Source: an uncultured Pelagibacteraceae bacterium (GTDB taxonomy: Bacteria > Pseudomonadota > Alphaproteobacteria > Pelagibacterales > Pelagibacteraceae). Taken from it: a stretch of 41,092 nucleotides of DNA. Position 1 is the stretch's first letter. Every line of letters starts with the position of its first letter. Both the position numbers and the translations under genes were made by a program. Shown one piece after another: positions 1 to 41,092 of the stretch. The notes under the pieces are model-generated. The model was not told the DNA's origin. It saw only the letters and a list, made by a program, of their open reading frames with translations, and ran no database searches. The DNA is taken from the NCBI GenBank assembly GCA_902600245.1, contig CACKIQ010000006.1, forward strand, positions 1-41,092. Direction: 5' to 3'.

Positions 1-2
1 TT

Positions 3-434
3 AAAAGTACTGCTTCGAAAGTAAGAAAAATTGAAAAGAGAGATGTTGTAGCAGGATTTGCAGGATCAACAGCAGATGCTTTGACTTTATTTGAAAGATT
101 AGAAGGTAAATTAGAAAAACATGCGGGCAACTTATCCAGAGCTGCTGTTGAATTAGCAAAAGATTGGAGAACAGACAAATATTTGAGAAGATTGGAAGCA
201 TTGATGGCTGTAGGAGATAAAAACAACAGTTATATAATTTCTGGCACTGGTGATGTTCTTGAGCCCGAAGGAGATGTAATTGGAATTGGTTCTGGCGGTA
301 ATTATGCTCTAGCTGCAGGAAAAGTATTAATGGAAGGAAAAATGTCTGCTGAAGAAGTTGCTAAAAAAGCGATTAAAGTTGCTGCAGATATATGCGTTTT
401 CACAAATGATAATGTTAAAATTGAAAAAATATAA
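3..434 (+). CDS. hslV: ATP-dependent protease subunit HslV (5' truncated by window edge)
   Basis: Frame open from base 3 ([40 protein letters not shown]...), HslV C-terminal motifs ([13 protein letters not shown]); followed immediately by hslU. Confidence 0.95.
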
Positions 435-1807
435 TGGATAAATCAAACGTAACACAGCTACACCCCAAAGATAAAAATCAAAAAGAGGAAGCTTCTCTAG
501 TAAGCTCTTTATCTCCTAGGGAAATAGTCTCAGAATTAGATAGATTTGTTGTTGGACAAAACAAAGCTAAAAGAGCTGTTGCTGTTGCATTAAGAAATAG
601 ATGGAGAAGACAAGCTCTTAAAGGTGAAATGAAAAATGAAGTTTTACCAAAAAATATTTTAATGATCGGGCCAACTGGAGTTGGAAAAACAGAGATTTCA
701 AGAAGATTATCAAAACTAGCGGAAGCACCTTTTGTAAAAGTAGAAGCTACAAGATTTACAGAGGTTGGGTATGTAGGAAGAGATGTTGAACAGATAGTAA
801 GAGATTTAATTGAGATTGCTATCTCAATGGAAAAAGTAAAAAAAAGAAAAGAAGTATATGCACAAGCTCAAAAAGCAGCTGAAGAAAAAGTGCTAGATGC
901 TTTAGTTGGGAAAAAAGCAAGTCTTGCAACAAGAGAAAGTTTCAGAAAAAGATTAAGAAATGGTGATCTGGATGATAATGAAATCGAAATAGCAGTAAGT
1001 GATACTGGATCAGGTGGAGCCTCTTTTGAAATCCCCGGAATGCCTGGAGCAAATGTTGGTATGATCAATATTGGTGAAATGATTGGAAAATCGATGGGCA
1101 ATAAAGAGAAAAAGAAAAAAATGACTGTGAAGGAGTCCCACGAAATTTTGATAAATGATGAGTCAGATAAACTAATTGAACAAGATAAAATTATTAAAGC
1201 TGCAAAACTTTCAACTGAAAATAATGGTATAGTTTTCTTAGACGAAATTGATAAAATTTCAGCAAGGACTGATCGTGTTGGTGGTGATGTTTCAAGAGAA
1301 GGTGTACAAAGAGACTTATTGCCTCTTATAGAGGGAACCACTGTAAATACCAAGCATGGTCCAATTAAAACAGATCATATTTTATTTATTGCATCTGGAG
1401 CATTTCAACTTGCAAAACCTTCTGATCTTCTTCCTGAATTACAGGGAAGATTACCAATCAGAGTTGAATTAGAGGCTTTAACAAGTGAAGATTTTAAAAG
1501 AATATTGAGAGAGCCAGATTTTAGTTTAATCAAGCAATATGTAGCTCTATTAAAAACAGAAAATGTAGATTTGGAATTTTCAGACGATGGAATTGACGCA
1601 ATTGCAAATATTGCTTCAGAGGTTAATGCGACAGTTGAGAATATAGGTGCAAGAAGATTGCATACAATAATTGAAAAAATATTAGATGAGATAAGTTTTA
1701 CAGCTACTGATAGAGCAGGAGAAAAAATAACGATTAACAAAGATTATATAAATAAAAACTTAGATAATTTAGTTAAAGATACCGATCTATCAAAATTTAT
1801 TCTTTAA
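434..1807 (+). CDS. hslU: ATP-dependent protease ATPase subunit HslU
   Basis: [34 protein letters not shown], Walker [20 protein letters not shown]; 1-nt overlap with hslV stop. Confidence 0.97.
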
Positions 1808-1810
1808 TAA

Positions 1811-2653
1811 TTATAAATATCCTAATTCTATCATTTCTTTATTAAGTTTTTTTTCTAAATTCTCCCTTAAATATTGTGGGATATTTTTTTTTCCATCATT
1901 TTTGGGTCCATATTTAAAAAAATCAACTTTTTTTGATATTGTTGGTGCTTCTTTAAAATTTTCTTTTTTTTCTAATTTTTGCAAATATTCAAAACTAGTT
2001 GTTTTTAATACGTTTTCTAATTTTTTTTTATCAATTTTCAAACTAGCATTAGAAATATTATGAATAAATTCTAAAACAGATATAAAATTTTTTTCTGGAT
2101 CATTAATTAAATCCTCAAATTTTACTAATAAATACCTGTTTTTTTTTTTAAATTCTTTCCAAGAATTATAATTTGAAGCCCACGATCCAGAATGAATTAC
2201 TGTTTGATTTATTGGATCACTTTTACCTCCAATGGTTCCAAAATTTAGAATTCTTTTTTGGGCCTCCTCCAGTGTTATTTCAGAGTGATTAGCATATGAT
2301 TTTAAAATTTTTCTAGGGTCTCTTACTATATAAATCGCTCCTAGGGTATTTTTGTAATTTGTAAATGGATACCCATTAATGTTATTTAATCCGCTATGGG
2401 TTTTTAAAAACCTAATTGTCTTTCCATCCCTTCTATTTATTTCTTCCTGAGCAAAAATATAATGTTTCACTACCTCATTTTCATTAGAAACATCAACACC
2501 TAATCTTGTTAAAACGCCATTGTCTGGAAATTGTTTAATATTATCAAGCAAATCAAAATTAAAGTTACCATCTTGTGAAAATAAATATGCTGACAACATT
2601 GATCTCAACAATGTATTGCCACTTTTAGGATATGACGCTAGCCAAATAATCAT
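1811..2653 (-). CDS. PAPS-dependent sulfotransferase domain protein
   Basis: N-terminal WLASYPKSGNTLLRSML (5'-phosphosulfate-binding loop) and YIVRDPRKILKSYANHS (3'-phosphate-binding motif); paralogue of 3845..4696. Confidence 0.85.
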   Translation of the reverse strand: MIIWLASYPKSGNTLLRSMLSAYLFSQDGNFNFDLLDNIKQFPDNGVLTRLGVDVSNENEVVKHYIFAQEEINRRDGKTIRFLKTHSGLNNINGYPFTNYKNTLGAIYIVRDPRKILKSYANHSEITLEEAQKRILNFGTIGGKSDPINQTVIHSGSWASNYNSWKEFKKKNRYLLVKFEDLINDPEKNFISVLEFIHNISNASLKIDKKKLENVLKTTSFEYLQKLEKKENFKEAPTISKKVDFFKYGPKNDGKKNIPQYLRENLEKKLNKEMIELGYL

Positions 2654-2683
2654 TTGAAAAAATTTAATTTTGGGTATTTTAAT

Positions 2684-3289
2684 TTAAACTTTAAAATCTA
2701 TCCAGCCAGTAATTATAAATTTTTCACCGCTTTTTAAAATAGAACCATAATGTGCATGCGTCCACTCTGCAGGCCAAATTAATGTCTTTCCTTGCTCTGG
2801 TTTAACTTTAATTTTATAACTATCAAAATCTGTTGTACCTCCATGCTCCTCATTCACATCGTTCAAATAAGTCATCCAAGCAAATAATCTGTGTAATGTA
2901 TTAACACTCGTCCGCTCAGAATGAAGTCGTGAAAAATGATCTCCAGAAGAATATTTTTGAATATTAAAAGGTCCTATACTAATTTTTTTTATAAAAGTTT
3001 TCAAAAATGGATACTGTTCTTTATAATCAAGAAAGCACTTATTCAAATGATTGAAATAAGTTACAAATATTTCATAATCTTTACTTTTTAAGCTTTCAGG
3101 ATTTATTGTTATGTCAGTTGTTTTTTTTACTTCTTCATTGACTGTGTTTCCAGTTGTTACGCCTTTTTTTTGCAATACTGTATTATTTTTAAAAAAATGA
3201 ATAATATTTTTGCATAACTCATTATTATTTATATTCCAGCTTCCAATAAAATGTGGGCTAGTTTGACTTGTTAATTCAATTCTTTTCAT
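2684..3289 (-). CDS. 2OG-Fe(II) oxygenase superfamily protein (prolyl-4-hydroxylase-like)
   Basis: LHSERTS ... RLFAWMTYLNDVNEEHGGTTDFDSYKIKVKPEQGKTLIWPAEWTHAHYG, typical of P4H-like 2OG oxygenases (HxE, distal His). Confidence 0.75.
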   Translation of the reverse strand: MKRIELTSQTSPHFIGSWNINNNELCKNIIHFFKNNTVLQKKGVTTGNTVNEEVKKTTDITINPESLKSKDYEIFVTYFNHLNKCFLDYKEQYPFLKTFIKKISIGPFNIQKYSSGDHFSRLHSERTSVNTLHRLFAWMTYLNDVNEEHGGTTDFDSYKIKVKPEQGKTLIWPAEWTHAHYGSILKSGEKFIITGWIDFKV

Positions 3290-3840
3290 TTTATGTTTAT
3301 CTTATCATCATCTAGCTCTATTACACCGGTTTCTTTTTGATAAACCGCTAATCCTTCCTCGAATTTACCGTTTCTAAATAAATTTCTTCTATAATAAGAC
3401 AAAATTATTTTATTTTTTGGATAAATTTCAGCAAACTTTTTACAAAATTTGACAGCTTCATTAATCAATTTTAATTCAGATAAACAATATGCAATTTGTT
3501 CAACTATGATCTCCTGTTTGTAATCTTTTTTTAAGGATGAATCCAGCATTGACAAAGCCTTTTTAAAATTTTTAGTTTTAAGATAAAGTAAAGATAAATT
3601 ATTTAACAATATTGTGTTCTCAGGTTCTATTTTTAAACATTTTAAATAATATTTCTCAGCCAGATCGTACTTGTTCAATTGAAAATAACAATTTGCAGTA
3701 CTGTTTAAAGCAGGCAGAAGATTTTCTTTTTTTTCTAAAATATTTAATAATAATTTAATAGCACCATCATAATCACCTGTGGTTCTAAGTTTTTCTGCTT
3801 TATTAAAATTATTCTCTAAATCTTTATTTATATCTTTCAT
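3286..3840 (-). CDS. Tetratricopeptide-repeat protein
   Basis: Repeats such as LNSTANCYFQLNKYDLAEKYYLKCLKIEPENTILLNNLSLLYLKTKNFKKAL; 4-nt overlap with the oxygenase ORF. Confidence 0.8.
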   Translation of the reverse strand: MKDINKDLENNFNKAEKLRTTGDYDGAIKLLLNILEKKENLLPALNSTANCYFQLNKYDLAEKYYLKCLKIEPENTILLNNLSLLYLKTKNFKKALSMLDSSLKKDYKQEIIVEQIAYCLSELKLINEAVKFCKKFAEIYPKNKIILSYYRRNLFRNGKFEEGLAVYQKETGVIELDDDKINIK

Positions 3841-3844
3841 TAAA

Positions 3845-4696
3845 TTATAAATATCCCAATTCTTTCATTTCTTTTTTAAAATTTTCTTCTATTTTTGATT
3901 TTATTTCTGGATCAAGAATTTTTTTCCAATCATTCTTTGCGCCTAAATTAAAAAAAGGTATCTTCTCACCAGTTTTTGAATCGGTCTTAGCTTCTCTAAA
4001 TCCTTTTTCCTGTTCAAGTTTTTGCATTTTTTTAAATTCTGTTGACTCAATAACATTTCTAAATTTAGCTTGATCAATTTTAAATTTAATACCTTTAAGC
4101 TTACAAAGAAATTTAATTACTTTTCTAAAAGTTAAATCTTTATTATTGATTAAATCCTCGTATTTAATCAATAAGTATCTTCCTGGGTCTTTTAATGATT
4201 TCCAACTGTTATAATTTCCACTCCATGTTCCCATGTAAAGTGTTGTTCTTTCTGAATTTCTTGATGTTAGATCACCTTTATATTTATATAATTCAATCAT
4301 GCTTCTTGCGGCTATCTCTAATGAAATTCCACTATGATGTGCATATGATGTAACAACATTTCTTGGATCTCTGACAATGTATATTACACCCAACGTATTA
4401 TTTAAATTTGTAAAGGGTTTGTTGTCTATGTTGAAAAGATAACTATGTGTCTTTAAAAATTGAAGTTTTTCTTTTTGGTTTATTGACTCTTGTGCTTTGA
4501 TATAGTTTTTAATAACTTCATTTTCATCAGTTATATCAATACCCATTCTTTCAAATAATTTACTAGAGGGAAATTGCCTTATATTTTCATTAAGATCAAA
4601 ATTATAAACACCATCCTCTGAAAAAAAATATGCTGCTAACATGGATCTTAATAACGTATTCCCACTCTTAGGATAAGAAGCAAGCCAAACAAACAT
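3845..4696 (-). CDS. PAPS-dependent sulfotransferase domain protein
   Basis: WLASYPKSGNTLLRSMLAAYFFSEDG and YIVRDPRNVVTSYAHHS; paralogue of 1811..2653. Confidence 0.85.
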   Translation of the reverse strand: MFVWLASYPKSGNTLLRSMLAAYFFSEDGVYNFDLNENIRQFPSSKLFERMGIDITDENEVIKNYIKAQESINQKEKLQFLKTHSYLFNIDNKPFTNLNNTLGVIYIVRDPRNVVTSYAHHSGISLEIAARSMIELYKYKGDLTSRNSERTTLYMGTWSGNYNSWKSLKDPGRYLLIKYEDLINNKDLTFRKVIKFLCKLKGIKFKIDQAKFRNVIESTEFKKMQKLEQEKGFREAKTDSKTGEKIPFFNLGAKNDWKKILDPEIKSKIEENFKKEMKELGYL

Positions 4697-4721
4697 AATT
4701 AAATAATTTATATAAAAAGTT

Positions 4722-5135
4722 TTATCTATAGTTCTTTAAATATATATAAAAAGAACCAGTACCACCATCTTTTATATTTGCTTCCTTTAGTTCTATTATC
4801 TTGTTCATTAAATTTTTATTTTTCTTAATAAATTCAGGAACAGAATATTTTAATATACTCAAATCTTTTGAAACATATGGATTTTCGTAATTTTTTGAGT
4901 GCAAACCTTTACCGGTTACAATTATCAATTTTTTAACATTATTAAGATAAGAATTGTTTATAAATTCTTCGACTTTTTTATTAGCCCCCTCAAGAGTATA
5001 TCCATGAAGATCAAGAGACTTTATTTGAAGAGAATCTTTTTTGAACTCGCTTTGATCTTTATCTTTTAATTTATCGTTACTTGCTAAAAAAGCATCCCAA
5101 TCTTTTTTATCTTTGTCTGGTAAATCTTGACTCAA
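4722..5135 (-). CDS. Smr domain protein (putative endonuclease, MutS2 C-terminal-like)
   Basis: SLDLHGYTLEGANKKVEEFINNSYLNNVKKLIIVTGKGLHSK; Smr DLHG and TGKG motifs. Confidence 0.85.
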   Translation of the reverse strand: MSQDLPDKDKKDWDAFLASNDKLKDKDQSEFKKDSLQIKSLDLHGYTLEGANKKVEEFINNSYLNNVKKLIIVTGKGLHSKNYENPYVSKDLSILKYSVPEFIKKNKNLMNKIIELKEANIKDGGTGSFYIYLKNYR

Positions 5136-5141
5136 TTATTT

Positions 5142-5780
5142 TCAACTTAATATATTTACTAATTGCCAATTAGGATTTGGCGACGTCATATCTCTTGAAA
5201 AAACCCATGTATCGTAAATTTTTTTAATTTTATCAGGACTTCCTGAAATTATTTTTTTATCTTTATCTTTAATGCAAGTTATTACCTCTGCAATAAAATC
5301 GACAGTAACATTAAGTATGTTACCAGATTTTTCATGTTCTTTTATTTTAGCAGAATTAATCCCAATAAAAGTAATTTCAGCATAATGACCTCTGTCATTT
5401 CTTTCTTTTAGAGCTTGATTAAACTGATCATAAATTTTTTTGCCTAAGAGAGATTTGCTAGTAGTAATTTTATTATCATTGTCACTGAAATCTGTGATTA
5501 CCGTTTCATAGGCAATTTTTGCCCCTTTTAAAAAATCGTTTTGAGCATTTATGTCAAAATTTTCATTTACTTTTTTAGTTTGAACCTTTTCTACTTTCTT
5601 CAATACCTCCTGAAATTGCCCAGGGGCCTTTCCTTCAAAACCTGTTCTTTTTCCTAATATTCCTCTAAGCCTTAAAAAAATAAACCCAGCTATCATCGCC
5701 AATAGAATGATATCGATATATTCAAAACTATAATTCATATTTAGATAGTAATTACTATGTTGATTAATTTCAACCAGCAA
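5142..5780 (-). CDS. Tim44/TimA-like domain inner-membrane protein
   Basis: N-terminal TM segment IDIILLAMIAGFIFLRLRGILGKRTG then a Tim44-like domain (GAKIAYETVI...FNQALKERNDRG...TWVFSRDM); true start may be the internal ATG at 5738. Confidence 0.8.
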   Translation of the reverse strand: MLVEINQHSNYYLNMNYSFEYIDIILLAMIAGFIFLRLRGILGKRTGFEGKAPGQFQEVLKKVEKVQTKKVNENFDINAQNDFLKGAKIAYETVITDFSDNDNKITTSKSLLGKKIYDQFNQALKERNDRGHYAEITFIGINSAKIKEHEKSGNILNVTVDFIAEVITCIKDKDKKIISGSPDKIKKIYDTWVFSRDMTSPNPNWQLVNILS

Positions 5781-5796
5781 TTTAGATTAAGGACAA

Positions 5797-6225
5797 ATGA
5801 ACTCAATATTATTATGGATAATTCTAATTCCTATTATTGAAATTTATTTATTAATTAAAATAGGTTCGCAAATAGGCGCTATCAGTACAGTTTTACTTAT
5901 TTTCACTACAGCTGTTGTAGGGATTTATTACGCAAAATATGAGGGTTTAAATACCCTTAAATCTGGGTTTATTCAACTTAGCAAAAATGAGATCCCAACT
6001 TATGAATTTTTATCAGGAGCAGCCATAGCATTTGCAGCATTGCTTTTAATAATACCAGGATTTGTCACAGATATTTTGGGTTTTCTAATGATATTTCCAA
6101 TTAGCAGAAAATTTATTTTCACAAAAATTATTACAAATCGCAACAATGAAACAAACCAAAAAAATAATTTTATTGATGGTGAATTTGAAGATATAGATGA
6201 CGACGAAAATGACAAAATCAGATAA
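5797..6225 (+). CDS. fxsA: FxsA family membrane protein
   Basis: LIPIIEIYLLIKIGSQIGAISTVLLIFTTAVVGIYYAKYEGL ... LIIPGFVTDILGFLMIFP. Confidence 0.85.
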   Translation: MNSILLWIILIPIIEIYLLIKIGSQIGAISTVLLIFTTAVVGIYYAKYEGLNTLKSGFIQLSKNEIPTYEFLSGAAIAFAALLLIIPGFVTDILGFLMIFPISRKFIFTKIITNRNNETNQKNNFIDGEFEDIDDDENDKIR

Positions 6226-6637
6226 ATTTGAAATTCTGGGAAAATACATAAAAGATTTATCAAGTGAAACCCCAAATGTTGAGACTTATCTATTTGTGAG
6301 AGATTACATATCTAGCTATCAACTTGGAATTGATATTACATCTAAAGCTCTTAAAGACAAAGTTGTAGAAATAAATACAACTCTTAAATTTGAAGATAAA
6401 AAAAATAATAAAAAAAAATCTTATTTTGAAATAGTGTATGCAACAATTGTTAGAGTTAATGAAGGTGTAAAAGATAAAAAGGAATTAGAGAAAATAATAT
6501 TGTGTGATGTTCAAGCTTTAATATATCCAGATCTTGAAAAAGCTATTTTAAATCTTCTTCATGATTCTGGTTATCCAGGTGTTAAATTTGAAAAAAAAAT
6601 AAACTTTGAACAATTATATCAAGAAAGATTTAATTAA
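6197..6637 (+). CDS. secB: Protein-export protein (SecB-like)
   Basis: Position next to fxsA/Tim44/dnaQ as in alphaproteobacteria; FEIVYATIVRVNEG...ILCDVQALIYPDLEKAILNLLHDSGYPGVKFEKKINFEQLYQER resembles SecB; start may be ATG 6209. Confidence 0.8.
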   Translation: MTTKMTKSDKFEILGKYIKDLSSETPNVETYLFVRDYISSYQLGIDITSKALKDKVVEINTTLKFEDKKNNKKKSYFEIVYATIVRVNEGVKDKKELEKIILCDVQALIYPDLEKAILNLLHDSGYPGVKFEKKINFEQLYQERFN

Positions 6638-7296
6638 AAAAAATTCTTTTTCAAATTATTTTTTATATATTCTTCATGTTTTATAAATTCTTCTTCACTT
6701 ACTTTAACTATTTTTTTATAATATTTATTGTTCGAATAAATATTGTTATCAATTTCAGTATTTTGATTTTGAAAATTTAAAGTTGGTTCTTTCTGATCAG
6801 TAAGATTTATGTAAACTTTTGCTAAAAGATCGCAATCTATCAAAGCAGTATGATTTATCCTTTTTGAATTATCGACACCATATCGTTTACAAAGTGCATC
6901 TAAACTTACAGATGAGCCTGGAAATTTCTGCTTTGCCAATTGCAAAGTATCTATAATTTCATTAGATAGTTTTTCTTTCCCAGCTATTTTAAGTTCATTA
7001 TTTAAATGAGATAAATCAAAGTCTGCGTTATGTATAATGAGCCTTTTGTCCTGAATAAATTTCAAAAATTCATCAGCAACTTCATTAAATAATTTTTGTT
7101 TTGATAGAAATTCATCAGAATATCCATGTATCTCAAAAGCTTTATCTGAAACCTTTCTTTCAGGATTTAAATAACAATGAAACTTATTTTTAGTTGGGAT
7201 TAAGTTTTCTAATTCTATACATCCTACCTCCACAATTCTATGGCCTTCTTTTACTGATATTCCTGTTGTCTCTGTATCTAAAACTATTTCTTTCAT
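6634..7296 (-). CDS. dnaQ: DNA polymerase III epsilon subunit
   Basis: EIVLDTETTGISVKEGHRIVEVGCIELEN, DFDLSHLNNEL, INHTALIDCDLLAKVY exonuclease motifs. Confidence 0.93.
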   Translation of the reverse strand: MKEIVLDTETTGISVKEGHRIVEVGCIELENLIPTKNKFHCYLNPERKVSDKAFEIHGYSDEFLSKQKLFNEVADEFLKFIQDKRLIIHNADFDLSHLNNELKIAGKEKLSNEIIDTLQLAKQKFPGSSVSLDALCKRYGVDNSKRINHTALIDCDLLAKVYINLTDQKEPTLNFQNQNTEIDNNIYSNNKYYKKIVKVSEEEFIKHEEYIKNNLKKNFF

Positions 7297-7865
7297 TTAT
7301 AAATTTTATTAAGAATTGTTTTTATATCATTTTTAACAGAACTTTTTTTAAAATTATTTTTTATTATAAAATTAGATTTTTTCTTCTTTAATTTTGGAGA
7401 TAATTGTATTTTTTGAAATAAATTAAATATTTTTTTGTTATAATTTTTTCTTTTTGTTAACCTTTTTAAAATATCTTTTCTGTGAGAGTCTACGAATATC
7501 AAAATATCTGATTTTTTGTTTATTTTATTTTCTAAGAGTAGTGGAATATCTAAAATTACAATTTTGCTACCTTGATTACGATTTAAAAAAATAATCATTC
7601 TTTTTTTTACTTCAATATGGACAATCTTAACAATTTTTTTTAAGTTAATTTTTTTTTCAAGTATGGCATTTGAAATCTCTTTCTTATCAACAGGGAATGA
7701 AAAGATAAATTTTGGGAATAATTTTTTTAATTTTTTAAAAACTTTTTTATCTTTTTTATAAATTTTTGCCACTTCTTCATCAGCATCAAAAACTGGATAG
7801 CCAAAACTCCTGGCAACAAACGATTTTCCAGAACCTATGTCTCCTAAAATTCCAATTCTTTTCAT
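7293..7865 (-). CDS. coaE: Dephospho-CoA kinase
   Basis: MKRIGILGDIGSGKSFVARSFGYPVFDADE; 4-nt overlaps with aroE and dnaQ. Confidence 0.9.
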   Translation of the reverse strand: MKRIGILGDIGSGKSFVARSFGYPVFDADEEVAKIYKKDKKVFKKLKKLFPKFIFSFPVDKKEISNAILEKKINLKKIVKIVHIEVKKRMIIFLNRNQGSKIVILDIPLLLENKINKKSDILIFVDSHRKDILKRLTKRKNYNKKIFNLFQKIQLSPKLKKKKSNFIIKNNFKKSSVKNDIKTILNKIYK

Positions 7866-8653
7866 AAATTCAATAATTCAATAGTTTGTTCGTCTATATA
7901 TGGTTTAATACCATGCCAAAGCTCAAATGATGCGAGGGCTTGATAAATAAACATTAGCTTTCCATTTTCTGATAAATTTCCGAGTTTTTTCCCTGTGTTT
8001 AAAAAATTTGTTTCACTTGGGTTATAGATTACATCATAAAATATTTTATTTTGTCCTACATTTTTCAAATCTAAATTTATTATTTCATTTTTAAGACCTA
8101 GGCTTGTAGCATTAATAATTATATCGAATTCAGGGATCTCTCCCCAATTTAAAACACTTATTTTTTCAAAACGATCTTTTAAGCTTAAGGCTTTTTCTTT
8201 CGTCCTGTTGCTAACACTAATTTTTGAGGTATTCATATTATTTAAAGCAAGAATTATTGAAGGAACAACGCCACCTGCCCCTAATATAAATACTCTTTTT
8301 TTTTCAATTGAAAAATTAAATTTTTTAAACGCTTGTTCAAAACCAAAAATATCCGTGTTGTGTCCAATTAAATTATTTTTTTCAACAGTTATAGTATTTA
8401 CAGATTGAGTTTTTTCTGCGTCTGGACTTAATTTATCTAAATAAGGTATAATTGATTTTTTAAATGGCACAGTAATGTTTGCACCAGCTATTTTCTTTTG
8501 TTTAATTTCATTAACAAATTCCCCTAGTTCGATTAAAGTGAGTTCTTTTTTTAAGTACTCGGCTTTAATATTATTTTTTTTAATCCAATAATTGTGCAAT
8601 TTTGGTGATAATGAATGACTAATTGGGTTACCGATTACAAAATATTTTTTCAT
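7862..8653 (-). CDS. aroE: Shikimate dehydrogenase
   Basis: FVIGNPISHSLSPKLHNYWI, ANITVPFKKSI, VFILGAGGVVPSI, GHNTDIFGF. Confidence 0.93.
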   Translation of the reverse strand: MKKYFVIGNPISHSLSPKLHNYWIKKNNIKAEYLKKELTLIELGEFVNEIKQKKIAGANITVPFKKSIIPYLDKLSPDAEKTQSVNTITVEKNNLIGHNTDIFGFEQAFKKFNFSIEKKRVFILGAGGVVPSIILALNNMNTSKISVSNRTKEKALSLKDRFEKISVLNWGEIPEFDIIINATSLGLKNEIINLDLKNVGQNKIFYDVIYNPSETNFLNTGKKLGNLSENGKLMFIYQALASFELWHGIKPYIDEQTIELLNL

Positions 8654-9237
8654 CTAATTGTCTCTAAATATTCCTTTATTTTTTTTATTGGTAGGCCCAT
8701 TATTGTATCCTCATCGCCACTTATGTTTGAAAACAAATTCCTGCCCTCTGACTCAATTTGATATACATTGTAAGCATAAAGATTTTCATCTGATATTTTG
8801 TCTAGATATTCTTTTAATTCTTTATCTGAAAATTTCTTCATCGTGAGATTTGCTTTATCAGTGTAATTCCACATCATTGTACCATTTTTAGATATACAGA
8901 CTGAACTTATTAAATTGTGAGATTTTGCATTAAGTTTTTTTAAAATTAAAAAAGCTTCATTTCTACTTTCAGGTTTTGATATAAGTTCGCCCTCTAAATC
9001 TATTACACTATCTGCACCTAAAACTATTTTGCCAGGTTTGTTCATGCTTATTTTATTTGCTTTTAGCTCTGCTAAATTTTTAGAAATTATTTCGGGTGTA
9101 GCTTTATCTTTTATCATGGCTATCTTAACCGCTTCTTCATCTACGTTTGAAGGCTCTACATCACATTCGATATTATGCTTATCTAATATTTCTTTTCTTA
9201 CTTTGCTTTTTGAAGCGAGAATAATTTTATTTTGCAT
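8650..9237 (-). CDS. maf: Maf family nucleotide pyrophosphatase
   Basis: IILASKSKVRKEIL, VLGADSVIDLEGELISKP, DEDTIMGLPI. Confidence 0.88.
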   Translation of the reverse strand: MQNKIILASKSKVRKEILDKHNIECDVEPSNVDEEAVKIAMIKDKATPEIISKNLAELKANKISMNKPGKIVLGADSVIDLEGELISKPESRNEAFLILKKLNAKSHNLISSVCISKNGTMMWNYTDKANLTMKKFSDKELKEYLDKISDENLYAYNVYQIESEGRNLFSNISGDEDTIMGLPIKKIKEYLETIR

Positions 9238-10054
9238 TATTTAAATATATTTCGTGTATTTTAATTATTGATGCTGCTGTTTCTTCAACTGATTTTCTGG
9301 TTACATCAATTAATGGCCATTTATATTTTTGAAATGTTTTTTTAGCATCTAATACTTCTTTTTTAATAATCTCTAAATCTGTATATTTTATATTTTCTTT
9401 CTCTTTTAAAGAATTCATACGATTCTTTCTTAAATCTACTAATCTTTCTGGCTCTGTACTTAACCCAATCACACAAGTCATTTTAGGGTTTTGTTTTAAC
9501 TTTTCAGGTAATGAGTTTTCATTGACAAGCGGTATATTTGAAGTCTTAAAACCCTTATTTGCTAAATAAATTGAAGTTGGAGTTTTGCTTGTTCGGCTTA
9601 CACCAACAAGAATAATATCTGATTGATCTACATCATGTATCAGATTTCCATCGTCATGGTTCATCGTAAATTGTATAGCTTCAATCCTATCATAATATTC
9701 TTCATTTAATATATGTTGTCCGCTTGGTTCATGAGTTGCTTTTTGATTTAAAATTTTAGAGAAATTTAATATTAAGTTTCCTAATACTCCAAAACACGGA
9801 ATTGTTTTACTTTGGCTTTCTTTTGATAAATATTTGGCTAAATTATTATCTACAATTGTATATAATATAATCGAATTTTTTCTTTTTTCTGCATCTTCTA
9901 AAATTTTTAAAATTTGATTTTCAGTTCTTGTAAAAGAATATGCGTGAACCTTATATTCTATGTTAAGAAATTGTGCTTTTAATGCTAAAAAAATTCTATC
10001 TAAAGTTTCTCCTGTTGAATCTGAAATGAGATAAATCTGATATGTATTAGTCAT
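9227..10054 (-). CDS. ppsR: Pyruvate,phosphate dikinase regulatory protein / bifunctional kinase-pyrophosphorylase (DUF299)
   Basis: YLISDSTGETLDRI, DIILVGVSRTSKTPTSIYLANKGFK, WPLIDVTRKSVEETAASI. Confidence 0.92.
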   Translation of the reverse strand: MTNTYQIYLISDSTGETLDRIFLALKAQFLNIEYKVHAYSFTRTENQILKILEDAEKRKNSIILYTIVDNNLAKYLSKESQSKTIPCFGVLGNLILNFSKILNQKATHEPSGQHILNEEYYDRIEAIQFTMNHDDGNLIHDVDQSDIILVGVSRTSKTPTSIYLANKGFKTSNIPLVNENSLPEKLKQNPKMTCVIGLSTEPERLVDLRKNRMNSLKEKENIKYTDLEIIKKEVLDAKKTFQKYKWPLIDVTRKSVEETAASIIKIHEIYLNNAK

Positions 10055-10323
10055 GAATAAATTGTTAATAAATCTGTATTATTTAAATTAAATTTCTCCT
10101 TTTAGTTTTTGTTTAAATAAGCTTGTAAAATGTGGTTTTTATCAACAATAATAATAAATGATTAAAAACAATCCACAAAAATTAGTATTAGTCAAAAAGC
10201 TTCATTTTAAACAGTTTTAATTGAAAAGAGTGTTATTAAAGTGTGTAAATAATGTGAATAAAAATTAATCACCTTTATTCACAAGATATACTAATACTAA
10301 AATAACTTATAATTCTTATATAT
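10055..10323. other. Putative chromosomal replication origin (oriC)
   Basis: AT-rich intergenic between ppsR and hemE with inverted perfect DnaA boxes TGTGAATAA (10253-10261) and TTATTCACA (10275-10283), plus weaker boxes (TGTAAATAA 10244-10252, CAATCCACA 10169-10177); coding direction diverges here. Confidence 0.75.
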
Positions 10324-11325
10324 ATGAAACCTTTAAACAGAGTACTAATAGAAAAAGATACTTCTTATAATCCTATATGGATAATGAGACAAGCTGGAAG
10401 ATATTTACCCGAGTTTAGAAAGATAAGAAAAGAAAATCCTGATTTTATAAATTTATGTTTGAATGAAAATTTATCATTTGAAATTACTTTGCAACCATTA
10501 AAAAGGTTTGATTTAGATGCTGCAATTATTTTTTCAGATATTTTAATGTTACCTTATGGACTTGGTCAAAAAGTAGAGTTTGAAAAAAATTTTGGACCAA
10601 AACTAGGTAAGTTTGATTTAAATAAAGTATCTAAAGTTGATCAAATTGATTTTACAGCCAAATTACATAAAGTTTATAAAGCTATTAAAAAAGTTAGTGA
10701 AGACTCAATTGTAAGCGATAAAAATACAATTGGATTCGTTGGTGCTCCATGGACACTATTAGTTTATATGATAAATAAGCAATCACCAAAAAAACAACTA
10801 AAACAAAATTTTTTTGAAGACAATTTTTTGATAAATAGAATTTTATTAATTATTGAAAAATTTTTAAAAATTCATATTAAAAATCAAATAGAAAATGGAG
10901 CTAATGTTATACAGATTTTTGATAGTTGGGCTGGCCTGTTAGATGAAAAAGATTTACCAAATTATGTATATACACCTACATTAAATTTAGTAAATTACGT
11001 TAAATCTTTAAATGTTCCAGTAATTTGTTTCCCAAGAGAAATTAAAAATTATAAAGAATTTTGTGAAGTTGTAAAACCAGATGCAATAAATATTGATTAT
11101 AATTTAAATCCAAAAGAAATTGTAAAATATATTCAAATCCCAGTTCAAGGTGGACTTGATCCAAAAATTCTTCTAACTGATTATGAAAATTTAAAAAAGG
11201 AAACGTTAAAATATCTAGAAATTTTTAAGGATCATCCATATATATTTAATTTAGGTCATGGCATTTTGCCAGAAACAAATCCTATGATGGTTGAAAATTT
11301 AACAAAAATTGTAAGAGATTTTTAA
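10324..11325 (+). CDS. hemE: Uroporphyrinogen decarboxylase
   Basis: PIWIMRQAGRYLPEFRKIR, GFVGAPWTLLVYM, QGGLDPKIL, FNLGHGILPETNP. Confidence 0.97.
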   Translation: MKPLNRVLIEKDTSYNPIWIMRQAGRYLPEFRKIRKENPDFINLCLNENLSFEITLQPLKRFDLDAAIIFSDILMLPYGLGQKVEFEKNFGPKLGKFDLNKVSKVDQIDFTAKLHKVYKAIKKVSEDSIVSDKNTIGFVGAPWTLLVYMINKQSPKKQLKQNFFEDNFLINRILLIIEKFLKIHIKNQIENGANVIQIFDSWAGLLDEKDLPNYVYTPTLNLVNYVKSLNVPVICFPREIKNYKEFCEVVKPDAINIDYNLNPKEIVKYIQIPVQGGLDPKILLTDYENLKKETLKYLEIFKDHPYIFNLGHGILPETNPMMVENLTKIVRDF

Positions 11326-12321
11326 ATGATAGAAACAAATCATCCACTGATAAAATTTGGCAAAACTGGTGTACTTATTATTAATCTTGGAACTCCAGAT
11401 TCTACCAATTGGTTTGATATAAGGAAATATTTAAAGGAATTTCTTTCAGATAGAAGAGTTATTGAGGTCAATCCTATAATTTGGAAAATAATTCTTAATC
11501 TTTTTATCCTTAATTTTCGGCCATCCAAAACAGCTAAAGCTTACAAAAAAATATGGATGAAAGAAGAAAACATTTCACCATTACTTTATTTCACGAAAAG
11601 ACAAAAAGAAGAAATTTCAAAATCTTTAGCAAACGAAAAATTAATTATAGATTTTGCAATGAGGTATGGCAATCCAAGTATTAAAAATAAGATTTCTAAA
11701 TTACAAGAACAAGGATGCGATAACCTTATTATTCTTCCACTTTATCCTCAATATGCAGCGGCAACCACAGCAACAGTTTGTGATGAAGTTTATAGGACAC
11801 TTATGAAAATGAGATGGCAACCTTCTCTAAAAATTATACCACACTATGAGTCTGATCCAATTTACATAGAGGCTCTTGTTAAATCTATAAATAAAAAATT
11901 AGATGAAATTAACTGGAAACCTGATTTAATTATTGCGTCATACCACGGTATACCAAAAAAATATTTTGATGAGGGAGATCCTTATCACTGTTATTGCCAT
12001 AAAACAACACGACTTATTTCAGAAAAATTTAATTCAGTAAAAATTAAAACAACTTTTCAATCAAGATTTGGTCCTCAAGAATGGCTACAACCTTACACTG
12101 ATAAAACGTTGGAAAGTTTACCAAATGAAGGTATTAAAAATGTACTTACAATTTGTCCTGGATTTTCCTCCGATTGTGTAGAAACATTAGAGGAAATATT
12201 AATTCAAGGCAAAGAAACTTTTTTAAATTCAGGGGGCAAAAACTTTGATATGGTTCCTTGCTTAAACGATAATGATGATCATATCAATTTGTTAAAATCT
12301 TTAATTGAAAAAAATATTTGA
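11326..12321 (+). CDS. hemH: Ferrochelatase
   Basis: GVLIINLGTPDS, ASYHGIPKKYFDEGDPYHCYCHKTTRLI, FQSRFGPQEWLQPYTDKTLE. Confidence 0.97.
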   Translation: MIETNHPLIKFGKTGVLIINLGTPDSTNWFDIRKYLKEFLSDRRVIEVNPIIWKIILNLFILNFRPSKTAKAYKKIWMKEENISPLLYFTKRQKEEISKSLANEKLIIDFAMRYGNPSIKNKISKLQEQGCDNLIILPLYPQYAAATTATVCDEVYRTLMKMRWQPSLKIIPHYESDPIYIEALVKSINKKLDEINWKPDLIIASYHGIPKKYFDEGDPYHCYCHKTTRLISEKFNSVKIKTTFQSRFGPQEWLQPYTDKTLESLPNEGIKNVLTICPGFSSDCVETLEEILIQGKETFLNSGGKNFDMVPCLNDNDDHINLLKSLIEKNI

Positions 12322-12324
12322 TCG

Positions 12325-12759
12325 ATGAATTCTTACCTGCTTTTTAAATCTTTGCACTTAATAGCAGTTATTTCTTGGATGGCTGGTCTTTTGTATCTAC
12401 CAAGAATATTTGTTTATCATGTTGAAAACAAACACAAAAAAGAGGCTACTGATATTTTTGAGATAATGGAAAAAAGACTTTTTTTCTACATTATGCGTCC
12501 AGCTATGATTTTTAGTTGGGTTTTTGGTTTTATTTTAATTTATTTAAATGATTTAGAAATATTTTCGCACTTGTGGTTTCAAATTAAAATTATTTTACTC
12601 ATTTTTTTGTCATTATATAATGATTATTTAGGAAGATGCCTTGTATCATTAAAAAATTCTACAAATACAAAATCTGCAAAATTTTTTAGAATTATTAATG
12701 AAATTCCCACAGTAATTTTAATTATTGTTGTTTTTTTGGCTATTTTTAAGCCAATCTAG
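12325..12759 (+). CDS. hemJ: Protoporphyrinogen oxidase HemJ-like membrane protein
   Basis: FKSLHLIAVISWMAGLLYLPRIFVYHVEN; four-TM HemJ pattern, clustered with hemE/hemH. Confidence 0.88.
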   Translation: MNSYLLFKSLHLIAVISWMAGLLYLPRIFVYHVENKHKKEATDIFEIMEKRLFFYIMRPAMIFSWVFGFILIYLNDLEIFSHLWFQIKIILLIFLSLYNDYLGRCLVSLKNSTNTKSAKFFRIINEIPTVILIIVVFLAIFKPI

Positions 12760-12824
12760 GGTTGAAATAACAATTATAGCATATATATTATTAATGTTGG
12801 TAAGTCCTTATCAAATATATAATC

Positions 12825-14093
12825 ATGAATATTCAAGAATTAAAACTTAAATCTTCGGAGCAGCTTATAACTCAAGCAGAAGAGCTTGGTATAGAAAACG
12901 CAAGTACTTTAAGGAAACAGGAAATTCTTTTTGCTATTCTTAAAAAGGTAGCTGAAAAAGAAGAGATAACCGGCGTAGGTGTTCTGCAGCTACTACAAGA
13001 TGGTTTCGGTTTCCTAAGGGCAATGGAGTCAAATTATCTCCCTGGACCAGATGATATATACGTAAGTCCAAGCCAAATTAGAAAATTTGGATTAAGAACA
13101 GGAGATACTGTTGAGGGTCCAGTAAGAGCCCCTAAAGAAGGAGAAAGATATTTTGCTTTATTGCAGGTAAGTAAAATTAATTTTGAAGAACCAGAAAAAA
13201 CAAGACACAAAATTGCATTTGATAACCTAACTCCATTATACCCAGACAAACAGCTGGTGATGGAGGTTGAAACAACTAAAGTTGAAAAAAAAGCAGATCT
13301 TACACCAAGATTAATTGACCTAGTTAGTCCAATTGGAAAGGGTCAAAGATCAATAATTATTTCTCCTCCTAAAGCTGGAAAAACAATGATCTTACAAAGT
13401 ATTGCAAATTCAATAGCAAAAAATTACCCAGAGTGTTATTTAATAGTTTTGCTTATTGATGAGCGTCCTGAGGAAGTGACTGATATGCAAAGGACGGTAA
13501 AGGGCGAGGTAATAAGTTCTACTTTTGATGAACCTGCACAAAGGCACGTTGCAGTCGCTGAAATGGTTATAGAAAAAGCAAAAAGACTAACCGAACATAA
13601 AAAAGATGTAGTTATTTTGTTAGACTCGATAACAAGACTAGGAAGAGCTTACAATGCAGTGATTCCAAGCTCAGGAAAAGTCCTAACTGGTGGTGTAGAT
13701 GCAAATGCACTCCAGAGACCAAAAAGATTTTTTGGTGCAGCAAGAAATATTGAAGAAGGTGGTTCTTTAACAATTATCTCTACAGCTTTAATTGATACAG
13801 GAAGCAGAATGGATGAGGTTATTTTTGAGGAATTTAAAGGAACAGGTAATAGCGAAACAGTTTTAGATAGAAAAATTGCAGACAAAAGGATTTATCCAGC
13901 AATCGATATAACAAAATCTGGTACACGAAGAGAGGAATTGTTATTTGATAAAAATGATTTACAAAAAATGAATGTGCTTAGAAGAATTATTGCTCCAATG
14001 GGAACCATGGATGCTATAGAGTTCATAAATTCAAAACTAAAAGATACAAAAAATAACAGTGAGTTTTTTAATTCTATGAACAAACCTGCATAG
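12825..14093 (+). CDS. rho: Transcription termination factor Rho
   Basis: [85 protein letters not shown]. Confidence 0.98.
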
Positions 14094-14176
14094 ATACCGC
14101 GTATCAAATCGCCTTTAAACTATAATACTTAAAATTTAAAAATTTACATCATCTTTCATAAATGTTTAAATAAGGA

Positions 14177-14815
14177 ATGGAAATTAAACTAGAGCGAATA
14201 AAACCGTTTGGACCCTCAATATTAAAAGTAAGAATACCAGATGGTATAATAAATGATCTTAACAATTATGTTGACGAGGTAATTGTTGATGAAGAAAAAT
14301 CAAAAAAACTTGATCATGGAAGTAGATTAGTAGCAGATGCTACACAAGAATTTAAAATTGAGCCCGATTTTGCTAAGAAATGTGGGTGGGCAAAATTTCT
14401 TGGAACATGTGCTCAGGGGTGGGTTAACTCAGAGATGAAAAAAAAAATTACTAAATTTGATATTATACAGACCTGGATTGTAAGACAATTCAAGCATGAA
14501 TTTAATCCAATTCATTGGCACGGGGGGCATATTTCTGGGGCTGGTTTTCTAAAGGTTCCTAAATATTTGGGAGAACATACAATTGAAAAAGGAGGAAAAA
14601 TTTTTCAAGGAGGAAATTTAAATTTTATAGATGGCTCGCACAGGTTCTTGTCAAATTCAGTTTTCAAAATAATTCCTAAAGTTGGTGACCTTTATTTCTT
14701 TCCACATTATCTAATGCATACTGTTTATCCCTTTAAAGGAAATGATGAGGAAAGAAGATCGATTTCTTTTAACGCATATATTGATTCTGATATTTATAAT
14801 GTATGGGGGAGTTAG
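14177..14815 (+). CDS. Putative 2OG-Fe(II) oxygenase (TIGR02466 / 2OG-FeII_Oxy_5-like)
   Basis: NPIHWHGGHISGAGFLKVP ... GNLNFIDGSHRFL...VGDLYFFPHYLMHTVYPFKGNDEERRSISFNAYI; metal-binding His and distal H/RxS pattern. Confidence 0.7.
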   Translation: MEIKLERIKPFGPSILKVRIPDGIINDLNNYVDEVIVDEEKSKKLDHGSRLVADATQEFKIEPDFAKKCGWAKFLGTCAQGWVNSEMKKKITKFDIIQTWIVRQFKHEFNPIHWHGGHISGAGFLKVPKYLGEHTIEKGGKIFQGGNLNFIDGSHRFLSNSVFKIIPKVGDLYFFPHYLMHTVYPFKGNDEERRSISFNAYIDSDIYNVWGS

Positions 14816-14858
14816 AAAAATTTATTTTGTGAGTTTATCTAATTAATCAAATTTTTTT

Positions 14859-16190
14859 ATGACAATTTATGCTTTATCAAGTGGTCCAGGTATTTCGGGT
14901 ATTGCTGTCATAAGAATATCTGGAAAACATACAGCAAAAATAATAAAGTATTTAACAGGCAAAGAGCCTCCAAAGCCTAGAATAGCGACTTTAAGAAAAA
15001 TCAATAAAATCAATACTTCTGAGCTGATTGATGAAGGATTAATTTTGTGGTTTCCTGGACCAGAGAGCTACACAGGTGAAGATATGGCTGAAATTCAAGT
15101 TCACGGTAGCAAATCTGTTGTTGATGCCCTGCACTCTTCCCTTTCAGAAGTAGAAAATTGTAGATTAGCTGATCCTGGTGAATTCACAAAGCTTGCATTT
15201 CAAAATGGAAAAATAAATTTAATTAAAGCAGAAAGTATTGCTGATTTAATTGCTTCTGAAACTGAAATTCAAAGACAACAGGCAATTAAAATTATGAATG
15301 GAAAATCATCTGATCAATTTAATTTTCTTAGGGAAAAACTTTTAAAAATTTTATCGCATGTTGAGGCTAAAATCGACTTTCCAGATGAAGATTTGCCAAA
15401 TGATATTTTGGATGAAATTAAAAATAGTTCACATGAAGTAATAATTAAAATTAAAAAAATATTAAATGATCAAAGAGTTGGAGAAAGAATTAGAGAGGGT
15501 TTTAAAATCGCTATACTCGGTCCAACTAATGCTGGAAAATCAAGCTTGATGAATTATTTATCTGATCGTGATGTTGCAATTGTATCTGAAATTGCTGGTA
15601 CGACAAGGGATGTAATTGAAACCCATCTTAATATAGACGGATATCCAGTAATTGTTTCTGATACAGCTGGAATAAGAGATTCTAGGGATGAGATAGAAAA
15701 AAAAGGTATTAAATTATCCCTAAAAAGAGCAGAAGAAGCAGATTTAAAGCTTGTTGTAATTGATGCAAAAAGCACTGATTTTAGTGATATTTTGAACGGT
15801 TTATTAGATGAAAACGCAATTTTAGTCATAAATAAGTCTGATCTTTTAGAAAAAGATATCAGTCCTAAAATCAAAAAATTAAATCATGTTTTAATTTCAA
15901 TCAAACAAAATAAAAACATTGAAGAATTAATTTTAAAAATAAAAAATAATTTAAAAAATAAATTTATTAAAAGTGATGATATTTTAATTACTAGAGAAAG
16001 ACACAGACAGCATTTGCAACAGTGTTTGAATCATTTAAATAATTTTAATCAAAAAAAGGCTATTGAGGATTTCGATAAAGCTGCAGAAGATTTAAGATTA
16101 GCTACTAGACATTTAGGTATGATTGTTGGAAAAGTTGATGTTGAGGAAATATTAGATAGTATTTTTAACGATTTCTGTATTGGCAAATAA
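14859..16190 (+). CDS. mnmE: tRNA uridine-5-carboxymethylaminomethyl modification GTPase MnmE
   Basis: TIYALSSGPGISGIAVIRISG, GPTNAGKSSLMN, SDTAGIR, C-terminal FCIGK. Confidence 0.97.
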   Translation: MTIYALSSGPGISGIAVIRISGKHTAKIIKYLTGKEPPKPRIATLRKINKINTSELIDEGLILWFPGPESYTGEDMAEIQVHGSKSVVDALHSSLSEVENCRLADPGEFTKLAFQNGKINLIKAESIADLIASETEIQRQQAIKIMNGKSSDQFNFLREKLLKILSHVEAKIDFPDEDLPNDILDEIKNSSHEVIIKIKKILNDQRVGERIREGFKIAILGPTNAGKSSLMNYLSDRDVAIVSEIAGTTRDVIETHLNIDGYPVIVSDTAGIRDSRDEIEKKGIKLSLKRAEEADLKLVVIDAKSTDFSDILNGLLDENAILVINKSDLLEKDISPKIKKLNHVLISIKQNKNIEELILKIKNNLKNKFIKSDDILITRERHRQHLQQCLNHLNNFNQKKAIEDFDKAAEDLRLATRHLGMIVGKVDVEEILDSIFNDFCIGK

Positions 16191-16307
16191 CTTGCTTTTT
16201 TTAAGGTTTTTTGCAATTTTCAGGCAAAAAAGCCTGGCAATTTTGGCTTATTTACAAAAAAGATAAGCCTATCTTGTAAATTATATAATCACCTATAAAT
16301 TTGAGAT
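16191..16307 (+). promoter_or_regulatory. mnmE-mnmG intergenic leader with mutually exclusive inverted repeats
   Basis: CAGGC-aaaaaa-GCCTG (16221-16236); GGCTTAT (16245-16251)/ATAAGCC (16263-16269) overlapping ATTTACAA (16250-16257)/TTGTAAAT (16274-16281) with inner GATA/TATC. Confidence 0.4.
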
Positions 16308-18179
16308 ATGAAAAATGATTTATCTTTTGATGTAGTTGTAATAGGAGGCGGACATGCGGGTTGTGAAGCAGCAGCAGCAGCAGCTCGACTAAGTGTTAAC
16401 ACTGCTCTATTTACTCATAAAATAGAAACTATTGGTGAGATGTCATGTAACCCCGCTATAGGTGGTTTGGGTAAAGGACATTTAGTAAGAGAAATAGATG
16501 CTCTTGATGGAGTAATGGGCGATGTTGCAGATAAATCAGGTATACAATTTAGATTATTAAACAGAAGTAGAGGGCCAGCTGTAAGAGGACCTAGAACACA
16601 ATCAGATAGGTCATTATATCGTAAATATATGCAAGAAAAACTGTTAAACTATTGTAATTTAACAGTTTTTTCGGACCCAGTAATAGAGTTTATATTTAAC
16701 AAAAATCACATAAGTGGTTTTTTAACAAGAGGGGGTAATAAAGTTTTATGCAAAAAACTGATACTCACAACAGGTACTTTTTTAAATGGAATCATACATA
16801 TAGGTGATGAAAGAACTCCTGCGGGTAGATACGATGAAAAACCATCAACAGGTTTAAGTGAGCAGTTAGCAAAATATAATTTTAAAATTGGAAGATTAAA
16901 AACAGGAACCCCACCAAGACTAGATGCCCGGACGATTAATTTTAAAAACTTAGAAGAACAATTTGCAGATGATAATCCTTATTTTTTTTCTTTCTTAACA
17001 AAAAAAAATTTAAACAAACAAATATCGTGTAGAATGACTTATACAAATGACAAGGTTCATAGAATTATAGAAAAAAATATATCTAAAAGCGCTATGTACT
17101 CTGGTAGTATAAAAGGGGTTGGACCAAGATATTGCCCCTCTATAGAGGATAAGATAGTAAAATTTGCTGACAAAGCTCGCCACCAGATATTTTTAGAACC
17201 AGAGGGTTTAAATGATCAAACGATTTACCCAAATGGCATCTCTACGTCGCTTCCAGCAGATATTCAACAAGAAATATGCAATAATATCAATGGTTTAGAA
17301 AATGTTTCTATTATCAGGCCTGGATACGCCATAGAATATGACTATGTAGATCCGCGAGAACTGTTCTTAACTCTTGAAACCAAAAAGATAAGCAACCTAT
17401 ATCTTGCCGGTCAGATTAATGGAACAACAGGATATGAGGAAGCAGCTGCACAAGGTCTTATAGCTGGAATAAATGCAGCTTTATCTGTAAAAAATTTAGA
17501 ACCATTTATCCTTGATAGATCAGATGCATACATTGGTGTAATGATTGATGATCTAGTCACTAAAGGAGTAGCTGAACCATATCGTATGTTTACATCTAGA
17601 GCAGAGTATCGGTTAAGCTTGAGATCTGATAATGCCGATCAAAGGCTAACAGATAAGGGAATAGAGATTGGTTTAATAGGTTCTAAGAGAAAAGATATAT
17701 ATCTTAATAAATTTAAACAAATTAGAAAAATAAGTTCAAAAATGAGCGAATCAAAGATTTCACCATCTAAAGCAGAAAAATTCGGAATAAAAATAGCAAA
17801 AGATGGAATATTGAGATCGTCTATTGAAGTTCTGACCCAAAGAGGGGTAAATATGAGCAAAATAAGGGAAATATGGCCTGATATTCCTTTTTTTAGTAAT
17901 GAAATTGATGAGCAAATAGAAATTAACGCTCATTACAGAGGATATTTAAAGAAACAAAAAGCTGATATTTTAGCATTTAAAAGGGATGAAAATTTAATTA
18001 TTCCCGATAAAATCAATTATGATGGTCTTTCAGGTTTGTCTAATGAAGTAAAAGCTAAATTTAAGGAAATTAAACCAAAAACTATGGGTCAAGCCTTGAG
18101 AATCGACGGGATAACACCTGCTGCTGTATATATTTTGTTGTCACATGTTAAAAGAAAGTCTATTAAGCATATAGCTTAA
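16308..18179 (+). CDS. mnmG: tRNA uridine-5-carboxymethylaminomethyl modification enzyme MnmG
   Basis: [56 protein letters not shown]. Confidence 0.98.
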
Positions 18180-18823
18180 TGGATCAAGAAATTTTAAATT
18201 CCTATTCTAGAATCAGTCACTTAAATGTTTCACGTGAAACGTTTTTGGACTTTGAAAACTATATATCCATGATTATTGAAAAAAATAAAAAAATTAACCT
18301 AATAAGCCAAAATACGGCAACAAAAAAAGCTTTAATTAGTCGACATATAATAGATTCGGCGCAAATTATTGATTTTGTTGATTTAAATAGTAATTCAACC
18401 ATTGATATTGGTTCTGGTGGGGGCATGCCGGGGATAATCGTGGCAATTATACTAAAAAATATGAAAAATAATATGAATGTCCATCTTTACGAAAAAAGCT
18501 ACCATAAAAGCCATTTTTTAAAGGAGGTTTCAGAAAAATTGAATTTAAACACAAAGATTTTTCAAAAAAATATTTTTCAAGTAAAAAATATCGAAACCGG
18601 AACAATAATGTCCAGAGCATTCAAACCGATGCCAGTGGTTTTAGATTTAGTATATGAAAATTTTTCAAAATATAAGAACTTAATTTTTTTTATGGGAAAG
18701 AGTGGAAAAAAAATTTTTGAAAATTCTAAAAAAAATTGGAAACTAGAGTATACAGAAAAAAAAAGTTTAACAAACAAAGATTCATTTTTAATAAATATAA
18801 AAAAAATTAAAAAAAAAAATTAA
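18179..18823 (+). CDS. rsmG: 16S rRNA (guanine527-N7)-methyltransferase RsmG
   Basis: LNVSRETFLDFENY, SRHIIDSAQI, TIDIGSGGGMPGI; between mnmG and parA. Confidence 0.95.
   Translation: MDQEILNSYSRISHLNVSRETFLDFENYISMIIEKNKKINLISQNTATKKALISRHIIDSAQIIDFVDLNSNSTIDIGSGGGMPGIIVAIILKNMKNNMNVHLYEKSYHKSHFLKEVSEKLNLNTKIFQKNIFQVKNIETGTIMSRAFKPMPVVLDLVYENFSKYKNLIFFMGKSGKKIFENSKKNWKLEYTEKKSLTNKDSFLINIKKIKKKN
18226..18241. other. parS centromere-like site inside rsmG
   Basis: TGTTTCACGTGAAACG: 15/16 match to consensus parS TGTTTCACGTGAAACA, about 0.6 kb upstream of parA. Confidence 0.9.
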
Positions 18824-18842
18824 AAGGATTAAAAAAAATTAA

Positions 18843-19637
18843 ATGCAAATTATTTCTGTCATAAATCAGAAGGGCGGGGTTGGGAAAACTACTACTGTAA
18901 TTAATCTTGCAGCGGGCTTATCTCAAATAGATAAAAAAATTTTGGTAATTGACCTAGATCCACAAGGCAACGCTACAACAGGTCTTGGATTGTCTAATAT
19001 GGATAGCTCACGCGATACAATTTATGGAGTATTAAATGGAACAAGGGATATTAACGAAGTGATCAAAAAAACAAAATTTAAAAATTTAGATATTATCACG
19101 TCTAATGTAGATTTATCGGGTCTAGAAGTAGAGACGGCTGATGATAATAACAGGGCCTTTATACTAAAAACTAAATTAGCCGCATATTTAAACAATTCTA
19201 AAGGATTATATGATTATGTCTTGATAGACTGCCCACCTTCATTGAGCTTATTGACAGTAATGGCACTTGTATGCTCAAATTCACTATTGGTCCCACTTCA
19301 GACTGAATTTTTTGCTTTAGAGGGATTAACACAGCTAATGAAAACAATCGAAAGGATAAAAGTAAGTTTAAATCCAGATTTGAAAATCAGGGGGATACTT
19401 TTAACCATGTATGACAAAAGAAATAAGCTTTCTTCACAAGTTGAAAAGGAAGCAAGAGATTATTTCAGTGAAAAAGTTTATACAACAGTAATACCTAGGA
19501 ACGTCAGATTATCCGAAGCCCCTTCACATGGTATGCCAGTTTTAATATATGACAAATCTTGTCCAGGTAGCAAATCATATTTTAATTTTACTGATGAGTT
19601 TGTTAATCAAGAGACAACAATTGGAAGTGCAGCATAA
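18843..19637 (+). CDS. parA: Chromosome partitioning ATPase ParA
   Basis: ISVINQKGGVGKTTTVINLAAGLS (deviant Walker A), DLDPQGNATTGLG, YVLIDCPPSLSLLT. Confidence 0.97.
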   Translation: MQIISVINQKGGVGKTTTVINLAAGLSQIDKKILVIDLDPQGNATTGLGLSNMDSSRDTIYGVLNGTRDINEVIKKTKFKNLDIITSNVDLSGLEVETADDNNRAFILKTKLAAYLNNSKGLYDYVLIDCPPSLSLLTVMALVCSNSLLVPLQTEFFALEGLTQLMKTIERIKVSLNPDLKIRGILLTMYDKRNKLSSQVEKEARDYFSEKVYTTVIPRNVRLSEAPSHGMPVLIYDKSCPGSKSYFNFTDEFVNQETTIGSAA

Positions 19638-20479
19638 TGGATAAAGTTAAAAAAGGTTTAGGGAGAGGTTTATCGTCGTTGATAGGTGAAACAAAAATCG
19701 AGCCTCTTAAAAATAAGTTAGCAGTAAGTGATTTGGTGCCTAACAAATATCAGCCGAGAAAAATATTTGACGAAATTAATTTAGAGGAATTAACAAATTC
19801 AATCAAAGAAAGAGGTATGTTACAGCCAATTATTGTTAGAAAATCTTTGGATGATGGGACAAAATTTGAGATAATAGCTGGCGAGAGAAGATGGTTAGCA
19901 GCACAAAAAGCTGGTTTACACGATGTTCCTGTAGTTGTAACAGAAGCAGATGATTTAAAGTCGTTGGAGTTTGCAATAGTTGAAAATGTCCAAAGGCACG
20001 ATTTAAATCCACTCGAGGAAGCTCAAGGGTATAAGCGACTTATTGATGAATTCTATTATGATCAAGAAAAAGTTTCAAAATTTATAGGAAAGAGCAGAAG
20101 TTACATATCTAATGCTTTAAGAATTTTAACTCTGCCTAATGATGTAATAAAACTTATAGAAGATCAAAAATTGAGTACAGGGCACGCTAAAATATTGGTG
20201 GGTTTAGAGAATGCAAGTTTTGTTGCCAATAAAATTATAGAAAAGAAACTTTCAGTAAGACAGTCAGAGAACTTTGTTAAATTATTTAAAAATAAAAAAC
20301 ATAGATCAAGATTATCAAAAGATTCTAATATATTGGCTTTAGAGTTGTCAGTCTCAAATAAAATAGGATTGAATGTTGATATACAAAACTCCAAAAATAA
20401 CAAAGGTAAAATTTCTTTTGAGTATAAAGATTTAGATCAATTAAATAAAATTATTGAAATAATTAAATCTAATTATTAA
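19637..20479 (+). CDS. parB: Chromosome partitioning protein ParB
   Basis: KKGLGRGLSSLIGE, PNKYQPRKIFDE, EIIAGERRWLAAQKAG, NVQRHDLNPLEEAQGYKRL. Confidence 0.97.
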   Translation: MDKVKKGLGRGLSSLIGETKIEPLKNKLAVSDLVPNKYQPRKIFDEINLEELTNSIKERGMLQPIIVRKSLDDGTKFEIIAGERRWLAAQKAGLHDVPVVVTEADDLKSLEFAIVENVQRHDLNPLEEAQGYKRLIDEFYYDQEKVSKFIGKSRSYISNALRILTLPNDVIKLIEDQKLSTGHAKILVGLENASFVANKIIEKKLSVRQSENFVKLFKNKKHRSRLSKDSNILALELSVSNKIGLNVDIQNSKNNKGKISFEYKDLDQLNKIIEIIKSNY

Positions 20480-20481
20480 TT

Positions 20482-21465
20482 TTATGATACTGATTTTTCT
20501 AAGATAAAATCTGTAATTATATTGATTGAGATATTAAGATTTTTTTTAATTTTAAGCTCAATATCATTCAATTCATATATTAAGTTTTTAATATTTTTAG
20601 GTTTCCACTTCAAAATTTGGTTTTTTGTAATCTCTTTATCTTTCCAAAATATAGGAGGTTTTGCAGATGAAATAGTTAAATCCAGATTTTCATTTTTTTC
20701 ATATTCACTAGAAAGTTTAAGAATTTTTTTTGATTTATTTAGAAAAGTTCTAACAATAACAATACAATCCTCGTTGCTAAAATTATTTTCGTTTAAAATG
20801 TTCATAATTTTCCTCTCATTTTTAGCAAGACAGTGATCAACTAGCTCAGAGATGTTGTAATTTTCTGCAATGTTTATAAGTTTTAAAAGGTTTGATGAAG
20901 TCAATTTGTTGTTATTATGAATAAACATTTCAATTTTTTGTAACTCATTCATCAATATTCCACGATCTCCATTAGATTTATTTACTATCAAATTAATATT
21001 AGATTGTGATACAGAAAAATTTATTTTTTTGAAAAAATTATTTGTGATTTGAATTAATTGTGAAATGTTTTCAGGGTAGAAAGGAATACAAACAAGCGCT
21101 TTATTTTTTTCAAAAAGATTTCTTAATTTTGATTTTTTTTCAAGGTTATCTGAGTTTAATATTAATAAAAAATTCGAAAGATTTTTATTAATTATATCCT
21201 CAACGATTTTTACTAATTTATCAGTTGCTCTTTTTACTATAAATATTTTTTTATCATCAAATAGTGAGTCTGAAACAACTTCATTATAGAAAAATTCATA
21301 GTTTTCTAAAATTTGTTTTTCCTCATAAACATTTGGTTTGATATTTTGTGTTTTTATTAAATTTAAGATTTCTTCTTCTTTGGCACCATTGTTTTGACCA
21401 TAAAATAATATTACTGGATGAAGTTTAATATTAATTTTTGAAACTTCATATTGTTTTAAAATCAT
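20482..21465 (-). CDS. holA: DNA polymerase III delta subunit
   Basis: ILFYGQNNGAKEEEI, divergent HolA architecture, next to lptE and leuS as in other alphaproteobacteria. Confidence 0.82.
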   Translation of the reverse strand: MILKQYEVSKINIKLHPVILFYGQNNGAKEEEILNLIKTQNIKPNVYEEKQILENYEFFYNEVVSDSLFDDKKIFIVKRATDKLVKIVEDIINKNLSNFLLILNSDNLEKKSKLRNLFEKNKALVCIPFYPENISQLIQITNNFFKKINFSVSQSNINLIVNKSNGDRGILMNELQKIEMFIHNNNKLTSSNLLKLINIAENYNISELVDHCLAKNERKIMNILNENNFSNEDCIVIVRTFLNKSKKILKLSSEYEKNENLDLTISSAKPPIFWKDKEITKNQILKWKPKNIKNLIYELNDIELKIKKNLNISINIITDFILEKSVS

Positions 21466-21917
21466 TTTATACTTAATAATTCGAGATTTAATTTATTAGC
21501 AATTGATATGGCAAAGTTTTTCTTTAGAGTATTTTCATAATTTCTTTGCTCAAACATGTCTGAAATTTTTTTAATATTTTGTTTTTCGTTTACTTTTACT
21601 ACTTTTACTTTATCTTCAAATTTAATATTAAATTGTGCTTCCACGATTATTTCATAATTAGTCGCAGATCCTTTTGCATCTTTAGATATAATTGATTTAG
21701 AATAATTTGTAATTAAATCTATATCGAAAATATTTTTTGAATCTTTGTCTGTTAATCTTAAAATTTCTGATATAATTTTATTATTAATTGTATTATCTCC
21801 ATTTTTCTCAATAAAGTTAATGTTGTAGTTTACTTTTTCTGAAGCATTGTATATTGGTGAAAAACCACAACTAGTGAGTATAAAAAATACTATAGGTATT
21901 AAAATTTTTTTTTCCAT
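21462..21917 (-). CDS. lptE: LPS-assembly lipoprotein LptE-like
   Basis: Lipoprotein signal IPIVFFILTSCGFSPIY; position between leuS and holA. Confidence 0.8.
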   Translation of the reverse strand: MEKKILIPIVFFILTSCGFSPIYNASEKVNYNINFIEKNGDNTINNKIISEILRLTDKDSKNIFDIDLITNYSKSIISKDAKGSATNYEIIVEAQFNIKFEDKVKVVKVNEKQNIKKISDMFEQRNYENTLKKNFAISIANKLNLELLSIK

Positions 21918-24452
21918 TTAAATGATTATATTTAATAGTTTGTCCTTAATATAAATTCTTTTATTAATTTTTTTATCAATCAAATATTTATTTAACTTCT
22001 CATCTTTTGTGATTATTTCAAATAAATTATCCTCAGATATTCCCGGTTTTGACTCAATTAATCCTCTTTTCTTTCCATTAATTTGAATAACAATATTTAT
22101 TTTATCCTTAATAAGTAGTTTTTCATCGTAAGTTGGCCAGTCTAATTTTTTAATATTTAATTGACTTAAACATTCGTAAGCAAAGTGAGGTATTATTGGC
22201 GTTATACTAATTAATATTTTTTTGTAATTCTCAGTAAGTGTCAATTTTTTATAAGGTTTTTCAATTTGTTTTATTAAAAATGAATATATTTCATGAAGGT
22301 TCGCAATGATTTTATTATAACTAAATTCCTCTAAATTATTTGTAATATCTTTTAAAAATGAATTAGTTCTCTTTTCAAATTCATTATCTAAATCTTTTTC
22401 ATGATCTTTTTTTATTTCACTTAAAATTTTCAAATTTAAATTCCATAGTTTTTGAATAAACTTGTATGAAGAGGCAATACCTTCCTCTGACCATTGTACA
22501 TCCTTCTCAGGTGGACTGTCTGATAAAATAAATAATCTTGCAGAGTCCGCACCATAGTTTGCAATAATATTCTCAGGATCTATAGTATTTTTTTTTGATT
22601 TAGACATTGACTCTGAGGACCCAACAGTAATGGGTTTAGATTTATCCTGTTTAAGATATTTTTTTCCATCTATACTTTCTATATCTTCTGGACTTACCCA
22701 ATTTCCATCAGGATCTTTGTAAGTTTCATGGCAAACCATACCCTGAGTAAAAAGCCCATCGAAGGGCTCTTTTAAAGAAAATTCACTGTTATTATGAGAA
22801 AGAGCTTGCATAAAAAATCTAGAGTATAATAAATGCAATATTGCATGCTCAATTCCTCCAATGTATTGATCAACTGGCATCCAATAATCAATATCTTCTT
22901 TCTTAAATCCGTAAGAAGATTCTTTTGGTGAACAGAATCTTAAATAATACCAAGATGAACAAACAAATGTATCCAGAGTATCAGTTTCTCTAGTAAACTT
23001 TTTTCCATTTATTTTAATTTCTTTCCAATCCAGTTGGCTATCCAATGGATTCCCTTTAACTTTTAGATTAACATTTTCTGGAAGCTTTACTGGTAACATT
23101 GATTTTGGGACTGGGTGTGCTTCGCCTTTATCGTCATATACAATAGGAATTGGACATCCCCAATATCTTTGTCGCGATATTCCCCAGTCCTTTAATCTAA
23201 AATTAATTTTTTTTTGACCTATTTTTTTTTGTTCTAAAATTTTAATTGTTTCCAAAATTGATTGATCTGGGGCTTCAAGACCATTAAGAAAATCAGAATT
23301 AACTAAAATACCAGGACCTGCATAAGCTTCTTTATCAACTTCAAAATTATCATTTTCATTTTTTGGTCTTACGACAGTTTTAATTTTTAATTTGTATTTT
23401 TTTGCAAAATCAAAATCTCTTTGATCGTGGGCAGGACATCCAAACACGGCTCCAAATCCATAATCCATTAAAACAAAATTTGCAAAGTAAACAGGTACCT
23501 TACTTTTTGGATCCAGTGGATTGATGGCTAAAAGATCGGTTTTAAAACCAATTTTTTCTCCTACCGCAATAGCTTCTTCAGTAGTTCCAGTTTTTGAGCA
23601 CTGTTTTTTAAATTTATTAAATTCTTTATTATCCTTGTAGAATTCAGAAACAGCATGATCTACTGATAAAGCTAAAAAAGAAAAACCAAAGAGAGTATCT
23701 GGTCTTGTAGTAAAACATTTAATTTTCTTAACTGGTAAATTTCCCTCAACTTTAAAATCAATTTCGCATCCAAATGATTTACCAATCCAATTTTTCTGCA
23801 TAGTTTTAACCTTATTTGGCCAATTGCCTAATTTATCAAGCCCATCCAATAACTTTTGAGAAAATTTAGATATGCTAAAAAACCATTGGCTTAATTTTTT
23901 TCTTTCAACTAATGCTCCTGAACGCCATCCTTTTCCATTTATTACTTGCTCATTGGCAAGCACAGTTTCATCCACTGGATCCCAATTTACATAATTTTCT
24001 TTTCTATAAACCAATTTTTTTTCTAAGAGTTCCAGAAAAAAATTTTGCTGATGTTTGTAATAATCATCTGAACATGTTGATATTTCTCTATCCCAATCAA
24101 TTGACAAACCTAGTTTTTTCAATTGTGATTTCATATTTGATATATTAGTCTCAGTCCAAGTTTTTGGATCTAAATTATTTTGTTTAGCAGCATTTTCAGC
24201 TGGCATCCCAAAAGAGTCCCAACCCATTGGGTGTAGAACATTAAATCCTTTTAAACTTTTGTACCTAGCTAATACATCCCCAATAGTATAATTTCTCACA
24301 TGACCCATGTGGATTTTTCCAGAGGGATAAGGAAACATTTCTAAACAATAGAATTTTTTTTTATTTTTATCTATTTTAGTAGCAAAAGTTTTTTCTTTAT
24401 CCCAAAATTTTTGCCATTTTTCCTCTATAGATTTAAAGTTATATCTTTCCAC
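21918..24452 (-). CDS. leuS: Leucyl-tRNA synthetase
   Basis: [54 protein letters not shown]. Confidence 0.98.
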
Positions 24453-24479
24453 TGAACTAATTTTTGAACTTTATTTTAA

Positions 24480-25052
24480 TTATTCAATACCTAAACCTTC
24501 ATTCGTATAAGGTCTAAAATCTTCATCCTTTTTTTTCTGAGCATAGATAGCTGCTTTTTTTAAAATTTCTTTTTTTAACTCATTCATCAAAATTTTATCT
24601 GTTTCTATAATCTTACAATTCATTAAATTTTCTACACATTTTCTTGTAAATATTTTTATATCTAATGCATCAGATCTTATCTCATTAGTTAAAAATCTTA
24701 TTGAAATTTTTATACTTTCATTTGAACTATTTCCATCTGAATACCAATCTGTAATAATTATTCCTCCGCTGTAGTTAACTGAGCTTAAAGGCATAAAATC
24801 AATTACATCTAATGAGGCTCTCCATAATTCATTTGAGCTAGCAAAATCAAATGTGCCGCCTCGTTTCACGTTGCCAAAGGCTTTATTAAGAGTAAAACCC
24901 CTACCTTCTTCAAGATTTTTTTTAACTCTCTGTTTAGGATCCGCAGGAAATTTTCTTGCATCAGCCCCAGGTATTTTACCATTGCAAGCACTTAAAAAAA
25001 TACTGCACATCATTAAAAAACTTAATATTTTACTGATTTTTACAAAACACAT
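24480..25052 (-). CDS. DUF3576-like putative lipoprotein
   Basis: Lipobox-like MCSIFLSACNG; INxxLWRASLDVIDFMPL, GIIITDWYSDGNSSNESIKISIRFL motifs; adjacent to leuS. Confidence 0.75.
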   Translation of the reverse strand: MCFVKISKILSFLMMCSIFLSACNGKIPGADARKFPADPKQRVKKNLEEGRGFTLNKAFGNVKRGGTFDFASSNELWRASLDVIDFMPLSSVNYSGGIIITDWYSDGNSSNESIKISIRFLTNEIRSDALDIKIFTRKCVENLMNCKIIETDKILMNELKKEILKKAAIYAQKKKDEDFRPYTNEGLGIE

Positions 25053-25127
25053 ATTTGATCAATTACTAGTCTTGCTTATACAACAAAATCTTTTATTTAC
25101 TAAAATATTAAGTAAAAATAGGTCAAA

Positions 25128-25151
25128 AAGTGATGCAAAAATGCAACACTT
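25128..25151. promoter_or_regulatory. Strong hairpin in divergent DUF3576/porin intergenic region
   Basis: AAGTG-a-TGCA-AAAA-TGCA-a-CACTT followed by GTATTTTTTTT. Confidence 0.45.
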
Positions 25152-25245
25152 GTATTTTTTTTGCTTATAAAAAGCAGATTTATCAAAAAATAGTATTATC
25201 AAATGTTAAATATGCACTGTTTATTATTAATAATTAACAAACTTT

Positions 25246-25251
25246 AAGGAG
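25246..25251 (+). promoter_or_regulatory. Canonical Shine-Dalgarno of porin
   Basis: AAGGAG located 9 nt upstream of ATG 25261. Confidence 0.8.
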
Positions 25252-25260
25252 TAATTAATA

Positions 25261-26234
25261 TGAACAAATTTAAAAAGGTAGGATTAACTGCATTAGCGGG
25301 TTCGCTTGTAGTTACATCAGCAGTTGCTGGCGAGATGTCAGTATCTGGTGGTGCTAGTATAGGTCTTAAAAATACAAGTAAGACTTCTACTGGTAAATCT
25401 TGGACTATGGGAAATCAGTTAACTTTCACAGGTTCAGGTGAATTAGACAATGGTATGAATGTTGCATTGTCAATGGTAATTGACCAAAACGATGACTCAA
25501 CTAAAACAACTGCAGCGCAGCTAGATAACTCACCGTTTGATAGCCACTCTGTAACAATTAGTTCAGATGCATTAGGTAGCTTAAAATTCTCAGGTGAGGG
25601 CGGATCTTCTGCTTCTTCAGCTATTGATACTACAGCTGCTGGTGACTTATGGGATAATGGTTCTGGTTTTGGATCACCTCCTTCAGCTGAAGCTGGTAAC
25701 AACAGTATGTTGTATACACTTCCGTCTTTGATGGATGACTTAACAATCAAAGCTGGTTACTCTCCAGGATCTGCTGGTGGACCATCTGCAACTTCATTCT
25801 CTATAGGATTTACAGGTGTTGAAGGTTTATCTGTAGACTTTGGTGTAGGTGATACTGAAACAATTAAAACTGAAGCAGAACAAACTGTTATGAAAGCTTC
25901 ATATGCATTTGGTTCGTTCACAATCAGTGCTTCAAACAATGAGTATGATTATTCATTGAATGATGGAACTCAAGATGATGTAGAGACTAGCTCTTATCAA
26001 CTTGCTTACACTGTAAGTGATGACTTATCAATATCATATGGTTCTGAAACAAGAGATACTGCAACTCAAACTGTAGACGAAGAAGCTGAAGCAATTAATG
26101 TTTCTTACACTACAGGTGGTGTTACAATTTCAGCTACTCAATATGAGTTTACTGGAAGAAATAACAGCAACACAGAAGGTCCAACTACTGGTGATACAGA
26201 AAGATGGGCGCTATCTGCAACATTTGCATTCTAA
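25261..26234 (+). CDS. Gram-negative porin (major outer membrane protein)
   Basis: Signal peptide MNKFKKVGLTALAGSLVVTSAVAGEMSVSGGASIGLKN; alternating beta pattern; terminal Phe (ALSATFAF). Confidence 0.88.
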
Positions 26235-26257
26235 TTTAGTTTAGATTACGATTTAAT

Positions 26258-26289
26258 AAAAGGCCCCTTTTTAGGGGCCTTTTTTTTAT
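26258..26289. terminator. Bidirectional intrinsic terminator between convergent porin and ThiE-like genes
   Basis: AAAAGGCCCC-ttttta-GGGGCCTTTT followed by T-run; A-run upstream serves the opposite strand. Confidence 0.92.
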
Positions 26290-26804
26290 TCAAAATAAGA
26301 TATCCCTGCAAATTCTGAAGTATTTAAAAGTTTTAATTTATTAATATTTTTTTTGGATATTCCACCTAGGGCAACAACTTTTATATTTGTTAAAGTTGAA
26401 ATTTTTTTAAATTTATTAATTCCTAAATAATTTTTATTTTTTTTAAATAAAGATGATATGAAAATTTTACTTACACGTTGAATTTCTTTGGTTTTGATTT
26501 CTTTAATATTGTGAGCAGAACCAATTATAAGAAAATTTTTTTTAAACGAAAAAGCTAAATGTTTAATAGAATAATTAAAAGATGGTATATATGCACCATC
26601 TAAATTAAGTTTTAACGCCAACTTAATATTATTGGATAAATAAAACTTAATATTTCTTTTTTTACAATATTTTTTTATTTTTAAGATTAGCGCTTTATCA
26701 AGTAATTTTGAATTATAATCTCTAAAAATGACATTAGTTCCTCTGTCTAGTTTATCAATATTATTTGTTTCAAATTTATTTATAAAGTAATATTTAATAA
26801 TCAT
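26286..26804 (-). CDS. Diverged thiamine-phosphate synthase/TenI-like protein
   Basis: TIM-barrel-like pattern FYLSNNIKLALKLNLDGAYIPS...FLIIGSAHNIKEI...VVALGGISKKNINKLKLLNTSEFAGISYF; internal ATG at 26804 preferred over 26816. Confidence 0.65.
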   Translation of the reverse strand: MIIKYYFINKFETNNIDKLDRGTNVIFRDYNSKLLDKALILKIKKYCKKRNIKFYLSNNIKLALKLNLDGAYIPSFNYSIKHLAFSFKKNFLIIGSAHNIKEIKTKEIQRVSKIFISSLFKKNKNYLGINKFKKISTLTNIKVVALGGISKKNINKLKLLNTSEFAGISYFE

Positions 26805-26810
26805 AATTTT

Positions 26811-27470
26811 ATGCATATTACCGTAAAAAATTTATTAGCCATTCAAAATAATATTAAAGATCATTTAAAAGCTTTAAATATTAAAAGTCACTCTAAAATA
26901 ATAGCAGTTTCGAAAACATTTAAAATTGATAAAATTTTACCACTTATAGAATACGGTCATCTAAATTTTGGCGAAAACAAGGTTCAAGAGGCTGTAGAAA
27001 AATGGACAGAAATAAAAAAAACAAATTCAGAAATTAAATTACATATGATTGGAAAACTACAAACTAACAAAGTTAAATTTGCAGTGAAGCTTTTTGATTA
27101 TATTCATTCTGTCGATAGTGAAAAACTTGCAAAAAAAATTGCCGATGAACAAAATAAAATAAATAAAAGAATTAAAATTTTTTTGCAGGTAAATATTGGT
27201 GATGAAAATCAAAAATCAGGTGTTCATAAAAAAGAGGTAAATGATCTTATTTATTACTGTAAACAAATTGATTTAGATTTAGTTGGTTTGATGTGTATAC
27301 CTCCAGCAAATACTGATCCTGAAATATATTTTGCAGAGATGAAAGAATTAGGTCATGTTCTTGGTTTAAATGAATTAAGCATGGGGATGTCTTCAGATTA
27401 TCTTAAAGCTGCCGAATATCATTCAACTTATGTAAGAATTGGTTCTAGTATTTTTGGTCAGAGACTTTAA
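26811..27470 (+). CDS. yggS: YggS family PLP homeostasis protein
   Basis: IIAVSKTFKIDKI, NFGENKVQEAVEKW, LHMIGKLQTNKVKFAV, LSMGMSSDYLKAAEYHSTYVRIGSSIFG. Confidence 0.94.
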   Translation: MHITVKNLLAIQNNIKDHLKALNIKSHSKIIAVSKTFKIDKILPLIEYGHLNFGENKVQEAVEKWTEIKKTNSEIKLHMIGKLQTNKVKFAVKLFDYIHSVDSEKLAKKIADEQNKINKRIKIFLQVNIGDENQKSGVHKKEVNDLIYYCKQIDLDLVGLMCIPPANTDPEIYFAEMKELGHVLGLNELSMGMSSDYLKAAEYHSTYVRIGSSIFGQRL

Positions 27471-27961
27471 AGAATTTCGATCTTTGAATTTTTTTTTAAT
27501 AACTTAAGCATAATAAAAAAATCTTTTTTTTTCAGTGCTACACATCCAGCAGTAGGTTTATAATTTTTTGTAAGATGTATAAATATACAACTACCAAGAC
27601 CAATAACTGGTTTACTAAAGTTATATTTTATTGGAATTAATAAATCATATTTATTATCTTTTCTCATGAGTTTCTCATGTTTTATTCTTTTTTTAATTTT
27701 AAAAAGTCTATTATATTTTTTTGGAAAACTTACATCATCACACCATCCCATATCTTTTTTAATTTCGACACATTTAAGTAAAGTTCTTGGTCTTTTTATA
27801 CGGTCTTTTCTAAAATATAAATTTTCAATTTTAAATATTCCTTTAGGTGTTTTTTGATCTCCTTCCTTTTTATTGATTGTAAAACCTTTTTTGCCAATAC
27901 AACACTTGAATTTAAATTCATCAATTTGAAGAGTGTGTTTATTTTTTACAAAAATTGTCAT
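27467..27961 (-). CDS. L,D-transpeptidase (YkuD/ErfK) family protein
   Basis: KKGFTINKKEGDQKTPKGIFKIENLYFRKDR ... GLGSCIFIHLTKNYKPTAGCVALKKKDF (HxxxxxxxxSxGC-like catalytic region, T/A variant); ATG at 27961. Confidence 0.85.
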   Translation of the reverse strand: MTIFVKNKHTLQIDEFKFKCCIGKKGFTINKKEGDQKTPKGIFKIENLYFRKDRIKRPRTLLKCVEIKKDMGWCDDVSFPKKYNRLFKIKKRIKHEKLMRKDNKYDLLIPIKYNFSKPVIGLGSCIFIHLTKNYKPTAGCVALKKKDFFIMLKLLKKNSKIEIL

Positions 27962-27973
27962 ATTGTCTTTTAT

Positions 27974-28537
27974 GTGAGTGTTCAAAATTTAATAATTTAT
28001 AAGTTTAACTCATTATATCGTATTCTTGAAGAAATTGGTTCAGATTTAAATTTTAAAATTATATTTGTTGATAATGAAAATTCTTTAAGTGATATAACAA
28101 AAAATCTTAATAATTATTTAATTATATCACATAAAAAATATCCCACTATTGCAAGTCAGTTTGTCTTAGAAAATATTCCAATAAATATTTTTAAATTAGT
28201 TGAAAAAATTAATATTGAATTTTTAAAAATACAATTCAATACTCAGTCAGAAGTAAAAGTAAATAATTATAAAATTGATCTTAATGCTAGAAAAATGATA
28301 ATTAATAATAAAAAACTTAATTTGACTGAAAAAGAAATAAATACAATTATTTATTTATCAAAATCAAACAAACCCGTTAGTATTAATGAGTTACAGGAAA
28401 AGGTTTGGAGCTATCAATCTAATATAGAAACACACACTGTCGAAACACATATATATCGTTTAAGAAAAAAAATTCTTAATACCTTTGATGATAACGAATT
28501 TATTGTTAGTAAAAAAAATGGCTATAAAATCAAATAA
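27974..28537 (+). CDS. OmpR/PhoB-type winged-helix protein with degenerate N-terminal receiver
   Basis: C-terminal LTEKEINTIIYLSKSNKPVSINELQEKVWSYQSNIETHTVETHIYRLRKKI...GYKIK; N-terminus lacks receiver acidic pair and phosphoacceptor Asp; GTG 27974 preferred as start. Confidence 0.75.
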   Translation: MSVQNLIIYKFNSLYRILEEIGSDLNFKIIFVDNENSLSDITKNLNNYLIISHKKYPTIASQFVLENIPINIFKLVEKINIEFLKIQFNTQSEVKVNNYKIDLNARKMIINNKKLNLTEKEINTIIYLSKSNKPVSINELQEKVWSYQSNIETHTVETHIYRLRKKILNTFDDNEFIVSKKNGYKIK

Positions 28538-28640
28538 AAAAAAAAATATTATCGCTAAAGATTTATTTACAAAAAAATATAAGCCAAAAGTAATTAAACC
28601 CAAAAAGGGGAAGGGAAGTTTTAAAAGAAAGAAAAGTTAA
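28518..28640 (+). CDS. ArfA-like alternative ribosome-rescue factor, 40 aa
   Basis: MAIKSNKKKNIIAKDLFTKKYKPKVIKPKKGKGSFKRKKS; LF..(K/R)...K.KKGKGS(Y/F).RK signature of ArfA; not in supplied ORF list (below size cutoff). Confidence 0.7.
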   Translation: MAIKSNKKKNIIAKDLFTKKYKPKVIKPKKGKGSFKRKKS

Positions 28641-28642
28641 AT

Positions 28643-29572
28643 TTAAAGTCTTGCCCCAATTTGCTGTATTACTTTTGCTGACATTTCAGTTCCCTTTTCC
28701 AAACTAAATTTTATTGAATTATTATTAACGTATCCATGTAAAAATCCAGCAGCAAATAAATCACCTGCTCCAGTAAGGTCAATAATTTTTAGATTTTTTT
28801 GTACATCGGTTTCAATAACTTCATTGCCGTTAATTGCAATTGCACCTTTTTCTCCTCTTGTAACAATTACTAATTTATTTAGTTGTTTTGAAAAGTTTAT
28901 TACGTCTTTAAAATCTTTTGCCTCAATTAAAGAGATAATTTCTTGCTCGTTAGCAAAAGTTATATCTAGCTTATTTTTAATTAGATTTAAAAAATGAGGT
29001 TTGTGTCTATCTACACAAAATAGATCAGAGAGCGACATAGCAACTTTATTTGCATTATTGATTGCTTTATCAAAAGCTTTTTTAGGTTCTCCTTCATCCC
29101 ATAAGTAACCTTCCAAAAAAATTATTTCACTTTTTTTTATTGCATCAGAACTAACATCATTTTCATTAATTTTTCCTGCTGTCCCTAGGTAAGTACACAT
29201 CGTTCTTTCAGAGTCTGGTGTAACTAATATTAAACATGTTCCTGTAGGTAATTCTTCTTTCTTTTTTGAATAAAAATATTTTACATTTTCTTTTTTTAAA
29301 CCCACCTCGTACCTACTTCCAAATTCATCATCAGAAACTTTACCTATAAAACCAACTTTGTCACCTAGTTGAGCTAAACCAACTATAGAGTTTGCTACAG
29401 AGCCCCCAGAAACTGTTTTTTCAATTTTAAGATTTGTTAATAAATTTTTAAATTCATTTTCATCAAAAAATAATTTCATCGTACTTTTTGTTAGATTATT
29501 TTGTACTATAAAACTATCATCAACTTTACAAATGACATCTACAATAGCGTTTCCTATTCCTAAAATTTTCAT
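28643..29572 (-). CDS. PfkB family carbohydrate/adenosine kinase
   Basis: GIGNAIVDVICKVDDSF, SVANSIVGLAQLGDKVGFIGKVSDDEFG, IDLTGAGDLFAAGFLHGY. Confidence 0.9.
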   Translation of the reverse strand: MKILGIGNAIVDVICKVDDSFIVQNNLTKSTMKLFFDENEFKNLLTNLKIEKTVSGGSVANSIVGLAQLGDKVGFIGKVSDDEFGSRYEVGLKKENVKYFYSKKKEELPTGTCLILVTPDSERTMCTYLGTAGKINENDVSSDAIKKSEIIFLEGYLWDEGEPKKAFDKAINNANKVAMSLSDLFCVDRHKPHFLNLIKNKLDITFANEQEIISLIEAKDFKDVINFSKQLNKLVIVTRGEKGAIAINGNEVIETDVQKNLKIIDLTGAGDLFAAGFLHGYVNNNSIKFSLEKGTEMSAKVIQQIGARL

Positions 29573-29573
29573 A

Positions 29574-30227
29574 TTAAGCTTTTTTGGTAATAACAGGTTT
29601 TTTTCTATTTGGGTAGCAGGTAGTACATATTTTACAAGTTAAGCCATAACAATCTCTTGCTTTACAATATTCTCGTCCATAAAAAATTATTTGTAAATGA
29701 AGCTTAGACCAAGTTTTTTTAGGAAATATTCTTTTTAAATCTTTTTCAGTTTGAATTACATTTTTTCCATTTGTTAAACCCCATCGTTGCGCAAGTCTAT
29801 GAATATGAGTATCAACTGCAAAAGCTGGATACCCAAAGCCTTGAGACATTACTACGCTTGCTGTTTTGTGTCCTACACCAGGTAATTTTTCAAGATCTTC
29901 AAAAGTTTTTGGTACTTTACCATTATGTTTTTCTAGCACTTGTTTTGACATTAAGTAAATACTTTTGGCTTTAATTCTAAAAATTCCAATTTTTCTAATT
30001 AATTTTTCAATTTTTTTTCTACCTAATTTTACAAAGTGTTCTGGTTTATAATATTTTGGATATATATCCTTTGTTACATTGTTAACATTCACATCAGTAC
30101 ATTGTGCAGAAAGAAGCACTGAAATTAATAATGTGAAAGTATTTTTACTTTTAAGAGGAACAGGTGCTCTGGGATAAATTTTATTAAGGGTTTTAATAAT
30201 GATTTTCGCTTTTTGTTTTTCATTCAT
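29574..30227 (-). CDS. nth: Endonuclease III
   Basis: LISVLLSAQCTDVNVNNVT, LPGVGHKTASVV, VDTHIHRLAQRWG, C-x6-C-x2-C-x5-C cluster CKARDCYGLTCKICTTC. Confidence 0.96.
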   Translation of the reverse strand: MNEKQKAKIIIKTLNKIYPRAPVPLKSKNTFTLLISVLLSAQCTDVNVNNVTKDIYPKYYKPEHFVKLGRKKIEKLIRKIGIFRIKAKSIYLMSKQVLEKHNGKVPKTFEDLEKLPGVGHKTASVVMSQGFGYPAFAVDTHIHRLAQRWGLTNGKNVIQTEKDLKRIFPKKTWSKLHLQIIFYGREYCKARDCYGLTCKICTTCYPNRKKPVITKKA

Positions 30228-31003
30228 TATGAAAAGTTAAGCAAATCTCTCATAGAGTATAGACCTGGTTTTTTTTTCATTAACCATTTAGAAGCAGTTA
30301 AAGCTCCATCTGAGTAAAGTTCTCTATCAAAAGCCTCGTGGTTTAATGTAATTATTTCTTTTCCACTTGAGAATTTTACTTCATGTTCACCAATAATTTC
30401 GCCTTTTCTAATTGAGTTAAAATTAATTTTTTTTCCGTAAGGAAAAGATTTTTTATTTAGGAATTTTTTACCAATTAAATTATATAAATTTTTATTTTTC
30501 CCGTCTGCAATTCCTCTACCTAGCATTAATGCAGTACCAGATGGGTAGTCTTTTTTATGTTTGTGGTGCACTTCAAAGATTTTGCTTAGATATTCATCAT
30601 TTAGAGATTTTGAGGCAATCTCGGTTAAATACATTAATAAATTAACACCTAAGCTCATATTACCAGCTTTTAAAATTGGAATTTTTTTTGAATATTTTTT
30701 AATTTGATTTTCTTGGCTCCTAGTAAATCCTGTAGTACCAATTACCACTTTTTTCTTAAGTTTTGATGCTATTTTGAGAATTTCAAGAGTACAATTTGGA
30801 ATTGTGAAGTCAATAATTACATCAGGTTTTTTAAAGGCTTTTTCAGAATTTAATTCAGGTTTAACACCATTAAATTTTTTATTTATCAATCTATTTTCAG
30901 TAAGTGTAACTAATTTAAATTTTTTATTTTTCTTTGAAGACTTGATGAGTTGTTGGCCCATCCTTCCCATACACCCCGAAATAGCTAAGTTAATTTTTTT
31001 CAT
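30227..31003 (-). CDS. dapB: 4-hydroxy-tetrahydrodipicolinate reductase
   Basis: INLAISGCMGRMGQQLI, VVIGTTGF, EVHHKHKKDYPSGTALMLG; internal ATG at 31003 preferred. Confidence 0.95.
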   Translation of the reverse strand: MKKINLAISGCMGRMGQQLIKSSKKNKKFKLVTLTENRLINKKFNGVKPELNSEKAFKKPDVIIDFTIPNCTLEILKIASKLKKKVVIGTTGFTRSQENQIKKYSKKIPILKAGNMSLGVNLLMYLTEIASKSLNDEYLSKIFEVHHKHKKDYPSGTALMLGRGIADGKNKNLYNLIGKKFLNKKSFPYGKKINFNSIRKGEIIGEHEVKFSSGKEIITLNHEAFDRELYSDGALTASKWLMKKKPGLYSMRDLLNFS

Positions 31004-31170
31004 TAAAAGATCAAATATAGAAATATCATAAGAACTAAAACAATAATACCCCAAATACTTAAGTTTTTAAAAAATACTTTTTTCTTCAGGTTTGATTTTA
31101 TAAAGCTTGGTAAAACAAGAATTAATACTAATATTAAAGCTATTGATGGAATAATTTCTTCTAATCCCAT
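31003..31170 (-). CDS. Small single-TM protein of unknown function, 55 aa
   Basis: MGLEEIIPSIALILVLILVLPSFIKSNLKKKVFFKNLSIWGIIVLVLMIFLYLIF; TAATG 1-nt overlap with dapB start; fills dnaJ-dapB gap; not in supplied ORF list. Confidence 0.7.
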   Translation of the reverse strand: MGLEEIIPSIALILVLILVLPSFIKSNLKKKVFFKNLSIWGIIVLVLMIFLYLIF

Positions 31171-31173
31171 ATT

Positions 31174-32301
31174 TTAATTTTTCCAAAAGTCTTTTGCTTT
31201 TTGGAAAAACTTTTTGATACTTGGATTAGATTTATCATTTTCAATTTCTCTAAATTGTTCTAACAATTCTTTCTGCTTTTTATTTAAATATACTGGCACC
31301 TCTGTTTTGACTTGTACATATAAGTCACCAAAATCACCCCTTCTCATAAATGGCATACCTTTACCCTTTAACCTAAACTGTTTACCATTTTGAGTTCCAT
31401 CAGGAATTTTAATTTTAGCTTTTCCACCATCAATAGTTGGAATTTCTATTGTTGTTCCTAATGCTGCATCTGCAAGAGAAAGTGGAAATTCAAAAAATAA
31501 ATTTTCATCAGATCTTTTAAATAAGTTATGGGAATTTACATTAATAAATAGATAAAGATCACCTGTCGCTCCACCTCTTGTTCCTGCTTCCCCTTTTCCT
31601 GCAAGCCTAATTCTAGTTCCGTCATCTACACCTTTTGGAATGGTTACAGAAATTTTCTTTGATGCTTGTTTTTTACCTTGCCCGTTACAATCATTACAAG
31701 GATTGGTTATTTCCTCACCATTTCCATTACATTGAGGACAAGTTTGTTGTACAGTAAAGAAACCCTGGTTAGACCTTATCTTACCATTACCACCACAATA
31801 TGAGCACCTGTCTGGAGAATAGCCTGGTTTAGATCCATTTCCTCTGCATATTCCGCACTGTTCTGTTGTTGAAAATTTAATATCTTGTTTCTTTCCATGG
31901 TATGCTTCTTCCAATGAAATAGATAAATCATATCTTAAGTCAGAACCTCTGTTATTTGATTTTCTACTTCTTGATCTTCCACCTCCACCAAAATCTCCAA
32001 AAAAATCCTCAAAAATATCAGAAAAGTCTGCTCCACTAAAACCACCAAAACCTCCACCTGGTCTGCCACCACCATTTTCAAAAGCTGCATGACCAAAGTT
32101 ATCGTAGTTTTGTTTTTTCTCTTTGTCTGAAAGAATTCCGTAGGCTTCACTAGCCTCTTTGAATTTTTCTTCTGCTTTTGAGTCTCCAGGATTTTTATCA
32201 GGATGATACTTAACGGCTAACTTTCTATACGCAGATTTTAATTCTTCAGGACTTGCGCTTTTATTAACGCCTAGGACATCATAATAGTCTCTTTTAGCCA
32301 T
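31174..32301 (-). CDS. dnaJ: Chaperone DnaJ
   Basis: [40 protein letters not shown]-rich region, four CxxCxGxG-type zinc motifs. Confidence 0.98.
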
Positions 32302-32330
32302 CAAATTACCCCAGACAATTAGATGTCAGT

Positions 32331-34256
32331 TTAAGCGCTTTTTTCTTTGTTCTCGTCTTTTACTTCTTCGAAATCAGCATCGACAACATTCTCGTCTTTT
32401 TTGCCTGCATCATCTCCACCATCATCTTTACCAGACTCTGGTTTTGCAGTTTGTTGTGATTTATAGATTGCTTCTCCAAGTTTCATTGAAGCTTGAACTA
32501 AAGCTTCAGTTTTTTTCTTAATATCCTCAATATCTTCACTTTTTAAAGCTTCTTTTACAGCACTTGATGCATCTTCAATAGCTTTTTTCTCTGCATCAGA
32601 AATCTTTGATCCATGCTCTTTTAAATTCTTTTCAGTGGAGTGAATAAGAGTATCGGCTTGGTTTCTAACATCGACCGACTCTCTTTTCTTTTTATCAGCT
32701 TCTTTATTAGCCTCTGCATCTTTAACCATTTTTTCAATTTCTTCATCACTTAGTCCACCTGAAGCTTGAATTTGAATCTTTTGTTCTTTACCAGTTCCCT
32801 TGTCTTTTGCTGAAACATTTACAATTCCATTTGCATCAATATCAAAAGTAACTTCAATTTGAGGAACACCTCTTGGAGCTGGAGCAATCCCCACTAACTC
32901 AAAGTTACCTAAGGCTTTATTGTCAGCAGCCATTTCTCTTTCACCCTGTAGAACTCTAATAGATACAGCTGGCTGATTATCCTCAGCAGTTGAAAAAACC
33001 TGACTTTTTTTGGTTGGTATTGTAGTGTTTTTATCAATCAGTTTTGTTGAAACTCCTCCAAGTGTTTCGATACCAAGCGATAAAGGAGTAACATCTAAAA
33101 GAAGTACATCTTTAACATCACCTTGTAATACGCCAGCTTGAATTGCAGCGCCCATCGCAACTACTTCGTCAGGGTTTACGCTTTTGTTAGGATCTTTTCC
33201 AAAAAAATTTTTAACTTCTTCAATTACTTTGGGCATTCTAGTCATCCCACCAACCATAACAACTTCATCTATTTCACTGGCAGTTACGCCTGCATCCTTT
33301 AATGCTGTTTGGCATGGAGGCATCGTTTTAGAAATTAAATCCTCAACTAAGGCCTCAAGTTTTGCTCTGGTCATTTTTAAATTTATATGTTTTGGACCTG
33401 TTTTATCTGCTGTAATAAAAGGTAAGTTTATATCTGTTTGTTCAGCAGACGATAATTCTATTTTTGCTTTCTCTGCAGCTTCCTTTAATCTTTGCAAGGC
33501 AAGTTTATCTGATTTAAGATCTATTCCATTATCTTTTTTAAATTCAGAAATTAAATAATCAACAATTGCATTATCAAAATCTTCACCACCTAAAAAAGTA
33601 TCTCCATTAGTTGATTTAACCTCAAAAACACCATCACCAAGTTCTAAGATTGAAACATCAAATGTTCCTCCGCCTAAATCATAAACTGCAATTTTTTTAT
33701 TTTGTTTTTTATCTAGACCGTATGCAAGTGATGCTGCAGTTGGTTCGTTTATAATTCTTAAAACCTCTAAGCCTGCGATTTTTCCTGCATCTTTTGTTGC
33801 TTGTCTTTGTGCATCATTAAAATAAGCTGGAACAGTAATTACTGCTTTGGTTACAGCTTGACCTAAATATTTTTCTGCAGTTTCTTTCATTTTTTGTAAA
33901 ATAAATGCAGAAATTTGTGAGGGAGAATATTTTTCACCTTTTGCTTCAATCCAAGCGTCACCTTTCTCTGAATTAACTATTTTAAATGGTGCAGCCTCAA
34001 CATCTTTTTTTACAGTTGGATCATCAAAATTTCTTCCAATTAGTCTTTTAACTGCAAATATAGTGTTTTCAGGATTTGTAACAGCTTGTCTTTTAGCTGG
34101 TTGTCCAATTAATTTTTCGCTTTCGTCAGTAAATGCTACAACTGATGGAGTAGTTCTTGCTCCTTCAGCATTTTCTAAAACTTTAGCCTGTGTTCCTTCC
34201 ATAATGGCGACACATGAATTTGTTGTCCCTAAGTCAATTCCAATAATTTTACTCAT
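32331..34256 (-). CDS. dnaK: Chaperone DnaK (Hsp70)
   Basis: [48 protein letters not shown]. Confidence 0.99.
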
Positions 34257-34320
34257 AATATTTAAATCTCACTGTCATATAGGGTTTAAATTCAAAACTA
34301 CAAGTTGATCTCATAAAAAT

Positions 34321-34971
34321 TTATTTTTCTTGAATTTCCTGATTTTCCTCAGTTTTTTCCTCTTTAGTTGATATTTTTTTTGATACCCCTACTAATGACG
34401 GTCTTAGTAATCTGTCTTTTATTGTAAAACCTTTTTGAATTTCCTGGATTATTGTTCCAGGTTCTTTTGTGTCATCTTCAATTTCCATCATTGCTTGATG
34501 GAAGTTTGGATCTAGTTTTTTGTTAAGGCTATCAATTGGTTTAATATTATTTTTTTCAAATATTGAGATGAGATCTTTCTTAATAATATCTAAATGTTCT
34601 AAGGTCTTTTTTAATGCATCAGTTTCTTTTAACTTGTCGTCACTTTCAAGTACATGTTTTGATCTATCCAAGTTATCAATTAAATTTAGAGCTTCTTTAG
34701 CAAAACTATAGCCACCATATTCAAAAGCATCTTCTTTTTCCTTTTCAAATCTCCTTCTTTGATTTTCCATTTCAGCAAAAGTTCTTGCCACCTTATCTTC
34801 TAGTTCAGCAATTTTTTCTTCTGAAGTTGGTTCTTTAATTTCTTCTTTAGGTTCTTGGTCTTTTTCTTGTTTATTTTTTTCTACTTGGTTTTCTTCAGGT
34901 TTATTAGTTTCTTTTACTGTTTCCTGGTTTTGATCTGCTGAAGTGCTATTTTGGTTTTCCTCTTTTTCCAT
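34321..34971 (-). CDS. grpE: Nucleotide exchange factor GrpE
   Basis: ARTFAEMENQRRRFEKEKEDAFEYG ... LDPNFHQAMMEIEDD...GTIIQEIQKGFTIKDRLLRPSLVGVSK. Confidence 0.95.
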   Translation of the reverse strand: MEKEENQNSTSADQNQETVKETNKPEENQVEKNKQEKDQEPKEEIKEPTSEEKIAELEDKVARTFAEMENQRRRFEKEKEDAFEYGGYSFAKEALNLIDNLDRSKHVLESDDKLKETDALKKTLEHLDIIKKDLISIFEKNNIKPIDSLNKKLDPNFHQAMMEIEDDTKEPGTIIQEIQKGFTIKDRLLRPSLVGVSKKISTKEEKTEENQEIQEK

Positions 34972-35007
34972 AGCCTTTTATATGGTAAGGATTTTTATAA
35001 TTTCTAG

Positions 35008-35610
35008 ATGTCTAAACAAAAAATTAATAAATTACTTATTGGCACTAATAACAAGGGAAAATTACGTGAAATCAGGAGTTTGTTACCTAAAAGCATTAAA
35101 ATTCATTCCACATCTGAATTTAATCTCAAGAGCCCAGTTGAAAATGGAAAGACATTTAAAGAAAACTCTTTAATTAAATCTAAATACTTTTCAAAAAAAA
35201 CAGGTTTAGTATGTTTGGCTGATGACTCTGGACTAGAGATAGATTTTTTAGGTAAAAGTCCAGGAATTTATTCTGCAAGGTGGGGAGGAAGACATGGAGA
35301 TTTTACTAAAGCTATAAGAAAAGTTTATAGTGAGCTAAACAAAAAAGATAAAAATTGGAAAAATAAAAAAATTAAAGCAAGATTTATTTGCGCTCTTTCT
35401 ATTTCATATTTAAATCAAAAAATTGCATGTGTAGTGGGAAAAGCTGAAGGTCATATTTCGGATAAACCTAGAGGTACAAATGGATTTGGATATGATCCAA
35501 TTTTTATACCTTCAAAAAAGAGAAAAACTTTTGGAGAAATGAGACCCTCTCAAAAATATAAGATAGACCATAGATTTCATGCTTTTAAAAAAATTAGAAA
35601 ATTTCTATAA
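35008..35610 (+). CDS. rdgB: dITP/XTP pyrophosphatase
   Basis: LLIGTNNKGKLREIRSLL, LADDSGLEIDFLGKSPGIYSARWGG, GFGYDPIFIP. Confidence 0.95.
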   Translation: MSKQKINKLLIGTNNKGKLREIRSLLPKSIKIHSTSEFNLKSPVENGKTFKENSLIKSKYFSKKTGLVCLADDSGLEIDFLGKSPGIYSARWGGRHGDFTKAIRKVYSELNKKDKNWKNKKIKARFICALSISYLNQKIACVVGKAEGHISDKPRGTNGFGYDPIFIPSKKRKTFGEMRPSQKYKIDHRFHAFKKIRKFL

Positions 35611-36748
35611 GTTTTTGATCTTCAATTTTATAAAAATTTAATCTGTGGTTAATTTTGTTATTTTTGATATCAAAAATTCCTATTTTTCCTTTGAAGGAAT
35701 TTTTCCTCTTAAAAATTTTATTTAAGTTTTCTTTATTTGAGTTTAGCGATAAATAATAAACTAAGCCAACAAGATCATAACTCAATAAAGATAAATGAGT
35801 AGGATCTTCATTAAATGCGTTAAAGTATTTTATTTTGTAACTATCAAAATTTTCTTTGTTTATTGATGGATAATACAATGGTTGAATATCAGTTTCGTTT
35901 AATAAACTTTCATCGAACCATTGATTTAAAGTTATAAAATATTTATTTCCAGGAAGCACATCAGTGTATAGAAGTGATGTAGATACACTTTTTAGACTTT
36001 CATCAAAATCTGCAATTACAACAGCATCAAAATTCAAACCACCTAAAGTGTATCTTTTTTCCAGTCTTTTTATTTTTTTTTCTTTATTTGGATCATTCGA
36101 ATTTTTTATTCTATTTATTTCATCCTCTAAATTTTGTTTTCTAATTCTATAGTTTGTGATTTCTTCTATTTGCTTTGTTAATTTTGTAGGATCTGTATTA
36201 TATTCATAATCTTTATAAATTTTAATTTTTGAATTTTTCATTCCTCTTTTAATTTCAAATTCGTAATCTCTGATTGGTGTTAAAAAAATAGTTCTTTGTA
36301 TTTTATTACTTTCTAAAAATTTTTTTATTGTATTAAATTGTGATGTTGAATTAATTCCAGCTGAGATTACATTTTTTGGTAGATCTAAAGTTTTATTTGT
36401 TAATGATAAAAAAGTTAAATCCTTCATTTCATCTAGATAAGTTAAACTTTCATGGAACACAGGACCTATAACAATTTTTATCCCCATTTCACTTAATTCA
36501 AATGCTGATTTTAAAGTCCGGTTAGCTTTAGTTGCTGTATCTTTTGGAAAGATTTCTATTAAATTATTATCAATATCTTTAACAGCCAATCCAACTGCTT
36601 TAATGATTGACTCTCCAATTTCCTTATTTTCTCCTGTCATAGGCACTAATAATCCTATTTTGATTTTTTCTTGAGCATGCACATCTTGAAAAAATAGAAA
36701 GTGAAAGCATAAAAAAATAAAATAAATAATTTTAATTAATTTAGTCAT
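35594..36748 (-). CDS. LpoA/YraM-like periplasmic ligand-binding protein (penicillin-binding protein activator family)
   Basis: Signal peptide then IKIGLLVPMTGENKEIGESIIKAVGLAVKDID; divergent from rsmI as in many proteobacteria. Confidence 0.8.
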   Translation of the reverse strand: MTKLIKIIYFIFLCFHFLFFQDVHAQEKIKIGLLVPMTGENKEIGESIIKAVGLAVKDIDNNLIEIFPKDTATKANRTLKSAFELSEMGIKIVIGPVFHESLTYLDEMKDLTFLSLTNKTLDLPKNVISAGINSTSQFNTIKKFLESNKIQRTIFLTPIRDYEFEIKRGMKNSKIKIYKDYEYNTDPTKLTKQIEEITNYRIRKQNLEDEINRIKNSNDPNKEKKIKRLEKRYTLGGLNFDAVVIADFDESLKSVSTSLLYTDVLPGNKYFITLNQWFDESLLNETDIQPLYYPSINKENFDSYKIKYFNAFNEDPTHLSLLSYDLVGLVYYLSLNSNKENLNKIFKRKNSFKGKIGIFDIKNNKINHRLNFYKIEDQKLIEIF

Positions 36749-36782
36749 TTTGATGCTAGTATCATATTTTTTAAGCTAAATT

Positions 36783-37646
36783 ATGATCATAAAACCACAA
36801 TTTAAATTAAAAGAATACGAAAATGGTCTTTATTTGGTATCAACTCCTCTAGGAAATCTAAAAGACATAACTCTAAGAGCAATTGAAGTTTTGCATCACT
36901 CTGATTATATTTTATGTGAAGATACTCGTGTTTCAAAAAACCTTTTAGACAAATATCAAATAAAATCAAAATTAATTTCCAATCATAAATTTAATGAGAA
37001 AAAAAATGTTGTAAAAATTATTGAATATATAAATTCTGGAAAAATTGTTTCCTTAATATCAGATGCTGGTACACCTGGTATTTCTGATCCTGGTTCAATA
37101 TTAGTCAATGAATGCATTAATAATGACATAAAAATTTTTCCTATTCCTGGACCTTCAGCAATTGCAGCAGCTGTTTCAATTAGTGGTTTTTCAGATAAAT
37201 TTTTGTTTTGTGGTTTTTTTCCGGACAAAAAACAGCAATTGTCTAATGAATTAAAAAAATACTCAGAATTTGAAAATTCATTAGTTTTTTTTATTTCTCC
37301 AAAAAAAATTAACAAAATCATACCTGAAATAAAGAAGAATTTTACAGGAAGAAGGATAGTTTTTTGTAGGGAAATAACAAAAATTTATGAAGAATTTATT
37401 AGAAAAAATGTAAATGAATTGAAATTATTTGAAAAAGAACCAAAAGGTGAACTTACTGTTGTTATTTCTGAAAAAAAAATAATTAAAAATATATCTGAAA
37501 AATTAAGTGAATCAGATATGAATATAATAAAAAAAATGATTAATAAATTTTCTACTAAAGAAATTACTGATATTTTAAGTCAAATTACTAAAGTCCCTAA
37601 AAAAGAAATTTACAATTATTGTTTAGAATTAAAAAATGAAAAATAG
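36783..37646 (+). CDS. rsmI: 16S rRNA 2'-O-ribose C1402 methyltransferase RsmI
   Basis: GLYLVSTPLGNLKDITLRAIEVLHHSDYILCEDTRVSKNLL, SDAGTPGISDPG, PIPGPSAIAAAVSISG. Confidence 0.95.
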   Translation: MIIKPQFKLKEYENGLYLVSTPLGNLKDITLRAIEVLHHSDYILCEDTRVSKNLLDKYQIKSKLISNHKFNEKKNVVKIIEYINSGKIVSLISDAGTPGISDPGSILVNECINNDIKIFPIPGPSAIAAAVSISGFSDKFLFCGFFPDKKQQLSNELKKYSEFENSLVFFISPKKINKIIPEIKKNFTGRRIVFCREITKIYEEFIRKNVNELKLFEKEPKGELTVVISEKKIIKNISEKLSESDMNIIKKMINKFSTKEITDILSQITKVPKKEIYNYCLELKNEK

Positions 37647-38229
37647 ATTATTAATTTATATTATAATAAGTTTTATTTTTTATGGATGTGTTGGAGTTGG
37701 TTCTAAAGGTCTTTTTGGAACTGGTGTTTCAGTTGCTCTAGATCCTAGAACAGTTGGAACTCAAATAGATGACTCAATTATGCAAAAAAGTATTAGTGCA
37801 AAAATCTTAGCTAAAGATAAAAAATATCTTCTATCTGTAAAGACTAAAGTTTTAGATGGAAGAATTTTTGTAACAGGAAAAGTAGATAACCCAGAGGAAA
37901 AATTAATGATTACAAAATTAGCATGGGAAACGAAGGGAGCTAGGTCTGTAAGAAATGACATTAAAATTAAGGAAGAGTTTAACTTCAAGCAATCTGCAAA
38001 AGACTTATTAATAACCTCACAACTTAGAACAGCTTTAATTGTTAATAAAAATGTTAAGGCAACCAATTACCAGATAGATACTTATAAAAAGAAAATTTAT
38101 ATATATGGAATTGCTTTAACCTCAGAAGAAAAAGATCTCGTAATTAGTGAAGCAGAAGAAATACTTGATGTTCAAGATGTAGTTGCCAGCATTATTCTTG
38201 TTGAAGATTTAAGAATTCAAAGAGAATAA
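37636..38229 (+). CDS. BON domain lipoprotein (YraP/DolP-like)
   Basis: Lipobox IIISFIFYGCVG; two BON modules (VKTKVLDGRIFVTGKVDNPEEKLMITKLAWETKGARSVRNDIKI...); 11-nt overlap with rsmI. Confidence 0.85.
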   Translation: MKNRLLIYIIISFIFYGCVGVGSKGLFGTGVSVALDPRTVGTQIDDSIMQKSISAKILAKDKKYLLSVKTKVLDGRIFVTGKVDNPEEKLMITKLAWETKGARSVRNDIKIKEEFNFKQSAKDLLITSQLRTALIVNKNVKATNYQIDTYKKKIYIYGIALTSEEKDLVISEAEEILDVQDVVASIILVEDLRIQRE

Positions 38230-40515
38230 TTATTTTTTATAATTAATAACCTCAGATGAGTAAGCTGCAATTGATGCTAAGTTAATTATTTCAGACGTTG
38301 AAGTTCGAAGAGGTGCAATCTCTATTGGAAGGCCAAGTCCTATAAGTAAAGGACCAATAACTTTTGTGTCGCCAAAAGTTTTCATTAACTTGTAAGATAT
38401 TGCAGCACTATGTTGACCTGGCATTATAAGTATATTTGCTTTTCCTACTATTTTGGCAAAAGGATAAAGCTCCTTGTAATCAGAATTTAAAGCAACATCT
38501 GGCTGCATGTCTCCATCAAACTCAAAATCAACTTTCTTTTCCTTTAATATTTCAACTGCGTTCCGAATATGTTTTGTTCGACTTGTAAGAGGTTGTCCAA
38601 AAGTTGAATGAGATACAAAAGCAACTTTAGGATCAAATCCAAAAAGCCTTACTACTCTAGCTGTAGATATAGCAATTTCTGCCATTTGTTCTGACGTAGG
38701 ATACTCATGGACGCTTGTATCCCCAATAAATATAGTTTTCCCTTTGTGGACTATCATATTGAGTCCAAACATTATCTCCCCTTTTCTAACATCTACAACT
38801 TGCTTAATTTTTTCTAAAGAAGCGCCAAATCTTCTAGTGTTTCCCGTAACTGCTCCGTCAGCATCACCACATGCTACCATGCTTGTGGCCCATACAACTC
38901 TGTCGTTTCTTATCATTCTATCACAATCTCTCTCTAATAACCCTTGTTCTCTTTGTAACTTCTTAAACAAATGTTTTACGTATTTTTTTCTTTTTTCTTC
39001 ATCTTTCGAGTTGACAATTTTAATATCAAAATTTTCACTGTAACCAATTTTTTTTATTTGCTCTTTAATTCTGCTTTCTTTTCCAACTAAAATTGGAATA
39101 CCTAGTTTTGAGTTTTTGAATGCTATTGCTGCTTTTAAATTATTTTCATCTTCACCATCAGCGAACACAATTCTTTTTTGATTTTTTTTAATAAAGGAAT
39201 TTATACCCTGCATGATAGTTACTGTTGGGTCTAGTCTTTGTTTTAGTTGATCTTTATAAGCATCAAAATCATCTATATTTTTTCGAGCTACTCCACTATC
39301 TATAGCTGCTTTTGCTACAGCCGCTGGTATTACACTAATTAATCTTGGATCAAATGTAGATGGAATAATATAATCTTTTCCATAATGAGGTCTTTCTCCA
39401 CCCATAGCTGCAACCACTTCATCAGGAACATCTTCTCTTGCAAGCTTAGCTATTGCATTAGCTGCAGCAACTTTCATTTCCTCATTTATCGTTTTGGATC
39501 TAACATCTAAAGCTCCCCTGAATATGTAAGGAAATCCAATTAAATTATTTACTTGATTGGGATAATCTGATCTCCCTGTTGCAACAATTGCATCATTTCT
39601 AACTTCATTAATTTCTTCTGGAGTAATTTCTGGATCAGGATTAGCACAAGCAAATATAATTGGGTTTTTTGCCATAGATTTAACCATCTCTTTTTTTAGA
39701 ACACCTTTTGCAGATAATCCCAAAAAAACATCTGCATCTTTAATAGCATTCTCTAAAGTTCTATGTTTAGTTTTAACTGCATATCTAGATTTCCATTGAT
39801 CAATTCCTTCAGTTCTTCCATCATAAATAACACCTTTCCTGTCTAGCATTATTATATTTTCAGATTTTACTCCTGAGTTTTTAAATAACTCAGTACAAGC
39901 TTGTGCTGAAGCTCCTGCACCATTAACTACAACTTTAATTTTTTTTATTGATTTACCACAAATATCTAAGGCATTAATTAATGCTGCGGTTGTTATAATT
40001 GCTGTTCCATGTTGGTCATCATGAAAAACTGGAATATCTAAAATTTCTTTTAATTTCTGTTCTATTATAAAACAATCTGGGGCTGCTATATCCTCTAAAT
40101 TTATTCCACCAAAGCTAGGTGCGAAATTTTTAATTGAATTTATGATTTCGTCTGAATCTTTACAATCAATCTCTAAATCAATCGAATCAATATCTGCAAA
40201 TCTTTTAAATAATACGGCCTTTCCTTCCATCACAGGCTTTGATGCAAGAGCACCTAAATTTCCCATCCCTAATATTGCCGAACCATTACTTATTACAGCA
40301 ACAAGGTTTCCTTTACTCGTGTAATCATAAGCTGCATCTGGATTTTCACTTATCTTTTTTACAGGAGCAGCAACCCCTGGAGAATAGGCTAAAGCGAGAT
40401 CACGCTTAGTTGTCATATTTTTTGAAGAAATAATCTCAATCTTGCCAGGTTTTTTGTTTTTATGAAATTCTAAAGCTTCTTTATCTGTGTAATGATCGAT
40501 TTTTGTTTTTTTCAT
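38230..40515 (-). CDS. maeB: NADP-dependent malic enzyme with C-terminal phosphotransacetylase-like domain
   Basis: LALAYSPGVAAPVKKI, GMGNLGALASKPVMEGKAVLFKRFADID, FHDDQHGTAI, C-terminal PTA-like domain; internal ATG (MKKTKIDHYTDKEALEFHK) at 40515 preferred. Confidence 0.95.
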   Translation of the reverse strand: MKKTKIDHYTDKEALEFHKNKKPGKIEIISSKNMTTKRDLALAYSPGVAAPVKKISENPDAAYDYTSKGNLVAVISNGSAILGMGNLGALASKPVMEGKAVLFKRFADIDSIDLEIDCKDSDEIINSIKNFAPSFGGINLEDIAAPDCFIIEQKLKEILDIPVFHDDQHGTAIITTAALINALDICGKSIKKIKVVVNGAGASAQACTELFKNSGVKSENIIMLDRKGVIYDGRTEGIDQWKSRYAVKTKHRTLENAIKDADVFLGLSAKGVLKKEMVKSMAKNPIIFACANPDPEITPEEINEVRNDAIVATGRSDYPNQVNNLIGFPYIFRGALDVRSKTINEEMKVAAANAIAKLAREDVPDEVVAAMGGERPHYGKDYIIPSTFDPRLISVIPAAVAKAAIDSGVARKNIDDFDAYKDQLKQRLDPTVTIMQGINSFIKKNQKRIVFADGEDENNLKAAIAFKNSKLGIPILVGKESRIKEQIKKIGYSENFDIKIVNSKDEEKRKKYVKHLFKKLQREQGLLERDCDRMIRNDRVVWATSMVACGDADGAVTGNTRRFGASLEKIKQVVDVRKGEIMFGLNMIVHKGKTIFIGDTSVHEYPTSEQMAEIAISTARVVRLFGFDPKVAFVSHSTFGQPLTSRTKHIRNAVEILKEKKVDFEFDGDMQPDVALNSDYKELYPFAKIVGKANILIMPGQHSAAISYKLMKTFGDTKVIGPLLIGLGLPIEIAPLRTSTSEIINLASIAAYSSEVINYKK

Positions 40516-40567
40516 TTCTGATAACAATAAGTGTACAATTGGGGTAAAATTAAGACTAATATGATTT

Positions 40568-41092
40568 ATGAACTTACTTAAGTCAACAGGCACATTTGGT
40601 TTTTATACTATCATTAGTAGATTGCTTGGTTATTTAAGAGATATTTTAATAGCAATTTTTCTAGGAACAGGGATGTTGGCTGATGCTTTTTTTGTAGCAT
40701 TTAGAATTCCAAATACTTTTAGAAGATTGTTTGCCGAAGGCACCTTTAATGCAGCATTCGTTCCAAGTTATTCATCAGAAATTACTAGGGGAAAAAAACA
40801 ATCAAACAAATTTGCTAACGATATTTTTAATCTCCTTTTTTTAGGATTGTTATTTTTAACAGTAATAATTGAGATTTTCATGCCTGCATTTGTTTCAATT
40901 ATTGCTCCAGGATTTGTGGGGAATTTAGAAAAAATGGAGGTAGCAATTAATTTAACAAGAATTACTTTTCCTTTTTTATTTTTTATTTGTTTAGCCTCAT
41001 TTTTTTCTGCAATCTTAAACTCACACAATAAATTTGCAGCTGCTGCTGCTGCCCCAATTATATTGAATATTGTTTTAATTTTAGTATTAATT
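40568..41092 (+). CDS. murJ: Lipid II flippase MurJ (3' truncated by window edge)
   Basis: MNLLKSTGTFGFYTIISRLLGYLRDILIAIFLGTGMLADAFFVAFRIPNTFRRLFAEGTFNAAFVPSYS; frame open to window end; not in supplied ORF list. Confidence 0.95.
   Translation, partial: MNLLKSTGTFGFYTIISRLLGYLRDILIAIFLGTGMLADAFFVAFRIPNTFRRLFAEGTFNAAFVPSYSSEITRGKKQSNKFANDIFNLLFLGLLFLTVIIEIFMPAFVSIIAPGFVGNLEKMEVAINLTRITFPFLFFICLASFFSAILNSHNKFAAAAAAPIILNIVLILVLI

Follow-up and report, generated by a model that had tools for sequence, protein, structure and literature searches.

The locus considered here raises the question of whether a frame of only 40 codons, lodged between a winged-helix gene and a kinase-like gene, is a gene at all and, if so, whether its product could act in ribosome rescue, as its resemblance to ArfA had suggested. 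It lies in the window, by which we mean the whole 41,092-nucleotide stretch of Pelagibacteraceae (SAR11) DNA that was analyzed. We consider it very probable that the frame is arfA and that its product, a minimal ArfA of alphaproteobacterial type, acts with RF2.

The reading frame, its neighbors, and its conservation

The predicted gene, designated arfA1, the segments of its product and the neighboring genes are as follows.

26811-27470, forward strand: YggS-like gene, conserved neighbor
27467-27952, reverse strand: YkuD L,D-transpeptidase gene, conserved neighbor; start uncertain, up to 27985
27986-28537, forward strand: winged-helix (Trans_reg_C) gene, conserved upstream neighbor; start codon uncertain
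28518-28640, forward strand: arfA1, predicted 40-residue ArfA-family protein, stop codon TAA (from translation, PF03889, ortholog profile, and dN/dS)
28545-28598, forward strand: codons 10-27 (N10 to K27), equivalent to E. coli ArfA N14-K31, the RF2-contacting minidomain and strand (from alignment)
28602-28628, forward strand: codons 29-37, the KKGKGSFKR core, which in E. coli ArfA occupies the empty mRNA channel (from PF03889 and alignment)
28643-29572, reverse strand: pfkB/adenosine-kinase-like gene, convergent, conserved neighbor
29574-30227, reverse strand: endonuclease III-like (nth) gene, conserved neighbor

Forward-strand translation of 28518-28640 yields MAIKSNKKKNIIAKDLFTKKYKPKVIKPKKGKGSFKRKKS followed by the stop, and both the 40-residue frame and its 20-nt overlap with the winged-helix gene (stop at 28537), as originally predicted, are borne out by translation and coordinates. 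The start of arfA1 falls within the terminal Asn-Gly codons of the winged-helix gene, and 2 nt separate its stop codon from the end of the convergent kinase-like gene. An 11-A run (28536-28546), a possible slippage site, lies at the winged-helix stop codon, inside arfA1.

A frame of just 40 codons, in A-rich sequence that is read as lysine-rich protein, could conceivably have arisen by chance in AT-rich DNA, but this explanation, to which we give practically no credence, is refuted by frame conservation, codon-position pattern, and synteny. Conservation of the frame across SAR11, which had been suggested as a check on the original prediction, was evident from an ortholog profile: of 143 Pelagibacteraceae genomes, 115 yielded a single copy (E ≤ 1.1e-12), Candidatus Pelagibacter ubique SCGC AAA795-A20 being among them, and there were five additional, weak matches. 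Mean column entropy was 0.44, 0.37, and 1.05 at codon positions 1, 2, and 3, respectively, and the median dN/dS of 0.14 over 1231 pairs indicates purifying selection. The gene order is likewise conserved (YggS, L,D-transpeptidase, winged-helix, and arfA, then the convergent adenosine kinase and Nth), with the winged-helix gene directly upstream of arfA at all 60 genus-level loci examined. At some genus-level loci the kinase is several hundred nt from arfA or out of range, and extra genes can intervene at the arfA locus in other Pelagibacteraceae genera. About a fifth of the sampled near-complete genomes of the family do not have arfA1, which is therefore not essential to SAR11 in general; at 16 genus-level loci without it the winged-helix gene and the kinase are directly adjacent, representing a clean absence.

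Family membership and comparison with E. coli ArfA

The HMM search against PF03889 (ArfA) proposed with the original prediction returned this family as the sole Pfam-A match of the window protein, at E 7.7e-5 and with 22.5 bits, which places the single sequence 3 bits under the curated gathering score of 25.5 bits. PF03889 was matched by all 31 aligned orthologs (best E 2.6e-8), the cut-off was exceeded in two Pelagibacteraceae genomes of a sister genus (G152 and G415), and a search of the entire own genome (an 856-kb assembly, 70% complete) matched the arfA1 locus only. The top six phmmer matches in the PDB were ArfA chains, gapless but weak (E 0.08-0.25), and hhalign of the ortholog profile with E. 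coli ArfA gave a gapless alignment of 34 residues at 91% probability. No match was obtained for the window protein in NCBIfam, for the window in Rfam, or for DUF7230 (PF23876) in either the window protein or G000. ArfB was rejected as a candidate identity, as the 40-residue protein has no GGQ. Taken together, profile, frame conservation, synteny, and a matching RF2 (described below) make the identification of this protein as ArfA, as judged from sequence, well supported.

For the residue-level comparison, E. coli numbering equals the window residue plus 4, and conservation was scored over 70 SAR11 loci, a few of which are repeats of one genome. The window protein can be aligned, gap-free, with residues 14-44 of E. 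coli ArfA and contains the KKGKGS[YF]xR channel-binding core. Seven residues were invariant in the 70 loci, N10, L16, K29, K30, G31, G33, and R37 (E. coli N14, L20, K33, K34, G35, G37, and R41), K36 and S38 (E. coli numbering) were nearly so, and the F25-equivalent position (window Y21) was Y in 67 loci and F in three. E. coli ArfA has a helix at residues 15-24 (PMC8012679); the stretch pairing with the RF2 sheet spans residues 25-29, and the one filling the mRNA tunnel spans residues 31-48 (PMC5378476); L19, L24, and F25 touch W319, V198, and F217 of RF2 (PMC5378476), and a role of F25 has been described (PMC5378476, PMC8012679). Of this hydrophobic patch, L19 is replaced by D or E and L24 by K or R in SAR11 (D and K in the window protein itself), while the F25 equivalent is aromatic and the neighboring L20 invariant, and an alphaproteobacterial PF03889 protein (L037) is altered in the same manner, having E19, L20, K24, and Y25. 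In the initial comparison the window "LF" at residues 16-17 was paired with L24-F25 of E. coli, a register that proved wrong and would need a 4-residue gap; in the gapless register K20-Y21 correspond to E. coli L24-F25, and L16-F17 to L20-H21. A single-sequence AlphaFold model consisted of one helix (residues 6-21) with almost no tertiary structure, which is compatible with an ArfA fold but weak evidence for it.

The description of the protein as born short was accurate, as 46 of the 70 SAR11 proteins end exactly three residues past the conserved R41 (position 44 in E. coli numbering), and a hydrophobic C-terminal tail was found in none of the 70 loci.

Rescue partners, proposed mechanism, and regulation

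RF2 of the same genome keeps the ArfA-contact residues SPF, RHTSF (F217), and W319, with V198 replaced by I, while in RF1 the positions of F217 and W319 are occupied by A and T. A search for ArfB in 57 genomes returned only GGQ frames of RF1/RF2 size, with two control genomes scoring over the cut-off. Among near-complete genomes, 19 of 20 encode an alpha-type tmRNA and 27 of 28 encode SmpB, so the suggestion that arfA1 serves as a tmRNA back-up agrees with the near-complete relatives, in which ArfB is absent; for the window genome itself it is less secure, as neither tmRNA nor SmpB was found in the 70%-complete assembly.

From these observations we propose the following sequence of events. A ribosome that has reached the 3′ end of a message lacking a stop codon would be the trigger, and the basic C-terminal KKGKGSFKRKKS segment would bind the empty mRNA channel, with the protein ending about where E. 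coli ArfA exits it. The N-terminal helix and strand (N10-K27) would dock between the decoding center and RF2, upon which RF2 would swing its GGQ loop into the peptidyl-transferase center and the chain would be released. Rescue activity and RF2 dependence are thus predicted for the 40-residue protein, which would work beside tmRNA-SmpB in an ArfB-less lineage.

Two other functions were weighed against this one. A rescue factor resembling ArfT of Francisella, which recruits RF1 as well as RF2, is improbable here: at the F25 position ArfT is not hydrophobic, and its tail reads KKGGSTNKK (PMC6299226), whereas SAR11 proteins have Y or F at that position and KKGKGSF in nearly all 70 loci, and SAR11 RF1 is without equivalents of W319 and F217. 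Marginally less probable still is an ArfA-related small basic RNA- or ribosome-binding protein that has lost rescue activity, such as a ribosome-associated or hibernation peptide. Two of the three E. coli RF2-patch residues are indeed replaced, the composition is very basic, and part of the family is without the gene, as would be expected of such a protein; yet all loci retain the channel core and the F25 equivalent, the RF2 contact residues are retained as well, the gene fits an ArfB-shaped gap, and many genomes have a related variant in its place instead of having merely lost it.

If arfA1 is an RF2-dependent ArfA, it may differ from its E. coli counterpart in its control. In E. coli, a hairpin in arfA yields a non-stop mRNA, and the hydrophobic tail makes the full-length product unstable (PMC8012679, PMC3989581). 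The original prediction held that removal of this tail activates E. coli ArfA; the tail is indeed absent in SAR11, but its documented role is in stability and regulation (PMC8012679, PMC3989581). Our hairpin scan recovered the E. coli arfA control at -29.1 kcal/mol (z -6.0) and no similar structure at the window locus; over the 70 SAR11 loci the median best z was -1.4, and moderately stable folds near the gene (z below -3) occurred in four. As the E. coli-type hairpin is present in the control and absent at the window locus, tmRNA control through a hairpin-made non-stop message appears unlikely. Moreover, the arfA1 mRNA has its own stop codon and should therefore escape the non-stop-mRNA/tmRNA repression known from E. 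coli ArfA, and we infer that arfA1 may be expressed constitutively. It is feasible, though we doubt it, that the gene is regulated all the same, either by non-stop mRNA produced through another route (e.g., RNase III acting on a duplex with the convergent kinase transcript) or by the winged-helix protein. The end of the convergent gene only 2 nt away, the overlap of E. coli arfA with its own convergent gene, mscL, and the winged-helix gene as fixed upstream neighbor are all consistent with such regulation, but the window locus has no hairpin and in some relatives the convergent neighbor is several hundred nt off. On the sequence evidence, then, SAR11 ArfA most likely depends on RF2 and is not subject to the non-stop control known from E. 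coli.

Loop-less relatives, phage copies, and comparison with known systems

To our knowledge, ArfA has been taken as confined to some beta- and gammaproteobacteria. A nucleotide-HMM survey of 15,259 genomes overall found arfA in 0 of 2,376 Alphaproteobacteria (PMC11633108). Our PF03889 search of 386 alphaproteobacterial genomes gave matches in 11, eight of them over the cut-off. As far as the searched literature shows, these results are the first systematic evidence for a family-wide arfA gene within the Alphaproteobacteria; the only relevant paper on ArfA with Pelagibacter was one on phages (PMC12753301).

Many of the genomes without arfA1 carry a relative of it elsewhere. This form, arfA2 (35-48 residues), has an arfA1-like N-terminal half, is without the KGKGS loop and ends in NKKxYNRKK; it was present in 16 of 27 arfA1-less Pelagibacteraceae and in none of 47 arfA1 carriers (E ≤ 1e-10), a mutual exclusion with a Fisher probability of 1.9e-9 when kinship is ignored. 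Mapping the arfA2 label onto the kinase tree requires three or more changes. The arfA2 genes (L246-L257, L222-L224, L238) occupy differing loci, with photolyase-like, hisZ/hisG-like, and nuclease-like neighbors. Another family of the order has a second loop-less form (22 of 24 genomes), which no Pfam family matched at its cut-off. Proteins of this form (41-44 residues; L213-L221, L225-L237) have the pattern KSNPIARxLRTxK...NKKK...KKRxKIK. Both loop-less forms were linked to the ArfA profile by hhalign (95-96%), and some arfA2 members match DUF7230 (PF23876; best E 2.8e-6), a family for which we found no paper. Because PF23876 matched only genus g281 when searched over Pelagibacteraceae, most loop-less variants are beyond its reach. 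Neither arfA1 nor arfA2 was detected in the near-closed Pelagibacter genomes G341, G458, G561, and G563, and ArfB is absent too from G341, G458, and G561; these four may have tmRNA as their sole system or may contain a third form.

Relatives also occur in phages. The pelagiphage HTVC027P protein gp30, called ArfA by its authors (PMC12753301), is a 58-residue ArfA (L156:15768-15944), and our scan of viral contigs, many of them marine, found at least 172 relatives; none of the 80 viral loci kept (L072-L151) had the neighbors of the bacterial gene. Proteins of the arfA2 type were likewise present on viral contigs. With the window protein as query, tblastn gave no match in phages, probably owing to low-complexity filtering, while a phage ArfA query did give matches. 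Named phages with unannotated or hypothetical ArfA-type copies include Cr30, CRP-212, and HTVC034P, and the ArfA-like frames of Roseobacter phage CRP-212 (L394:295-432) and Caulobacter phage Cr30 (L395:232-396) are not annotated as genes. The T4-like Acinetobacter phage Acj61 (L397:277-411) encodes a 41-residue hypothetical protein with the loop-less pattern NP.AK..RTP...DK..YKRK, a match found at E 2 and assigned by its motif; 68 Acinetobacter phage records were matched, with weak E-values. Phage proteins of 117-142 residues combine an ArfA segment with a C-terminal phrog_17747 and in some an N-terminal phrog_2423 (L090, L093, L105, L106, L108, L115, L120), and are possibly virion-associated ArfA. 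Two families with no assigned function, phrog_20887 and phrog_37108, match phage ArfA proteins (L083, L090, L106).

We see about an even chance that SAR11 carries a set of interchangeable RF2-dependent rescue peptides, comprising the minimal ArfA (KKGKGSF) and its loop-less relatives (NKKxYNRKK and NKKK..KKR), that are mutually exclusive, reside at unrelated loci, and occur also on marine and Acinetobacter phages. It is plausible that the DUF7230-like peptides are replacements of the ArfA kind; if so, they would represent a novel class of ribosome-rescue factor, and a phage carrying one of the interchangeable peptides would supply its host with a rescue factor of viral origin. From the replacements without the loop, and from the copies on phages, there is a way to learn what a DUF does and why phages carry rescue factors. 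SAR11 are the most abundant marine bacteria and their genomes are cut to a minimum, and therefore a rescue factor of 35-45 residues that persists in them shows what has to stay. Through its natural truncation the protein would define a minimal ArfA, and the loss of hairpin and tail makes ArfA control without tmRNA repression a testable question.

Compared with known systems, arfA1 shares with E. coli ArfA (YhdL) the KKGKGS[YF]xR core, the aromatic residue at F25, a short gene with a convergent neighbor, and an RF2, encoded in the same genome, that has W319 and F217; it differs in ending near position 44 rather than 72, in having D and K in place of L19 and L24, and in having neither the hydrophobic tail nor the in-gene hairpin. 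The HTVC027P gp30 protein has the same NPVAK..RTPKY....KPKKGRGSFKR core but is a phage gene product with an N-terminal extension of ~25 residues, and DUF7230 has a related N-terminal half, as in the SAR11 and phage arfA2 variants, but is without the KGKGS loop. ArfT of Francisella tularensis is similar in being a 40-residue, unannotated protein of a reduced genome with no RNase III/terminator control (PMC6299226), but works with RF1 or RF2 and has neither the F25 aromatic residue nor the KGKGSF core. BrfA of Bacillus subtilis, a likeness by description only, is also a short basic protein of RF2-dependent rescue (PMC8012679), but is reported to be limited to Bacillus and is regulated from non-stop mRNA.
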